DNA of 48,416 nt. It comes from a virus. The notes beneath the pieces were generated by a model. The model was given only the letters and a program-made list of their open reading frames with translations. It searched no databases and was not told the DNA's origin. The stretch is from the IMG/VR virus record IMGVR_UViG_3300036981_000509, positions 1-48,416 of that record. The stretch is one strand, 5' to 3'. A program made the translations under genes and the position numbers. Shown piece by piece: positions 1 to 48,416 of this stretch (positions are counted from its first letter, which is position 1; every line of letters starts with the position of its first letter).

Positions 1-324
1 GGGTAGTAGCTCTCGCTGTTCTCGTCCTTCTCGGCGCGCAGCACCACGCCCCCGCGCGAGTAGCCGACGTTGACGATCTTGATCATCTCGCTCTCGGCGT
101 CCGAGTTGGCGAAATCCGCCTCGTCCATGATCAGGGTGCCGCGGAACAGATCGATCAGCCGGAAGATCGGCGACGAGGTGGATGCGCCGCTCACGAACAT
201 CGGCCGGTAGCACAGCGCCCCGATCGCCTGCAGGAAGCGGCTCTTGCCCGTGCCGTAGTCGCCGAAGGCCCGGAGGTACGGCAGCGTCTCGAAGGCGTCA
301 TAGACCCAGGAGAACAGCACGTAG
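1..324. repeat. Terminal overlap, left copy
   Basis: Positions 1-324 match 48093-48416 base for base without gaps, except nine substitutions (9, 33, 41, 75, 96, 171, 183, 204, 207). Eight fall on third codon positions of the primase-helicase frame and the ninth (41) swaps CTG for TTG, both Leu, so all nine are silent. The genome is therefore circular or terminally redundant. Identity is too low for one clonal molecule read twice; two strain variants joined at closure, or a true duplication, are the options. Confidence 0.95.
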
Positions 325-1883
325 TAGCTGGCCAGTTGCTCATAGAAAGGATCGACATCGAGCCAGCGGTGGATGAAGGCCCGCAGGTCGGTGAGGAGTT
401 GGCGCTGCGTCCCGTATTCGACCGGCTCGGACGGGAACAGCACGACGCGCTTGCGGATCAAGTCGAGCGTCGGCGGATGCGGGATGTAGGTCACGTCGCC
501 GATGTCGAGCGCCTGCCCGGTCTTGATCTCACCGGCGGGATCGCGCCAGGCCAGGTAGCAGACCGGCGCGCCGTTGTCATCCCAGCGGACGCACTGCTCG
601 AAGACCACAGTGCCGATCACCCCCCCGGCGCTGTTCTCGTACCGCGCCGGAGATGGCCGCTCGGCCTCGTCCGCCTTCTCGGCTGCCGCCATCAGCCGGC
701 GGAACTGCCGGAACTGCACCCCCAGCGCCTCCGCCAGGCTGGGCGCCAGATCGGTCGCCGTTACCTCGTCGAGCTGGGCATAGGCCGCGGCCAGCGCGCC
801 GATCAGCTCGGCCCGCTCATCGCCCTTCGTCCGTTTGGCCGAGCGCGCGAGTGCTTCGATCGCATGGGGCGCTTCGGCCAACAAGGCCGCCGCGTCAGCC
901 GGGAGCACCCCGGCGCGCAGCAGGTCGTTGGCATCCTTGCCCTTCGCCGCCGGCCACGTCACCACCTGCGTCAGCGGCCCGATCGCAAATGCCAGCGTCA
1001 ACGCCTTCGTCCGCCCCGCTTCGTCATTGTCCAGCGCCACATGGCTGATCCCGCGGCGCACCAGGTCGACGTCGGCCTGGACCCCGCACAGGGCGATGGC
1101 GTGAAACCCCAACTGCGCCAGGCTGAGCGCATCGGCCTGCCCCTCCACCAGCACCGTCACACCCGGCGTAACCGCCGTTACAAGCGGCCGCAGGGCGTAG
1201 ACCTGCCTCGGTCCCACCAGGTCAGCCGGTAGGTTGTAGTGCCGCTTCCCGCTCACCGATCGGGCGGAGAGGTAGACCACCTGGCCGCCCTGCTGATGGA
1301 CGTACACCAGCATGTCTTCGGGGATGCTCAGCACCGCCTGCGCTGCCGGTTGATCCAGCAGCCCGGCGGTATTGAGTAGTCCCGTCAGGGCGGGAATGCC
1401 ATCCACGGAACTGAGCACTATCCGTTGCGGCAGTACATACCCGAGACGCGCACCCCGCAGCGTCTCCGGCTTCCAACCGCGGCCGGCGCAATACTCCCGC
1501 GCGCCCGCCGCAGCCGGATGATTCAGCAGCACCCGGTTGTAGTGCTCGGCTGCAATCTCGAACACCCGCAGCCGGGTCCGCTCCTCATCTATCGCCGCCT
1601 GACGTTCCGGCGTCAGCGGCCGCAGCTCGACGTCCGCCTGCTGCGCCAGATCCTCCAGCGCCGTGCGGAAATCGGACTGGTGATCCATCTGCCACCAATC
1701 GAAGACATCGCCGCCCCGCGCCTGGCTGAACCAGTACCAGGTGTTCGAGTCGGTAAAGAGCTTCAGCGAGTCGTGTTCCTTCGTCGAGAGCACCCGGCCG
1801 CGGCCGGTGATCTCGAACCCGCTGCGCGCCACCAGGTCTTCGATGCGCAACCGATCCTTGATTTCTGCAATGGGATCTTCCAT
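1..1883 (-). CDS. Toprim primase / D5-like helicase fusion, N-terminal three quarters
   Basis: This replication protein primes DNA and unwinds it. The start is the ATG at 1881-1883, with an AAGG ribosome site just upstream, and the frame stays open to base 1. It continues at 48092-47429, giving about 848 residues after circular closure. Residues 1-80 resemble the DnaG-type zinc-finger module in layout (a 'RGGDVFDWW' segment) but lack the Cys/His ligands. A Toprim domain lies near 240-330, with the acidic motif VEGQADAL and the later DNDEAG. A helicase-type ATPase follows, with Walker A GDYGTGKS near residue 545 and LIMDEADFAN as Walker B near 585. It is the last gene of the tightly coupled leftward replication operon, downstream of the ParB-like gene. 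Confidence 0.88.
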   Translation of the reverse strand, partial: MEDPIAEIKDRLRIEDLVARSGFEITGRGRVLSTKEHDSLKLFTDSNTWYWFSQARGGDVFDWWQMDHQSDFRTALEDLAQQADVELRPLTPERQAAIDEERTRLRVFEIAAEHYNRVLLNHPAAAGAREYCAGRGWKPETLRGARLGYVLPQRIVLSSVDGIPALTGLLNTAGLLDQPAAQAVLSIPEDMLVYVHQQGGQVVYLSARSVSGKRHYNLPADLVGPRQVYALRPLVTAVTPGVTVLVEGQADALSLAQLGFHAIALCGVQADVDLVRRGISHVALDNDEAGRTKALTLAFAIGPLTQVVTWPAAKGKDANDLLRAGVLPADAAALLAEAPHAIEALARSAKRTKGDERAELIGALAAAYAQLDEVTATDLAPSLAEALGVQFRQFRRLMAAAEKADEAERPSPARYENSAGGVIGTVVFEQCVRWDDNGAPVCYLAWRDPAGEIKTGQALDIGDVTYIPHPPTLDLIRKRVVLFPSEPVEYGTQRQLLTDLRAFIHRWLDVDPFYEQLASYYVLFSWVYDAFETLPYLRAFGDYGTGKSRFLQAIGALCYRPMFVSGASTSSPIFRLIDLFRGTLIMDEADFANSDAESEMIKIVNVGYSRGGVVLRAEKDENSESYY

Positions 1884-1905
1884 GATTCCAACCTTCGCGT
1901 GACTA

Positions 1906-1928
1906 CCTATAACTGCCGTACTCGGAAC
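1906..1928 (+). promoter_or_regulatory. Dispersed dyad element, copy 1
   Basis: The sequence matches CCTATAA-N6-TACTCGG, one of at least 12 copies of CCNATAA-N6-TACYNGG in this genome. It sits about 23 bp upstream of the primase-helicase start, in a 45-bp gap. The conserved arms and constant six-base spacer suggest a protein-binding site. Confidence 0.65.
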
Positions 1929-2261
1929 TCACAGTGCCGCTACTTCCTCGTCCCTCGCAAGCACACCGCAGGCCCGCAGCGCCTCAGTGATGATCGGCGA
2001 GGTGGCCGCCAATACGCGCATCCGTTTCTTCAGCCAGATCGGCCAGAGAGATCCGCTATCGGCGCCATAGCCTTTTACCTTGACCCACTCACTACCGTAG
2101 GCGTTATACACGCTGTCAAAACCGCAATCCGGGCAGCTCACCTTCGCATTGACCCGCACCGGGCGATTGAGTCTCATATCCGTCAATCTTGCATCCATGC
2201 TGCCCGCGACCCAACGGATGATTTCCAGATTGAAGAAGATCTCTTCATGTTGGCACTTCAT
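1929..2261 (-). CDS. Small zinc-binding hypothetical protein
   Basis: This 110-residue protein of unknown function starts at the ATG at 2259-2261 with a GAGGGGG ribosome site. Longer upstream extensions overlap the ParB-like gene and look artificial. Two Cys pairs are visible: Cys3/His5 near the N-terminus (KCQHE) and CPDCGF near residue 50. Together they could hold one zinc ion. The gene lies 10 bp after the ParB-like stop and ends 45 bp before the primase-helicase, so it is probably co-transcribed with replication genes. I do not recognise a family. Confidence 0.7.
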   Translation of the reverse strand: MKCQHEEIFFNLEIIRWVAGSMDARLTDMRLNRPVRVNAKVSCPDCGFDSVYNAYGSEWVKVKGYGADSGSLWPIWLKKRMRVLAATSPIITEALRACGVLARDEEVAAL

Positions 2262-2271
2262 CGTTTCCCCC

Positions 2272-4188
2272 TCATAACACCGGCATCTCTGCCGCCGACG
2301 CCTCAACTTCCGCCAGCCGGGCGGCGAGCGCCTCAGTGCGGCCCGCAGAGTCGCTGAGCAGCAGCGCATACCGCAGCTCGGCTGCCTGCGCCGTGGCCAG
2401 CGTCTTCTCGAACTCGATGCCGCCGACCTCGCGGGCGAGCAGCGCCTCGCAGACCTGTCGGGGACTCGATCGGCGTGAAGTACTCATATCGAAGCGCGAC
2501 GGCATGGCCAGGAGGTCTACCAGCGTTACCCTGGCCATGCTCATCTGCCGGGTCAGCGCGCGCGTTTCCTCGCTGGGCTCGATCTGGCTCACATCCGCCA
2601 GGAGCTGCGCCAGGTTGTCGCTGTTGCCCTGCAGCGCCTCCGTATTCACCTCGTAATCGTACTTCCACCAGCGGCGCCCCTCGATCCAACCGGCGATCCG
2701 GGACCAACCGCGTTGAACATTCTCCAGGGGCGTCGTCGCCCAGGGCGCCGGCAGTCCCAAGTCAAGCAGCCGCTTCTCGAAGACCTCTTTCGCCTGGCCG
2801 AAGTTTAGCTTGTCCTGCCATTCCCACGAGTTCTTGCGCGCCAGATAGCTGGCCAGCTTTCGCTTGAGCGTCGGCAGGTCGTCATCATCTTTGATCTGAT
2901 TCCCGAAAAGCAGCGCCGCGGCCAGGTTTCGCCACACGCCTATGTGTTCGCTCTCCAGACCGGCCAGCACTGCCGCCACCGCCGGCTCGACGATCTCCTT
3001 CTCGATGCGCTTCTTGGCTGCCATCTCCGCCTGGTGATCCGGATCGGCCCTGGTCGCCGCGGCCTTCGCCGCGCGGCCGCACGTGCATTGGCCGTCCTTG
3101 CCGTGCAGACAGATGATCTCGACGTCCGTAAAGCCATCCACCGCAAACATCGCCGAACCGATACGGTCCACGTAGCGGAGTCGCAGATTTTGGCAACCAT
3201 CCGCCACGATCTTCAGGGGATGCGGCACATTGGTCAGACTCTCCGATTCGTCCCACTTGACCTCCGCCGGCGCGACCGGGATGCCCGACGCCGCGCTCGC
3301 CGCGTCCACCCGTAGTTCAGCCCACGCCGCCGCTTTCCGATCGAAGCAGCTCTTGTGCGGACAGCGCAGGCCAGAACCGCTCTTCACCGTCTCCGGACAC
3401 GCATCGCAGGTCGGCGCCTTCATGTACCGATCCTCGAACGCATGGCCGCTCCACCGGCCATCGACCGGGTTCGTCGCCTTCTCGATCACCTGGGCCACGT
3501 CACGCCGGAGCATGTCCGAGGATCGCTCGCCCGCCGATTTCAGCACATCGGCGGGTTTCGGCCACCCGTACCCGCCCTTCTCATACGCGTTGAGTGTCGC
3601 TTTCGGCAGATCGAACATCGGCACCAGCGCCATCGCCTGCCGCTCGCTCACCTCGCCCGCGGCGATCCGTGTTTGGACCTCATCCGGCAGCGTCAGCAGC
3701 CGCAGCGAGTTCGACACCACCGGCCGGCTGATCCCGAGCTTCTCGGCAATCGCCGCCTGCGTCCAGCCGAAATCATGGCTCATCCGCTCGATGGCTTTCG
3801 CCCGCTCCAGGGCGTTTGTATCGCGGCGCTTCTCGTTCTCGCTCCACGCCGCCAGCGCCATCTGGTACGAGTCGAGCTGGCGCACGTCCAGCGGCAGCCG
3901 GGCCCACTGCGCGGCGTCCACCTCCGCCAGCAGCCGGTATGCCGCCAGCCGATGATGGCCGAGCGCGAGCTGAACCTTGGCCTCCGGCTCATCGCCCAAC
4001 GCCGGCAGCACCCCGCCGTACATGGCCGGGTCCACCAGGTGACCGTGCAACATGATGCGCGCCACCGGCGGCTGCAGCAGCCCGTTGGCCCCGATGTCGT
4101 CCGCCAGGCTCCGTGCGTGCTCGGCATCGATGGGCCGCGTCTGCCAGGGATTTGAATCGATCCGATCAAGTGGCACTTCAGCCAACAT
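2272..4188 (-). CDS. ParB-like DNA-binding protein
   Basis: The protein has 638 residues from the ATG at 4186-4188, which follows a GGGGGGG ribosome site; a start 27 bases earlier is possible. Residues 1-100 form a ParB N-terminal domain, with PLDRIDSNPWQTR and the signature box ALGHHRLAAYR. Residues about 115-190 hold a KorB/ParB-type helix-turn-helix (WTQAAIAEKLGISRPVVSNSL). Near 260-300 is a cluster of four or five cysteines (CDACPE, RCPHKSC), probably zinc-binding. The C-terminal half is helical and unrecognised. Known ParB-family proteins use CTP and bind palindromic sites. No ParA ATPase is visible, so it may act in replication or gene control rather than classical partition. Confidence 0.82.
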   Translation of the reverse strand: MLAEVPLDRIDSNPWQTRPIDAEHARSLADDIGANGLLQPPVARIMLHGHLVDPAMYGGVLPALGDEPEAKVQLALGHHRLAAYRLLAEVDAAQWARLPLDVRQLDSYQMALAAWSENEKRRDTNALERAKAIERMSHDFGWTQAAIAEKLGISRPVVSNSLRLLTLPDEVQTRIAAGEVSERQAMALVPMFDLPKATLNAYEKGGYGWPKPADVLKSAGERSSDMLRRDVAQVIEKATNPVDGRWSGHAFEDRYMKAPTCDACPETVKSGSGLRCPHKSCFDRKAAAWAELRVDAASAASGIPVAPAEVKWDESESLTNVPHPLKIVADGCQNLRLRYVDRIGSAMFAVDGFTDVEIICLHGKDGQCTCGRAAKAAATRADPDHQAEMAAKKRIEKEIVEPAVAAVLAGLESEHIGVWRNLAAALLFGNQIKDDDDLPTLKRKLASYLARKNSWEWQDKLNFGQAKEVFEKRLLDLGLPAPWATTPLENVQRGWSRIAGWIEGRRWWKYDYEVNTEALQGNSDNLAQLLADVSQIEPSEETRALTRQMSMARVTLVDLLAMPSRFDMSTSRRSSPRQVCEALLAREVGGIEFEKTLATAQAAELRYALLLSDSAGRTEALAARLAEVEASAAEMPVL

Positions 4189-4204
4189 AGCCCCCCCTGT
4201 TTGC

Positions 4205-4242
4205 CCCCCGGCCACAGTATGGCCGAGGGGTTTGCGCGCAAA
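4205..4242. promoter_or_regulatory. Hairpin and TTTGCGCGCAAA palindrome upstream of the ParB-like gene
   Basis: The gap before the ParB-like gene holds an inverted repeat (about 4206-4230, GGCCA/TGGCC with flanking C and G runs). Next to it is a perfect 12-bp palindrome TTTGCGCGCAAA at 4231-4242. The same palindrome recurs at 13765-13776 beside the integrase. It could be a ParB-like operator or partition site; this is inference from position and symmetry. Confidence 0.4.
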
Positions 4243-4533
4243 TCATCGCGCTACGAAATACTCATCCGGCCGCAGCACCGCGGCTGCCGGCGAGCCACGC
4301 CGCCCGCCGCAGCGGGGACACAGCCCGTGGTCGTTGATCGTCTCCCCGCACTTGTGGCACCACCGCTCACCCGGCGCCACCCGCAGCAGACCCAGCGTCG
4401 GGTCCGGGTCGGTGATCGTTACATCAATGGGCACGTATCGCCGCACCAAGGCAGCCTCAGCCAGGCTGCGCGCCGCGACCGGTCCGGGGACCCGCGCCGC
4501 GGCGCGGGCCACGATGGACGAGAGATCAAGCAT
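4243..4533 (-). CDS. Zinc-ribbon hypothetical protein
   Basis: The protein has 96 residues from the ATG at 4531-4533, overlapping the stop of the upstream gene by 8 bases, which suggests translational coupling. The C-terminal half holds a clear zinc ribbon, WCHKCGETINDHGLCPRCGG, with CxxC pairs about 14 residues apart. The N-terminal part is Ala/Arg-rich and helical. Such short zinc-ribbon proteins are common in phage early operons, often without a known role. It precedes the ParB-like gene. Confidence 0.65.
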   Translation of the reverse strand: MLDLSSIVARAAARVPGPVAARSLAEAALVRRYVPIDVTITDPDPTLGLLRVAPGERWCHKCGETINDHGLCPRCGGRRGSPAAAVLRPDEYFVAR

Positions 4534-4897
4534 GAGTGCGGTCGAGGAAGTCCCTGACGATCTTCTGGGCGATGCCGAGGTCTTCGGCGATTTGCGCTGC
4601 CGGGCAGCCGGCGTCCGAGCGGGCCGTAATGACTCGCTCGTCCTCACTGGTGAGTTTGCGTCGGGGCATTTTGGATCCGGCCGGCTGCGCCGGGACGACC
4701 TCCTGGGTAGTGGCGGAAAGTTCCTGCAGGCCGTGGATGTTCGGGACCAGCTCGGCGATTTGTTCCGGCGTGATGCGCGGTCCGTAGCCGAGATCGCCGA
4801 GGAGGGTGATCAGTCGATACCAGCGTTCGGCATCGACTCGGTTGGTTTCGGCTGTGGCGATAACGGCGGTGAGTTGGGAAAGTAGTTCAGTGGTCAT
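4526..4897 (-). CDS. Small helix-turn-helix protein
   Basis: The protein has 123 residues. The ATG at 4895-4897 overlaps the preceding stop by four bases (ATGA), and AGGAGC lies upstream. The C-terminal 50 residues (SEDERVITARSDAGCPAAQIAEDLGIAQKIVRDFL) look like a resolvase/MarR-type helix-turn-helix, with AAQIAEDLGIAQKIVRDFL as the recognition unit. The N-terminal half is helical and unrecognised. A DNA-binding or operon-control role is inferred. Confidence 0.68.
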   Translation of the reverse strand: MTTELLSQLTAVIATAETNRVDAERWYRLITLLGDLGYGPRITPEQIAELVPNIHGLQELSATTQEVVPAQPAGSKMPRRKLTSEDERVITARSDAGCPAAQIAEDLGIAQKIVRDFLDRTHA

Positions 4898-5067
4898 GAG
4901 GTTTGCTCCTGATGGTGGATTCTGCGGCCCGCGGGCCGCAGAATGACAGGCTTAGGTCGGGGGTCGAGCTGGGCCAACTCGGCGGCAGCCCAGATTTGGC
5001 GGGCGGATCCCTCCGGAGATTTGCGGAGCGTCTGCTCCAGGTAGGCTCGATGCTCTTCGACGGTCAT
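4894..5067 (-). CDS. Short hypothetical protein (57 aa)
   Basis: The start is the ATG at 5065-5067, with a strong AGGAG site seven bases upstream and a 4-bp overlap with the preceding gene. The protein is short, helical and charged (MTVEEHRAYLEQTLRK...), with no recognised domain. It shares ATGA junctions with both neighbours, which is the best evidence that it is real. Confidence 0.6.
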   Translation of the reverse strand: MTVEEHRAYLEQTLRKSPEGSARQIWAAAELAQLDPRPKPVILRPAGRRIHHQEQTS

Positions 5068-5408
5068 GGTGTCTCCTGCGGGCGCGTGCGGGCGCGCACG
5101 GCTAACGTGATCCCCCACAGCAGCAGCGCCAAAGCGCAACCGAGGGGGATCGCCTGCCAGGTCGGCAGGGCGTAATAAGATTCCGGCGGAGCGCTGGCTA
5201 ACGTGATGAGCGCCGCGCCCACGATGCTGAGATGCGTCAGATACCACAACGTAGCCCACCAGGGCGTCCGGCGCGGCGCGCTGTCCGGCGCGTCCGTCGA
5301 AACGTTCGACGGTGCAACGAGCGGCTCGGCGCCGTTGACCAGCGGCGGATCGTTCTCCCGCCACACCTGCCCGAAACGGTTGAGATCCTGAAAAACGAAA
5401 TTACCCAT
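5064..5408 (-). CDS. Two-helix membrane protein
   Basis: The protein has 114 residues from the ATG at 5406-5408, which follows GGGAGGGAAG. Two hydrophobic helices are visible in the C-terminal half: about residues 50-69 (WWATLWYLTHLSIVGAALIT) and 82-103 (LPTWQAIPLGCALALLLWGITLAV). It ends with a basic tail. The N-terminal 45 residues are soluble and Asn/Pro-rich. It is the first gene of a four-gene run with 4-bp overlaps. I do not recognise a function; inner-membrane location is inferred. Confidence 0.62.
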   Translation of the reverse strand: MGNFVFQDLNRFGQVWRENDPPLVNGAEPLVAPSNVSTDAPDSAPRRTPWWATLWYLTHLSIVGAALITLASAPPESYYALPTWQAIPLGCALALLLWGITLAVRARTRPQETP

Positions 5409-5484
5409 CTTCCCTCCCCCACTGTTGCCACGCTCTGAGTCACTCTGGCGCACCTGTGCCAAAATGAGTGAATGAGTGAGTGTC

Positions 5485-6129
5485 TCAGACCAGGTGTTTT
5501 TCGATCAGCGCGGCGGCTGTCTCGGTCGTAACGGCCAGATGCCAGCCGGCCGCGTGGCGGTCGGGATCGTTCCAGGCCGCAATGCCCAGGTCGAAGAGCT
5601 TAGTACGGTAGTTTACGTAGCCGGCCCGGTCGCCGGTCGGGATGCCTAAAGCCTCCTCGGTGGGCCGCTCGACCGAGGCGCAGAGATAGACAAACGCGAT
5701 GAGCGAGCGTTGGGCCGCGCCCGTGTCGCGCAGTGGGTGCTGCGCGGCCGTGCGGCGGGCCAACCGGGGATTGAGCAGGCCGAACTCCGGTGGTTCGCCC
5801 TGCATGCCGTCGCCGTCTAGGTCGTGGTGGGTCAGCCGTTCAATCTGCCACAAGAGCCGGTCGGAACGGAGCACGCGCCAGACCCACATGCTGAGCATGG
5901 TCAGGGCCACCCCGGCGGCGGCCACCGGCCAGCGCCAGCCGGCCAGGAAGGCGAGCAGCCCCAGGCAGATGCCCACCACGCTCGCGGTGATGAGCGTCTG
6001 CAGGAACGGCACCACGACCTCGCTCTCCACGCGACTGGCCCGCAACGGGGAACTGGTCGAGACCGTCACCGGCGCCATGAAGGGTGCGTCAACCTGCTCC
6101 GCGCCCAGGGGATACTGGCTAGCGCACAT
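5485..6129 (-). CDS. Membrane hypothetical protein
   Basis: The protein has 214 residues from the ATG at 6127-6129, which lies inside the end of the upstream gene (11-bp overlap). Two transmembrane helices occupy about residues 40-85 (FLQTLITASVVGICLGLLAF and WPVAAAGVALTMLSMWVWRV). A soluble C-terminal domain of about 120 residues follows, with a DLDGDG stretch. This C-terminal part looks like a small helical domain of unknown role. The gene belongs to the leftward early operon. Confidence 0.6.
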   Translation of the reverse strand: MCASQYPLGAEQVDAPFMAPVTVSTSSPLRASRVESEVVVPFLQTLITASVVGICLGLLAFLAGWRWPVAAAGVALTMLSMWVWRVLRSDRLLWQIERLTHHDLDGDGMQGEPPEFGLLNPRLARRTAAQHPLRDTGAAQRSLIAFVYLCASVERPTEEALGIPTGDRAGYVNYRTKLFDLGIAAWNDPDRHAAGWHLAVTTETAAALIEKHLV

Positions 6130-6586
6130 CGTCGCCTGCCTCCGCCAGGTTTTCCATAGCGTCAAAGTACTGCGCCCGGCGATCATTGCGCAGGGCCAGG
6201 CCGCCGCAGTGGGCGAAAAGTGGATGCTCCTCGATGGTCCAGTGCTCCGGGAGGATGTACCAGCCGCTGTCGTGCCACTCGGCCCAGCCGGCCGCGCTCC
6301 AGAGCAAATCCATGGCGGAGATGGTGGCCGCCGGCAGATACTTGAGCAGCTTGGGCGGCAGGAACATCGAGGATCCGCACTTCGGGCAGCGCATGACCAG
6401 ATTGCTCGACCAGGTCGCGCCGGCATGGTCACAGGCGGACGGATCGATCAGCTTGCGCTGGGCCAGGCCGCGGGCGGTCTGATACGAGCCGTCGTCATTC
6501 CAGCCGACGACGACGGGGATGGTAACGCCGTCGAACAGGAACTCGACGGGTTCGTGGTCAATGACGGTTGCCGTGATAGGATTCAT
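6119..6586 (-). CDS. Zinc-binding hypothetical protein
   Basis: The protein has 155 residues from the ATG at 6584-6586, which has a GGGGGGG ribosome site five bases upstream. A CDHAG...CPKCGSS pair near residues 52-72 suggests a zinc ribbon in the middle. The N-terminal 45 residues look like a beta-rich domain (VEFLFDGVTIPVVVGWNDDGSY). The rest is Trp-rich. The G-run ribosome site is complementary to the loop of the candidate small RNA at 6619-6677. Confidence 0.6.
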   Translation of the reverse strand: MNPITATVIDHEPVEFLFDGVTIPVVVGWNDDGSYQTARGLAQRKLIDPSACDHAGATWSSNLVMRCPKCGSSMFLPPKLLKYLPAATISAMDLLWSAAGWAEWHDSGWYILPEHWTIEEHPLFAHCGGLALRNDRRAQYFDAMENLAEAGDDVR

Positions 6587-6606
6587 TTGTCCCCCCCTAG
6601 ATGTGA

Positions 6607-6677
6607 TATAATCAGCTTACCGGCAAGGTCCCCCCCTGCCGGCCCGCCGGTGCTGATTCCACCGGCGGTTTCTTTTT
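6607..6677 (+). ncRNA. Candidate small RNA with C7 loop and intrinsic terminator
   Basis: On the plus strand, opposite to the flanking genes, lies an extended -10 (TGATATAAT, 6604-6612) without a clear -35. A 6-bp hairpin follows (CCGGCA 6620-6625 / TGCCGG 6637-6642) with loop AGGTCCCCCCC. An intrinsic terminator then ends the unit. The predicted RNA is about 59 nt, from near 6619. The loop GUCCCCCC(C) can pair with the G-run ribosome sites of the genes starting at 6586 and 7792, and its C-run with that at 4188. The -10 region also resembles the dispersed dyad element, so this could instead be another copy of that. Confidence 0.4.
6644..6677 (+). terminator. Intrinsic terminator (plus strand)
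   Basis: A 9-bp perfect stem CCGCCGGTG/CACCGGCGG (6644-6652, 6660-6668) has a 7-nt loop and is followed by TTTCTTTTT. The U-tract is on the plus strand only. No plus-strand protein gene ends here, which points to a small plus-strand transcript. Confidence 0.7.
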
Positions 6678-6685
6678 AGGTCTGC

Positions 6686-7792
6686 CTATAACAAACCAAC
6701 CAGGAATTTAGCCGGATTATTCCGGGCCTTATCGACGATCTTGGCGTAGACCTGCGTCGTCGTCACCGAGCTATGTCCCATCGCCCCCGAGATCGCCAGC
6801 AGGCTCGCGCCGGCCGCCAGGCTCTGGGTCGCAAACGTGTGCCGGAGCGCGTGGCAGGAAACACCGGCCTTCTTCGCCCCGATCTTCACCAGGTAGCCGT
6901 CCACCATCGCCCGCAGCCCGCGCGTGCTGATCCGCTCCGGCGGCCCACTCAGCGCCAGGAAGAGCGCCGGCGAGTCGGCGTGCATCAGCCGGCGCACCGC
7001 CAGCCACTTCTCCACTGTCAGCCGGGTCTCATCCGTCAACAGCACGCCCCGTCTTTTGTCGCCCTTCCCCAGCGCCGCCAGCGTCCCCTCCTCCCCGGCC
7101 TCCAGATCCACGTCCGCCAGGTCCAGCCGGCTGACCTCGCACACCCGCAGCCCGTGGATCGCCATCAACGCCAGGATGCACTTATCCCGGATCTGCGCCG
7201 CCGGCTCCCGTGCCGTCTCCGTCGCGGCAAACAACGCCTTCAGCGAGACCAGCGTCAGATACGCGATCCGCTCGGATTGCTCCGTCTTGTCGACCGGACT
7301 CTTCAAGCCATAGCTCACATTCGCCGGCAGGAATCCATGCGCGTGCGCCATCTGATAGAAGCGCCGGATGCTGGCCAGCTTCCGCCCCACCGACGAAACC
7401 TTGTATTGCTCCACCAGGTGCGACCGGTACGCCTTCAAACCATACGTCGTCACCTGCGCCGGCGTCAGTCCCTGCTCCACCAGCCAGAGCAGATGCTGCT
7501 TCATATCGCTCCGGTAGCTGATCAGCGTCAGCGGGCTCGCGCGGCCATCCCCCACATCCAACTTCATCCAGCCGTCGAACAACTCCAGGATCCCCTCAAT
7601 ATCCAGGCGGACCGGCTCCAGCGCGACCTGTTCTGACTCCTGACCCCTGCTCCCTGCCTCCTGAGTCCTAGTGGGCGCCTCCGCCCCGGCCGACACCACA
7701 ACCTCCCACTCGGATGATGGCGCCACCCGGAACTCGACATCCTCGACCGTTACCGTCTCCCGGCCCGTTACCGTTTCCCGCCTGGTGTACAT
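6686..7792 (-). CDS. Tyrosine recombinase, Xer/phage integrase type
   Basis: This DNA strand-exchange enzyme has 368 residues from the ATG at 7790-7792 (ribosome site GGGGGG); longer upstream frames lack support. A SAM-like core-binding domain lies at about 65-165. The catalytic residues are Arg216 (HGLRVCEV), Lys243 (GKGDKR), His314/Arg317 (CHALRHTF), His340 (MGHSS) and Tyr349 (QVYAKI). Residues about 38-58 (AEAPTRTQEAGSRGQESEQV) come from a heptamer repeat read in frame. It sits in the early operon, far from attP, and is the second recombinase here. It may resolve multimers or invert DNA; the attP-linked enzyme at 12788 is the likelier integrase. Confidence 0.88.
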   Translation of the reverse strand: MYTRRETVTGRETVTVEDVEFRVAPSSEWEVVVSAGAEAPTRTQEAGSRGQESEQVALEPVRLDIEGILELFDGWMKLDVGDGRASPLTLISYRSDMKQHLLWLVEQGLTPAQVTTYGLKAYRSHLVEQYKVSSVGRKLASIRRFYQMAHAHGFLPANVSYGLKSPVDKTEQSERIAYLTLVSLKALFAATETAREPAAQIRDKCILALMAIHGLRVCEVSRLDLADVDLEAGEEGTLAALGKGDKRRGVLLTDETRLTVEKWLAVRRLMHADSPALFLALSGPPERISTRGLRAMVDGYLVKIGAKKAGVSCHALRHTFATQSLAAGASLLAISGAMGHSSVTTTQVYAKIVDKARNNPAKFLVGLL

Positions 7793-7806
7793 GTGTCCCC
7801 CCTCGT

Positions 7807-7832
7807 TTCCGGGTATCCTACTTATAGGAACC
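7807..7832 (-). promoter_or_regulatory. Dispersed dyad element, copy 2
   Basis: On the minus strand this reads CCTATAA-N6-TACCCGG, 15 bp upstream of the recombinase start. It is one of only two clear copies oriented with the ATAA arm pointing into the gene. Confidence 0.65.
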
Positions 7833-7836
7833 CGAC

Positions 7837-8055
7837 TCACTCCGCATACTTCCCCTGCCGTGCATCCCTGGCCCTGCTCTCGATCTGCGCCAGGTGGTCG
7901 CTGATCCGACCCAGGCTCGCCAGCATCACCGGATCCATCCGCTGCTCGGCGAGATCCTGACAGCGGAGCCACGCCTTCCGAGCGGCAACCGCTGCAACGA
8001 CGATCTCTTCCAACGCCCAGATCGTCTTATTTGCCAACCGCGTCTTGCTGGTCAT
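7837..8055 (-). CDS. Short helical hypothetical protein
   Basis: The protein has 72 residues from the ATG at 8053-8055, within the 3' end of the preceding gene (29-bp overlap). It is almost entirely helical (NKTIWALEEIVVAAVAARKAWLRCQDLAEQ...), with no recognised motif. It could be a small coiled-coil or helical-bundle protein. The dyad element follows immediately downstream. Confidence 0.5.
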   Translation of the reverse strand: MTSKTRLANKTIWALEEIVVAAVAARKAWLRCQDLAEQRMDPVMLASLGRISDHLAQIESRARDARQGKYAE

Positions 8056-8335
8056 GCCGCAGCCCCCGCACCAACTCCTGATGCTCCTGCCACTCATTCC
8101 GCAACGACCGCACGATCACCCCCGCCGAACTCGCCGCGATCACCGCGGCCACCTGCAGCCACAACTCCAGCGGCAACAGCGCCAGCAAAATCAAACCATC
8201 CACCCCCACCCCGATCGCCACCGCCACCCACGCCCGCCGCGCCGCCAAAAACCGCCCCGGCTCGGTACACTGCAAAAATACCGCCCAAACAGCCCCCCAA
8301 ACAGCCGCCAAAACCAGACATACTACCAACATCAT
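8027..8335 (-). CDS. Small membrane protein
   Basis: The first of two tandem ATGs (8333-8335) follows GGGAAGGG, giving 102 residues. A longer upstream frame crosses a hairpin and is less likely. An N-terminal hydrophobic helix (MMLVVCLVLAAVWGAVWAVFL) and a longer hydrophobic stretch (WVAVAIGVGVDGLILLALLPLELWLQVAAVIAASSAGVI) give two or three membrane helices. The charged tail is helical. Small size and topology resemble holin-like phage proteins, but nothing identifies it as one. Confidence 0.55.
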   Translation of the reverse strand: MMLVVCLVLAAVWGAVWAVFLQCTEPGRFLAARRAWVAVAIGVGVDGLILLALLPLELWLQVAAVIAASSAGVIVRSLRNEWQEHQELVRGLRHDQQDAVGK

Positions 8336-8355
8336 GCTACCCTTCCCTTGTACTG

Positions 8356-8398
8356 CTTCCCCTGCCGGAATGGGCCTGTCAACCCACGGCAGGGGAAG
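8356..8398. promoter_or_regulatory. 12-bp perfect hairpin in a leader
   Basis: CTTCCCCTGCCG (8356-8367) pairs with CGGCAGGGGAAG (8387-8398) across a 19-nt loop, just upstream of the small membrane gene starting at 8335. There is no U-tract, so an mRNA-stability or translation role is more likely than termination. Confidence 0.45.
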
Positions 8399-8438
8399 GA
8401 GGAAAACCGACCGGGGCGTCCCTTCCACCGGTCCGAGT

Positions 8439-8501
8439 CCGGACTAATGCCTGAGATTTTGGACCCATCCACTTGCCTACTCGTGCCCAGGATTAGTCCG
8501 G
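8439..8501. repeat. Inverted repeat in the gap before the membrane gene
   Basis: CCGGACTAAT (8439-8448) pairs with ATTAGTCCGG (8492-8501), a 10-bp perfect stem with a 43-nt loop. It lies in the 182-bp gap between the genes starting at 8335 and ending at 8518. Together with the 8356-8398 hairpin it accounts for most of that gap. No ORF or promoter is evident. Confidence 0.4.
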
Positions 8502-8517
8502 CCTCGCGCAGGTGGAA

Positions 8518-8832
8518 TCAACCCACCTCACGCCACGAGAACTCGCTCACGCACCAACGTACTGTGCGGTGCGTCGTCGGATGCGTCTCCGTGGCCGAGC
8601 GCCGGGCCGGCTCGCAACCCTCCGGCACGGCGAATACCTCAGCCAGGATGCTCTCCTCGGTGGCGCTCGGATAGACCCGCTCCCGCCGCAGCGCCAACCG
8701 CCACGCCTCGGCCTGGCGACTCAACACCAGGTCGAGGCCCCCTGGCAGCGTGGCCGCCGTCCAGCCCGTCTCATGCCGGGCCACACTGGCCCGCATCCCG
8801 TCGGCTATCGTGGCGAGCTTCGTCTTGGTCAT
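8518..8832 (-). CDS. Hypothetical protein (104 aa)
   Basis: The ATG at 8830-8832 overlaps the upstream stop by four bases (ATGA). The 104-residue product (MTKTKLATIADGMRASVARHETGW...) is mixed alpha/beta with a Trp/Arg-rich centre and has no recognised domain. It is probably cytoplasmic. Position in the coupled run from the RHH-like gene to here suggests an early function. Confidence 0.58.
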   Translation of the reverse strand: MTKTKLATIADGMRASVARHETGWTAATLPGGLDLVLSRQAEAWRLALRRERVYPSATEESILAEVFAVPEGCEPARRSATETHPTTHRTVRWCVSEFSWREVG

Positions 8833-9200
8833 CGGGATGAGATCCTTATCGGGGCGTACAGTTCCCGATCTAAGCCGATGCAGCCGCGGGCGGTCACGCC
8901 ACGGCCGATCGGGAACGTGCGGCCGGTGCTGACCCGGCTGAACCAATAGCCGAACTCGCACGTGCCGCTCACAAACCCGACGCCGGAGTCCGTCACGGTG
9001 CAACTGACGGCGATCAGGTTGTCGCGGCCGCAGCCGCCTTTGTTGCCGGCGAGCGGAGCGGCCTCGCCCGGCGGCGGCCACACGAACGCCAGCACCAGCA
9101 GCGCGACCAGGACGATGATGAGCACCAGCAGCGCCCGCCAGAGCGGATGGTCGTCGTCGAGCAGACCCGGATCGACCGTGCGATAAGATGAACGTTTCAT
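8829..9200 (-). CDS. Membrane-anchored, possibly secreted-domain protein
   Basis: The protein has 123 residues from the ATG at 9198-9200, which follows GGAGGTAGC. One strongly hydrophobic helix occupies residues about 22-41 (ALLVLIIVLVALLVLAFVW). A Cys-containing C-terminal domain follows (GGCGRDN, VSCTVT, GTCEFGYW, RGCIGLD), with four cysteines that could form two disulfides outside the membrane. Four-base overlaps join it to both neighbours. Function unknown. Confidence 0.6.
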   Translation of the reverse strand: MKRSSYRTVDPGLLDDDHPLWRALLVLIIVLVALLVLAFVWPPPGEAAPLAGNKGGCGRDNLIAVSCTVTDSGVGFVSGTCEFGYWFSRVSTGRTFPIGRGVTARGCIGLDRELYAPIRISSR

Positions 9201-9745
9201 GCTACCTCCAAATCAAGACTGAGTTGGCTCAATATCCCGTCCAGGGGCGGCCAGTACGGCGAAATAATCGGCTCATCCCCATCGAGGATAAACTGACCGA
9301 CATGCACAAAATCACTACGCTTCCAATTGATGCTGGGCTGGCCAGGCCGAAAGTGCCCGCGCGTGAAGACTTGCTCTGGAATGCCGCGCAAGGTATCCAA
9401 CGACTGCATCAGGATGTGGCCGGTACTCTCTTCCAAGATCATCAGATAAAACGGCAACCGGCTGTAATCGCGCAGCTTGCAGTATTCCAGCCACTTCGGC
9501 GCATCGATGCCGTGCAACTCCTCATTGAAGTTGTCGTACAACCAGGAGCGCAGCTTGTACTTCACTTCGATCCACCCGTGCCGCGGTTCCAGCAGGTCCG
9601 CCAGCGTCAGGGCCGGACGATTGCCTTCCAACCGTGGCCCGTGCCCGTTGCCGGCTGGCAGATCAGCCGGGACCAGAATCATGTAGTACTGTCTGAGATA
9701 TTCAGCTACGGCCCGTTCGATCTTCCGCCACCGTTCGTCGATCAT
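9197..9745 (-). CDS. PD-(D/E)XK-like nuclease candidate
   Basis: The protein has 182 residues from the ATG at 9743-9745, after GGAGGATTGAGCG. The motif D50...GWIE60-V-K62YK matches the catalytic core of PD-(D/E)XK endonucleases, the fold of restriction enzymes and phage resolvases. An N-terminal helix precedes it and beta strands follow. It lies three bases after the adenine methyltransferase stop, so a methylase-nuclease pair is a fair reading. An ordinary phage recombination nuclease is equally possible. The motif assignment is by eye and the rest of the protein is unrecognised. Confidence 0.5.
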   Translation of the reverse strand: MIDERWRKIERAVAEYLRQYYMILVPADLPAGNGHGPRLEGNRPALTLADLLEPRHGWIEVKYKLRSWLYDNFNEELHGIDAPKWLEYCKLRDYSRLPFYLMILEESTGHILMQSLDTLRGIPEQVFTRGHFRPGQPSINWKRSDFVHVGQFILDGDEPIISPYWPPLDGILSQLSLDLEVA

Positions 9746-9748
9746 CGC

Positions 9749-10717
9749 TCAATCCTCCACCGGCGCCAGGCCGTTCACATTCCACCATTTCACCTGGGCC
9801 TGCTGTTTGGGAACCGAGGGCCAGAAGATCACGATAGCCGACGGGAACGGGGCAATGCTGTCGCTGTTGGCGAACTTGATCCGACCCTTCAGAAAGCGCA
9901 CCTCGCCATGAATGCAGAAATCCCACCACCAGGTCGTATCGGTGCGCGCCGGGATGAAGCAGGCGACCGTCGCGCCGTGCAAGGCACTGCGATAAGCCGC
10001 ATCGATCCATTGATAGATGCTGGTGCCGCCACTGCGCCCGTATGGTGGATTCATCCAACAACGCCCATGCCATTCCTGGCGCAAGGCATCCTGCTCACGG
10101 GTGAAGAAGCGGTCGCACTTGTGGTTTGCTTCGCTGGCGCAGACATCCGTCTCGAAGCCGATCTCCGCGTCCAGCAGGTCGAACAACCATTGCGGCGTCC
10201 ACCAGTCGTCACTCTCGGAGGACTGATACCAGGCGGGTTTGACGGGTTCGGGTTCCCGCGCTTCCCGTTCGGCCACGTAGGCGTCGAAATCGCGGGCCGG
10301 CCCGGAGGAGCGGGCGAGCATCGTGTCAACCACGTCCTGGACGTGCGCCGCCGTGATCTTGCCGTTGGGCGCCGTCTCGACGGCCCGCTGCCAGGCTTCG
10401 GCTTGTTGTTCGGGTTCCAGGGCGGTGAGGGGGCGCGCTTGGGATTCGGTGGCGGGGACGATTTGTGTCCAATTGGACACATTTTCAATCACCTGCGCTG
10501 CGTCCATCAGCCGATAGGCGTGGCGTCGTTCCAATCCCCATTGTTCGCGACAGTAGCTCTCGAACGTCTCGTACTGCTCTTGATACAGTTTCTCGTCTCG
10601 GACCGTCGCCAGTGCATCTCCGACCTCAACGAACGCGTTCAGACCACGCCTGATGACCGCTTCGCACTGAGCGAGTTTCGTTTTTTGTGCGGCATCGAGT
10701 AGCGCAAGTGCTGTCAC
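9749..10717 (-). CDS. Phage DNA N6-adenine methyltransferase (Dam family)
   Basis: This enzyme methylates adenine in DNA with S-adenosylmethionine. It has 322 residues from a GTG at 10715-10717 that overlaps the upstream stop. Residues 1-85 form a helical N-terminal module of the kind often fused to these enzymes (AFVEVGDALATVRDEKLY...SYCREQWGLERRHAYRLMDAA). The C-terminal domain has the phage Dam-type pattern: DWWTPQWLFDLLDAEIGFETDVCA, catalytic NPPY at 223-226, and a closing AIVIFWP strand. Protection of phage DNA from host restriction is the usual role. A nuclease-like gene is directly downstream. Confidence 0.87.
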   Translation of the reverse strand: MTALALLDAAQKTKLAQCEAVIRRGLNAFVEVGDALATVRDEKLYQEQYETFESYCREQWGLERRHAYRLMDAAQVIENVSNWTQIVPATESQARPLTALEPEQQAEAWQRAVETAPNGKITAAHVQDVVDTMLARSSGPARDFDAYVAEREAREPEPVKPAWYQSSESDDWWTPQWLFDLLDAEIGFETDVCASEANHKCDRFFTREQDALRQEWHGRCWMNPPYGRSGGTSIYQWIDAAYRSALHGATVACFIPARTDTTWWWDFCIHGEVRFLKGRIKFANSDSIAPFPSAIVIFWPSVPKQQAQVKWWNVNGLAPVED

Positions 10718-10893
10718 GCGACCTGCTCCGGATCGGGGGTGGCGACAGGGCGGGTGAGCAACTCATTCAGCACGCTACGCAAGGCTTCGCTGAGTGAGAT
10801 CAACCCTAACGTCTCCTGCCGCTTGCGCAGAGCTTCTTTTTGCCACTGATAGATGGTGGCGTTGATGACCTCGATACCCTGATCTTCTGACAT
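10714..10893 (-). CDS. Ribbon-helix-helix-like small protein
   Basis: The ATG at 10891-10893 gives 59 residues, and a 4-bp GTGA overlap joins it to the methyltransferase. Residues 8-45 (EVINATIYQWQKEALRKRQETLGLISLSEALRSVLNELL, read in two parts) have the strand-helix-helix rhythm of CopG-type DNA-binding proteins. It is the first gene of the leftward early operon and lies opposite the repressor, so autoregulation or early-gene control is likely. Too short for certainty. Confidence 0.6.
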   Translation of the reverse strand: MSEDQGIEVINATIYQWQKEALRKRQETLGLISLSEALRSVLNELLTRPVATPDPEQVA

Positions 10894-11015
10894 TTCATCC
10901 TCCGATATGAGTTTCTCAGAACTGATTCGGAGTATAACACGCTATGTTATTCTGTGTCAATAGGTTCTGAATTATTCGGCCAAAATTCGGAGAAATTCAG
11001 AGTAGACTAACACGC
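10894..11015. promoter_or_regulatory. Divergent early/lysogeny control region
   Basis: This AT-rich 122-bp gap separates the leftward early operon from the rightward repressor. A 17-bp dyad ATAACA-N5-TGTTAT (10934-10950) lies inside the leftward promoter. ATTCGG(A/C)-type repeats (near 10924, 10973, 10984, 10993) cluster toward the repressor side. These are candidate repressor operators. The repressor start has no ribosome site, but TAGACT at 11003-11008 could be a -10 for a nearly leaderless mRNA. Confidence 0.55.
10931..10960 (-). promoter_or_regulatory. Leftward early promoter
   Basis: On the minus strand, TTGACA (10955-10960) is followed after 17-18 bases by TTATAC/TATACT (10931-10937). 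This is a near-consensus sigma-70 promoter firing into the RHH-like and methyltransferase genes. The dyad ATAACA-N5-TGTTAT overlaps it, so binding there would block RNA polymerase. Confidence 0.7.
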
Positions 11016-11414
11016 ATGGACGCTTTCGTTTCTTGGATCAATGCCGAACTGAATCAACGAGGCTGGTCGCGCAGTGAGGCGGCTCGGCGTGGTGGGTTTT
11101 CGCCCTCGACACTCGACAAGGTTATAGGCGGATTCTCAGGGCCGGGGCCGACTTTATGTCGTGGTCTGGCGCGTGCTTTCGAGCGGCCAGCAGATGAAGT
11201 CTTTCGCTTGGCTGGCATCTTACCCACACAGGCGAAACAGCCGCGTCCCGCGCGGGACAGCCGGCGGGTCATCTACGAGATCGACGGCGATCAGGTGCTG
11301 CTGGCGAAGTTTCACGCCATGAATGCCGCCGACCAAGACCTGGTCAAAGGCCTGATCGAGCGGTTGACGGATTGTGCGGAGCCGAGGATCATCGGGGAAG
11401 CGGCGGAGGAATGA
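11016..11414 (+). CDS. XRE-family repressor
   Basis: The protein has 132 residues, with a helix-turn-helix domain at about 5-65 (RGWSRSEAARRGGFSPSTLDKVIGG, then LARAFERPADEVFRLAGILP). That is the usual layout of phage CI/Cro-like proteins. A helical C-terminal segment follows, without a LexA-type peptidase motif, so self-cleavage is not expected. Divergence from the early operon across an operator-rich gap makes it the best candidate for the lysogeny repressor. It is also the best candidate to bind the dispersed dyad element, though nothing proves that. Confidence 0.8.
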   Translation: MDAFVSWINAELNQRGWSRSEAARRGGFSPSTLDKVIGGFSGPGPTLCRGLARAFERPADEVFRLAGILPTQAKQPRPARDSRRVIYEIDGDQVLLAKFHAMNAADQDLVKGLIERLTDCAEPRIIGEAAEE

Positions 11415-11896
11415 TGGAGCCGAGCGCAAGCGGCAAAACGCCTACGCTCGAACAGGAGCAGAACATCGCCACCTGGCGCACCCGCTGGATTGCCGAGCGT
11501 CTGCGCCACAGCCAGCACCCTCGTGCCTTCTGGGAGGATGTTTCCGACATCATGATGGATGGGCGGTTACTCCTTAAGAACAATTACCTTGTACCGGTAG
11601 GATGTTACGCCATCAACTGGCCTGGCGCGCTGGAAATGATCGTCCAGCGTAACAACATCGGCATTGTTTTCGAGCAAACGGGCCAACCACTTAATGCGGC
11701 CTTTTTCTACGAAATGAGTGTTGGCGACGAGTTCATCGGCACCCATCCCTATGATCGGCTGCGCATCTACTACACCCGTGAGCGGTGGTGGCAGGACGCT
11801 ATCAGAATCTGCACCGCCTTCCTGGCCAACGCCCGCTTCTCGCAGCCCGAAAAGGACCGCTTTCAGCATCATCTGGACAAGCTCAACCGGAGATGA
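11411..11896 (+). CDS. Hypothetical protein of the lysogeny operon
   Basis: Two ATGs (11411 and 11414) overlap the repressor stop behind GGAGGA; the product has about 160 residues. The protein is alpha-rich. Its C-terminal part (YDRLRIYYTRERWWQDAIRICTAFLANARF) resembles a TPR-like helical repeat. An IMMDGR-LLKNNYLVPVG segment sits in the middle. I do not recognise a family. Coupling to the repressor and the following lipoprotein suggests expression in lysogens. Confidence 0.62.
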   Translation: MMEPSASGKTPTLEQEQNIATWRTRWIAERLRHSQHPRAFWEDVSDIMMDGRLLLKNNYLVPVGCYAINWPGALEMIVQRNNIGIVFEQTGQPLNAAFFYEMSVGDEFIGTHPYDRLRIYYTRERWWQDAIRICTAFLANARFSQPEKDRFQHHLDKLNRR

Positions 11897-11901
11897 GGCA
11901 A

Positions 11902-12369
11902 ATGTCAAACCGTTGTGCGCTGCCCATGACCATCGCCACGCTCGCCCTCCTGCTGGCCATCCTCGCCTGCGGCAGTGGCAGTGCCATCACGCCTACTGCC
12001 ACGCCGGCCGGCGGCCTCGGCCTCGACCGTGCGAACTTTGAGCGCGCCCATCCCAAAGGATTCGACGTTACCTACCAGGACGACCGGGCGCAACTCATCG
12101 AGTGGACACATGCCCAGCCCGTCGCCCCGGAGCAGGTCCGACAGGAAGCCGCCGCCCTCCTGCCCGCCGACGCCAAACTCATCCGCACCTACCACCCGGA
12201 AGGTATGCCCGAGCTGACTGTCGATCTCTACAGCAGCCCCTGGCTTGCTGGCAGGTTCCCGGATGGCCCGTGGTACGGCGGCGCCGAGCCGGGACAATTC
12301 ATTCTCGACTTCGCCGTCAACGGCGGCAAGACACAGCGGGTCGTCTTGGCCACTGGAAACCTGCCCTGA
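11902..12369 (+). CDS. Lipoprotein of the lysogeny operon
   Basis: The protein has about 155 residues from the ATG at 11902 (GAGG upstream); an earlier ATG at 11893 overlaps the preceding stop. The N-terminus is a lipoprotein signal: hydrophobic helix TIATLALLLAILA followed by Cys23 (ILAC), then a Thr/Ser/Pro-rich linker. The mature domain is mixed alpha/beta. Phage lipoproteins expressed in the lysogen can block superinfection at the cell surface (T5 Llp and TP-J34 Ltp are known cases). That role here is inferred from lipidation and operon position. Confidence 0.68.
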   Translation: MSNRCALPMTIATLALLLAILACGSGSAITPTATPAGGLGLDRANFERAHPKGFDVTYQDDRAQLIEWTHAQPVAPEQVRQEAAALLPADAKLIRTYHPEGMPELTVDLYSSPWLAGRFPDGPWYGGAEPGQFILDFAVNGGKTQRVVLATGNLP

Positions 12370-12406
12370 CCAACAAAAAAAGCCGCCTCACGGCGACCCA
12401 TCCACT

Positions 12407-12430
12407 ACCTATAACTCAACTACTCGGAAG
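12407..12430 (+). promoter_or_regulatory. Dispersed dyad element, copy 3
   Basis: The sequence matches CCTATAA-N6-TACTCGG and lies between the lipoprotein stop and attP. It is one of two copies that follow a plus-strand gene rather than precede a minus-strand gene. Confidence 0.6.
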
Positions 12431-12554
12431 CACTTTACCAGTCTACCGTACCCGCCCGACAGTCCGAACAGCCCGCACGGATCCCAAAACCCCCATGTCC
12501 GCACGGCTACAATACCCGCCCACCCGTGCTGTCAGTTCTCCCCCATCCCTGACC

Positions 12555-12601
12555 CACGGTTCACATCCGTGAGGTCGTGGGTTCGAGTCCCTCCCCGCCC
12601 A
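12555..12601 (+). other. attP core: 3' half of tRNA-Val(CAC)
   Basis: These 47 bases fold as the 3' part of a tRNA. Anticodon stem CACGG/CCGTG encloses loop TTCACAT (U33, anticodon CAC, A37). A 5-nt variable region, T-arm GTGGG-TTCGAGT-CCCTC (one mismatch), acceptor strand CCCGCCC and discriminator A follow. The D-arm and 5' acceptor strand are missing, so this is not a working tRNA. Many tyrosine integrases use such a segment as attP, restoring the host tRNA after integration. Confidence 0.8.
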
Positions 12602-12728
12602 TACTGATCGCACGGCTACCCCAAAATCACAGCCGTGCGATCATAGCAACCCCCACGTGACCGCACATCTCCCGTCCGTGCAATCCCCATCGGGGAACCT
12701 GTCGGCATCAAAAAAAACGCATCGGCCC

Positions 12729-12766
12729 ATACTCGGAACCCAAACCGACAGTTATCGGAACCCGAT
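12729..12766 (-). promoter_or_regulatory. Degenerate dyad element before the integrase
   Basis: On the minus strand this contains CCGATAA-N6 followed by a poor right arm, next to a TACTCGGAACC half-site at 12730-12740. It lies about 22 bp upstream of the integrase start and may be a decayed or rearranged copy of the dispersed element. Confidence 0.4.
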
Positions 12767-12787
12767 CCACGACAGGAGACCGCACGG

Positions 12788-13762
12788 ATGAACATCACCC
12801 TCTCCCAAGCCATCGCCGGCTTCATCCACTACCAGACCGCCGCCGGCCGCAGCCCCTACACCCTGCGCAATTATCGCACCAGCTTCGCTAAGCTCCAAAA
12901 GTACCTGGCCGGTGATCCAGAGTTGGCCACCATCACGCGCGTCCAACTCATCGACTTCCTCGTCTGGCTGCGGGAAGACTACATCAGCGTGCCGGCAGGC
13001 ATCGCCCCGAGTCCGGCCGGGCACCTCGCGCCCAAAACCATCCTCAACATCCACGCCGACCTCTCCGCCCTCTGGCGCTGGGCGCTCGAGGAAGACTTCG
13101 TGACCGCCAACATCGTCCGCACCATCGAACCGCCCGACCCCACGGAGACCACCGTCGATCCCTTCACTCAGGAGGAGCTCGAGGCCATGATCGCCGTCTG
13201 TGACCAGAAGAAGACCTGGACGGCCGTGGGGGCCATCCAACTCGGCCCCATCGCCGACCGGGACCGCTGCATCCTCCTTCTGCTCGTCGACACCGGCCTG
13301 CGCGCTTCGGAGCTCTGCAACCTGCGCATCGCCGACATCGACATGGGCCGCAACCGGATCACCGTCCGCCACGGCAAGGGCGACAAAAACCGCTTCGTCC
13401 AGTTCGGCAAACGCGCCGCCAAGGCCCTGTGGCGGTACCTCACCCCACGCCTGCCCGGCGATCCCGACGATCTCCTCATCACCGTCGGCCCGAAAGACGA
13501 CCAGCGCCCGATGGACCGCCGCGCCCTCGGCCTCCAGCTCGCCCGCATCGGCAAGCGTGCCGGCGTGGCCCACGTCTACCCGCACCGCTTCCGCCACACC
13601 TTCGCCATCACCTACCTGCGCAACGGCGGCGACCTCTTCACCCTGCAAGAGCTGCTCGGCCATTCTGACCTGGCCATGGTCCGCCGCTACGCCCGCATCG
13701 CCCAGAGCGATTGCGCCCGGGCTCATGCGAAAGCCAGCCCCGCCGACAACTGGCGCCTGTGA
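12788..13762 (+). CDS. int: Phage integrase (tyrosine recombinase)
   Basis: The enzyme integrates and excises the phage at the tRNA site. It has 324 residues, and the ATG follows AGGAG. An N-terminal SAM-like DNA-binding domain lies at about 1-110. The catalytic domain carries Arg172 (TGLRASEL), Lys197/200 (HGKGDK), His266 and Arg269 (YPHRFRH), His292 (LGHSDL) and nucleophile Tyr301 (RRYARI). All expected catalytic residues are present. It lies 186 bp from the tRNA-Val half-gene, the classic int-attP arrangement. Confidence 0.9.
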   Translation: MNITLSQAIAGFIHYQTAAGRSPYTLRNYRTSFAKLQKYLAGDPELATITRVQLIDFLVWLREDYISVPAGIAPSPAGHLAPKTILNIHADLSALWRWALEEDFVTANIVRTIEPPDPTETTVDPFTQEELEAMIAVCDQKKTWTAVGAIQLGPIADRDRCILLLLVDTGLRASELCNLRIADIDMGRNRITVRHGKGDKNRFVQFGKRAAKALWRYLTPRLPGDPDDLLITVGPKDDQRPMDRRALGLQLARIGKRAGVAHVYPHRFRHTFAITYLRNGGDLFTLQELLGHSDLAMVRRYARIAQSDCARAHAKASPADNWRL

Positions 13763-13778
13763 CGTTTGCGCGCAAACG
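13763..13778. repeat. 16-bp perfect palindrome
   Basis: CGTTTGCG/CGCAAACG directly follows the integrase stop. Its inner 12 bases are identical to the palindrome at 4231-4242 upstream of the ParB-like gene. Confidence 0.55.
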
Positions 13779-13780
13779 CC

Positions 13781-13809
13781 AAGGCCCCCGGTGCGCAGCC
13801 GGGGGCCTT
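13781..13809. terminator. Bidirectional terminator between integrase and late operon
   Basis: AAGGCCCCCGG (13781-13791) and CCGGGGGCCTT (13799-13809) form an 11-bp perfect stem with a 7-nt loop, in the gap between convergent genes (integrase and tail-tip protein). The stem carries short A/T ends on both sides but no long U-tract. Confidence 0.7.
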
Positions 13810-13894
13810 CTACTTGACAACCGGTGCTCCCAGCCCTCCAGCGGCCAAAATCAACCCGACGCCCTCACCGTTCGCGCCACCCCGCTCAGGATCG

Positions 13895-16800
13895 CTATTG
13901 CCACTTACCTTCGATGCCCTTGCTCCCAAACGTGTCCACTTCATAGATCACGTCGAAGGCGAGCAAGAACACATCCCCATAGATTTCGCCCATGCCAGTA
14001 TCGCGATTCAGACGGCACAGCAACACCGAGCGAATCTCTTTGGCGGTGCCGGGAATCCCATCGTAGTAGCCGCCCTGACCGAATGGCGCTGAGTAGTGCT
14101 CGTATGCCTGCAAAACATCGGGATCAACTCCCGACCCGGTGTGTGCGGTTGCCGTCCCCGCACTGGCCGCGTCGATAGTCTCCCCGACCCGCCGTTCGCC
14201 TCCAAGATTTTCGATGCCGCCAGCGTTCGTCCATGAATATTCCAGCGTCCAGTTAACGCTCGCGCTGTCGATCCCATTCGCCGTGCCCGCCCAATGCACA
14301 TAGGGCCGAATCGTCGATCCCTCGCGCCAGTCGGCCGGCATTTCCACTTGGAAGTACAGGAACTTGTCGGTGGACGCGGTGAACTTGTACGTCAGCAGAT
14401 TGCCGTAGATCGCCGCGAGCGCGGGCGGGGCCGTCGGGTCGGGCAGCATCGCGCATGGGGGTACACTCACCGCTCGATAAATCTGGACGTCAGCACTCAG
14501 GCTCAACCACCCACTTGAGTTTACGCTGAGGTAGTGGGTGCCAGCACCCAACAAAACCCCGTTCCCGAAACGTTGCGCCTGAGCTGACGCGCCGTCCTTG
14601 GTCCCATTCGAGAGCAGCGTCTGTTGCAGCGCCGCCTCGACATTGTCGGTGGCGAAGTAGTTCCCTGCATCGGCGATCGGCACATCCTCGGCGCTCACCT
14701 GCCCCGCGCCCGTCCCCCAGTCGATATGCGCCGCCTTGATCGCCGCCGGCCCCAGGTACGTGCCATCCCGGCCCACCACCGGCTCGGTCCCGCTGCTGGC
14801 CAGCCCGCTCGCCGCTCCCGGCCCCGGCTTCACGCTCAGCAAACTGGCGTCGAAAGCTAGCTGAAGCTTATGCAAATACTCCGTCGCCAGGTCGTTGATT
14901 TCCAGCGTCACCCGCAGGTCGCACGGCCCGCCCAGCTCGTTGATCGAGATCCCCAGCACCCGGTAGCCGCCGCTCAGTTCGCCCGGAATCGCGATCGCCA
15001 CGATGTCGCCGAGGTGATAATCGAAGAATGGATAGAAGGGGCCCGCCAACACCTCCAGCGTGTACGCGTTGCGCGGCTCCTTCCACCCGGCCAGCAACAA
15101 CTCGCTCGCGACCCCCACCTGCCCGGCGTCGGCCGTATTGCGCACCGGCAGATAGCTCTCCCGGCGGCGATGACTGGCGATGCTCGCAACGTCCGCACTC
15201 TCGACGAAAATTCCCTGTCCCTCGCCCAGCACCACGTTCGTCAGCCCGATACCCTCCGTCGTCCGCCGGCTGCTCATTACCGACTGACCCTGTCGGAAGC
15301 AAATCGTTGCGCTTTGATCTATCCCTGCCGTGTTCCACGCCTGCAGCGTTTTGTCGGGATAAACTGTCAGTTCGAGACCCAGCCCGGCCAGGTTGCGCGC
15401 CACGTCGAGCAGCGTTTGCCCGGCCTTGAAGTTCAACGTCACTGAGTCGGTAAAGGCCTGCCTAGAACTATCATACGCGGAAGTGAAATTCGTGTTTAGC
15501 TCGCCGCCACCCCGCAGGATGAATTCGTGGTACAGATCCAACAGGATCTTCGCCTTCGATACCGCGCTGAACTCCCGCTCGGCCGTCCCTGCGTCCGCCA
15601 GGTTCGCCGGGTACACCAGCCCATGCTCCAACAGCGCCAGCAACCCGCGTCCGCTCACTTGCCACGCCTGCTCTGCGCTCTCCCCCGGCCCGACGAGCAC
15701 TTCCGTGATGTTCTCGATCACCCAGGCGCCAATATCCACGTTGCGATAGCGCACCTTGACGATGTTCCCCACCGCCAGGTTCGCCGCCGTTGTCTTCGGA
15801 TCGTGGCTGCTGATCGTGAACGTCCCGCCGCCGCAATCGCTCAGCGCCTCCAAATATCCCTTATTCGTCGCCCCATCCAGGTACGCCAGGTAATGCCCGA
15901 CCACGTCCTCGACGTGGAACTCCCAACAGTTCAGCGTGCTCTCCGGCCGTCGGGATCGGGCATCGATCAGCACCCCGACCTGCGTCACGTTCACCGGCAC
16001 CGTGCGCTCAACATCGAGCAGCGCCCCGACCTGCGTCACGTCCACCGGCACCGTGCGCTCAACGTCAAGCAGCGCCCCGACCTGCGTCACCTCCACCGGC
16101 ACGGTGCGCTCAACGTCGAACAACGCCCCGACCTGCGTCACGTCCACCGGCACCGTGCGCTGAACGTCGAGCAGCGCCCCGACCTGGGTGACCCGCACAT
16201 CCCCCGGCGAACTGCGATAGGCCGCCGCACTGCCCGCACTGGCGCTCGCCCCGCTGGACTCCGCGGCCGCGCCGAGCTGCAAATCCGCGCTGCCCGCCGA
16301 CGTGCTCGCTCCGAATGCTGTTTCCGCCGCTGCCGATGCAATGGCAAGCGTGTACGCGGCCGCGGAGTACGCAGAGGCGCTGGATGGCGTAACCACCACC
16401 GTGCCGGTGGCGCCAATATCGGCTTGTGCCGCGGAGGCCCCGGAGGTTGACGCGTGGGCCGCGGACGAGCTACCTATATCCAAATCCCAGTGTTCAGTTT
16501 GGCCTGCAGGCCATTCGAACGTGCGGGCGTAAATCACGACACAGGCGATGCGCAGGATCAGGGTATTGGCGACGGTAGTATCCACGCTGGGATGCGTTGT
16601 GCTATTGGCGCTGACGCCCCAGGCGTTGACCGGTGTGGTGGCATTGACGCCGCGCAACGCCAGCATGGCAGCCACAGCCGGCTTCGGCGCGTTCACCGTC
16701 CCTACATCGACACTGTAGCTGGCCGGTTCGTCCGCGGCAATGCGCGTGTAGAGCGCGGCTGAACCATAATAGCCGGCCTGCAGGTTTCTGGTATCCAGCA

Positions 16801-16969
16801 AATTCCAGCCGGTTGGGGTGCTGCGATCAGTTGTGTATGCGTTGTAAGTGGTCGAAACCAGCACCAACAGATCGCCATTCTGCACGTCCGCCGGCACTGA
16901 GATGGCGATCTTGCCATCACCATCGGTGTAGTCCGCGAACGTGGTGACATCTACGACGCTAATCGCCAT
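13895..16969 (-). CDS. Tail-tip / adhesin protein
   Basis: The protein has 1024 residues, starting at 16969 after AAGG. Residues 1-210 form a beta-rich domain common in phage surface proteins. An Ala/Ser-rich linker follows to about 260. Five 17-residue repeats (VTQVGALLDVERTVPVD type) cover about 260-335. Residues about 345-715 resemble siphovirus tail-tip hub proteins (IENITEVLVGPG...GRGLLALLEHG...YPDKTLQAWN). A C-terminal beta-rich domain ends the protein. It is the last late gene, where receptor-binding proteins usually lie. The host receptor cannot be deduced. Confidence 0.72.
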   Translation of the reverse strand: MAISVVDVTTFADYTDGDGKIAISVPADVQNGDLLVLVSTTYNAYTTDRSTPTGWNLLDTRNLQAGYYGSAALYTRIAADEPASYSVDVGTVNAPKPAVAAMLALRGVNATTPVNAWGVSANSTTHPSVDTTVANTLILRIACVVIYARTFEWPAGQTEHWDLDIGSSSAAHASTSGASAAQADIGATGTVVVTPSSASAYSAAAYTLAIASAAAETAFGASTSAGSADLQLGAAAESSGASASAGSAAAYRSSPGDVRVTQVGALLDVQRTVPVDVTQVGALFDVERTVPVEVTQVGALLDVERTVPVDVTQVGALLDVERTVPVNVTQVGVLIDARSRRPESTLNCWEFHVEDVVGHYLAYLDGATNKGYLEALSDCGGGTFTISSHDPKTTAANLAVGNIVKVRYRNVDIGAWVIENITEVLVGPGESAEQAWQVSGRGLLALLEHGLVYPANLADAGTAEREFSAVSKAKILLDLYHEFILRGGGELNTNFTSAYDSSRQAFTDSVTLNFKAGQTLLDVARNLAGLGLELTVYPDKTLQAWNTAGIDQSATICFRQGQSVMSSRRTTEGIGLTNVVLGEGQGIFVESADVASIASHRRRESYLPVRNTADAGQVGVASELLLAGWKEPRNAYTLEVLAGPFYPFFDYHLGDIVAIAIPGELSGGYRVLGISINELGGPCDLRVTLEINDLATEYLHKLQLAFDASLLSVKPGPGAASGLASSGTEPVVGRDGTYLGPAAIKAAHIDWGTGAGQVSAEDVPIADAGNYFATDNVEAALQQTLLSNGTKDGASAQAQRFGNGVLLGAGTHYLSVNSSGWLSLSADVQIYRAVSVPPCAMLPDPTAPPALAAIYGNLLTYKFTASTDKFLYFQVEMPADWREGSTIRPYVHWAGTANGIDSASVNWTLEYSWTNAGGIENLGGERRVGETIDAASAGTATAHTGSGVDPDVLQAYEHYSAPFGQGGYYDGIPGTAKEIRSVLLCRLNRDTGMGEIYGDVFLLAFDVIYEVDTFGSKGIEGKWQ
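15971..16189. repeat. 51-bp tandem repeat in the tail-tip gene
   Basis: Units start near 15971, 16022, 16073, 16124 and 16175 (the last partial). Each is in frame and encodes a 17-residue VTQVGALLDVERTVPVD-type unit. Near-identity suggests recent expansion; copy number may vary between relatives and change stalk length. Confidence 0.85.
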
Positions 16970-17005
16970 CGCTTACCTTATCCTGTTCCGAAGCGCATAG
17001 GAACA

Positions 17006-17425
17006 TCAATCCACGCTGATCGTCAGCCCCCCCACCCCGAACGTTAATGTATCCCCGTTGGCGGCATCCCGCGGCGCCGTCAGCGCCCAATACGCCATCA
17101 CGTTGCCCGTCGTCCCAATGCTCGTATCGCACAGGAAACAGTGCGTCACCTCCGGTGGATCTGCCGTGAACGGCCCGAACTCGATCGCCGCATCATTCGC
17201 AATCTGCGACGGGTCTCCGCTCGGACTCCCCCACGCCACCTCCTGCCGGCTGTACCCCGCCGTCGCGATCTCACCCGCCGCCCACGTCGCCAGCGTCGCC
17301 GTATCCGGGCTGGCCGCCTCCGCCGTCGCCAGCGCCAGGTACATCGCCGCCGTCGCCGCCTGTGCCACCCCCACCCCCGCCTGCACCGCCCGATTCGCCC
17401 CGAACTGCGTCAACTGCCCGCTCAT
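17006..17425 (-). CDS. Tail-associated structural protein
   Basis: The protein has 139 residues from the ATG at 17423-17425, preceded by AGGAG. It is beta-rich, with a helical start (LTQFGANRAVQAGVGV...AAMYLALATAEAAS) and the segment VTHCFLCDTSIGTTGNVMAYWALTAP. The layout matches small minor-tail or fibre-like proteins found beside tail-tip genes. The exact role is unknown. Confidence 0.6.
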   Translation of the reverse strand: MSGQLTQFGANRAVQAGVGVAQAATAAMYLALATAEAASPDTATLATWAAGEIATAGYSRQEVAWGSPSGDPSQIANDAAIEFGPFTADPPEVTHCFLCDTSIGTTGNVMAYWALTAPRDAANGDTLTFGVGGLTISVD

Positions 17426-17437
17426 CTTTGCATCTCC

Positions 17438-17518
17438 TCGTCCTCGTCATTCCCGTGCCGACGGGCATCCAGCGCCCTCGTCCTCGTCATTCCCGTGCAG
17501 ACGGGAATCCAGCGCACC
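17438..17518 (+). repeat. dRS3-like repeat pair
   Basis: Two tandem copies of a CGTCATTCCCGTG-N-ACGGG(A/C)ATCCAGCG unit start near 17445 and 17485. They fill the gap between two tail genes. The ATTCCC...GGGAAT core resembles interspersed repeats of many bacterial chromosomes (dRS3 in Neisseria). Confidence 0.7.
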
Positions 17519-17522
17519 CGCG

Positions 17523-18581
17523 TCACACAATCTTCACCCCCACCTGCAGCGCATCCACCGCCGTTTTGTCCCAGACCGAGTCGTCCGCCGGCTGCACATA
17601 CAGCGGATCGCCACGGTAGAGCACGAATCCAGGTGCGATAGACACGATCACCTGCCCGGCCGCATCCGGGTATTCCGTCGTGTCCTGCCGTACCACGCCC
17701 GTGAGTTGATTGCTGCCGCTAGTATTAACTGCCGCCTGCCATACCACCTGGACCAGCGCAATATCCGTGATGTAATCCGGCGCAGCCTCCACAGCGAACA
17801 ACTCAAGGTCGCCCGGCGTCGTCCCGCCCTGCACCCAGTCCGTCGTGTTCCGCGGCACATCATCGACCAGCGCATAATGGTCGCTCCCTGCGCTCGGCGT
17901 GAAATCGGTCGTTGCTCCATCGGCGTTTGCCTTCAGGAAACACACCGTGCCCAGCCCGATCCACGTATTTTGGTCGGATCCGCTTATGTCGTTGACTGCA
18001 ATGTCGTCGATATATAGCGTCCCTCCGCCCCACGCGCCCAGAAGTTTCAGAACCCGCAGGTAGGGCCCATCCTCATCCGCCTGCGTGGCCCCCGAGTACG
18101 AAAAAGCGGTTACGCCGTTGACTTTCAGCGTGAACACACCAGCGGCGGTGTCGCAGAGGACGTGGCCCTCGATCACGTACCATGTCCCCGTGCGCAGCAG
18201 AATTGAGCCACTCGCGATCAATTGTCCTGGCGACAGGCTCAAAGAATCCGGGCCGAGATAGAGTTTGAACGTTTGGGTCGGGCCATCGAATTCTAACGTC
18301 ACTTGGGGAATGCCGGCGGAATTAATGAACTGTAAATGCGGATAGACAAACTCTGCGGTTGGATCTACCCTCCAGGCCATCCTGAAGTAGATCTCCTCCT
18401 CATCCGCGTCCAGGACATGCGTAACATATGCGGTGCCGGCCTTTATCACGCTCCCGTATAGCGCCAACGCGTAGCTCCCGGTCCGCGCTGCCGCCGTGCT
18501 CGGCGCCGACACGATATACGCCGCCCCGTTCAACTCCTGCAGCGACCCCGTCTCAAACCCCGCCGTCAATAACCTCGCCAT
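17523..18581 (-). CDS. Tail protein with lectin-like jelly-roll domain
   Basis: The protein has 352 residues. Residues 1-200 (RLLTAGFETGSLQEL...GSYALALYG...TLYIDDIAVND) have the strand pattern of a concanavalin-A/LamG-like sandwich, often found in phage tail proteins that touch glycans. The C-terminal 150 residues are beta-rich and unrecognised. It sits between Dit and tail-tip genes. Carbohydrate binding is inferred from the fold pattern only. Confidence 0.65.
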   Translation of the reverse strand: MARLLTAGFETGSLQELNGAAYIVSAPSTAAARTGSYALALYGSVIKAGTAYVTHVLDADEEEIYFRMAWRVDPTAEFVYPHLQFINSAGIPQVTLEFDGPTQTFKLYLGPDSLSLSPGQLIASGSILLRTGTWYVIEGHVLCDTAAGVFTLKVNGVTAFSYSGATQADEDGPYLRVLKLLGAWGGGTLYIDDIAVNDISGSDQNTWIGLGTVCFLKANADGATTDFTPSAGSDHYALVDDVPRNTTDWVQGGTTPGDLELFAVEAAPDYITDIALVQVVWQAAVNTSGSNQLTGVVRQDTTEYPDAAGQVIVSIAPGFVLYRGDPLYVQPADDSVWDKTAVDALQVGVKIV

Positions 18582-18596
18582 CTTCCCCTTCCAGTC

Positions 18597-18671
18597 CCGT
18601 CATTCCCGTGCCGACGGGCATCCAGCGCCCTCGTCCTCGTCATTCCCGTGCCGACGGGCATCCAGCGCACC
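18597..18671 (+). repeat. dRS3-like repeat pair
   Basis: Two copies of the CGTCATTCCCGTG...ATCCAGCG unit fill the gap between the jelly-roll tail gene and Dit. They are nearly identical to those at 17438-17518. Confidence 0.7.
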
Positions 18672-18682
18672 CGCGTCCCCGC

Positions 18683-19480
18683 CTAAACATACGGCGGATA
18701 AAACTCCACCTTCACCGTCGTCGCCCCCGTATACCCCGCGCCCGCCACATTCAGCGTATTCGGCGCCGCCGCCGGAATCGGCAGCCAGCACAGCGCCCCG
18801 TCGTGGCTCATATTCCCGCTCACATCGGCCCCGGCCAACTCCGCCGTCCAGTCGCCGCAATCGATCACCAGCGTCTCGCCGCTCCCCACCGACCCCGTGT
18901 ACTGCATCCAGATCGATCCGATCGTCAGCTTCGGATTCGTGATCGGCCCGGTGAGCGTGAAGATCCCCTTCTGGCTCTCGTAGGTCCCGGCATTGTTCAC
19001 CGTGATATTCTGGCTCGGCATCGTGATCACGGTCGGTCCCACCGTCGTCTTCGTGTCCGCATACCACAGCGGGTCCGCCATCAGGAACTCCACCACGAAC
19101 ACGTAGGCCGCGTTGCCGATCCGCGGCTCGAACTCAACTTCCTTCACCACCTCGACCAGCGCCGTCCGCACGGCCGACCCGAACTGGAGCTTCAGCGTAT
19201 GCTGGCCGGCCCTGGCGAACAATCCCCGCAGCACGTCCAGGTTCGCCAGCATATCCGCCTCGGACCCCGTGCCGCCGGCCGCCGGCTCATGGATTGCCCA
19301 CATCGCCAGCGTCTGCACCCGCTGCTCCAGCGCCTTCGCCACGTACAGCCGGCCGTCCTTATGCGGCACCACCACATTCTCCCCGCGCCGCGCCGGCGTG
19401 CTGAAGGGCGCCCCCAGCAGCCGCACGTTATACCCCGCCCGGGTCAAATCGATGCCGTCATACTCCCACGCCTGCGCCAC
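18683..19480 (-). CDS. Distal tail protein (Dit-like)
   Basis: Dit rings join the tail tube to the tip. This 265-residue protein starts at a GTG (19478-19480). Its N-terminus (WEYDGIDLTRAGYNVRLLGAP) and centre (FEPRIGNAAYVFVVEFLMADPLWYAD) fit the Sipho_tail/Dit family, with the galectin-like C-terminal half following. The location directly after the tape measure gene agrees. The dispersed dyad element lies immediately upstream; its TTATAGGAG arm may also supply the ribosome site. Confidence 0.78.
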   Translation of the reverse strand: MAQAWEYDGIDLTRAGYNVRLLGAPFSTPARRGENVVVPHKDGRLYVAKALEQRVQTLAMWAIHEPAAGGTGSEADMLANLDVLRGLFARAGQHTLKLQFGSAVRTALVEVVKEVEFEPRIGNAAYVFVVEFLMADPLWYADTKTTVGPTVITMPSQNITVNNAGTYESQKGIFTLTGPITNPKLTIGSIWMQYTGSVGSGETLVIDCGDWTAELAGADVSGNMSHDGALCWLPIPAAAPNTLNVAGAGYTGATTVKVEFYPPYV

Positions 19481-19486
19481 CCTCAG

Positions 19487-19513
19487 CTCCTATAATGCAC
19501 GTACTCGGAACCC
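19487..19513 (+). promoter_or_regulatory. Dispersed dyad element, copy 4
   Basis: CCTATAA-N6-TACTCGG lies directly upstream of the Dit-like gene, between it and the tape measure gene. On the minus strand its TATAGGAG end falls at ribosome-site distance from the GTG start. Confidence 0.65.
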
Positions 19514-19521
19514 GCCACACC

Positions 19522-19554
19522 AGACCTTTAGGGTCTCGCAGACCCTAAAGGTCT
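19522..19554. repeat. 33-bp REP-like palindrome
   Basis: A 15-bp arm AGACCTTTAGGGTCT, a 3-bp centre and the inverse arm make a perfect palindrome. It belongs to a family of six here (19522, 25608, 31185 shortened, 31973, 42769, 45609), always in gaps or at gene ends. Confidence 0.85.
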
Positions 19555-19557
19555 CGC

Positions 19558-22476
19558 TCACCCCAGCACCCCGATGTAACTCAAATTCCGCAACTGCCGC
19601 ACGATGCTGTTCTCCGCCGTCTCCCCCACCGGGTTGTTGATCGTCACATTGATCGCCTGGCCCGCCGCCGCCGGCGCGGCGCTGGCTGCGGCGCCGGCAG
19701 CGCGGGGCCCGGGACCCGCCAACGTCGGCGTCGCCAGCATCCCACCCATCGCCCGCACCAATTCCCCCGCCCCCGCCAGCATCCCCTGGGCCAACGTCGC
19801 CGGAATCGACCGTCCCGAGTCCGTCAGATGGCTCAGCGGCCCTTCCCGGGCATCCGAGTGCGGCAGCACCGCATCCACCGCCGCCGCCAGCTCCCGCGCC
19901 GCCTCCACCGCCGCCTCAATCTCGTCCTTGATCCCCTGCGCCACACTCCCGGCGAACGCGACGCCGGCGTCGTAGCCGTCCTGCACCAGGATCGTCAGGA
20001 TGGCCACCACCTGGTCGTAGAGCAACTGCATCGCACCGACCGCGCCCGCGCGCATCGCCTCCCAGCTCGTCAACGTATTCGCCAGGATCGCCGTCCACGC
20101 TGTCGTCAGCGCCAACTTCACCGCCGCCAGCCACGTCTGCAGCGCCAACAGGTCTGCCGCCCGCCAGGTCGTGAAGAAAAGCTGGATCGCCGTCCAGATC
20201 GTCGTGATCTGCAACTGCATCGCCAGCCACGCCGGCGTCAGCGCAAGCTGGAGGTTAGCCAGCCAGGTTACGATGCTTTGCTGGACAGCCGTGATCACGG
20301 TCGTTACATCCGTCTGCATTTGTTTCCAGGCCGACGTCACCCCCGCAAGATTCGTCTTCGACTGCGTGACCAACTCCGCCGCCTGCGTCGCCGCCGCTGC
20401 TGTCGCTGGCGGCGTGCCGGTGCCCGTGCCCATGAGCGCTTCGACGACCGAGGGGCCAGTTCCGGCCGCCTTGGCGATGTCATTGATGAACTGCGTTCGC
20501 AATTGCTGGGCCAGCGCCGCCGTCTTCGCCTGGCCAACCAGGGCCGGCACATCGATGAGCGCCTTCACCTGGTCCGTGATCAGCCCTTTCTGGAAATCCG
20601 CCACGATCTGCTGTGCCGTCGCCTGATCGAGCCCCAGTTTCTCAGCCCACTGGCTATTACTCCCGTTCACCGCGACATCGGCCGCCCGAAAGATATTTTC
20701 GAAGGGACCGTTGGCCCCGGGCGCGTTCGGGTCCTTCAGTCCGCCCATCAGCCCCTGCAGCGCGCTCTGCGCACCACTGATCGCCGACTCAATCGCGCTC
20801 TGGATCTTCGCGGCGTAGTCATCTGTGATCTTTGTATTCGCACCCTCCTGGGCCAGCCACCGCAAATCTGCCTCCGCATCAGCCGTCTTCTTCGCGGCGG
20901 GCAGGGGGTCGACCGGATGCAATGGATGGGCGGTCATCGCGAGATTGGCTTTTTGGATCTCCGCGCGCAGAGCGGTAGCCTTAGACAAGGCGGCCGCCAG
21001 AGCGGTCAAAAGACCCACGTCATTCGGGTCGATGTCAAGCGCCGCTTTCAGCGTCTCGATCTCGGCCTCGGTGTCCTTGAGATCCTCTTGTATGTACTCC
21101 ACCGCCGTGCCGAACCCGGACTCCGCGGCGTCTCCCATGTCGTTGAACAGCAGGATCGTCCCGGCCACAATCGCCCCGATGGCCGCAATCGCCAATACCA
21201 CCAGCCCCGCCGGCGCAATGATCAATCCCAGCGCGCCAGCCGCCACGGCGCCCAACCCAGAGAATATCGGCCCCAGGGCGCCGACCACCGTCGTCATTGT
21301 CCCGATTGCTGTGATTACTGGCCCGATGGCTACCGTAATCCCTAACAGCGCCAGTATCCCCGTTTGCATTCCTGTGGGCAGACTCGCAAAAGCTGTAGTC
21401 AGCTTCGTCACAAACTCGGCTACTCGCGATAGCACTGGGATTAGATTGTTGAGCGCCTCGAACAACGCAACTCCCAGGGGGAGCGCGGCCAGGGAGACTT
21501 GATTCCTTAGTTTACAGAACTTCTCGGCAAAATCGTTGGTATCATTAGCCGCGCCCAAGACCGTTTCTTTGCCGTTGGCGATAGCCGCCCAAATGGCTTC
21601 TACCTCGAAGCGACCTTCCCGGATCCCCGCCGCCAGATCCGGCCCCGCACGTGCTCCGAACACCTCTATCGCCAGCTTATTGGCCTCGGCCGTACTGCCA
21701 GTGTTTTTGATGGCACTTATCAATTGCTTTAGAGCTTCTTTCGGATCTACCCCGGCCTTCGCCATTTTTCCCAGTGCGATCCTCAATGACCCCAACACCA
21801 ACTCCGTGTTGACACCTTCCTTCTCGAATTTCGCAATCAGCGCGGTGGCTTCGGTGAAACTGAAACCCATTTGCCGCAGCGGCGCGCCGTACTGCACCAG
21901 TTTCGCCGCCAACGCATCGACCGCGATCCCTGTCTCCTGATGCGCCCGAAACAGCGCATCCAGCGCCGGCACCTGGTCCTTGACCGCGATCCCCCAGTCG
22001 CCAAACAGCCGGGTTGTGTTCGCAATTTGCGGCCCCAGCTCGCCACCGGTGATCCGGGCTAACTCGATTTCGACCTTCGCCAGCTCTTGGAGACCCTCAC
22101 CCGTCTGCCCCGTGCGTGCGTTAAGTTCGGCGATCGCCTGTCCTGCCGTCGCCATGTCCGTCGGGATCGCCCCGAAAACCGCCTTCACATCCGCGCCCAG
22201 CGCGATTAGCTCATCGCCCGTCGCCCCCGTCGTCGTGCGGATACCGTCCATCACCTCGTCGAACTGAACACCCACATTAAAAACAGCGATGCCCACAGCC
22301 GCGATTGGCGCGGTCATCGCTGTCACCCCGAGGCCCGTTCTGATTGCCGCAGTACCGACGGATGCCAACGATGTCTTCGCTCCATCCAGGCTTTTTTTCG
22401 CCGCGTTGATTCCCGATGTCACCCCGGAGGTATCGATCAGAATTTTCCCGACCGCCGCACCTAACTCGATTGTCAT
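19558..22476 (-). CDS. Tail tape measure protein
   Basis: This 972-residue protein sets tail length; at about 1.5 angstrom per residue the tail would be near 145 nm. Residues 20-400 fit the phage tape-measure core (VGIAVFNVGVQFDEVMDGIRTTTGATGDELIALG...). A hydrophobic region follows at about 375-450 (GILALLGITVAIGPVITAIG...LAIAAIGAIVAGTILLF), then a long helical Trp/Ala/Gln-rich part. The start at 22476 has a distant GGGGG site. It lies between the chaperone and Dit genes, with the HNH cassette inserted upstream. Confidence 0.92.
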   Translation of the reverse strand: MTIELGAAVGKILIDTSGVTSGINAAKKSLDGAKTSLASVGTAAIRTGLGVTAMTAPIAAVGIAVFNVGVQFDEVMDGIRTTTGATGDELIALGADVKAVFGAIPTDMATAGQAIAELNARTGQTGEGLQELAKVEIELARITGGELGPQIANTTRLFGDWGIAVKDQVPALDALFRAHQETGIAVDALAAKLVQYGAPLRQMGFSFTEATALIAKFEKEGVNTELVLGSLRIALGKMAKAGVDPKEALKQLISAIKNTGSTAEANKLAIEVFGARAGPDLAAGIREGRFEVEAIWAAIANGKETVLGAANDTNDFAEKFCKLRNQVSLAALPLGVALFEALNNLIPVLSRVAEFVTKLTTAFASLPTGMQTGILALLGITVAIGPVITAIGTMTTVVGALGPIFSGLGAVAAGALGLIIAPAGLVVLAIAAIGAIVAGTILLFNDMGDAAESGFGTAVEYIQEDLKDTEAEIETLKAALDIDPNDVGLLTALAAALSKATALRAEIQKANLAMTAHPLHPVDPLPAAKKTADAEADLRWLAQEGANTKITDDYAAKIQSAIESAISGAQSALQGLMGGLKDPNAPGANGPFENIFRAADVAVNGSNSQWAEKLGLDQATAQQIVADFQKGLITDQVKALIDVPALVGQAKTAALAQQLRTQFINDIAKAAGTGPSVVEALMGTGTGTPPATAAAATQAAELVTQSKTNLAGVTSAWKQMQTDVTTVITAVQQSIVTWLANLQLALTPAWLAMQLQITTIWTAIQLFFTTWRAADLLALQTWLAAVKLALTTAWTAILANTLTSWEAMRAGAVGAMQLLYDQVVAILTILVQDGYDAGVAFAGSVAQGIKDEIEAAVEAARELAAAVDAVLPHSDAREGPLSHLTDSGRSIPATLAQGMLAGAGELVRAMGGMLATPTLAGPGPRAAGAAASAAPAAAGQAINVTINNPVGETAENSIVRQLRNLSYIGVLG

Positions 22477-22492
22477 CGACAGTAGCCCCCCG

Positions 22493-22819
22493 TCACTCCA
22501 CCATCTCCGCCTCAGCGATCACCCCCGCGCGCCGATTAGGACGTACGATCGTCACCCGGTACACCACGCCCGCAATCGTGAAACGATCCTGCACCTGGAT
22601 GTCCAGCGTCGTCGCACCCAGGATCACCACCCCGCCCCGATACTCCTCCGTGCCATTCCCGCCGGCTGCCCTGCCCCCCCCCGTACCGGTCCTAGCCACG
22701 CGCACCGTCTGCGCCGTCACCGTCGTCGCCCCGCGGCGCAACGTGATGCTCACCGGATTATCCCCGCGCACCGCTGCCAGATCCGCCGCCATCGCTGTCC
22801 AATCCGCCGCGCTCAACAT
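22493..22819 (-). CDS. Head-tail adaptor-like protein, tail-side copy
   Basis: The protein has 108 residues and a strong AGGAAGG site. About 85% of residues match the gene at 31639-31962. It begins MLSAADWTAMAADLAAVRGD, continues with a beta-barrel part (VILGATTLDIQVQDRFTIAGVVYRVTIVRPNRRAG) and fits small phage head-tail adaptor proteins. Its place beside the tape measure gene is unusual. The dispersed dyad lies directly upstream of both copies, so the duplication may include it. Confidence 0.72.
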   Translation of the reverse strand: MLSAADWTAMAADLAAVRGDNPVSITLRRGATTVTAQTVRVARTGTGGGRAAGGNGTEEYRGGVVILGATTLDIQVQDRFTIAGVVYRVTIVRPNRRAGVIAEAEMVE

Positions 22820-22829
22820 ACTGATCGCC

Positions 22830-22855
22830 TTCCTATAAACCCGGTACTAGGAAAT
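22830..22855 (+). promoter_or_regulatory. Dispersed dyad element, copy 5
   Basis: CCTATAA-N6-TACTAGG lies upstream of the adaptor-like gene and marks one side of the HNH cassette. Copy 6 (24089-24115) marks the other, in the same orientation. Confidence 0.65.
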
Positions 22856-22871
22856 CCATTGCCCAAACCCC

Positions 22872-22900
22872 TTGACAAAACCTGCCAGCGGGTGTACTAT
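22872..22900 (+). promoter_or_regulatory. Consensus promoter of the HNH cassette
   Basis: TTGACA (22872-22877), a 17-bp spacer and TACTAT (22895-22900) make a near-perfect sigma-70 promoter on the plus strand. It runs against the late operon and would start RNA near 22907. Confidence 0.82.
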
Positions 22901-22906
22901 TCTTCT

Positions 22907-23068
22907 TGCGAACATGCCGCCAAGCGCTCGCAAACACACCAAGCGGTTTTTTATTGGCCGTCTATATTCGCCGCCTCGGGGCGGTGTTCTAGGTCAACAC
23001 AACCACGGTCACAACCGCAGGTGTGCGAATGCTTGGCGGCAGCCTAGAACATCGCCCCGAGGCGTTTT
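22907..23068 (+). ncRNA. Structured leader RNA with possible pseudoknot
   Basis: Helix B pairs 22972-22993 with 23043-23064: 22 bp, one of them G-U, followed by TTTT. Helix A pairs 22915-22925 (UGCCGCCAAGC) with 23031-23041 (GCUUGGCGGCA), 11 perfect pairs. It extends through UCGCA/UGCGA (22928-22932 / 23024-23028) and CACC/GGUG. The 3' strand of A lies in the loop of B, so both helices together make a pseudoknot. AUGCCGCCAAGC recurs at the start of the next gene (23091-23102), so the 3' strand of A could also mask that start codon. No known RNA family is recognised. Confidence 0.7.
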
Positions 23069-23090
23069 CATTCTGGAAGGAGCTGTCCAA

Positions 23091-23315
23091 ATGCCGCCAA
23101 GCAAAACCAACCCCCGCGTGTACCTGAACTCTGACGACCTGCTCGTCCGCTTCATGAGCCTCCCGGAACGCCAGCAAGAATCCACCCTGGCTATCTTCGC
23201 CCAAGCCATCGACGATGCCGAAACCTCTGTCATCGAATCTCAACGCCTCATCGCCAGCGCCCGCTATGGCCACAAGCCTACGCTCCGCCCGGTTGAGCAA
23301 CCCATCGTCAACTGA
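23091..23315 (+). CDS. Small helical protein of the HNH cassette
   Basis: The protein has 74 residues from the ATG at 23091 with GAAGGAG nine bases upstream. An in-frame upstream extension runs through the structured leader and is unlikely to be translated. It is predicted helical (SDDLLVRFMSLPERQQESTLAIFAQAIDDAETSVIESQRLIASAR), with no recognised domain. The first 12 bases of the gene repeat the 5' strand of leader helix A, implying translational control. It precedes the HNH endonuclease gene. Confidence 0.65.
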   Translation: MPPSKTNPRVYLNSDDLLVRFMSLPERQQESTLAIFAQAIDDAETSVIESQRLIASARYGHKPTLRPVEQPIVN

Positions 23316-23326
23316 TCGGCCCATCC

Positions 23327-23358
23327 CTTCCCCGCTCCTGGTCTCAGGAGCGGGGAAG
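23327..23358 (+). promoter_or_regulatory. 14-bp perfect hairpin between cassette genes
   Basis: CTTCCCCGCTCCTG (23327-23340) and CAGGAGCGGGGAAG (23345-23358) enclose a GTCT loop. There is no U-tract, so partial termination, RNA processing or mRNA protection are all possible. Confidence 0.65.
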
Positions 23359-23372
23359 CCTGCAGGTGCATC

Positions 23373-24077
23373 ATGCGAACCATTCCCATCGTCAACAGCG
23401 ATCTCGTCGCCCTGGTGGACGACGCCGACTACGACGCTCTCAACCAGTTCGCCTGGTACGTTCACCATGGCTCTGACCGCCTATGCTATGCCATTCGCAT
23501 GACGGACGATGGCGGCAGCCTTCTGATGCACCGGGAGATTCTGCAACTCTCGCCAGATCAGGAAACAGACCACCGGGACAACAACGGCCTCAATAATCAG
23601 CGGGCGAATCTGCGCATCGGCACCCGCAGCCAGAACGGCCAGAATGCTCGCAAGCACCGTGACGCGAAACACTCGATCTACAAAGGGGTCTGCTGGAACA
23701 AGCAAAAGGAGGCGTGGCAAGCGAGTATCAAATTGCCGGAGCGCCGTCTCTTTCTTGGCATTTTCAAAACCCAACGCGAAGCCGGCCTGGCTTACAACAC
23801 AGCAGCCCGGAAATACTTCGGCGAATTTGCCCGCCTGAATCATGTTCCTGACACTCCAACCCCGGATGATCCACCGGTGCCCCGGCCCACCTTTTCATCG
23901 TCCTACCGTGGCGTCTGTTGGAACAAACGCCAGCTCAAGTGGGTTGCCTACATCGACAAAGACAAGCAGCGCACCAATCTTGGCGTTCACGATTCCGAAG
24001 AGGCCGCAGCCCGAACCTACGATGCCGCTGCCCGCCAGCTCTACGGACCCGAAGCCCGCCTCAACTTCCCGGATTGA
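23373..24077 (+). CDS. HNH homing endonuclease with two AP2 domains
   Basis: The protein has 234 residues. The HNH core spans about 50-92: LMHREIL (His53), DHRDNNGLNNQRANLRIGT (His67, Asn75, Asn79) and SQNGQN. Two AP2-type DNA-binding domains follow: 101-157 (SIYKGVCWNKQKEAWQASI...ARKYFGEFARLN) and 175-232 (SSYRGVCWNKRQLKWVAYI...ARQLYGPEARLN). This is the standard free-standing HNH-AP2 endonuclease layout of phages. It cuts alleles lacking the element and so spreads by repair. It is transcribed against the late operon from its own promoter. Confidence 0.9.
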   Translation: MRTIPIVNSDLVALVDDADYDALNQFAWYVHHGSDRLCYAIRMTDDGGSLLMHREILQLSPDQETDHRDNNGLNNQRANLRIGTRSQNGQNARKHRDAKHSIYKGVCWNKQKEAWQASIKLPERRLFLGIFKTQREAGLAYNTAARKYFGEFARLNHVPDTPTPDDPPVPRPTFSSSYRGVCWNKRQLKWVAYIDKDKQRTNLGVHDSEEAAARTYDAAARQLYGPEARLNFPD

Positions 24078-24088
24078 CCCTCGATTCA

Positions 24089-24115
24089 CTTCCCATAAGG
24101 TGTCTACCAGGAAGC
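24089..24115 (+). promoter_or_regulatory. Dispersed dyad element, copy 6
   Basis: CCCATAA-N6-TACCAGG lies between the stop codons of the convergent HNH and tail-chaperone genes. It precedes no gene, so not every copy can be a promoter. Confidence 0.6.
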
Positions 24116-24125
24116 TGAGGTCGGC

Positions 24126-24506
24126 TTACCAGAATCCTACATCTGGGATCTTCATCGTCCTCGACACATACGGCCGTGGGTCCCGCCACTTCTGATTCGC
24201 CCACGCCCCCTCATCCCCGATCCCCGTCCCCTGACTCCTGACTCCTGTCCCCTGATCCCTGTCCCTTGACTCCTGCGCCAGCGCCGACGCCACGCTCATC
24301 TTGCCGTCGGCCACGAGCCCCTCGATCCGCCGCCCCAGCAGCAGCGTCGCCAGGTCTAACTGGTACGCCAGCCACGGATCAGAAAGACCCAGGATCGCGC
24401 TCGGCCTAGAGCTGTACGTCGTCGCCACCTGGTGCAACAGCCACAACTCCTCCCGGTTCCGGACGAAAGGGGGCAAGCTTCGCCGCCGGCTGCACCAGCC
24501 ACACAA
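24126..24506 (-). CDS. Tail assembly chaperone, frameshifted second part
   Basis: The reading frame gives up to 126 residues, but only the part after about residue 14 (VRNREELWLLHQVATTY...) is expected to be translated, as a fusion to the upstream chaperone through a ribosomal frameshift. The frame lies +1 relative to that gene, and no good ribosome site precedes it. The sequence (WLLHQVATTYSSRPSAILGLSDPWLAYQLDLATLLLG) fits the T extension of siphovirus gpG-GT pairs. A translated heptamer repeat (RDRDQGTGVRSQGTGIGDEG) lies near residues 82-100. Confidence 0.68.
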   Translation of the reverse strand: MCGWCSRRRSLPPFVRNREELWLLHQVATTYSSRPSAILGLSDPWLAYQLDLATLLLGRRIEGLVADGKMSVASALAQESRDRDQGTGVRSQGTGIGDEGAWANQKWRDPRPYVSRTMKIPDVGFW

Positions 24507-24834
24507 ACAGCGCCAGCCGATCGGCTGCCGGCAGCTCGTCGATGCTCATGTGCTCGTCATCGGCCACATCGGCCAGCGGCGGATCAATGATCGCCATCCG
24601 CACCATCTGATCGATCATCGGCATAAACTTCAATACTTTCTCTGTATCCGACGTATCGAAGCCCCCCTGATCGCGCGCATCTTGGATTAATCCCAACAGC
24701 GGCTTCGGAACGTCCCCGGACATGATCACATCCTCCAACGTGATCCGCCGCCGCACCGTTACCGTCAACCCCGACGGCACCACCACCTCCTCCGTCCGCC
24801 CCGCGCGCCACGCGGCCAGTTTTACATTCCCCAT
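24406..24834 (-). CDS. Tail assembly chaperone (gpG-like)
   Basis: The protein has 142 residues from 24834, with AGGAGGGG upstream. The sequence begins MGNVKLAAWRAGRTEEVVVPSGLTVTVRRRITLEDVIMSG. A helical part follows, ending LPAADRLALFVWLVQPAAKLAPF, as in gpG-type chaperones that hold the tape measure before tube assembly. The next gene overlaps it by 101 bases in the +1 frame. In lambda and its relatives this pair makes a short and a frameshifted long protein. Confidence 0.72.
   Translation of the reverse strand: MGNVKLAAWRAGRTEEVVVPSGLTVTVRRRITLEDVIMSGDVPKPLLGLIQDARDQGGFDTSDTEKVLKFMPMIDQMVRMAIIDPPLADVADDEHMSIDELPAADRLALFVWLVQPAAKLAPFRPEPGGVVAVAPGGDDVQL
24466..24474 (-). other. Candidate +1 ribosomal frameshift site
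   Basis: In the chaperone frame the codons are GCC-CCC-TTT. After the proline codon CCC, tRNA-Pro can slip one base forward onto CCT, entering the downstream frame at TTC. CCC-U slips are documented for +1 frameshifting, including the Listeria phage PSA structural genes. A -2 shift would reach the same frame. Confidence 0.5.
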
Positions 24835-24839
24835 GTCCC

Positions 24840-24902
24840 CTCCTTATCGCTAAGGTTAAGGCTGAGGCTAAGACTTCCTCAACCTCAACCTTATCCTCAG
24901 CC
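24840..24902 (-). promoter_or_regulatory. Repeat-derived hairpin after the tail tube gene
   Basis: The gap between tail tube and chaperone genes is built from CTCAGCCT/CTCAACCT-type repeats. Opposite-strand copies can form a stem of about 16 bp with two G-U pairs on the minus-strand mRNA. It could lower expression of downstream tail genes relative to the abundant tube protein. Confidence 0.45.
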
Positions 24903-25439
24903 TCAACTTGTTGGCAGCGCCGCCGCCGTCTCGTTCTGCACGAACTCGAACAGGTTCGACCCGTTGTCCAGCGCGATCCCCTTGCACTTCGTCACGTAGA
25001 ACCCACCGTTGCTGAACTCGCCCTCGATGGTGTCCGTGATCTTGCACTTTCCGATTTTCACATGCAGGTCATCGATCCCGTCGCCGAGCGCCTTGCCGTA
25101 GATCTTGAAATACGGGAGGCTGGCGCCGGCCCGGGCGGCCAGCGTGTTGACCTGGTTCGGCGTGGTCCCGCTCTCGGTGACGGTGCGCCCGGTCATGAGC
25201 GCGTACGCCTCCAGCGAGATCCCCCCGTGCTCCAGCTCCCACTCCACCGCGTCAGTCATCGCCACCAACGCGCTCACCTGATCGTTGCCCTGCAACTCCT
25301 CACTCACCACCCGCTCGCCGAACTTCAACGTCTGCGCCGCCGGCAGCGCCGTGTAGCTCGTCCCCGCCGCATTCACGACGATGATCTGCCGAATCCCGAA
25401 CGGATAGTTCCCATACCCGGACATCGTAACCTCACTCAT
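24903..25439 (-). CDS. Major tail tube protein
   Basis: The protein has 178 residues from 25439 with AGGGAG upstream. Its beta-rich sequence (FGIRQIIVVNAAGTSYTALPAAQTLKFGERVVSEELQGNDQVSALVAMTDAVEWELEHGGISLEAYALMTG, read in parts) fits siphovirus tube proteins. The location between the tail terminator side and the chaperone pair is the standard position. These proteins polymerise around the tape measure to form the tail tube. Confidence 0.75.
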   Translation of the reverse strand: MSEVTMSGYGNYPFGIRQIIVVNAAGTSYTALPAAQTLKFGERVVSEELQGNDQVSALVAMTDAVEWELEHGGISLEAYALMTGRTVTESGTTPNQVNTLAARAGASLPYFKIYGKALGDGIDDLHVKIGKCKITDTIEGEFSNGGFYVTKCKGIALDNGSNLFEFVQNETAAALPTS

Positions 25440-25452
25440 CTCCCTATCTCCT

Positions 25453-25492
25453 TTTCCTCGTCATTCCCGTGAAGACGGGAATCCAGCGTCTC
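25453..25492 (+). repeat. dRS3-like repeat
   Basis: A single CGTCATTCCCGTGAAGACGGGAATCCAGCG-type unit (arms ATTCCCGT/ACGGGAAT) lies upstream of the tail tube gene. The rest of the 190-bp gap to 25631 is a CCCC/GTCACC-rich stretch and the REP palindrome, without other visible features. Confidence 0.65.
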
Positions 25493-25607
25493 CCCGTCCC
25501 CTTGTCACCATGTCACCTCGCCCCTACTCGCCATCATCACACCCATCGCGCACCGCCGCGACCGGGGGCCGTAGGCTCCCCACAATCACCGCCGCCGCCT
25601 GGCCGCC

Positions 25608-25640
25608 AGACCTTTAGGGTCTGCGAGACCCTAAAGGTCT
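25608..25640. repeat. REP-like palindrome overlapping a gene end
   Basis: This 33-bp palindrome has AGACCTTTAGGGTCT arms. Its right arm encodes the last residues and the TAG stop of the glycosyltransferase gene, so insertion of the repeat seems to have set that gene's C-terminus. Confidence 0.85.
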
Positions 25641-26644
25641 ACAACCTCCGCCACCCTCTTTGCCGTCCGCTCCCACCCCGCATTCGCCTGCAACCACTGT
25701 CCCGCCGCCCGCCCAAACGCCGCCGCCTCATCCTGGTGCTCGAAACACCAGCGGAACAGCTCCACCAGGTGCTCGGGGTCCGGCTCGGCCCACTCGCCGA
25801 GGTCCTCCCACGCATCACAGCCATACTCGGCCGTCGAAAAGCCCGCCACCCGCAGCGGCAGCGCCCAGTGCTCGATCTCCTCAGCCAGCCCGCCGTGATT
25901 CGTCGCGATCACCGGCAGCCCCATCGATGCCGCCTCGCGTGGCGGTGAACCCCACCCCTCGCCGCGCGACGGAAACACATATACATCTGCCCGCCGCAGC
26001 ATCGAGCGCAGCACCGGCCGGTCGAACATCCCCTCCACAATCGTCACGTTTGGATCCCGCACCCCGCGCACGCCCGGCGGCCGCTTCCTGAAATGCAGCA
26101 CCAGCCGCACATCGGGACGATGCCCGAACGCCCGCCAGAAACACCGGTATGCCAGATCGTACCCCTTCCGCCTGTCCGGCGTCCCGCTCCACAGAAAGGT
26201 ATAAGGTGTCTCCGTGTCTCCGTGTCTCCGTGGTTCGGTCAGTGGATAATCAACAGGGTCCACGCCCCACCGCGCCACATAAATCGGCACGCGCACCCCG
26301 TTCTCCCGGAACACCTCCACATTCCACGCGCACGGCACAATCACCGCCTGAGCATACCGGTTCAACTCAGCCGCCCAGCCCGGCGGCAACTTCGTCGCCT
26401 CGAACATCGTGAACGCGATCAGCCCATCCCGCGCATCGATCCGCGGCAGCCAGTCCGGCATACACAGCGCCACAACCCGACCATCCAGCCACCAGCTCCG
26501 GCCATCCCCCAGATCGTACGCGCCGCGCGGCGTACACATATCGATCACATCCCACCCGGCCGCCCGGAGGTGCTCGCCGATCTTGATCGTCCCGTACCCG
26601 TACCCATCCATCGGCATCTGATGCCCCATGAACGTCCGTATCAC
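25631..26644 (-). CDS. GT4-type glycosyltransferase
   Basis: The enzyme transfers sugar from a nucleotide-sugar donor. It has 337 residues from a GTG at 26642-26644, overlapping the methyltransferase stop by four bases. Two Rossmann-like halves are visible: FLWSGTPDRRKGYDLA opens the C-terminal half, VYVFPSRGEGWGSPPREAASMGLPVIATNHGG is the donor-binding E-x7-E region, and the N-terminal half contains VARWGVDP. That pattern is typical of GT-B family 4. Placed in the tail gene cluster with a methyltransferase, it may decorate virion proteins or host glycans. Confidence 0.82.
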   Translation of the reverse strand: MIRTFMGHQMPMDGYGYGTIKIGEHLRAAGWDVIDMCTPRGAYDLGDGRSWWLDGRVVALCMPDWLPRIDARDGLIAFTMFEATKLPPGWAAELNRYAQAVIVPCAWNVEVFRENGVRVPIYVARWGVDPVDYPLTEPRRHGDTETPYTFLWSGTPDRRKGYDLAYRCFWRAFGHRPDVRLVLHFRKRPPGVRGVRDPNVTIVEGMFDRPVLRSMLRRADVYVFPSRGEGWGSPPREAASMGLPVIATNHGGLAEEIEHWALPLRVAGFSTAEYGCDAWEDLGEWAEPDPEHLVELFRWCFEHQDEAAAFGRAAGQWLQANAGWERTAKRVAEVVDL

Positions 26645-27441
26645 TGTGTCACCCCTTCGATGATCAACCCGAACGACGTCGCCACATACCCCGCCAGCAG
26701 CAGCCTCAGGTGCACCTCGCCCGTGTAGGGCCATGGATCGACCACGTGGTCGCCCGGCAGATCGCCATCCATGAAGTCCAGATCCACCGTATACCCGAGA
26801 CAACCCAGGTCAGCCGCGATCCGCTCCAGGTCCCGCCGTCGAAAAATGTTACTCTGCCCTGCCGTGATTGTGGCGTCGTTCGACAGCACGTTATACTCCG
26901 TCGTATGCACGACCAGCCCGCCCGGCTTGAGATACTTCAGCGCATCGCAGATGAACTGCTCGCCCTGGGCCAGCGTCCTCAGGTGCTCCAACGCACAGGC
27001 CGACCACAGAAAATCAAACGTGCCCAGTTCGTCCACCGGCGGCAGATCCCGCATATCCAGAAAGCGGAAACTCGCCCGCTCCCGGAATGGCTCAGGCTCA
27101 CACAGCCCCCGCCCGTTGAGCGCCGCCAGCGAATCGGCGTGCATCCCGGCCGCCGCCCACTCCTGCGCGCTCGCGTCCTCCATCGCCAGATCCGTCGCCA
27201 CAATCGCACAGCCCAAGCTCGCAAACAGCGCCGGCAGCGGCTCCAGGCCTACCGCAAACCCCAGTCCCCGCCGTCCCGGCGCCAGCATCCCCCGCTCGTG
27301 CAGCGCCTGCGCGATGTAGCAGAACTCCCACGTCTTGCGGTGCATATGCAACGGCCGTTCCCCCATGCGCGCACCCCACGCTTGGAAGACCTCCGACTGC
27401 AACTGCGCCTGCGTGCAAAGACAGGACTTCAACATCGTCAC
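26641..27441 (-). CDS. Class I SAM-dependent methyltransferase
   Basis: The protein has 266 residues; its start overlaps the upstream stop by four bases and its own stop overlaps the glycosyltransferase start. Motif I lies near residues 60-85 (GLGFAVGLEPLPALFASLGCAIVATDL). FDFLWSACALEHL near 145 is the motif IV region and LKYLKPGGLVVHTTEYN near 170 is motif V/VI. It is of the sugar- or small-molecule-methylating type. Coupling to a glycosyltransferase suggests a joint glycan modification; the acceptor is unknown. Confidence 0.78.
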   Translation of the reverse strand: MTMLKSCLCTQAQLQSEVFQAWGARMGERPLHMHRKTWEFCYIAQALHERGMLAPGRRGLGFAVGLEPLPALFASLGCAIVATDLAMEDASAQEWAAAGMHADSLAALNGRGLCEPEPFRERASFRFLDMRDLPPVDELGTFDFLWSACALEHLRTLAQGEQFICDALKYLKPGGLVVHTTEYNVLSNDATITAGQSNIFRRRDLERIAADLGCLGYTVDLDFMDGDLPGDHVVDPWPYTGEVHLRLLLAGYVATSFGLIIEGVTQ

Positions 27442-27863
27442 GTCCGCCGCCTGACCATCTCATACCGTCCGTACTTCATCGGACACAGCAGCCCTGGATC
27501 CACCAGGTCCGCCGAATCCTCCGCGTGCCGCACCGTCCACAACTTCGTCGCCACCCCGATCTTCGAATCATGCAACCGCACGAACGTCTCATCCAGCGCC
27601 GCATCAATCGAGGTGTACCCGCTCCGCTGCCAGAACGTCACCGTGAAGAACAGCCGCGTGCTCGTCAGCCCGCTCGCCGTAAATGGCCCACCCGGCGCCT
27701 GCACCTCCAGCGCCACCAGGCCGCAGGGCAAGATCTCCTTGTTCGCGTCGAACGCCGCCGCCGTATCCTGCCGGCTGATCTCCCCGCCCGCGTACAGCCC
27801 CCCGGTGAGAATCGCCATCAGCGTCGTATCAGCCGCCAGATAGGCCCGAATCGTATCTCTCAT
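27438..27863 (-). CDS. Tail terminator-like protein
   Basis: The protein has 141 residues. The start MRDTIRAYLAADTTLMAILTGGLY and the middle VALEVQAPGGPF...RLFFTVTFWQRSGYTSIDAALDETFVRLHD fit tail terminator/completion proteins (DUF3168-like), which cap the finished tail and join it to the head. It lies between head genes and tail tube, as expected. The stop overlaps the methyltransferase start by four bases. Confidence 0.62.
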   Translation of the reverse strand: MRDTIRAYLAADTTLMAILTGGLYAGGEISRQDTAAAFDANKEILPCGLVALEVQAPGGPFTASGLTSTRLFFTVTFWQRSGYTSIDAALDETFVRLHDSKIGVATKLWTVRHAEDSADLVDPGLLCPMKYGRYEMVRRRT

Positions 27864-27876
27864 GGTCTCAAATCAC

Positions 27877-27902
27877 TGCCGATAATGCCGCTACTCGGCA
27901 CG
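27877..27902 (+). promoter_or_regulatory. Dispersed dyad element, copy 7
   Basis: CCGATAA-N6-TACTCGG lies 14 bp upstream of the tail terminator-like gene. It overlaps the end of a 43-residue ORF, whose TAG stop is inside the element. Confidence 0.65.
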
Positions 27903-28022
27903 TATCCACAAGCCACAGATCAGCGGACGGAAACAGACGCCGAGCGCTGTCCGCATTCTTTCCGGCCGTAGATCGCCCCACTTCTCGAATCCAAAGCACC
28001 ACCACGTTTTCATGTTGCCCAT
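27891..28022 (-). CDS. Very small Trp/Cys-containing ORF
   Basis: This 43-residue ORF runs from the ATG at 28020-28022 (MGNMKTWWCFGFEKWGDLRPERMR...). It ends in the dyad element. It fits a gap between two late genes and has an amphipathic, Trp-rich start, but no recognised family or strong ribosome site. Confidence 0.35.
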   Translation of the reverse strand: MGNMKTWWCFGFEKWGDLRPERMRTALGVCFRPLICGLWIRAE

Positions 28023-28038
28023 GGCCTGCCCCCGTCCG

Positions 28039-28575
28039 TCACGCGCCCCAGTGCGCCACCAGTCGCTCCACCGCATCCGCGATCCGCATGACAGCCGCCG
28101 TCAAATCCAGGCTCACGTCAGGCGTCGGCTCAGGATCGAGCACCGCCGTGCGAAGCTGCCACGTCGCGATGAAACTCACATGATGCCCGTGCGGCAGACC
28201 GAGACCGCCCACCACATCGCTGGCGATCTGCCCGGCCGCATCCCGCAGACACAGCGCCAGTGGCCCGATCACCGGCGGCGTGTACGTGCTGGCAATCATA
28301 TGCTGCCCGTTCGGGTTGCCCGGCCGCGCGAATTCCGTCACATCGGGCCACGGCCAGGCCAGATACACCGTATCGCCGAGCTGGAGGCCATCGGGGTCGA
28401 GCACCCGACACGTCGCCACCGTATTGCCCTGCGCCGCGATCTCATCGATCAACTCCACCCGCACCAGCCGGTAAGGCGTCAGCGGCCGCACATTCACCTC
28501 CAGCGCCACCCCAATCACCTTGCCCGCCGCATTCAGCGCAAACGCCCGGCAATTCTCAGCCCTCGGATCGCTCAT
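28039..28575 (-). CDS. Late structural-cluster hypothetical protein
   Basis: The protein has 178 residues with a beta-rich N-terminal 120 (AFALNAAGKVIGVALEVNVRPLTPYRLVRVELIDE...DTVYLAWPWPDVTEFA) and a helical C-terminus (AAVMRIADAVERLVAHW). Its place between the MuF-like and tail terminator genes suggests a head-tail junction or minor virion role. I do not recognise the family. Confidence 0.6.
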   Translation of the reverse strand: MSDPRAENCRAFALNAAGKVIGVALEVNVRPLTPYRLVRVELIDEIAAQGNTVATCRVLDPDGLQLGDTVYLAWPWPDVTEFARPGNPNGQHMIASTYTPPVIGPLALCLRDAAGQIASDVVGGLGLPHGHHVSFIATWQLRTAVLDPEPTPDVSLDLTAAVMRIADAVERLVAHWGA

Positions 28576-28589
28576 CCCCCAGCCCTCCT

Positions 28590-29807
28590 CTACTCTGCTG
28601 CCGCCAGCGTGCCCGCCACCGCCGCGTCCAAGTCATCCGGACTGCTCCACAGCCACACCAAGATTCGCTGCGTGATCCCGACTGCCAGATTCACCCCGGC
28701 AATCCCAGCGCGTCCCGTCCCGAGGCCGCCGGCATACTCGTCCATCTCCGGCCAGCTCTCACCGCCTAGCCACCCATGCAATTTATCGGCGAACGCGTCC
28801 GGCGGCAGCAGCACCGCCACCGAATAACAGAGGCAATTTGGGTGAATCGGCAGCGGGTCCTCCCCCTTCGGATAAATCCCCTCGCCATTCTCCCCGTTCG
28901 AGATCACATCGTCGCAAATATCGGTCTCCGGATGCGCCGGCGAGAGGTGAATTTTGATCTTCTCGATCCAGGGGATTCGGGCCAAAATCGCATCATTCGC
29001 CCGGTGCTGGGCGATCTGAACCTCGTTCCTGCTCAGCCGCAGCGCGTTGTACGCCACGCCCTGGCCGTCGCAATCATCCCCGGTATACAGCCCCGTCCGG
29101 TCCCCGCTCGCAATGTCCGATTTCGTCAACTTGTTCAACCGGCTCCGCGCCCACCGCGGACAATCCTGCCCCGCGCCCAGGAACGGCTCCAGCTTTTTCG
29201 CAATGTTCCAGGCGCTGTCCCCCTTCGCTATGCCCTCGTAGACGATCTTCCTGATCCCCTCCAGGCTCTCCTGGTCCAACCGCCAAATCCGCTGCGACAG
29301 CTTGAACCCATCGCCCCACACCCGATCCGCCGCCGCATCCAGCAACCCCTGCAACTGCGGCTCGAACACCACCCCGCCGCCAGCCTCGTTGAGGGCCTGC
29401 CCCCTGTCTCCTGTCCCCTGTCCCCTGACTCCTGACTCCTGACCCCTGCCCCCTGATCCCTGGAACGCCGCCGCGTGCAACACCGCCAGCGTCCCGAACG
29501 GCAGCGATCCCGCCTCCCAGCGCAGCGCCTCGAACAACCCCTTCCATTCAGTGAAGTGCTTCCGCCACGCCTGCGTCACCCCATCGATAGCCAGGTGGAT
29601 GCTCAGCGCGTCCCAGGCGCCTGTATCCTGACCGCTGACCCCTGACCCCTGATACGCCTCATCCAGCGCGTCCCGGCAATCCGCCAGCACCGCCCGCAGC
29701 ATCTCGTGCGTCCGCAGCACCAGGTACAACTGCAGGCGCATCAGCGCCGCCTGCTGCGCCTGCCACACCTTCGAGGCCGGAATATCCGCCAGCGTCCGCT
29801 CAGCCAC
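28590..29807 (-). CDS. Head morphogenesis protein (Mu gpF / SPP1 gp7-like)
   Basis: The protein has 405 residues and starts three bases after the portal stop. The C-terminal half has the family signature HPETDICDD...HPNCLCY, a His/Cys motif of phage Mu F-like minor head proteins. These act in DNA ejection and capsid assembly. Two short segments (residues 52-63 GSGVSGQDTG and 116-138 GSGGRGQESGVRGQGTGDRG) are translated heptamer repeats and probably form flexible loops. Confidence 0.8.
   Translation of the reverse strand: MAERTLADIPASKVWQAQQAALMRLQLYLVLRTHEMLRAVLADCRDALDEAYQGSGVSGQDTGAWDALSIHLAIDGVTQAWRKHFTEWKGLFEALRWEAGSLPFGTLAVLHAAAFQGSGGRGQESGVRGQGTGDRGQALNEAGGGVVFEPQLQGLLDAAADRVWGDGFKLSQRIWRLDQESLEGIRKIVYEGIAKGDSAWNIAKKLEPFLGAGQDCPRWARSRLNKLTKSDIASGDRTGLYTGDDCDGQGVAYNALRLSRNEVQIAQHRANDAILARIPWIEKIKIHLSPAHPETDICDDVISNGENGEGIYPKGEDPLPIHPNCLCYSVAVLLPPDAFADKLHGWLGGESWPEMDEYAGGLGTGRAGIAGVNLAVGITQRILVWLWSSPDDLDAAVAGTLAAAE
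29397..29462 (+). repeat. Heptamer repeat inside the MuF-like gene
   Basis: Runs of CCCCTGT/CTCCTGA-type heptamers, a short tandemly repeated repetitive sequence, are read in frame as GQESGVRGQGTGDRGQ. A shorter tract lies at 29625-29652. Related tracts are at 7630-7670, 24205-24280, 31590-31635 and 37262-37305. Confidence 0.75.
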
Positions 29808-29809
29808 GG

Positions 29810-31159
29810 CTACACCCTCAACTCATCGGCGACCTGCGCCATCCTGGCCGCCCGCGCCCGCGTATCCCTTGCGCCCTGCCCGGACGCGTTCTGAGCGGAG
29901 GCCGCAGCCGCAGTCGAAGAACCCCACTCCCCCAACTCCACCCCCGGCAGCAACAACTCCACGATCGCCCGCACCACCTCATCCGGCGCGCCGACCGCCT
30001 TCAACTTCAACGCCGCGTTCGCCGCCGCCTCGACCAGCGCCGCCGTCAGCACCTGCTTATTCTTCCACTTGATCGAGTACCCCAGGCCCTCCGGCACGAT
30101 CCCCTTCAACAGCCATTGCCGCTCCAATAGCGGCTTCACGATCTCCACCTCCGGCCAGGCCGTCAACCCCTCCAGCGCCCGCTGATACTGCTCGCTCTGC
30201 TTATCCAGCACATCCCGATTCAAATCCTGCCCGTAGCCCAACAGGCTCATCGCTACCGGCGAGGCCAGCCACCAGGTACGGATATGATGCATCACGTCCT
30301 CGATCTTCCCGAGCTCCGCATCTCCGCCGATCGCCTTGATATCCACTGTCCCGAAATAATCCGCAATCGCCGCCAGGGGATTGTTGATGCTGTCTCGATT
30401 CAGCAGCTTGTACTCCTCGATGACCGCCCGGTCGGTGCTATCCGGAAACCGGTGCAAATACTTCATCCCCGCCCGGGTCTTGCGGCGCACTGCAATATCC
30501 GTCTCCCCCTCGGTCATCCGCTTAAACGGCTTCGTTGCGCTCGCAAACAGAGGCCGGCCGTAGCGGCTCCCCTCATCGTGCGCCCACCTGGCATGGATCA
30601 CCTGCCACTGCGCGAACCACACCGCATCGCCCGGCGCATCCACAGCCCACTCATCGCCCTGCCAGAACGCCCGCCGGGGATCCTCGAATTGGTCTCGGCT
30701 GTTCGAGTTGCGCCGCATCTCCAACGTCGGCTTCCGGGTCACCTGGCAGATGTCCAGCCCATCGTCCACTGACAGCTCGAGGAACGAATCCCCATCCCGC
30801 AGGCTCAGCCGCACCCAATCATCCAGCCGCTGCACCAAGTCCAACCGCGTCATCAACTCCGTCGCAATCGCCGAGGCCTCGTCCGCGATCCGTTTATCCG
30901 CTCCTGCACCCGTTGCCACCTCAAACCCGCCGCGCACGATATCCCGCGCCAGCGTGGAAATCACCGCCTCCCCGCGCGGATCGCCGCCGTACATCTCCCG
31001 GCACGCCTTCACCACAGACCGCCGATCGCTCGCCGCGCGCCACTCCCCCGCCAGCTCCAACGGACCCCGGCCCTGCTGCGGCATCTCCGCGCTCGTCGTC
31101 CGCGCCGGCGCCGTCTCCGTCCGCCTGAACATCGCCGCGATCCGATCAATCAGTCCCAT
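29810..31159 (-). CDS. Portal protein
   Basis: The protein has 449 residues and forms the dodecameric DNA channel at one capsid vertex. The sequence fits the siphovirus portal layout: N-terminal MGLIDRIAAMFRR, wing/stem LSLRDGDSFLELSVDDGLDI, and QVIHARWAHDEGSRYGRPLFASATKPFKRM. A helical crown-region C-terminus ends with an Ala/Ser-rich stretch (TAAAASAQNASGQG) derived from an interspersed repeat (29886-29925). It lies between the gp10-like and MuF-like genes. Confidence 0.85.
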   Translation of the reverse strand: MGLIDRIAAMFRRTETAPARTTSAEMPQQGRGPLELAGEWRAASDRRSVVKACREMYGGDPRGEAVISTLARDIVRGGFEVATGAGADKRIADEASAIATELMTRLDLVQRLDDWVRLSLRDGDSFLELSVDDGLDICQVTRKPTLEMRRNSNSRDQFEDPRRAFWQGDEWAVDAPGDAVWFAQWQVIHARWAHDEGSRYGRPLFASATKPFKRMTEGETDIAVRRKTRAGMKYLHRFPDSTDRAVIEEYKLLNRDSINNPLAAIADYFGTVDIKAIGGDAELGKIEDVMHHIRTWWLASPVAMSLLGYGQDLNRDVLDKQSEQYQRALEGLTAWPEVEIVKPLLERQWLLKGIVPEGLGYSIKWKNKQVLTAALVEAAANAALKLKAVGAPDEVVRAIVELLLPGVELGEWGSSTAAAASAQNASGQGARDTRARAARMAQVADELRV

Positions 31160-31184
31160 CGCTCACCACCATCCATCCCAAACC

Positions 31185-31208
31185 CCTAGGGTCTGCGAGA
31201 CCCTAAGG
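31185..31208. repeat. REP-like palindrome, shortened copy
   Basis: CCTAGGGTCT-gcg-AGACCCTAAGG is a decayed version of the 33-bp palindrome. It lies in the gap between portal and gp10-like genes, in the late-operon transcript. Confidence 0.75.
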
Positions 31209-31217
31209 ATTTATCGT

Positions 31218-31586
31218 TCACGCAAACACCCGCTTCAACATCCCCTCGATCACCGGCAGATTCGCCTCGATCGTCGGCATAATAACCGCGTACTTCTTCC
31301 CATGCGCCAGCTCGAGAAAGACCCCGTAATACACCGTGTGCCCGTGCGAGAGCCAGATCGTCACTAGGTCCCCCGAAGCCTCTTCCACCACGCTGAACAA
31401 CCCGCCCCGCGCAAGCCTTGTCCGATCCTCCCACGGCGCATTCTGGCGCATCTCCCCCTGGACCTTCTGCGCCATGTAATCCGCCACCGCCCGGATCGCC
31501 ACCCGGACCTTGTCGCCGTAGGCCAGCACCCCCGGAATCAGCTCCGCGCTCGGCGGCTTCGTCCACGTGAACCCGCTACTCGCCAA
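31218..31586 (-). CDS. HK97 gp10-like head-tail joining protein
   Basis: The protein has 122 residues from a TTG start (31586) with GGAGG upstream. The middle and C-terminal pattern (VADYMAQKVQGEMRQNAPWEDRTRLARGGLF...LSHGHTVYYGVFLELAHGKKYAVIMPTIEANLPVI) is typical of the HK97 gp10/minor tail family. These proteins help join head and tail. It lies upstream of the portal gene in this reordered cluster. Confidence 0.75.
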   Translation of the reverse strand: MASSGFTWTKPPSAELIPGVLAYGDKVRVAIRAVADYMAQKVQGEMRQNAPWEDRTRLARGGLFSVVEEASGDLVTIWLSHGHTVYYGVFLELAHGKKYAVIMPTIEANLPVIEGMLKRVFA

Positions 31587-31589
31587 GTC

Positions 31590-31637
31590 CCGCCTCCTGG
31601 CCCCTGACCACTAACCTCTGTCTCCCGTCCCCTGACC
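31590..31637 (+). repeat. Heptamer repeat between late genes
   Basis: CCTGGCCCCTGACCAC...TCCCGTCCCCTGA-type repeats fill the 52-bp gap between the gp10-like and adaptor genes. They are the same family as the coding tracts at 29397 and 37262. Confidence 0.55.
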
Positions 31638-31638
31638 G

Positions 31639-31962
31639 TCACTCCACCAACTCCGCCTCAGCCACCACCCCCGCGCGCCGGTTCGGTCGCACGATCGTCA
31701 CTCGGTACACCACCCCGGCCAGCGTAAAGCGATCTTGCACCTGGATGTCCAGCGTCGTTGATCCCAAGATCACCGCCCGGCCCCGGAACTCCTCCGACCC
31801 GTTCCCACGGGCTGCCCCGGCCGCCGAGTTGATCCTGGCCACCCGCACCGTCTGCGCCGCCACCGTCGTCGCCCCGCGCCGCAGCACGATGCTCACCGGA
31901 TTATCCCCGCGCACCAGCGCCAGATCCGCCGCCATCGCTGTCCAGTCCGCCGCGCTCAACAT
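31639..31962 (-). CDS. Head-tail adaptor-like protein, head-side copy
   Basis: The protein has 107 residues and is about 85% identical to the product of 22493-22819. Both have the start LSAADWTAMAADLA and core ILGSTTLDIQVQDRFTLAGVVYRVTIVRPNRRAG. Its position next to gp10-like and portal genes is the usual one for such adaptors, so this is probably the ancestral copy. A REP palindrome and a dyad element lie upstream. Confidence 0.72.
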   Translation of the reverse strand: MLSAADWTAMAADLALVRGDNPVSIVLRRGATTVAAQTVRVARINSAAGAARGNGSEEFRGRAVILGSTTLDIQVQDRFTLAGVVYRVTIVRPNRRAGVVAEAELVE

Positions 31963-31972
31963 GCTCTACTCC

Positions 31973-32005
31973 AGACCTTTAGGGTCTCGCAGACCCTAAA
32001 GGTCT
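31973..32005. repeat. 33-bp REP-like palindrome
   Basis: AGACCTTTAGGGTCT-cgc-inverse arm, intact, directly upstream of the adaptor-like gene and abutting dyad copy 8. Confidence 0.85.
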
Positions 32006-32030
32006 TCCCATAAACCCACTACCCGGAACC
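32004..32030 (+). promoter_or_regulatory. Dispersed dyad element, copy 8
   Basis: CCCATAA-N6-TACCCGG lies between the CHAT peptidase stop and the adaptor gene. Confidence 0.62.
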
Positions 32031-32034
32031 ACCG

Positions 32035-32775
32035 TCAGCGCCCAACCGTCCGCAGCGCCGACGCGATAAACGGCGTCGCGACCTGCGCGATAATCAAGAT
32101 GATCGCCAGCGTCATCCCGATCACCAGCCAGCGTTCCGGCACCGCCTCGATGCGCGTCAAACGCCCCTCAATCCCGCCCAAGCGCGAGTCGACACTTTCC
32201 AGGGCCTCACGCACCTCGCTCATGCTCGTCGTGAACGCCGACGGCGACACCATGTCCCCGTTGATCAGCCGCACCTTGCGCGCCTCACCGGGATACAACA
32301 CTGTCAAAGTTTGGCGTCCCCGCTCCAGAGCGGTTAGCACGTCCTCTTTGCGTCGCCCCCCGCTGCTCTTCCAGGCGCGATAAAAAGTCCGGCTGAACTC
32401 TACGGCGGCCCCGTCGTTGATCGGCGCATTGTAGCCGATGCACGGCACGTGCAGCGCGTTGTGAATCCCGCCGACGATCTCGTAGCTATCGCACGCCGCC
32501 ACGACCACAAACTTCAAATTGCGTTGCGATTCGATCAGCGTGACCATATCGGCTTCGGAGACCGGCCCGTCGCTGGCGCCCAGTAGCGATTCGGCGCCGT
32601 GGCCCATAATGTGCACCACGTCGTATTGCAGGCGCCCATCGAGCGCCATGTCGAGCTTCTGCCGATCTGCGCCGCGGATCAGGGTGACCTCATAACCTTC
32701 GCCCAGAATGTTGCTCAACTCACCGAGGATGGCGAGATCGTTCGCCAGGGCGATAAACAGAACCTTCACCGTCAT
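32035..32775 (-). CDS. Membrane-anchored CHAT (caspase-like) peptidase
   Basis: The protein has 246 residues from the ATG at 32773-32775 with GGGAG upstream. The CHAT/caspase-like dyad is visible: His59 in DVVHIMGHG and Cys95 in FVVVAACDS, each after a hydrophobic strand. Residues 140-210 include a short coiled coil (SEVREALESVDSRLGGIEGRL). One transmembrane helix lies at about 216-238 (WLVIGMTLAIILIIAQVATPFI). CHAT proteases often act as effectors in immune or cell-death systems. This one lies in the head gene cluster, after a 2-TM protein gene. Substrate unknown; the fold call is from motifs only. Confidence 0.7.
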   Translation of the reverse strand: MTVKVLFIALANDLAILGELSNILGEGYEVTLIRGADRQKLDMALDGRLQYDVVHIMGHGAESLLGASDGPVSEADMVTLIESQRNLKFVVVAACDSYEIVGGIHNALHVPCIGYNAPINDGAAVEFSRTFYRAWKSSGGRRKEDVLTALERGRQTLTVLYPGEARKVRLINGDMVSPSAFTTSMSEVREALESVDSRLGGIEGRLTRIEAVPERWLVIGMTLAIILIIAQVATPFIASALRTVGR

Positions 32776-32785
32776 GCTTTCTCCC

Positions 32786-33025
32786 TCACCACAGCCATCG
32801 GCTGAAACGTGAACGTTGCTGCGGTGCAAACTCCCGGCCGCTCGGATCTTCGCCCTGCGCCAAGACCCGCAGCACAGGCACGATCACAGTGACGAGCAGA
32901 GCCGCCGCGGCGACCACCCAGGTCGTGCCGCCGAAGTATTGCGCGGCCCAGGCCGCCAGTAACAGCAAGCCGGTAATGATCGCGGCCCAGATGGCCCCCG
33001 GACTACCCCGCAAGAAGGTCTTCAT
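32786..33025 (-). CDS. Two-helix membrane protein next to the CHAT peptidase
   Basis: The protein has 79 residues with two hydrophobic helices, about 11-30 (AIWAAIITGLLLLAAWAAQY) and 36-54 (WVVAAAALLVTVIVPVLRV). A basic tail follows (PQQRSRFSRWLW). Size and topology resemble small class II-type holins. It ends 11 bp before the CHAT peptidase start, so the two are co-expressed. A pore or membrane anchor role is inferred. Confidence 0.62.
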   Translation of the reverse strand: MKTFLRGSPGAIWAAIITGLLLLAAWAAQYFGGTTWVVAAAALLVTVIVPVLRVLAQGEDPSGREFAPQQRSRFSRWLW

Positions 33026-33037
33026 CGCAAGCTCCTG

Positions 33038-33691
33038 TCAGCGCGTCCCCGATACCCACCCACGCGCCCCGTAGACCGACCCAGCCGCCTTCAGGATCGC
33101 ATCCTCATACTGCTTCTGCAGATACGTTGCCTGCTCCCGAAACTTGCCCGCCAGGCCGCTCTTATCCACCATCTCATCGCCGATCTGGTACTTCCACCCG
33201 CTCTGCGCCATCACATTGCCCTGCAAATCGAGCGCCAACTGCTGCGCCTTCAGCAGCACGATCCTTGCATCCGCCGCGGTCATGGCGGGATAGGCGCTGG
33301 CGTTGTCCAGCACGTGCCCGGCCGCATAGAGGAGATCCCGATCGGCCGTATAGCTGGGCGTGGGGTAAATCGTGAGGTAGCCGCCCGCAAACGTGTATAT
33401 CTCATCGAAGTCGCGATCCAGTGCAATCAGCCCGGTCGTCACCACCAGCACGCCCTCGATGCCGGTCAGCGGCTCGAATTGGATCTGGCGCCCAAAATCG
33501 GACGGCAGCGCATACGCCGCCGTCCCGCTCACCACGTTTAGCGTCGTCACCTTCTGCACCGGACGCCGCTCCCCGTAGTCCGCCGCCGCATCCTTGCAGC
33601 ACTGCGCATACTGCGCCGCCGACGGCACCCCGTTCTGCGCCGGCACCGCCGTCGTCAGCAGCCCCGTCAACGTCGTCAGCGCTATGCTCAT
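33038..33691 (-). CDS. Head-tail connector-like protein
   Basis: The protein has 217 residues and is mostly helical at both ends (AAQYAQCCKDAAADYGERRP; AADARIVLLKAQQLALDLQGNVMAQSG). A beta part lies between (NVVSGTAAYALPSDFGRQIQFEPLTG). This layout fits phage connector/adaptor proteins of the gp6-like kind, which sit below the portal. The start overlaps the upstream gene by four bases. Confidence 0.6.
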   Translation of the reverse strand: MSIALTTLTGLLTTAVPAQNGVPSAAQYAQCCKDAAADYGERRPVQKVTTLNVVSGTAAYALPSDFGRQIQFEPLTGIEGVLVVTTGLIALDRDFDEIYTFAGGYLTIYPTPSYTADRDLLYAAGHVLDNASAYPAMTAADARIVLLKAQQLALDLQGNVMAQSGWKYQIGDEMVDKSGLAGKFREQATYLQKQYEDAILKAAGSVYGARGWVSGTR

Positions 33692-33855
33692 GCCTGCTTC
33701 CGTCCTCGGTGCGGCTTAGCCTCAGCCTCAACCTCGGTCTCAACCTTAGCCTCAGCCTCGACCTCAGCCTCGGCCAGATCCGGCATCTCCACCACCTCGC
33801 CCGGATACCGCATCACATGCCCCACCACCTTCTTCTGCGTCAACACAACCTTCAT
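33688..33855 (-). CDS. Short late protein with Glu/Ala/Val repeats
   Basis: The ATG at 33853-33855, preceded by AAGGTGAG, gives 55 residues and a 4-bp overlap with the connector gene. The N-terminus (MKVVLTQKKVVGHVMRYPGEVVEMP) resembles short phage head proteins found after the capsid gene. The C-terminal 25 residues (EAEVEAEAKVETEVEAEAK) come from a CTCAGCCT/CTCAACCT-type DNA repeat read in frame. Confidence 0.62.
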   Translation of the reverse strand: MKVVLTQKKVVGHVMRYPGEVVEMPDLAEAEVEAEAKVETEVEAEAKPHRGRKQA

Positions 33856-34009
33856 AGCTCACCTTCGACCTTGCAGCTTGCACCTTCAACCGAATAAGGA
33901 CCAGCAGGTCTGTGCATCCGACCTTCGGGATCCCTGCCTCCCGTGCTGCTGCAACCGGCGGACGAAGAGGAGGTTCCCGCCGCCCCAGCACTGGCCCCGT
34001 AGCATTGGC

Positions 34010-34837
34010 TTATGGCGTCCCGTTGACGCACCAGTCTACCGCCACCGGCGTAGTCGCCGGCGCTGGCGTCAGCGCGCTGTTCCACGCCTTGACCGTCACT
34101 GCCCCAGTCGCATTCGTAAACGACAAACGTGCGCCGTCCCCCGTCACATCCTGAGCCTGACCCAGCGTGACGAATGACGGCGTCGCCAGACCGTGCGGAA
34201 TCGTCCCCGTGCCGGTGATCACCGTCTGCCCGCAGATGATCCGCTTGCCCGCCAGCGCGCCGACCTGGACGGCCACCGGCGTACCCGCCACCGACACCGC
34301 CGCCCCATTTATCGTGCTCCCGCTCAACAGCGCCACCGGCGTCAAGGCCACCTTAAGCGAACTGGCATCGATGGCACTGCCTTGCAACAGCGCCACCGGC
34401 GTCAAGGCCACCTTAAGCGAGCTGGCATCGATGGCACTGCCTTGTAACAGCGCCACCGGCGTCGCCGCGACCTTGAGACTTGCGGCATCAATCGCACTGC
34501 CGCTCAGCCGCGCCACCGCCGTGCCCGCCACCGTCACCGAGGTCGTGAAAACGCCCGTGTTAGCCGTGAGCGCCGTCGCATTTGTAAACGTCGCCGGACT
34601 GAACGATCCGCCTGTAATAGCCCCGGTCACCGTCAACGCTCCGCCGACCGTCGTATTGCCCTTGAGCGTCGTTATCCCGTTCGACGTCAACTCTTTGTCC
34701 ACGATCAGCGACTCGTAATACCTGTCGCTCACCGCGGCCGCCGGCTGCTCAGGCGTCGGGATCGGGTAACACCCGCCCAGGAACGTCGCCACCAGCACCA
34801 TGATCAGCGTCACGCTGCCCCACTTCTGCACCCTCAT
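34010..34837 (-). CDS. Lipoprotein with beta-repeat stalk
   Basis: The protein has 275 residues after a GGAGGGG site. The N-terminus is a lipoprotein signal: helix TLIMVLVATFLGG followed by Cys23 (LGGC). Residues 100-170 hold three to four 20-residue repeats (SAIDASSLKVALTPVALLQG) encoded by 60-bp tandem units. The rest is Gly/Thr/Ala-rich and beta-like, as in fibre proteins. A lipid-anchored fibre-like protein between capsid and connector genes is unusual. Surface exclusion, virion decoration or late membrane function are possible. The 154 bases 33856-34009 show no clear feature. Confidence 0.62.
   Translation of the reverse strand: MRVQKWGSVTLIMVLVATFLGGCYPIPTPEQPAAAVSDRYYESLIVDKELTSNGITTLKGNTTVGGALTVTGAITGGSFSPATFTNATALTANTGVFTTSVTVAGTAVARLSGSAIDAASLKVAATPVALLQGSAIDASSLKVALTPVALLQGSAIDASSLKVALTPVALLSGSTINGAAVSVAGTPVAVQVGALAGKRIICGQTVITGTGTIPHGLATPSFVTLGQAQDVTGDGARLSFTNATGAVTVKAWNSALTPAPATTPVAVDWCVNGTP
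34321..34500. repeat. 60-bp tandem repeat in the lipoprotein gene
   Basis: Three units (34321-34380, 34381-34440, 34441-34500) encode 20 residues each. The first two differ at very few positions and the third is more diverged; a weaker copy lies at 34261-34320. Confidence 0.8.
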
Positions 34838-34852
34838 CTTACCCCTCCATCG

Positions 34853-34879
34853 CTTCCCATAACGTCCCTACTCGGCAAC
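34853..34879 (+). promoter_or_regulatory. Dispersed dyad element, copy 9
   Basis: CCCATAA-N6-TACTCGG lies upstream of the lipoprotein gene, in the 111-bp gap after the capsid gene. Confidence 0.65.
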
Positions 34880-34946
34880 AGTAATCAGTTGTCAGTTCTC
34901 AGTCACGACAACCCCAGACTGAAAACTGACAACTGAAAACTGACAA
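34880..34946. repeat. Inverted AGTTGTCAGTT repeats after the capsid gene
   Basis: One copy of AGTTGTCAGTT and two opposite-strand copies (AACTGACAACT) can pair into an 11-bp or longer stem. Located just after the capsid stop, it may limit read-through, although no U-tract is present. Confidence 0.5.
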
Positions 34947-34948
34947 CT

Positions 34949-36655
34949 CTACGCAATCTTCGCGTAGCTTGCCTTCCCAGCCACCGGGCTCAGTGCCCCG
35001 TCATACTGCTCGGCATACCACTGATCCGCCGCCACCAGCAGCCGGTTCGTCCCGTAGGACGGGAACGGCCCCTTCAGCGCCATCGGCTGGTAGATGCGGT
35101 AGTGCACCACCTGCCGATTGCCGACCAACGCGTACGCGTCGCTGAACTCGGTGCTCTTGAACACCGGCAGCCCCTTGACCCGCCCGACATAGCCGTTGGC
35201 GTTCAGCGCCACATCATTGCGGCTGCCCGCCGCGGTGAACCCGTCCCAGTTGCCCAGCGCGTCCGAGGTGGTCGAGGAGACGAGCACGAAGGTCGGCTCG
35301 AAGTAGCGCTTCTCCACCTTGACCTTGGCGACGCCGATGTAGCTCACCAGGTCGATCAGCGGATCGGAGGCCGCCGTGTAGGTGCCGCCGGAGTTGGCTG
35401 CCACCTTCAACGCCTGCCCCAGCGCGTTGAACATCAGCGCCGCGTCGATCTCCCGGCGCAGTTCCGCCACCAGCATCGCCAGCGTGCGTGCCGTCGCATC
35501 CCAGCCCATCTGCGAGCGGGAGAACACGATCGCCTCGTTGGTGATCTGCGTGGCCAGCCGGTTCGCCTGGCAGTCGAGCGTGCCGTAGGCCAGCACCGTC
35601 TTCCCGCGCTGGATCTCGGTGTTCTCGCCCTCGCGCACCGCGTCGTAGTGGTAGTTGGCGTGCTGTTCGATCTCCGTCATGCTGCCGGTCGACAGACACA
35701 TGATCTTGCCGTCCAGGTAGTCGATGACGTAATCGGTGCCCTCAACCCAGTTCTGGTTGTTGCCCACCACCTCGATGACCGCGGTGCCCGGCTGAATCAT
35801 CTTGTGCGCCAGCGTCACCCACACGTCGAGATCGGCGGTGAAGTTCTCGTCGGTGATCGCCACGTGCTTGCCACTGACGTCCTGATAGTCCTCGTAGTAC
35901 ACGCGGGTCGGCGTCTGCTCGGTCACGTCCACGTCGAAGATGGAGGTGGCGATCAACGACGGCCACACCTCGGCGAGGATCGCCCGGCTCACGCTGTACG
36001 GCAGGTTCAGGTCCGAGGCCAGCTCGGTCTCCTGAAGTTGCGCCTCGCGCATCAGCGGCAACCGATTGAGCTGATCGAAACGCTCCAGCACCCGCAGCGC
36101 CATCACATCGTTGACCTTGGTCGACTCGCGCAGGTTGCGCCGGGTCGCGATGCCCCGCTTCACCATGCTCTCGGTAAACTCATGTGCGGCCCGAGCGAAC
36201 TCCGGCACGCCCGTCTCACGCTCCAGCACCGACCCCAGGATTTCGACGCCCCGGCCCATGCCGGCGAGCCTGGACGCAGCCACCAGCGCATCGTACCGCT
36301 TGCGCAGCCCGGCCGCCCGGCTCGCCACGTCCCCGGACTCCTGCACGCTCTCGCGTAGCTCCGTCGCGAACGTCTCGTTCAGCGTCTTGCCGTAGGGCAG
36401 ATCCTTGGTTGCCGCGGTCACCGCCTCAGCGATCGCCTTGACCTTAGCCTCGGCCTCAACCTGCTTCTTCGCCTGTGCCGCCTCGGTCAGCGCCTGCACC
36501 AGGTCCGCCGACTCCCCGACCCCCAACGCCGTCCGGATCTGCTTCTCCAGGTCCGTCCGCTGGGCCTCCGACATCTCCTTCACGCTCTCAGCCACGATCC
36601 CCTTGAACATCTCGGGATGCGCCTTGATCATCTCAGCCAACTGTTCCGCAGTCAT
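34949..36655 (-). CDS. Nested scaffold-capsid product (internal start)
   Basis: Inside the fusion gene the ATG at 36653-36655 (MTAEQLAEMIKAHPEMF) has a strong ribosome site, GGAGAGG, six bases upstream in the same frame. Translation from it would give 568 residues, scaffold plus capsid, without the protease. Lambda C/Nu3 is a known precedent for a nested scaffold start. This would supply far more capsid than protease. Confidence 0.55.
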   Translation of the reverse strand: MTAEQLAEMIKAHPEMFKGIVAESVKEMSEAQRTDLEKQIRTALGVGESADLVQALTEAAQAKKQVEAEAKVKAIAEAVTAATKDLPYGKTLNETFATELRESVQESGDVASRAAGLRKRYDALVAASRLAGMGRGVEILGSVLERETGVPEFARAAHEFTESMVKRGIATRRNLRESTKVNDVMALRVLERFDQLNRLPLMREAQLQETELASDLNLPYSVSRAILAEVWPSLIATSIFDVDVTEQTPTRVYYEDYQDVSGKHVAITDENFTADLDVWVTLAHKMIQPGTAVIEVVGNNQNWVEGTDYVIDYLDGKIMCLSTGSMTEIEQHANYHYDAVREGENTEIQRGKTVLAYGTLDCQANRLATQITNEAIVFSRSQMGWDATARTLAMLVAELRREIDAALMFNALGQALKVAANSGGTYTAASDPLIDLVSYIGVAKVKVEKRYFEPTFVLVSSTTSDALGNWDGFTAAGSRNDVALNANGYVGRVKGLPVFKSTEFSDAYALVGNRQVVHYRIYQPMALKGPFPSYGTNRLLVAADQWYAEQYDGALSPVAGKASYAKIA

Positions 36656-37615
36656 CTCATCCTCTCCTTGGCCCTGTCCGTGACCGGGCGGGGTGACCCC
36701 GCCTCTACTTTCCAGCAGGTCCGCCGCATTCTCGAACGACGGATCCCCGACCAGATCGGCCCCGGTGATCTGGCACCACGCCACATCCTCCACCGACCGG
36801 TCGCCTTCCTTCACCACCTTCGCCTCATAGAACCCCCTGACGGACCCGCCAGGCCGCACGCCGGACTCCATCAGCGTCGCCACATCCCGTCCCCGCGTGG
36901 TCAGGATCAACTCGCCCACCACGTCCACGCTGGCGCCGTCGAACGTCACCTCCGTCCACCGCACCACCGTCTCCAGGAACTGCGCGCCCCGCTTCCCCTT
37001 ATCGCCCGGATGTTCCACCTCGCCCGTCAGAATCTTCAAACGGCCCTGCCCGGCACTCTCGCGCAGATGATCGCGCCACTCCGCGACCGCCGCTTCGAGC
37101 ACGTGCGCAGGATAGCGCCGCCCGTTCCCATTGATCACGCCGGCCTGCATCAGCCCGGCGATCCTGATCCGCCGCGTCGCGCCGTTGCCCGCAGTCCCCT
37201 CTGCCAGCTCCGCCCGCGGCCCCACAGTCTCCTCCAGCCGGCGGCGCTGGCCTGGCGTCCTCTCCACTGACTCCTGCCCCCTAACCCCAGGCTCCTGCCC
37301 CCTGTCCTCCGCCCGCGCCTGATACACCAACTCCACTGGCTCCCACGCCTCCCGCGCCGCAAAGACAACCTTCCCGTCGGCGTCTTTCGTGAAAGGCACC
37401 CGGTAAAACTCATCCGGTCCCGCATCGCTCGACCACTCGGACACGATCAACGCATCCGAGAACGTTTCTACTAGGTAGTACTCCGCCATCCCCGGCGACT
37501 CTGGCGCCCAAAACGCATCCCGGAACGCCCGTCCCACCTCATCCGCCGCATACTCGAAGGACCCCTTCGTCATCTCCGCCAGCGGCCGGCTGACCATAAT
37601 CTGCTGCTTCGCCAT
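34949..37615 (-). CDS. Fused prohead protease, scaffold and major capsid protein
   Basis: The protein has 888 residues from the ATG at 37613-37615 (GGAGG five bases upstream). Residues 1-100 form a small N-terminal domain. A translated heptamer-repeat linker follows at 101-122 (AEDRGQEPGVRGQESVE). Residues about 148-300 resemble prohead proteases, with His202 (GEVEHPGD) and Ser258 (RPGGSVRGF). A Glu/Lys/Ala helical scaffold covers about 320-470. The C-terminal 350-400 residues look like an HK97-fold capsid protein. Such fusions mature by self-cleavage. An internal start at 36655 may give the scaffold-capsid part separately. Confidence 0.78.
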   Translation of the reverse strand: MAKQQIMVSRPLAEMTKGSFEYAADEVGRAFRDAFWAPESPGMAEYYLVETFSDALIVSEWSSDAGPDEFYRVPFTKDADGKVVFAAREAWEPVELVYQARAEDRGQEPGVRGQESVERTPGQRRRLEETVGPRAELAEGTAGNGATRRIRIAGLMQAGVINGNGRRYPAHVLEAAVAEWRDHLRESAGQGRLKILTGEVEHPGDKGKRGAQFLETVVRWTEVTFDGASVDVVGELILTTRGRDVATLMESGVRPGGSVRGFYEAKVVKEGDRSVEDVAWCQITGADLVGDPSFENAADLLESRGGVTPPGHGQGQGEDEMTAEQLAEMIKAHPEMFKGIVAESVKEMSEAQRTDLEKQIRTALGVGESADLVQALTEAAQAKKQVEAEAKVKAIAEAVTAATKDLPYGKTLNETFATELRESVQESGDVASRAAGLRKRYDALVAASRLAGMGRGVEILGSVLERETGVPEFARAAHEFTESMVKRGIATRRNLRESTKVNDVMALRVLERFDQLNRLPLMREAQLQETELASDLNLPYSVSRAILAEVWPSLIATSIFDVDVTEQTPTRVYYEDYQDVSGKHVAITDENFTADLDVWVTLAHKMIQPGTAVIEVVGNNQNWVEGTDYVIDYLDGKIMCLSTGSMTEIEQHANYHYDAVREGENTEIQRGKTVLAYGTLDCQANRLATQITNEAIVFSRSQMGWDATARTLAMLVAELRREIDAALMFNALGQALKVAANSGGTYTAASDPLIDLVSYIGVAKVKVEKRYFEPTFVLVSSTTSDALGNWDGFTAAGSRNDVALNANGYVGRVKGLPVFKSTEFSDAYALVGNRQVVHYRIYQPMALKGPFPSYGTNRLLVAADQWYAEQYDGALSPVAGKASYAKIA
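37262..37305 (+). repeat. Heptamer repeat inside the protease-capsid gene
   Basis: Short CCTGACTCC/TGCCCCCTGT-type repeats are translated in frame as RGQEPGVRGQES, at the junction between the N-terminal domain and the protease domain. Confidence 0.65.
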
Positions 37616-37633
37616 CACACCCTCCGTCCCCAC

Positions 37634-37774
37634 CTATCGCCGTCGCCCCGACTGCCGCGCCCGTCGGCGGCCTTCATCGTGTCGCCGCTGGGATCGCGCC
37701 TTCCTCCGCTCGTGCCGGTTCATCCGGCTGCTCGGATCGTCTTCGGGATACGGCTTCTGCTTATCAGTTTCCAT
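37634..37774 (-). CDS. Very basic 46-residue protein
   Basis: The ATG at 37772-37774 follows GGGGAG. The C-terminal 30 residues are mainly Arg, Lys, His and Gln (MNRHERRKARSQRRHDEGRRRARQSGRRR, read in parts), which suggests nucleic-acid binding or an RNA-binding tail. It lies between the SH3 protein and the capsid fusion and overlaps the former by 11 bp. Confidence 0.55.
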   Translation of the reverse strand: METDKQKPYPEDDPSSRMNRHERRKARSQRRHDEGRRRARQSGRRR

Positions 37775-38144
37775 CCGTTGCTCCCCGTACCAGCGCCGCA
37801 TCCAGCTGGATACACTCACCCAGCACCCAACCCGTCAACCCGGAGCCGTCCGCCTGCACCGAGTACCAGCCATTCGGCAGCGCCGACCACACGACCACGT
37901 GGTCGCCGTAGGCCAGCGAACCCTTCACCGCGCCGGTAATCGGATCGTCCCGCACGAGGAGCCGTTTATGCCCCTCGGTTGCGACAGTCCCCGTCCCGTG
38001 CGCCATCGCCGGCCACTCCAGAGCATCGAAATCATCGCCCGTCGCCCGAGTCTTAGCCTTCCGCCCCGACCCACGTGGATGACAGGCCTGGCACACCAGC
38101 CCTCGATATTCCCATCCACAAATCTGGCATACCCGCTTCTTCAC
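37764..38144 (-). CDS. Zinc-ribbon plus SH3-like protein
   Basis: The protein has 126 residues from a GTG at 38142-38144, with CAGGG upstream. Residues 6-22 form a zinc ribbon (CQIC...CQAC). Residues about 50-115 form a bacterial SH3 domain (HKRLLVRDDPITGAVKGSLAYGDHVVVWSALPNGWYSVQADGSGLTGWVLG, read in parts). SH3 domains in phages often bind cell-wall or assembly partners. It lies after the reverse transcriptase gene, separated by a dyad element. Confidence 0.65.
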   Translation of the reverse strand: MKKRVCQICGWEYRGLVCQACHPRGSGRKAKTRATGDDFDALEWPAMAHGTGTVATEGHKRLLVRDDPITGAVKGSLAYGDHVVVWSALPNGWYSVQADGSGLTGWVLGECIQLDAALVRGATDGN

Positions 38145-38168
38145 AGCGTCACCCTGCCACCGTGTAGA

Positions 38169-38195
38169 GTTCCGATAATTACGATACTAGGAACC
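38169..38195 (+). promoter_or_regulatory. Dispersed dyad element, copy 10
   Basis: CCGATAA-N6-TACTAGG lies in the gap between the reverse transcriptase stop and the SH3 gene, with GGTTCC/GGAACC-like ends. Confidence 0.65.
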
Positions 38196-38201
38196 CTGTT
38201 A

Positions 38202-39278
38202 TCATGCCGCCGCTGCGTGGGGTCCGCAGGCCGAAGCAACCCCGCCCACGGCCCGATCGCCAGATCCGCTTAACACTCGTCGTCTCAATCGATACGTGTT
38301 CGCGTGGCGCGCGTGTCCCAACCAGCTTTGTACTGAAGCATCCATCTCCTTGAACACCAACTCTCCGTGGATCAACCGCCAACGAAAAGCGCGTATCTTT
38401 CTGCGCATGCGCCTAATACTGCCTTCGCGCAGCAGACGATGCGTCGCCCAAAGGCGATAGCCCAGGAAGCTCACACCCTGCGCCGCCGCGAACACCTGTG
38501 TCTTGCTGTTCAACTGGAGCATCAGTCGTTCCGCGAGAAACTGCGCGATCCGCACTCGTGTCGCCTGCAATGCGTGCTTGTCCCGATCCACGACGACCGC
38601 GTCGTCCATGTAGCGGACGTACATCTCAACGCGCAACTGCTGCTTCACGAACACATCCAGCTCGTGCAGATAAACGTTAGCGCACAACTGGCTTGTCAGA
38701 TTGCCAATCGGCAGACCAAACTCACCGCCAGCAACCGGCCAACTCTCGATGATCTCCGTGATCAGTCCCAGCGTCCGGTCACACGCGATATGCCGGCGGA
38801 GCAGACTGAGCAAGATCGCGTGATTGACGCTTGGGAAGTAGCTGCGCACGTCCATTTTCAGCACGTAGACTTCATCGTCCCAACGCCGTGCGGCCCGTTG
38901 CAGGAACTGCGTCAGCCGATCAGCCCCCGCATGTGTACCCTTCCCGACGCGACACGCATAGCTGTCCCGCATGAACCGCGCCTCCCAGATCGGCTCGATC
39001 ACGCGGCACAGCGCATGGTGTACAACGCGGTCGCGAAACGGCAGTGCGGCGATCTGGCGCTCTTTCGGCTCATAGACCGTGAAAACGTTGTAGCGTCCAG
39101 TCTGGTATACGCCCTGCTGCAACTCAGCCCGAAGCGCCAGCAATTCCTCCTCCAGATTCGCCCCGAAGCGCAAGACATCCGCCGCGTAACGCTTACCACG
39201 CCGCGCCTTGAGATAGGCGGCATGGAGGTTGCCGAAATCCACAATCGACTCGAACAGATGCGTAAAAGTCTTCGCCAT
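38202..39278 (-). CDS. DGR reverse transcriptase
   Basis: The enzyme copies the template repeat into mutated cDNA. It has 358 residues from the ATG at 39276-39278; a longer upstream extension is possible. RT motifs are present: Asp143 (YVLKMDVRSYFPS), LPIGNLTSQ at 189-197 and the catalytic YMDD at 223-226, followed by VSFLGYRL. The LPIGNLTSQ form is usual in retron and diversity-generating RTs. Gene order target-Avd-TR-RT is the same as in Bordetella phage BPP-1. The last 20 residues are Ala/Gly-rich. Confidence 0.92.
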   Translation of the reverse strand: MAKTFTHLFESIVDFGNLHAAYLKARRGKRYAADVLRFGANLEEELLALRAELQQGVYQTGRYNVFTVYEPKERQIAALPFRDRVVHHALCRVIEPIWEARFMRDSYACRVGKGTHAGADRLTQFLQRAARRWDDEVYVLKMDVRSYFPSVNHAILLSLLRRHIACDRTLGLITEIIESWPVAGGEFGLPIGNLTSQLCANVYLHELDVFVKQQLRVEMYVRYMDDAVVVDRDKHALQATRVRIAQFLAERLMLQLNSKTQVFAAAQGVSFLGYRLWATHRLLREGSIRRMRRKIRAFRWRLIHGELVFKEMDASVQSWLGHARHANTYRLRRRVLSGSGDRAVGGVASACGPHAAAA

Positions 39279-39464
39279 AACAATTCCATTGCGGCACGGT
39301 CGGACGGTCGTCACGCTACTGGCCCAACCATGCCGCCAGTCCCCCGGTTGTGCGGGGTTTCATGTGTTCGCCTGGCCCAACGCGTGGACTCAGGCAGGAT
39401 GGTGGCCCCAAGGCGATAAGGCCCAGTTCGGTAGCCCGTGAGCGTCCGAAGTCTGACAGTATCG

Positions 39465-39576
39465 CTTGCCGACGCGAAAGCCGATATTGTTGTTCGCGTT
39501 TGCCGGTACGTTATTCAGGTTGAGCGCGAACACGCCCGCATTCGTTTCATTGTTCCAGTTTCCACCACGGAGCGCC
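39465..39576 (-). other. DGR template repeat (TR)
   Basis: This 112-bp segment aligns without gaps to 39993-40104 at the end of the target gene. Twelve of thirteen differences are at adenines of the TR coding (minus) strand, the hallmark of DGR mutagenesis. The TR is rich in AAC/AAT Asn codons, which adenine changes can turn into many residues. The 186 bp between TR and RT (39279-39464) hold no gene and probably belong to the TR RNA. Confidence 0.95.
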
Positions 39577-39591
39577 GCTACGGCCGCCACC

Positions 39592-39939
39592 CTATCGCGA
39601 ACTCGACGCCTGGCTCTTGATCCAGCCGCCAAGCAAACGACCAATTTCATTGATCCGCTCAGCCAGCGCGCCGTACTGCTTGATACTCAGCATGCGCAAG
39701 TCCTTCGCCAGCCGAATCAGCAAGCGCAACTTCTCAATCTCGACATCCATCTGTGCCAGGAGCGGCAAACGGTTGCCGCGTTGCTTGTTGGCTTGCACAA
39801 TCAGCTTGGCGATGTCGAGCAGACTGTTTTGAATCTGTTGCCCTAACATAAATTTCTGCGCCTTCGGGAAGCCGTTGATGATCGGGAAGGCATACAGGAT
39901 CAGATCGTAATGCTTCTGGTAAATCGTTAATTCATCCAT
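39592..39939 (-). CDS. avd: DGR accessory protein Avd
   Basis: The protein has 115 residues and is almost wholly helical (MDELTIYQKHYDLILYAFPIINGFPKAQKFMLGQQIQNSLLDIAKLIVQANKQRG, read in parts). This is the four-helix-bundle pattern of Avd and 23S-rRNA-intervening-sequence proteins. Avd binds the reverse transcriptase and template RNA and is needed for mutagenic homing. It lies between target gene and TR. Confidence 0.9.
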   Translation of the reverse strand: MDELTIYQKHYDLILYAFPIINGFPKAQKFMLGQQIQNSLLDIAKLIVQANKQRGNRLPLLAQMDVEIEKLRLLIRLAKDLRMLSIKQYGALAERINEIGRLLGGWIKSQASSSR

Positions 39940-39983
39940 ATTTTAGGCCGGTTTAACAGAGCGCCAGATCACAGATTGCAGAG

Positions 39984-41384
39984 CTACACGGCCTTGCCGA
40001 CGCGAAAGCCGAGATCGTAGATCGCGTGTGCCGGGACGTTATTCAGGGTGAGCGCGAACACGCCCGCACTCGTTCCATAGTTCCAGCCTCCACAACGGAG
40101 CGCCACTCGAATATGATTGGGCGCTGCCCCAGGATCGGTCGTGTCAAACCAATAACCGTCGTTACCGTAGGCCGCGGCGCCATTCCCATCGCTGGTAGCT
40201 GGAATGGCAAAACCCTTCAGTCGCGCATCGCTGTTGCGCAACGTGAGGACTTTGTTCACGGAGGTCATGCCGTTGGCGATATGGACGCCGGAGTCCACCA
40301 CGATCTCATACGGCCCGGCGGCTGGATTACCGCTGGCTGTAGTCAACACATTGCCCGTGTTGCTGGCGATGGTCAGTCGGCTGCCGGCGCCATCCATCAA
40401 ATAACAGGTCGCGCCTGCGCCGCCGCCGGCTGTGAAGAAGTCAGTCGTCCAGCTCTTGTCGCTATCCGTGAGGGTCTTTGTGCCCACGGCCGTCGAGCGG
40501 CCATAAGGGCTGGCCGCCAGGCTAACATCCAACGACGCCAGCACCAGCGCATGGCCCTGATGCCCCACCGTGCCCGTCGCCTCCGCGCCCAGGTCGTGCG
40601 TGGCATTGGCAATCGTCAGGTGCGTCGTATCCACCGCCGTGGCGATAACGTAGACGCCGTTGTAACCAACGGTGCCCGCGATTGTCGCGTGCTCGCCGGC
40701 GGCCAAGCCGTGCGCCGTGGCCGTCTCGACGCTGATCGTGGTCGCATTGCCGTCGATGGCCGCGATGGCGACCACCTCGTCAGCCGTCTGCATGTGGAGG
40801 CCCAGCGTCCACTCCCACATATTGCCGTTCAGATCGGCGGGGCCATTGGGATCGTGCAGCAGATTCCAGGTATTCGGCCCGGTCCCGGTCAGATTCGCAT
40901 ACCATCCCGCATTCCTGGCGTTGCACGCCAAATCCAACTGCGCCGTCTCGGTCGTGTAGGTCACATCCGCCGGTGGGTTGGTATTCCGGTTATTGCCGTG
41001 GGGGAGTAGACTCATTTTGTGTGAGAGCATGGCGAGGCTGGCCCACTCGAAGGCGGTCAGCAGATGGACGCCGGGGCCGTAGACGGCACACGCATTGCTG
41101 GCCGCCTTACGCGCGTTCCAGTATGAAATGTAGCGCCAGGGCGGCTTGGCGTAACTCGTGCGCGCCGCCACCGTCCCTGGGTCTGCCGAGTCCGCCACAT
41201 CCGGCTTGTCGCCGCCCGTGCCGTTGAAGGCGTTTGGCTGGCTGGCGATAAAACGGCTGCACCAAAAGCCGCCGAACGTCACGCCACTCACATCGGGATG
41301 CGTGAATGGCGCCACCCAGTACCATTCCGCTTGTTGTGCGCCCCCGCCGCGGAGCGCATGTCGGGAACCGCCGTAAAATGGCAT
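39984..41384 (-). CDS. DGR target protein (C-type-lectin / FGE-like fold)
   Basis: The protein has 466 residues. Residues 70-215 carry the formylglycine-enzyme/C-type-lectin pattern: WRYISYWNARKAA, LLTAFEWASLAML, NTWNLLHD, DLNGNMWEWTLGL. A beta-rich insert follows at about 222-290. The fold resumes, ending in the variable repeat (GWNYGTSAGVF...VPAHAIYDLGFRVGK). Diversified positions, compared with the Asn-rich TR product, include Gly, Tyr, Ser, Thr, His, Ile, Tyr, Asp and Leu. It probably binds receptors on the host surface. Confidence 0.9.
   Translation of the reverse strand: MPFYGGSRHALRGGGAQQAEWYWVAPFTHPDVSGVTFGGFWCSRFIASQPNAFNGTGGDKPDVADSADPGTVAARTSYAKPPWRYISYWNARKAASNACAVYGPGVHLLTAFEWASLAMLSHKMSLLPHGNNRNTNPPADVTYTTETAQLDLACNARNAGWYANLTGTGPNTWNLLHDPNGPADLNGNMWEWTLGLHMQTADEVVAIAAIDGNATTISVETATAHGLAAGEHATIAGTVGYNGVYVIATAVDTTHLTIANATHDLGAEATGTVGHQGHALVLASLDVSLAASPYGRSTAVGTKTLTDSDKSWTTDFFTAGGGAGATCYLMDGAGSRLTIASNTGNVLTTASGNPAAGPYEIVVDSGVHIANGMTSVNKVLTLRNSDARLKGFAIPATSDGNGAAAYGNDGYWFDTTDPGAAPNHIRVALRCGGWNYGTSAGVFALTLNNVPAHAIYDLGFRVGKAV
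39993..40104 (-). other. DGR variable repeat (VR)
   Basis: This is the last 112 bp of the target gene, ending seven bases before the TAG stop. It differs from TR at 13 sites, 12 at TR adenines. Its conserved 3' end (GGCTTTCGCGTCGGCAAG on the minus strand) is the likely start of mutagenic homing. Confidence 0.95.
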
Positions 41385-41391
41385 CGCGCAC

Positions 41392-41724
41392 CTACACCGT
41401 CAGGCTCAAACTGAGCGGAAACGTCAGACTGCTCGCGCCCACGACCGCGGCCTCGCTGGCGGCATTGGCTGCCAGAAACGCCGTGATGCTGGCCGCGGCA
41501 AACCGGTCGTCCAGCAGCGCGATCGTCTCCAGGAACTTGGCGATCTTGAGTGGGCCGGTGGCCTGCTGCCAGATGGTCGTAAATTGCGCCGCCGACATCT
41601 GCACATCGGCGGACCGGCCCGGCAGGGGCACATTTGCATACAACGCCTCGACAGTCGCGATCACATTGCCGCTGCCGTCCGTCGTGCCCCGGATGCCGTA
41701 AACTTTGATCGTTGCGGTTGCCAT
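41392..41724 (-). CDS. Virion-associated hypothetical protein
   Basis: The protein has 110 residues from the ATG at 41722-41724, with GGGAGGACGCG upstream. It starts with a beta segment (ATATIKVYGIRGTTDGSGNVIATVEALYANVPLPG) followed by helices (FTTIWQQATGPLKIAKFLETIALLDDRFAAASITAFLAANAA). It lies seven bases upstream of the DGR target gene; an accessory or chaperone role for the target is possible. Not recognised. Confidence 0.58.
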   Translation of the reverse strand: MATATIKVYGIRGTTDGSGNVIATVEALYANVPLPGRSADVQMSAAQFTTIWQQATGPLKIAKFLETIALLDDRFAAASITAFLAANAASEAAVVGASSLTFPLSLSLTV

Positions 41725-41734
41725 CGCGTCCTCC

Positions 41735-42607
41735 CTAGTCCTGCAAAATCCGCAGCCGGATACTAAACACCTCATCCGCGACCGGTGTGTACGCGTTGCG
41801 GGCCACAAGCACGCCATAGAGCGCAGTCACGGCTGCGCCACAGTCGAAGGCGATGTGGTTGATCAGTGTCGCCAGGCTCGCACAGTTACCGCCCGCCGCC
41901 GCCGTCGCATCGCCCACGTACCACGTCGCGAACTGGATGATGCCGACGAGGGTCAGTAGTTCGGCGTCGGTCGGCGTGAACACGGCATTGTCGTTGTCTG
42001 GCGTGATGGTCGTGTCGAAGAGCCACAATTCGAGCTGCGGCTTGGTCGTCTGGTTCGCTGAATCGACACAGTGGGCGCCGACGATCATACCTGTGCCGCC
42101 ATTAGCCCGCGCACAGCCGGTGAACGTAATCACCGCGGGTGCGCTGGTGGAGCCGCAGACGACGTCCCCCGCCGTGTATTGGTTCGTGTCGGCGGCCGGC
42201 CGCGTGACCGTGCCCGTCACAGTCACCGTGCGCCCACCAACTTCGCCCACGTGCGCCTCGCCGGCAACCAGGGCGGATAAACGCGTCACGTCAACATCCA
42301 GACCGTAGGCGGCGTCGCCCAGGGGCTGGATGAAGTTGGTGTTATCACTCACCAGCAGGGCTGCGCCGATGACAGGCGTCACGACGCCTTTGGCAATCGT
42401 ACCGCTGAGCGCCGCCGCGGCGGGTAACTCGGTGTCGGCGGTCACCGTACCCGTCACCGCAACTGAGGCGGCCAGCTTCTTGCTGATGCCGCGCAAATGC
42501 GCGTTGACCGTGCCGGGCGCGTCACCGTCAACGGCTGCATCGGCAATTGCACCCTGAGTTACATCGGCCCCGTTTTCCTGCACCACCCCAAATAATGCTT
42601 TTGACAT
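41735..42607 (-). CDS. First late-operon structural protein
   Basis: The protein has 290 residues from the ATG at 42605-42607, with GGAGGAG upstream. It is beta-rich and Gly/Thr/Ala-rich (TVTADTELPAAAALSGTIAKGVVTPVIGAALLVSDN...VTVTGTVTRPAADTNQYTAGDVVCG). The C-terminal half (AVFTPTDAELLTLVGIIQF...LYGVLVARNAYTPVADEVFSIRLRILQD) resembles proteins found next to phage DGR targets and tail fibres. It opens the leftward late operon under the promoter at 42637-42665. A fibre or neck role is inferred. Confidence 0.6.
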   Translation of the reverse strand: MSKALFGVVQENGADVTQGAIADAAVDGDAPGTVNAHLRGISKKLAASVAVTGTVTADTELPAAAALSGTIAKGVVTPVIGAALLVSDNTNFIQPLGDAAYGLDVDVTRLSALVAGEAHVGEVGGRTVTVTGTVTRPAADTNQYTAGDVVCGSTSAPAVITFTGCARANGGTGMIVGAHCVDSANQTTKPQLELWLFDTTITPDNDNAVFTPTDAELLTLVGIIQFATWYVGDATAAAGGNCASLATLINHIAFDCGAAVTALYGVLVARNAYTPVADEVFSIRLRILQD

Positions 42608-42621
42608 CTGACTCCTCCCCA

Positions 42622-42648
42622 CTACCCAGTACACCTATTATCGGAACC
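42622..42648 (-). promoter_or_regulatory. Dispersed dyad element, copy 11, in the late promoter
   Basis: On the minus strand this reads CCGATAA-N6-TACTGGG. Its GATAAT overlaps the -10 of the late promoter, so a protein bound here would control late transcription directly. Confidence 0.7.
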
Positions 42649-42665
42649 GGAACCAGCCTAAACAA
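42637..42665 (-). promoter_or_regulatory. Leftward late promoter
   Basis: On the minus strand TTGTTT (42660-42665), a 17-bp spacer and GATAAT (42637-42642) lead into the first late gene at 42607. The -10 lies in the dyad element. Confidence 0.6.
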
Positions 42666-42700
42666 AGATTGCACTAAGTCTCTCCCACTCTACCACACCC

Positions 42701-42721
42701 CTGCGCGCTGACAGCGCGCAG
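42701..42721. promoter_or_regulatory. Hairpin in the late/packaging divergent gap
   Basis: CTGCGCGC (42701-42708) and GCGCGCAG (42714-42721) form an 8-bp stem with a TGACA loop, between the divergent late and packaging promoters. It may be a regulator site or terminator. Confidence 0.5.
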
Positions 42722-42734
42722 TGATGTGCTAAGA

Positions 42735-42763
42735 TTGAACAAAATTGCCGAATTCCATACTTT
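42735..42763 (+). promoter_or_regulatory. Rightward packaging promoter
   Basis: TTGAAC (42735-42740), a 17-bp spacer and TACTTT (42758-42763) precede the packaging operon by about 48 bp. Confidence 0.6.
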
Positions 42764-42768
42764 TACCC

Positions 42769-42800
42769 GACCTTTAGGGTCTGCGAGACCCTAAAGGTCT
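42769..42800. repeat. REP-like palindrome in the packaging leader
   Basis: This nearly complete 33-bp palindrome (arms GACCTTTAGGGTCT) lies between the rightward promoter and the first packaging gene, so it would be the 5' leader of that mRNA. Confidence 0.8.
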
Positions 42801-42811
42801 CAAGGCCAACC

Positions 42812-43183
42812 ATGCCCGACATCCGCAACGCCGTTATCCCGTTGACCGCCTGCCGCCCGCACCCGGCCAACTACAACCGCCACGCCGACGCGCAGATCAC
42901 CGACCTGCGCGCCTCCCTCCGCACCTTCGGCCAGGTCCGCTCCGTCGTCGTCCAGATCGACCCCGATAGCATCCTGAGCGAACCTGCTGTCATCCTGAGC
43001 GGAGGCCCGCAGGCCGCAGTCGAAGGATACCTCATCGTCGCCGGCCACGGCCTCATCGCCGTCACCCTCGAACGCTGGGCCACCATGACCGGCGGCACGC
43101 CCGTGCTCCTGGAAACCAGGACAACCCCAGGACAACCCGAGGTCAACACTCCGGGCCCGTCCCCCGTGGAGTCAGTGCCGTGA
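42812..43183 (+). CDS. ParB-fold protein of the packaging operon
   Basis: The protein has 123 residues. The ParB N-terminal domain begins IPLTACRPHPANYNRHADAQITDLRASLRTFGQVRSVVVQ and resumes at GYLIVAGHGLIAVTLER, with the GHG box. Between these, about 20 residues (DSILSEPAVILSGGPQAAVEG) are encoded by an interspersed DNA repeat inserted in frame. Small ParB-like proteins often precede phage terminase genes. Its stop overlaps the next GTG start. Confidence 0.72.
   Translation: MPDIRNAVIPLTACRPHPANYNRHADAQITDLRASLRTFGQVRSVVVQIDPDSILSEPAVILSGGPQAAVEGYLIVAGHGLIAVTLERWATMTGGTPVLLETRTTPGQPEVNTPGPSPVESVP
42972..43027 (+). repeat. Interspersed repeat read in frame
   Basis: Two partial ATCCTGAGCG units, the second extended to ATCCTGAGCGGAGG...GCAGTCGAAGG, lie within the ParB-fold gene. 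A related copy lies at 29886-29925 in the portal gene. The CCTGAGCG...GTCGAAGGA type is widespread in bacterial genomes. Confidence 0.65.
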
Positions 43184-43779
43184 TTACACGAAACGACCCG
43201 CCGCCCGAAGCCCTGCCCGCCTGGCTCGACGTCGTCACGCGTGATCTCCTGCGCGCCATCCAGCCCCCGCACATCGAAAAGAAACGCCGCACCGTCCTCC
43301 TCCTGGCCTTCGCCCTCGCCAACCAGCAGCCCGCCGCCGCCGTCTTCGACCGGCCCGACACCTGCTCCAAACAAATCTGGTACGGTGATAATCGCACCCT
43401 CCACTCCGGCGAGATCAAACCCGGCTGGCAGGATCTCCCCGACGTCAAAGCCGCCTTCGCCGCCTGCTACCAGCGCGCCCTCGACAACGCCGACAAAGAA
43501 ACTGCCGACCTCGAAGCCCACTACACCCGCACCCGCCGCCAGGCCATCAGCAAATACGCCGCCGAAGCCCCCGTCGCCCTCGCCAGCGTCATGGCCTCCA
43601 CCGCCCAGCGCGGCTCCGACCGCATCAACGCCGCCCTCGCCCTCATCAAACTCGCCGACCCCGAAACCCGCGACGTCAACACCCCGGCCGGCGCCGCCGA
43701 AACCACCGGCCCCATCGTCATCCTCCCCGACAACCATCGCCAGGACGAGGCCCGGTCTGATCCTCAACCTCAGCCTTAA
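43180..43779 (+). CDS. terS: Terminase small subunit-like protein
   Basis: The protein has 199 residues from a GTG at 43180 that overlaps the previous stop. It is helical, with an HTH-like N-terminal half (KKRRTVLLLAFALANQQPAAAVFDRPDTCSKQIWYGDN). A central coiled-coil-like part follows (AFAACYQRALDNADKETADLEAHYTRTRRQAISKYA). Small terminases bind the packaging start site and stimulate the large subunit. The identification rests mainly on location, three bases upstream of TerL, and fold pattern. Confidence 0.65.
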   Translation: MITRNDPPPEALPAWLDVVTRDLLRAIQPPHIEKKRRTVLLLAFALANQQPAAAVFDRPDTCSKQIWYGDNRTLHSGEIKPGWQDLPDVKAAFAACYQRALDNADKETADLEAHYTRTRRQAISKYAAEAPVALASVMASTAQRGSDRINAALALIKLADPETRDVNTPAGAAETTGPIVILPDNHRQDEARSDPQPQP

Positions 43780-43782
43780 CCC

Positions 43783-45213
43783 ATGACTCCCATCGGCCCG
43801 CAAGCCGGGCCCCAAACCGCCTTCCTCAAAACCTCCGCCGACATCTGCATCTACGGCGGCGCGGCCGGCGGTGGCAAATCGTTCGCCCTCCTCCTCGAAC
43901 CGTTGCGCCACGTCCGCAACCCCCACTTCACCGCCGTCATCTTCCGCCGCACCTACCCGATGGTCACCAACGAAGGCGGCCTGTGGGATTCGAGCGCCGA
44001 AATCTATCCCCTCGTCGGCGCCAGCCCGCGCCAGGGCGACCTCGAATGGCGCTTCCCCACCGGCGCCACCGTTCGCTTCGCCCACCTCCAGCATGAGAAG
44101 AACAAACTCGATTGGCAGGGCGCCCAGATCCCCCTCATCGGCTTCGACGAGCTGAGCCACTTCACCGAATCCCAGTTCTGGTACATGCTCTCCCGCAACC
44201 GCTCCACCTGCGGCATCCGCCCCTACGTGCGCGCCACCACCAACCCCGACGCCGACGCCTGGGTCGCCGGCCTCATCGAATGGTGGATCAACCAGGACAC
44301 CGGCCTGCCCATCCCCGACCGCTCCGGCGTCGTTCGCTTCTTCATTCGGCTCGACAATCGCCTCATCTGGGCCGCCGATCCCGCCGCCCTCCGGGCCAAA
44401 TACGGCGCCGAAGTCGAACCCAAGTCCCTGACCTTCATCGGCGCCCGCATCGAAGACAACCCCGCCCTGCTCAGCGTCAACCCCGAATACCTGGCCAACC
44501 TGCTCGCCCTGCCCTTTGTCGATCAGGAGCGCCTCCTGCACGGCAACTGGAAAGTCCGGCCCGAGGCCGGCAAAGTCTTCAATCGAGCCTGGTTCGTCAT
44601 CCTGCCCGGCGCGCCGCTGGGTGTTGGGGAAACCGTCGAGGAATGCCGTGGCTGGGACTTTGCCGCCACCGCGAAGAAACAAAAGGGGAACGACCCGGAC
44701 TTCACCGCCGGCGTGAAGATCCGCCGCGTCGGCGGCCGGGCCATCGTCCGGGATGCCGTCGCCGATCAAGTGGGCCCCGCCGCCGGAGATGATCTGTTCG
44801 TCAACACCTCACTCCAGGATGCCCTGGAATGCCGGCGTCTCAACCTCAAATACAAGATCCGCTGGGAGCAGGACCCCGGACAGGCTGCGATCAAAGAATC
44901 CCGCCGGCTCGTCGAACTCCTGCAGACCGCCTTCGGCCGCCTCGCCCTGCCCCTCGACGCCCAGGGCATCCCCGTCCAGGGCGACAAACTCACCCGCGCC
45001 GCCGGCCTGGCCAGCGCCGCCAAAGTCGGCAACATCGCCCTCGAAGCCGGCTCCTGGAACGAAGACTGGCTCCGTCACATGCACGCCATCCCTGACGGCC
45101 CGCACGACGACATCATGGACGCCACCGCAACCGCCTACAACGCCCTCCACAACACCGGCCCCGTCGCCACCGCCGCCGCCCACATCACCACCACCGCCCA
45201 ACTCGGCCTCTGA
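43783..45213 (+). CDS. terL: Terminase large subunit
   Basis: The protein has 476 residues and drives DNA packaging. Walker A is GGAAGGGKS near residues 25-33, the adenine-binding FRRTYP follows at about 55-60, and Walker B is PLIGFDEL near 120-127. The C-terminal RNase-H-like nuclease has Asp in GWDFAAT near 290 and PHDDIMDA near 445. All expected sites are present. This confirms a tailed phage. The arrangement, divergent from the late operon, is unusual because terminase often precedes portal on the same strand. Confidence 0.93.
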   Translation: MTPIGPQAGPQTAFLKTSADICIYGGAAGGGKSFALLLEPLRHVRNPHFTAVIFRRTYPMVTNEGGLWDSSAEIYPLVGASPRQGDLEWRFPTGATVRFAHLQHEKNKLDWQGAQIPLIGFDELSHFTESQFWYMLSRNRSTCGIRPYVRATTNPDADAWVAGLIEWWINQDTGLPIPDRSGVVRFFIRLDNRLIWAADPAALRAKYGAEVEPKSLTFIGARIEDNPALLSVNPEYLANLLALPFVDQERLLHGNWKVRPEAGKVFNRAWFVILPGAPLGVGETVEECRGWDFAATAKKQKGNDPDFTAGVKIRRVGGRAIVRDAVADQVGPAAGDDLFVNTSLQDALECRRLNLKYKIRWEQDPGQAAIKESRRLVELLQTAFGRLALPLDAQGIPVQGDKLTRAAGLASAAKVGNIALEAGSWNEDWLRHMHAIPDGPHDDIMDATATAYNALHNTGPVATAAAHITTTAQLGL

Positions 45214-45224
45214 TTAAACACGTA

Positions 45225-45245
45225 GGGGCGAGATCGCCTCGCCCC
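45225..45245. terminator. Hairpin after the large terminase gene
   Basis: GGGGCGAG (45225-45232) and CTCGCCCC (45238-45245) make an 8-bp stem with a 5-nt loop, 12 bp after terL and in front of the convergent gene. GTCACC-type repeats follow to 45290. The lack of a U-tract makes termination uncertain. Confidence 0.45.
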
Positions 45246-45280
45246 GTGTCACCCTATCCCCGTGTCCCCTTGTCACCCCG

Positions 45281-45571
45281 TCACCGTGTCGCCTCGTTCA
45301 ACACCCAGAACCCCTCATCATCCAAAAACAAACGCATCTCCGGCAGAACCGCGAGGTGCCCCAGCATCTTCAACGCCCCGGACCGCCGTATCTGGCAGAT
45401 GCGCATCACATCGCTCGTGCGCAAGCGATCCCCGGCCCGCAGCCGCAACGTCACCAGCGCCGCCCGCTGATACGCCGTCAACTCTCTCCCGTCGCAGTCC
45501 GCGCCGTCTGCCACCGCCACCCATCCCTTTGTTACCCTGAGCGCCGCTGACTGAAGAACCTCACATCCCAT
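45281..45571 (-). CDS. Winged-helix-like small regulator
   Basis: The protein has 96 residues from the ATG at 45569-45571 (GGGGGTGG upstream). Residues 28-90 (LTAYQRAALVTLRLRAGDRLRTSDVMRICQIRRSGALKMLGHLAVLPEMRLFLDDEGFWVL, read in parts) fit a DeoR-type winged helix. It is the last gene of the leftward early operon, convergent with terL. Target unknown. Confidence 0.65.
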   Translation of the reverse strand: MGCEVLQSAALRVTKGWVAVADGADCDGRELTAYQRAALVTLRLRAGDRLRTSDVMRICQIRRSGALKMLGHLAVLPEMRLFLDDEGFWVLNEATR

Positions 45572-45608
45572 TCCACCCCCATTGTACCCTGACCGCACGG
45601 CTATCACA

Positions 45609-45641
45609 AGACCTTTAGGGTCTCGCAGACCCTAAAGGTCT
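45609..45641. repeat. 33-bp REP-like palindrome
   Basis: An intact copy with AGACCTTTAGGGTCT arms lies between the winged-helix gene and a dyad element. Confidence 0.85.
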
Positions 45642-45656
45642 CTGATTTCGCCCTCG

Positions 45657-45684
45657 GTTCCTATAAGATTCCTACTCGGAACCG
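45657..45684 (+). promoter_or_regulatory. Dispersed dyad element, copy 12
   Basis: GGTTCCTATAAG...TACTCGGAACC is the most symmetrical copy, with 6-bp GGTTCC/GGAACC ends, CCTATAA and TACTCGG arms and the standard 6-bp spacer. Confidence 0.7.
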
Positions 45685-45686
45685 AC

Positions 45687-46010
45687 TCATCCCACCCCGC
45701 CAGCAGCGACCGTCTTGATCTCATAGAGATGCAAACACGTCGGATGCAGATTCACAAACCACGCCTGCGGCGGCAGCAGCATCGCCATCGTCACCGCGTC
45801 CGGGATCAGCTCGTATCTCGCCTTCGCCACCTCGTCCCATGTCGGATAACGCCGGTCGCACGAAATTGAGAGATGCCAGCCGGCTTCCCCCTGCCCGACG
45901 ATGATCCGGCACGCCCCCATCGTGTACGTCTGTGCGCCCAGCTCGCAACCCGCCGGCGCAGGCCGTGGCGCTGAGATGTTCGGCAAGATCACCAGACTGC
46001 TGCGTTTCAC
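45687..46010 (-). CDS. DUF7694-like phage protein
   Basis: The protein has 107 residues from a GTG at 46008-46010 with AAGGAG seven bases upstream. The C-terminal 65 residues (WHLSISCDRRYPTWDEVAKARYELIPDAVTMAMLLPPQAWFVNLHPTCLHLYE) follow the phage-associated DUF7694 pattern. The family has no assigned role that I know. Confidence 0.62.
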   Translation of the reverse strand: MKRSSLVILPNISAPRPAPAGCELGAQTYTMGACRIIVGQGEAGWHLSISCDRRYPTWDEVAKARYELIPDAVTMAMLLPPQAWFVNLHPTCLHLYEIKTVAAGGVG

Positions 46011-46028
46011 GTTCGATCTCCTTCCGCA

Positions 46029-46424
46029 TCAACACGCACCCCGCACCGGACAGGCTGCGCCAGGTGGCAGCCACAGCACCCGCACGGAAACCGGTCCAGC
46101 CATGCGATGGCGCTTGGCCGTGGGCCAGTCTACTTCCACAACTCGGCGCCGGGCCACTAAACTCGCCCGGTGCTCCGCCTGCGCACAGTCAGCAACAAGA
46201 TAGGGCCCGTCGATCCCGTCGCCGGCGGAACCTCCGCCCCAGTCCAGCCACACCAGCCGGCCCATGTCGGTCGCATCAAGTAACGCCACATAGCCGATGC
46301 ACTGTGTACAGGGTTGCACGCGTCCGGTGTCCAGACGATATTCCAGGACCCGCTCCATGAGACCGGGGGCGTAGTATGAGGCATCGCCCTCAGCCAGCAG
46401 GGCGAACGCCAGCAGCAAACTCAT
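46029..46424 (-). CDS. Secreted double-psi-barrel-like protein
   Basis: The protein has 131 residues starting at 46424 in a 4-bp overlap with the upstream stop. The N-terminal MSLLLAFALLAEGDA looks like a short signal sequence. ASYYAPGLMERVLEYR followed by CTQCIGYVALLDATDMGRLVWLDWGG and GPYLVADCAQAEHRA resembles RlpA/expansin-like double-psi barrels. Such proteins can act on cell-wall glycans. Together with the neighbouring membrane proteins it could belong to a lysis set; this is inference. Confidence 0.55.
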   Translation of the reverse strand: MSLLLAFALLAEGDASYYAPGLMERVLEYRLDTGRVQPCTQCIGYVALLDATDMGRLVWLDWGGGSAGDGIDGPYLVADCAQAEHRASLVARRRVVEVDWPTAKRHRMAGPVSVRVLWLPPGAACPVRGAC

Positions 46425-46573
46425 GGCGCTCCGCCCTCACAGATCGTGCAGCCGTAGGTGACACACTCGTAGCTGCTGCACAACGGCAGTTGGCCGCACG
46501 CAAGTTGCGCTAGCACCAGCAGCGCCGCCACGGCCAGCAGGATGCGCCGGCGGAGTGGATCAGTCGGTGGCAT
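46421..46573 (-). CDS. Tiny Cys-rich exported protein
   Basis: The ATG at 46571-46573 gives 50 residues. A basic start (PLRRR) is followed by a hydrophobic helix ILLAVAALLVLAQLA and then Cys26, a plausible but imperfect lipobox. Four further cysteines follow (32, 37, 42, 45). A 4-bp overlap joins it to the double-psi-barrel-like gene. It could be a small lipoprotein or disulfide-bonded lysis protein. Confidence 0.5.
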   Translation of the reverse strand: MPPTDPLRRRILLAVAALLVLAQLACGQLPLCSSYECVTYGCTICEGGAP

Positions 46574-46575
46574 CG

Positions 46576-46959
46576 CTATTCCTCCTCACTCTGCGGATAC
46601 CCCGGCGAGTGCACGAAATGGCGATGGAACGCATCGAGGGCATGACCCACACCGGCCATCTGCCGATCAATATCCTCGACCGTTGTTCCCGCCAGGCCAG
46701 GCGGGCCGGACGTTGCGTCGTCGGCGTTCGGCGCTGCTTGCTGCCGTTCGATCCGCCACCCATGGCCTAGCTCCTCGACAATCTCGCTCACCGCTCCACC
46801 CTCCCCGCTCTCCAATCTCCGCACCCGATCCTCCAGCCGATGAAGTTCCAGGCTGTGTCGGCTCTCTATAGCGTTGACCGCCTTGACCACTGTCTCCAGC
46901 GTCCGCTGGATCGCCGGCATACCGTTGAGATTGATGTCGCTCCAGTTGATGGTCAGCAT
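46576..46959 (-). CDS. Coiled-coil hypothetical protein
   Basis: The protein has 127 residues from the ATG at 46957-46959, with GAGGAGGAAG upstream. Residues 15-55 are heptad-like (IQRTLETVVKAVNAIESRHSLELHRLEDRVRRLESG), indicating a coiled coil. No signal or membrane helix is visible. The stop lies two bases before the next start. In another frame the 5' end overlaps a membrane ORF (46667-47068), which may be translated first and coupled. Confidence 0.58.
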   Translation of the reverse strand: MLTINWSDINLNGMPAIQRTLETVVKAVNAIESRHSLELHRLEDRVRRLESGEGGAVSEIVEELGHGWRIERQQAAPNADDATSGPPGLAGTTVEDIDRQMAGVGHALDAFHRHFVHSPGYPQSEEE

Positions 46960-47068
46960 GGGCTTCCTCCTCTGTCGATTCCTTGAGGCCTGTGACGAAT
47001 CCGGCCTGGACGATGTAGAGCAAACTACCGGCGATGATGCCGATAAACAGATAGGCGATGACATCCAT
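46667..47068 (-). CDS. Single-helix membrane protein overlapping the coiled-coil gene
   Basis: The ATG at 47066-47068 follows AAGGATC. Residues 2-26 form a strong transmembrane helix (DVIAYLFIGIIAGSLLYIVQAGFV) followed by acidic KESTEEEAHA. The frame stays open for 133 residues, but after about residue 37 it runs through the coiled-coil gene in another frame and becomes Gly/Arg-rich. Either only the start is functional and the overlap is tolerated, or a frameshift joins membrane helix and coiled coil. Small phage membrane proteins of this type include holins and spanins. Confidence 0.45.
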   Translation of the reverse strand: MDVIAYLFIGIIAGSLLYIVQAGFVTGLKESTEEEAHADHQLERHQSQRYAGDPADAGDSGQGGQRYREPTQPGTSSAGGSGAEIGERGGWSGERDCRGARPWVADRTAASSAERRRRNVRPAWPGGNNGRGY

Positions 47069-47075
47069 AGGTGAT

Positions 47076-47427
47076 CCTTAACGAAGTTTCCCGAAGCATC
47101 TCCGAAGCTTGTCGCGAGAAGCTTCGGAGATGCTTCGCTCGCTGCGGGCCTTAACTCAAGTATATCTGAGAGAACTCTATAGGTTTGGCTGCAAAGCCTT
47201 CGATCCTTCGTCATTTTCGGGCCTGTTTGGCCCTTACTGCCGACGTGTTCCGCGTTATGTTGGCTCGCTCGCGCAGGCTTCCGAAGCATCGAAGCTTCTA
47301 TGGGGGGGATGAGAGGGAAAAAACAAATTTGTTTTTTCACCCTCACCCCCCGGCGCGATGCTTCGATGCTTCGGAAATGGCCCAAAATCGACGCGTTTAG
47401 CAGGTTCATCGTGCGTTCTCGTTAAGG
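47076..47427. repeat. Hairpin-rich non-coding block with terminal inverted repeats
   Basis: TGATCCTTAACGA (47072-47084) and its inverse TCGTTAAGGCTCA (47419-47431) flank this block with one mismatch. Inside are a 19-bp perfect hairpin (47092-47110 / 47119-47137, loop 8) and a larger structure. The latter has 17-bp arms (47279-47295 / 47360-47376) around G7/C6 runs and a 20-bp AT palindrome at 47318-47337. GAAGCATC/GATGCTTC motifs recur in both. It lacks a convincing gene. A MITE-like element or a replication origin beside the primase-helicase gene are the main readings. Confidence 0.6.
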
Positions 47428-47428
47428 C

Positions 47429-48416
47429 TCAGGGGATGTCGATGCCGTAGCGGCCCATCAGGGCTTGCAAGGTCGGCTCATCGATTGCCAGGCACGCCCG
47501 GCGAGTATCAGGGTCCTGCTCCCGCTTGGACAGGCCGAGATCCTCGCTGAGGATGGTGGCCACCCGGCGCGGGCTCACCTTCTCGTCCGGGTCGAGCGTG
47601 TCCAGCAGGAACCGCACCTTCTCGGCAATGCTCTTCATGCTCCAATCCCGCCGCGGGCCGGTCAGCGTCTCCTCCGGGTGATAGAAGATCTCCGCCAGCA
47701 CCTGGACGATGATCGCCGGCAGCGACATCTGGCGGTCCGTAATCAGCGTGGCGTTGTAGGCCCGTACAAAAAGATTGATTTGATCCAGCATGGCCGGGTC
47801 ATCGATGATCGCCTTCAGCGCCAGCGTCACCTGGTCTAACCGCGGCTCGATGCTCTGATCGCTCAGCGCCACGTCGATATCGATCTCCCGGAACGTGCGC
47901 AGCCGGTAGGCCAGGCACTTGTTGCGCAGCGCCAGCGCGTCCGCCCAGAACTGCCGCGTGATGATCCGCGGCACATCCGGCCGCGGCCGGGCCGTGCTCA
48001 TGCGCTTGGTCAGGCAGCGGGACTCGGTCGCCCGGTCGGTGAACATCCGCCGGGTCGCCAGGATCTTCGGCCCGTACACGTCTTTTGCTGACGGGTAGTA
48101 ACTCTCGCTGTTCTCGTCCTTCTCAGCGCGCAACACCACGCCCCCGCGCGAGTAGCCGACGTTGACAATCTTGATCATCTCGCTCTCCGCGTCCGAGTTG
48201 GCGAAATCCGCCTCGTCCATGATCAGGGTGCCGCGGAACAGATCGATCAGCCGGAAGATCGGTGACGAGGTGGACGCGCCGCTCACGAACATCGGTCGAT
48301 AGCACAGCGCCCCGATCGCCTGCAGGAAGCGGCTCTTGCCCGTGCCGTAGTCGCCGAAGGCCCGGAGGTACGGCAGCGTCTCGAAGGCGTCATAGACCCA
48401 GGAGAACAGCACGTAG
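47429..48416 (-). CDS. Primase-helicase, C-terminal part and overlap
   Basis: This is the 3' part of the gene that begins at 1883. The portion 48093-48416 duplicates bases 1-324 and encodes the same residues. It contains Walker A (GDYGTGKS) and LIMDEADFAN. The unique part 47429-48092 encodes the end of the helicase and a helical C-terminal region (WSMKSIAEKVRFLLDTLDPDEKVSPRRVATILSEDLG), winged-helix-like, as in D5-type helicases. The stop is in the terminal inverted repeat of the adjacent hairpin block. Confidence 0.88.
   Translation of the reverse strand, partial: YVLFSWVYDAFETLPYLRAFGDYGTGKSRFLQAIGALCYRPMFVSGASTSSPIFRLIDLFRGTLIMDEADFANSDAESEMIKIVNVGYSRGGVVLRAEKDENSESYYPSAKDVYGPKILATRRMFTDRATESRCLTKRMSTARPRPDVPRIITRQFWADALALRNKCLAYRLRTFREIDIDVALSDQSIEPRLDQVTLALKAIIDDPAMLDQINLFVRAYNATLITDRQMSLPAIIVQVLAEIFYHPEETLTGPRRDWSMKSIAEKVRFLLDTLDPDEKVSPRRVATILSEDLGLSKREQDPDTRRACLAIDEPTLQALMGRYGIDIP
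48093..48416. repeat. Terminal overlap, right copy
   Basis: This matches bases 1-324 with nine silent differences. Using it as the join, the circular genome is about 48,092 bp. Confidence 0.95.

Follow-up and report, generated by a model that had tools for sequence, protein, structure and literature searches.

The window analyzed here, 48,416 nt of DNA from an uncultivated bacterial or archaeal virus, carries tail, head and terminase genes. Two relatives, G030 (53 kb) and L061 (7.4 kb), were found by scanning with a 26-base near-palindrome (TTCCkAgTA-N6-TTATmGGAA), and their head and tail proteins are mostly 70-90% identical to those of the window. The near-palindrome is common to G030 and L061 and was the only handle that yielded relatives; the window has about 15 copies of it (1902, 6681, 7807, 12404, 15457, 19485, 22828, 24088, 27875, 32003, 34852, 37454, 38168, 42621 and 45656), mostly intergenic and often just 5' of a start, and it probably serves the phage as a promoter or as a binding site for a repressor.

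Comparison with G030 places the locus of interest in a stretch, 22477-24085, that is missing from this relative between its tape-measure start and the palindrome upstream. The two records are collinear on both flanks, and in G030 about 5 bases separate the tape-measure start from the palindrome equivalent to window positions 24088-24113. Since the stretch is absent from among the tail genes of G030, 22477-24085 is an insertion at the tape-measure start. On the minus strand it contains a 333-bp gene (22490-22822) that is present a second time at 31636-31965, the copies being 84-91% identical; one copy is found in the segments of G030 that were read, which exclude about 12 kb (G030 13.2-25 kb).

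The plus-strand half of the insertion comprises a candidate promoter, a leader, a small gene, a 14-bp hairpin and an HNH-AP2 gene, and is thus a self-contained cassette, which runs antisense within the tail operon. The small gene (ORF73, 23091-23315, 74 codons without the stop) is an orphan: no convincing relative emerged when viral contigs and genome contigs were scanned at the peptide level, from tblastn against phages and plasmids, or from Pfam, PHROGs, NCBIfam and PDB. Its product is modeled by AlphaFold from the single sequence as two helices (pLDDT 81), and comparison of the model with known folds gave nothing at E < 0.001. The hairpin (23327-23358, plus strand; -31.4 kcal/mol, z -4.75) lies directly 5' of the likely ribosome-binding site of the next gene (23373-24077, plus strand), which encodes an HNH endonuclease with one or more AP2 domains. 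An HNH-type nuclease gene inserted where G030 has an empty site fits a free-standing homing endonuclease, and we consider the cassette a putative homing element, whose nuclease would cut the empty allele and spread through repair. The insertion could not be recognized in the initial annotation, which had the leader ahead of a small gene and an HNH endonuclease. Searches of the whole G030 record with the small gene and the leader gave no match.

Elements of the putative leader RNA

Upstream of the leader is a sigma-70-like sequence, TTGACA-17-TACTAT (22872-22900, plus strand), which matches the consensus at 10 of 12 positions. Chance alone would give about 0.8 sites of this quality in the stretch that was scanned, and what had been called a consensus promoter is better described as a plausible candidate. 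The putative leader RNA extends over about 184 nt of the plus strand (22907-23090), its 5' end being placed by the position of this promoter.

The leader contains two segments that relate to the start of the small gene. Segment A (22914-22925), ATGCCGCCAAGC, is an exact copy of the first 12 bases of the gene (segment A', 23091-23102, ATGCCGCCAAGC again), and the copied stretch starts exactly at the ATG. Segment B (23030-23041) is complementary to both. Segment A sits in the loop of a weak 5' hairpin, TGCGA/TCGCA (22907-22932; -7.3 kcal/mol, z -0.7), whose TCGCA arm can alternatively pair beside segment B. Between A and A' lies a long stem, P2, with its 5' arm at 22972-22993 and its 3' arm at 23043-23064; the 3' arm starts one base after B and is followed by GTTTTCATT. 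The stem has 22 contiguous pairs, 21 Watson-Crick and one G-U (22984/23052), and can be extended by a 23rd, terminal U-G pair (22994/23042). A Shine-Dalgarno-like sequence, GGAAGGAG (23075-23082), lies 8 nt ahead of the small-gene start. All of these elements are on the plus strand.

Segment B lies within the 49-nt loop of P2 (22994-23042) and can pair in two ways. With A it forms 11 Watson-Crick pairs (22915-22925 with 23031-23041), extended by a G-U pair (22926/23030) and, after one mismatch, by five further pairs (22928-22932/23024-23028), giving 12+5 in total. With the gene start it forms 12 Watson-Crick pairs (23030-23041 with 23092-23103). Direct reading and enumeration of pairs thus bear out, base for base, the 22-bp stem of the initial annotation, as well as the repeated 12 bases and the ability of B to pair with either copy; the helix between A and B, previously given as 11 bp, is longer than claimed, and the pairing of B with the gene start, at 12 Watson-Crick pairs, had likewise been understated. 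As B sits in the loop of P2, the two helices would be interlocked if both form. At 46, 37 and 26 nt, the loops seem long enough to accommodate either pseudoknot.

Non-randomness, folding and coding status

To judge these elements against chance, we defined a triple as an exact repeat of at least 11 nt with its reverse complement between the copies, all within 250 nt. The window has one such triple, against none in 30 windows simulated from an order-3 Markov model; lowering the threshold to 10 nt still gave none in the simulations, and no triple of this kind occurs in 639,549 bases of other loci, mostly phage DNA. The window has no other uninterrupted stem as long as P2, and stems of at least 17 pairs did not occur in five simulations. 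Against shuffled sequences the folding z-score is -4.4 for the whole leader and -8.4 for the P2 hairpin.

The duplex energies are -31.1 kcal/mol for A with B, and -21.8 kcal/mol or better for B with A'. The best nested fold of 22907-23110 has an energy of -83.1 kcal/mol, compared with estimated totals, with P2 forced and its partner segments kept unpaired, of about -95 kcal/mol for P2 with the A:B helix and about -90 kcal/mol for P2 with B:A'. These totals are our own estimates, sums of the separate energies with an assumed pseudoknot penalty of about 9.6 kcal/mol, a textbook value, as opposed to figures computed by pseudoknot software. By this rough estimate a pseudoknot of P2 with either helix is energetically feasible. 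The pseudoknot of the initial annotation thus stands as to the interlocked positions of its helices and is plausible in energy, and its formation is predicted. The nested folds also pair part of the gene start with about 22945-22960, so that even the state in which A binds B may not be fully open.

The reading frame through the leader is open and in frame with the small gene, the ATG at 22914 being in frame with that at 23091. A reading of the leader as an in-frame N-terminal extension was rejected on codon score and GC3, which for the leader are -0.30 per codon and 0.51, values unlike those of the small gene (+0.05, coding-like, and 0.76) and the HNH gene (+0.07 and 0.70). On this compositional evidence the leader is probably non-coding. 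As to the strand that acts, the pairs 22984/23052, 22994/23042 and 22926/23030 are G-U in the plus-strand RNA and would be A-C mismatches in the RNA of the other strand. This pattern weakly favors function of the plus-strand RNA; the argument is a slight one because two of the three pairs are terminal and were counted for being G-U, and because the minus-strand RNA of P2 folds well too (z -6.8).

Proposed regulation and alternatives

The structure is thus real and not random, and the leader probably acts as a regulatory RNA. We propose, with a probability of roughly one half, that it is the cis-acting untranslated leader of the inserted cassette and regulates translation of the small gene together with that of the HNH gene. 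The long P2 hairpin would present segment B in its loop. Were B taken up by A near the transcript's 5' end (12+5 pairs), the gene start would stay free of B; were it instead to bind A' (12 pairs), the start codon would be masked. An intact new transcript should adopt the A:B pairing, since A is made first and pairs better. If A were lost or occupied, be it through 5' trimming, a transcript start further downstream, or the presence of a ribosome, protein or other RNA, B would become free to cover the start codon. The three-part switch of the initial annotation is accordingly well founded in its elements and in the mutual exclusivity of its pairings, which go far beyond chance, and conjectural in the switching itself: we infer transcription from the candidate promoter, formation of the helices, the exchange between them and the direction of control.

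Parallels exist in several phage systems. In the c4-icd-ant locus of phage P1, the leader that precedes a small gene and then an effector gene contains an antisense segment, an arrangement shared by the window. No long P2-like hairpin is known in c4, and the window's leader differs in that it matches no Rfam model. Phage P4 offers the same logic, its CI RNA being able to pair both with the upstream seqA and with the downstream seqC (PMC4825925); here too a central antisense segment is complementary to an upstream and a downstream segment. As a control, the script used on the window was run on P4 with a less strict threshold and gave short candidate triples of 7-8 nt at 8377/8456/8644 and 8409/8442/8661, in the expected region and order. 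Unlike P4, where a processed, stable antisense RNA by its pairing ends transcription and gives prophage immunity, A' is here the start codon itself, the loop that contains B closes on a 22-bp stem, and the gene under putative control belongs to an endonuclease cassette.

In gene order the locus resembles Gifsy-1 IsrK, with its leader, small ORF and effector (PMC4825925). At IsrK/orf45/anrP a structured leader precedes a very small ORF, the translation of which is set by exclusive leader pairings, and then the effector; the leader, small ORF and HNH-AP2 gene of the window are all on the plus strand, as a locus of this type requires, and would be read as a single transcript. The downstream gene of IsrK is, however, an antirepressor, and IsrK has a demonstrated short trans-acting form and, unlike the present leader, a family of its own. 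The initial annotation knew no RNA family of this form; this holds for Rfam, but the logic of A, anti-A and A' is that of seqA-seqB-seqC in P4 and is close to IsrK. As for the cassette, several phage homing endonucleases, among them I-TevI, segB and mobE, are held back by RNA structure, and seg43 has a stable hairpin just 5' of its ribosome-binding site (PMC2988022). The window shares with these T4-type genes a phage endonuclease cassette under putative control by RNA structure and, with seg43, a hairpin (23327-23358) just before the ribosome-binding site of the nuclease gene. Theirs are hairpins at the ribosome-binding site, with neither a copy of the start codon nor a pseudoknot.

The resemblance to P4 and IsrK also raises the prospect that the leader acts in trans. 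If it ended or were cut after P2, an RNA of about 160 nt would result, whose loop segment B could bind the start of the full-length cassette mRNA and silence or activate it, in the manner of P4 CI RNA, P1 c4 RNA and IsrK. The location of B in a hairpin loop, the short U run after P2, the P4-like order of A, B and A' and the IsrK-like order of leader, small ORF and gene (PMC4825925) fit this reading. The U run is weak, however, and a 49-nt loop would be unusual for a terminator; a terminator scan, which allows loops of up to 8 only, made no plus-strand call at P2, and Rfam gave no family above its gathering score for the leader, with C4 and isrK missing even among the weak matches (E up to 10). 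We consider this reading unlikely. Of similarly low probability is that the direct and inverted repeats are functionless traces of template switching or of the insertion event, the cassette being young. The cassette is indeed inserted in this phage and is not found at the same place in G030, and conservation is seen in no homologue; yet several separate copying events would be needed, the order of the pieces is unlike a single contiguous inverted duplication, the boundaries of the copy match the start codon, and a second strong hairpin stands ahead of the HNH gene.

Improbable, in our judgment, is a role in DNA: TGCCGCCAAGC, present twice directly and once inverted, would be an operator bound by a regulatory protein, perhaps by the cassette endonuclease through its AP2 domains, which would thereby repress its own promoter as I-TevI does. 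Three identical 11-base sites do lie shortly downstream of the promoter and the adjacent gene encodes an AP2 domain; plant AP2/ERF proteins bind GCCGCC, a motif that is frequent in DNA of this composition. Autorepression through operator sites has a precedent in I-TevI (PMC2988022). An operator would nevertheless leave unexplained P2, the copy that starts exactly at the ATG, the five-pair extension common to A and B only, and the plus-strand G-U pairs.

The cis-acting leader might, more speculatively, stand for a new class of pseudoknot switch, in which a 5' copy of the gene start competes with the start codon for an antisense loop, and whose evolved role would be to silence a mobile endonuclease cassette up to the point at which its transcript undergoes trimming or binding, or the opposite; we consider this doubtful. 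If true, it would be a compact RNA switch built on a start-codon decoy, and RNA control of mobile endonuclease genes would reach beyond T4-like hairpins into an unrelated phage group.

Searches for relatives, and other repeats of the window

Pattern and blastn searches of viral contigs, species genomes, phages and plasmids found no homologue of the leader, and blastn of the leader against phage records gave no match to indicate homology with P4. The regions upstream of 18 relatives of the HNH gene hold nothing resembling it, and the leader is therefore not general to these endonucleases. The covariance model of HEARO, the IscB/IsrB-associated RNA, did not match, and the protein is HNH with AP2, not RuvC-HNH. 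There was likewise no Rfam match of the leader to group I introns or type III antitoxin RNAs; for a type III toxin-antitoxin system, in which tandem pseudoknot repeats precede a ToxN-like toxin, no tandem repeat was seen by eye within 22907-23090, and Pfam, PHROG and NCBIfam gave no match for the small gene. The leader loop matches 25 bases of L061; these fall inside an apparent gene, and the match was taken as chance. A derivation of the P2 arms from the phage's 26-bp palindrome was ruled out by scores below zero.

The window has several other repeats. A 33-nt hairpin, AGACCTTTAGGGTCTCGCAGACCCTAAAGGTCT, occurs in both orientations at 19522-19554, 25608-25640, 31973-32005, 42769-42800 and 45609-45641, with a weaker sixth at 31182-31206, and its pattern had no match in other viral contigs. 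On the minus strand a diversity-generating retroelement (38202-39314, 39465-39579 and 39993-40107) combines a reverse transcriptase with a 115-nt pair of template and variable repeats, in which 12 of 14 differences fall at template adenines. A cluster of inverted repeats with arms of up to 49 nt surrounds CTTCGGAAGCATCGAAGC at 47092-47376, and a 300-base direct repeat, 97% identical, lies near both ends of the record (1-300 and 48093-48392). Degenerate heptamer tracts of the CCCCTGA type are found at 7633, 24205, 29399, 31597 and 37267, with similar ones in G030.

What the first reader, a model, noticed from the sequence alone, without database searches (positions are those of the whole stretch)
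38202..41384. Complete diversity-generating retroelement
Target gene, Avd, TR and RT lie in the order known from Bordetella phage BPP-1. TR and VR are both 112 bp, and 12 of 13 differences lie at TR adenines. The target has a C-type-lectin/FGE-like fold with an extra beta domain inserted. The system probably changes host-binding specificity.
Basis: partly seen in the sequence, partly recalled or inferred. Interest (0 to 1): 0.7.

Follow-up and report, generated by a model that had tools for sequence, protein, structure and literature searches.

The report
Phage self-mutating retroelement with repeat-array tag
This phage carries a complete, apparently intact gene-mutating retroelement that rewrites the tip of one probable receptor-binding protein; the machine is of a known kind, but it lacks the DNA hairpin that its model relative uses to mark the target and has an evenly spaced CTG repeat array there instead.

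Summary
Observation confirmed. The window is one 48,416-b temperate tailed-phage record (integrase, tape measure, Dit) with a full diversity-generating retroelement on the minus strand: target 41384-39984, Avd 39939-39592, TR 39576-39465, RT 39278-38202. TR and VR are 112 bp; 12 of 13 differences fall on TR adenines (P about 3e-7) and only 1 of 81 non-adenine positions differs, which points to recent retrohoming. The target is a TaqVP-like FGE-type C-type-lectin protein (Z 29 to PDB 5vf4). Of its two inserts, one lies where this family usually carries one; only residues about 204-276 are unique to this phage.

Both junctions are empty here, so the cassette has moved as a module. (2) The post-VR GRNA-loop hairpin that BPP-1 needs for efficient homing is missing in this phage and its close kin. 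Instead four TCTG units spaced 7-8 nt follow the target stop codon. Such CTG arrays follow VR, not TR, in many phage DGRs, far above chance. I found no published description. I propose that the array is a homing element; its function is untested.

The parts
39984..41384 (-). DGR target gene, 466 aa, TaqVP-like FGE-type C-type-lectin protein
   Evidence: A4 profile vs PDB 5vf4 6e-114; model Z 29.4 to 5vf4
40776..41384 (-). target residues 1-203, FGE/C-type-lectin core up to the NGNMWEW motif
   Evidence: 83% identical to L003 over 203 aa; FGE-sulfatase above cut-off in relatives
40557..40775 (-). target residues ~204-276, inserted segment unique to this phage among the loci found
   Evidence: absent from L003, L008, L009, L010; no match in phage records; low model confidence
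40125..40556 (-). target residues ~277-420, second insert, shared with L008, L009, L010, missing in L003
   Evidence: 51-59% identical in L008/L009/L010; its end aligns with the TaqVP insert region
39993..40104 (-). variable repeat (VR), C-terminus of the target
   Evidence: 12 of 13 differences at TR adenines
39957..39982 (-). four TCTG units spaced 7, 7 and 8 nt, starting 1 nt after the target stop codon; proposed homing element in place of the hairpin
   Evidence: same positions in L003 and, with one degenerate unit, in L009; VR-specific in 49 loci
39592..39939 (-). Avd, 115 aa
   Evidence: PF22296 1e-27; PHROG 'Avd protein of DGR' 3e-35; BPP-1 Avd 4dwl 1e-3
39465..39576 (-). template repeat (TR)
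39279..39464 (-). TR-RT spacer, 186 nt, conserved non-coding RNA segment
   Evidence: aligned among window/L003/L009 with few changes, against 52-62% identity at RT third codon positions; fold z -2.1
38202..39278 (-). DGR reverse transcriptase (IGNLTSQ and YMDD motifs)
   Evidence: translation; BPP-1 bRT 8ub7 4e-67; dN/dS 0.11-0.15 vs L003/L009
41392..41724 (-). small protein upstream of the target, carried with the cassette in L003 (68% identical)
41735..42634 (-). upstream protein of structural type; C-terminal part carried with the cassette in L003 (76% identical)
38168..38195 (-). copy of a genome-wide 28-nt quasi-palindrome at the right cassette border
42621..42648 (+). copy of the same 28-nt motif, inverted, at the left cassette border

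Best explanation
A complete DGR of a temperate tailed phage. Shown by sequence: an intact RT and Avd under purifying selection, a TR, a conserved spacer, and one VR at the C-terminus of a TaqVP-like lectin-fold protein with adenine-restricted divergence. Inferred from BPP-1: the RT-Avd complex, bound to the spacer RNA, copies the TR RNA with random bases opposite adenines, and the cDNA replaces VR, rewriting up to about a dozen surface residues of a receptor-binding protein. Also inferred: the end of VR is marked here not by the BPP-1-type GRNA hairpin but by an array of four TCTG units at 7-8 nt spacing, which is absent after TR and so could give homing its direction. The cassette behaves as a module that has occupied different intergenic sites in related phages.
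For: TR/VR adenine bias; only 1 of 81 non-A sites differs between TR and its own VR against 10-11 of 81 between TRs of related phages. RT/Avd families and solved relatives; dN/dS 0.11-0.15 for RT and about 0.1 for Avd. Target fold: TaqVP Z 29.4, TvpA 13.4, Mtd 12.6. Same cassette in L003 and L009 with their own adenine-biased VRs, 9 of 12 and 17 of 24. CTG array: run of three or more within 65 nt after VR in 21 of 49 non-redundant RT loci, in none of 49 after TR, and mean run 0.6 in shuffles; second set 42 of 83 post-target regions against 1 of 340 control gene ends. Hairpin not found in window, L003, L009 and L013, while the same scans find it in many relatives. Cassette sites.
Against: No reads, expression or activity data. 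One nearly invariant VR glycine (residue 431) is a cysteine here by a non-adenine change, which might weaken this protein copy. The function of the CTG array is unproven: it could serve avd translation or transcription instead. Heptamer CTG repeats also occur at other places in this phage. In the second set the array and the hairpin usually occur together (40 of 48 hairpin cases), so the array is not simply a substitute. The receptor-binding role is by analogy; the cassette sits among head genes here.
Confidence: 0.85

Rival explanations
1. The DGR is a decaying relic: once active, now fixed, with VR no longer changing.
For: Decay does happen in this family: L008 keeps target and Avd but has no RT and only 21 bp of TR, and L010 has no Avd or RT. 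The window RT has lost the longer N-terminal reading frame of its kin by one base.
Against: RT motifs intact and dN/dS 0.11-0.15; TR and VR are identical at 80 of 81 non-adenine sites although TRs of kin differ at 10-11, so the last rewriting was recent.
Confidence: 0.1
2. The CTG array is not a homing element but a leader for avd (translation, transcript stability) or a stop-codon cluster.
For: It lies between the target stop and the avd start. Spacing of 7-8 nt would place TGA in several frames, and 57% of units read CTGA.
Against: TGA runs of three or more occur in 7 of 49 loci against 21 of 49 for CTG, and the window units are followed by C, T, G, T. In loci with both, the array sits between VR and the known homing hairpin.
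Confidence: 0.3
3. The CTG array is one of the short heptamer tandem repeats scattered in this genome, placed here by chance.
For: Several CTG heptamer arrays elsewhere in the window (7633, 24231, 29397-29450, 34895-34926).
Against: Across 49 loci and 484 kb only 28 array hits lie outside the post-VR stretch, about 0.0016 per 65-nt window on the same strand, against 21 of 49 loci at this place. Positions are identical in window and L003 although synonymous sites are near saturation.
Confidence: 0.05
4. The target is a head decoration or other structural protein rather than a tail receptor-binding protein, so variation serves particle attachment in general, not host tropism.
For: The cassette lies beside capsid genes here and between portal and head-morphogenesis genes in L003.
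Against: In L009 it lies between tape measure and Dit; the named relatives VHML, VP58.5 and ACA1 have FGE-fold targets next to tail-fibre genes; the target C-terminus matches a PHROG tail family.
Confidence: 0.2

Closest known systems
Thermus aquaticus prophage DGR / TaqVP (PDB 5vf4, PMC6328139)
   Same: Target family and fold over 283 residues, prophage setting, variable protein followed by avd and TR, VR at the extreme C-terminus
   Different: The window target has an additional segment at residues ~204-276; the TaqVP post-VR DNA was not examined here
Bordetella phage BPP-1 DGR (Mtd, Avd, bRT)
   Same: Gene order, RT (E 4e-67), Avd (weak), adenine-specific TR/VR, spacer between TR and RT, CLec target
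   Different: BPP-1 has a post-VR hairpin with GAAA loop and only two YTG units; the window has no such hairpin and four TCTG units. Spacer is 186 nt here
Bacillus phage BalMu-1 DGR
   Same: SUMF1/FGE-type target, avd, RT order; three TCTG units after VR
   Different: BalMu-1 also has a hairpin with GGTA loop after the array
IMG/VR relatives L003, L009, L013 (uncharacterised)
   Same: RT 62-78% identical, same hairpin-less post-VR arrangement
   Different: Different target inserts and, for L003 and L009, different genome positions

Membership tests
Diversity-generating retroelement | RT of the DGR clade with (I/V/L)GxxxSQ and YxDD | tested here: met
   IGNLTSQ and YMDD in translation; PHROG 1.5e-132; BPP-1 bRT 4e-67
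Diversity-generating retroelement | TR/VR pair with 75% or more of mismatches facing TR adenines | tested here: met
   12 of 13, P 3.4e-7
Diversity-generating retroelement | VR at the C-terminus of a CLec-fold target | tested here: met
   VR covers residues ~428-464 of 466; Z 29.4 to TaqVP
Diversity-generating retroelement | Avd accessory protein (present in most, not all) | tested here: met
   PF22296 1e-27
Diversity-generating retroelement | Adenine-mutagenic retrohoming observed | not testable with these tools
   No reads or experiments; low TR/VR divergence outside adenines is indirect support
BPP-1-type target site | GC-rich 7-10 bp hairpin with GRNA loop 4-34 bp after VR (PMC3240598) | tested here: not met
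   No such hairpin in 75-80 nt after VR in window, L003, L009, L013; the same scans find it in many relatives
TaqVP-like target family | Sequence and structure match over the whole FGE-type CLec protein | tested here: met
   Profile 6e-114 to 5vf4; single sequence 7e-9; Z 29.4

The most novel reading that the evidence does not exclude
The mark that tells a DGR which repeat to overwrite is, in a large group of phage DGRs, a periodic array of ATCTGA-like units (mode four CTG units, at most five, 7-8 nt apart) placed directly after VR and absent after TR; an oligomeric reader such as the pentameric Avd may count the units. In the clade of this window the array works alone, without the hairpin thought to be generally required.
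Probability: 0.35. Interest if true: 0.75.

Novelty: new variant of a known kind. Interest (0 to 1): 0.5.

Why it matters
How DGR cDNA finds VR and never TR is poorly understood. A VR-only periodic array, conserved across divergent phages and standing without the hairpin here, is a concrete and easily mutated candidate for the missing address label. The three genome sites of one cassette show that phages can gain, move and lose (L008) a whole hypermutation module.

Tried and rejected
Second VR or TR in the record: none. Close relatives of the RT in GTDB genome contigs: none by two scans, so the host stays unknown. Known RNA family in the region: none. RNA:DNA pairing between a CAGA in the post-TR spacer and the TCTG array: the spacer motif stays GYCAGA-like whether array units are TCTG, ACTG or ATG-type, so no sign of co-variation (by eye). 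Stop-codon cassette as reason for the array: TGA runs are rarer than CTG runs. Residues 204-276 as a copy of another domain in this phage: no match; Foldseek gave only weak resemblances (Uba1, phage tail-tip domains) on a low-confidence part of the model. Array as strict substitute for the hairpin: association in set 1 (Fisher P 0.009, not corrected for kinship) but the two usually coexist in set 2. Hairpin scans with different rules disagree for a few loci (L027, L030, L050, L053, L056, L066, L072), so counts of hairpin-less loci are approximate.

Full report
What is there. The window is a single viral record of a temperate tailed phage: integrase, ParB-like protein, portal, head-morphogenesis, tape-measure and Dit genes on the minus strand. 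At 38202-41384 lies a complete diversity-generating retroelement. The target (466 aa) ends in a 112-bp VR; Avd (115 aa), a 112-bp TR, a 186-nt spacer and the RT follow. Twelve of 13 TR/VR differences fall on TR adenines (P 3.4e-7); the other is a G->T near the 5' end that turns a nearly invariant glycine (residue 431) into cysteine. Eleven adenine-bearing codons changed, ten of them with an amino-acid change.

Is it intact? The RT has IGNLTSQ and YMDD. Against two relatives (L003, L009; RT 77-78% identical) dN/dS is 0.11-0.15 for the RT and about 0.1 for Avd. TR and VR of the window differ at 1 of 81 non-adenine positions, while TRs of related phages differ from it at 10-11 of 81, so VR was rewritten from TR recently. 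The TR-RT spacer is clearly more conserved than third codon positions of the RT, as expected for the structured spacer RNA known from BPP-1 (PMC12875486). Activity itself cannot be tested here.

The target. A profile of 42 target homologues matches TaqVP, the variable protein of a Thermus aquaticus prophage DGR, at 6e-114. The AlphaFold model (mean pLDDT 72) aligns to TaqVP with Z 29.4, to TvpA 13.4, Mtd 12.6 and FGE enzymes about 12. Residues ~277-420 are shared with L008, L009 and L010, and their end aligns with TaqVP between the WEW motif and VR, where TaqVP has its inserts 2 and 3 (PMC6328139). L003 lacks the segment cleanly. Residues ~204-276 are peculiar to this phage and poorly modelled. 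So the target varies by whole inserted segments between core and VR as well as by adenine mutagenesis.

The cassette moves. In L003 it sits between the portal and head-morphogenesis genes, which are adjacent in the window. In L009 it sits between tape measure and Dit, also adjacent in the window, and the junction with Dit homology lies within about 25 bp of the RT end. In these comparisons homology stops at the RT C-terminus. L008 has no RT and only 21 bp of TR yet keeps Avd and target; L010 has the target alone. A 28-nt quasi-palindromic motif occurs more than a dozen times in the window, largely between genes, against 0.2 expected by chance, and flanks the cassette in inverted orientation at 42621-42648 and 38168-38195. 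It may be a regulatory site at which modules are exchanged; that is inference.

The target-site mark. In BPP-1 a GC-rich hairpin with a GRNA loop just after VR is needed for efficient homing, and such hairpins are described as nearly always present (PMC3240598). None is found in the 75-80 nt after VR in the window, L003, L009, L008 or L013, although the same scan finds it in many relatives, and it can be read in BPP-1, BalMu-1 and VHML. Instead four TCTG units with 7, 7 and 8 nt spacing begin 1 nt after the stop codon (39982-39957), at the same positions in L003 and, with one degenerate unit, in L009. In 49 non-redundant RT loci from IMG/VR, CTG occurs 138 times in the post-VR intergenic stretches against 54 +/- 7 in shuffles, and neighbouring CTGs are spaced 7 or 8 nt in 71 of 96 cases. 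Runs of three or more CTG units occur after VR in 21 of 49 loci and after TR in none; runs never exceed five CTG units (six if TTG is allowed). In a second set of 83 post-target stretches 42 have such a run (31 of them four or five units), against 1 of 340 control gene ends. Named phages show it too: BalMu-1 has three units before its hairpin, VHML and VP58.5 two, and BPP-1 two YTG units at the end of its VR, where its IMH lies. On an RT tree the loci scored hairpin-less cluster and need about six changes; the window group is a supported clade. Literature searches turned up the hairpin and IMH but no such array; the library is open-access only.

Reading. The best explanation is an ordinary phage DGR machine working on a TaqVP-like receptor-binding protein, with a variant target mark. 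The array lies between VR and the hairpin where both exist, is specific to VR, and has a narrow unit number, which fits a generalised IMH element read by something oligomeric; Avd, a pentamer in BPP-1 (own knowledge), is a candidate but nothing here tests it. A role in avd expression remains possible. That the array can do without the hairpin is suggested only by the hairpin-less clades; in most other loci both are present.

Noticed in passing
34949-37633 (-): One 894-aa ORF matches a prohead protease (Peptidase_S77) at residues 156-302 and a Gp23-like major capsid protein at 556-840: an apparent protease-capsid fusion.
   Followed up: no
window, e.g. 1902-1929, 12404-12431, 19485-19512, 22828-22855, 24088-24115, 34852-34879, 38168-38195, 42621-42648, 45656-45683: Dispersed 28-nt quasi-palindrome rsTTCCnnGTAnnnnnnTTATnGGAAst, more than a dozen copies, mostly intergenic (0.2 expected), also in L003; possibly a phage operator or promoter.
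   Followed up: partly
7633-7660, 24231-24260, 29397-29450, 34895-34935: Heptamer tandem repeats of the CTGACTC type, one inside the head-morphogenesis gene.
   Followed up: no
L008 5784-6318: Natural loss of RT and nearly all of TR, with target, Avd and a five-unit TCTG array kept.
   Followed up: partly
L006 27-120 and 2068-2161: Another DGR in an IMG/VR contig, 11 of 12 TR/VR differences at adenines.
   Followed up: no
L052, L059, L060, L063 after VR: Instead of CTG units these DGRs seem to have ATG/CATG units at similar spacing before the hairpin; one locus has five in a row.
   Followed up: no
L071, L073, L081, L084: One TR with two VRs: double-target DGRs in relatives.
   Followed up: no
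39300-39370 (-): A CCCC...GGGG hairpin in the TR-RT spacer of window, L003 and L009 is an insertion relative to most other relatives aligned.
   Followed up: no
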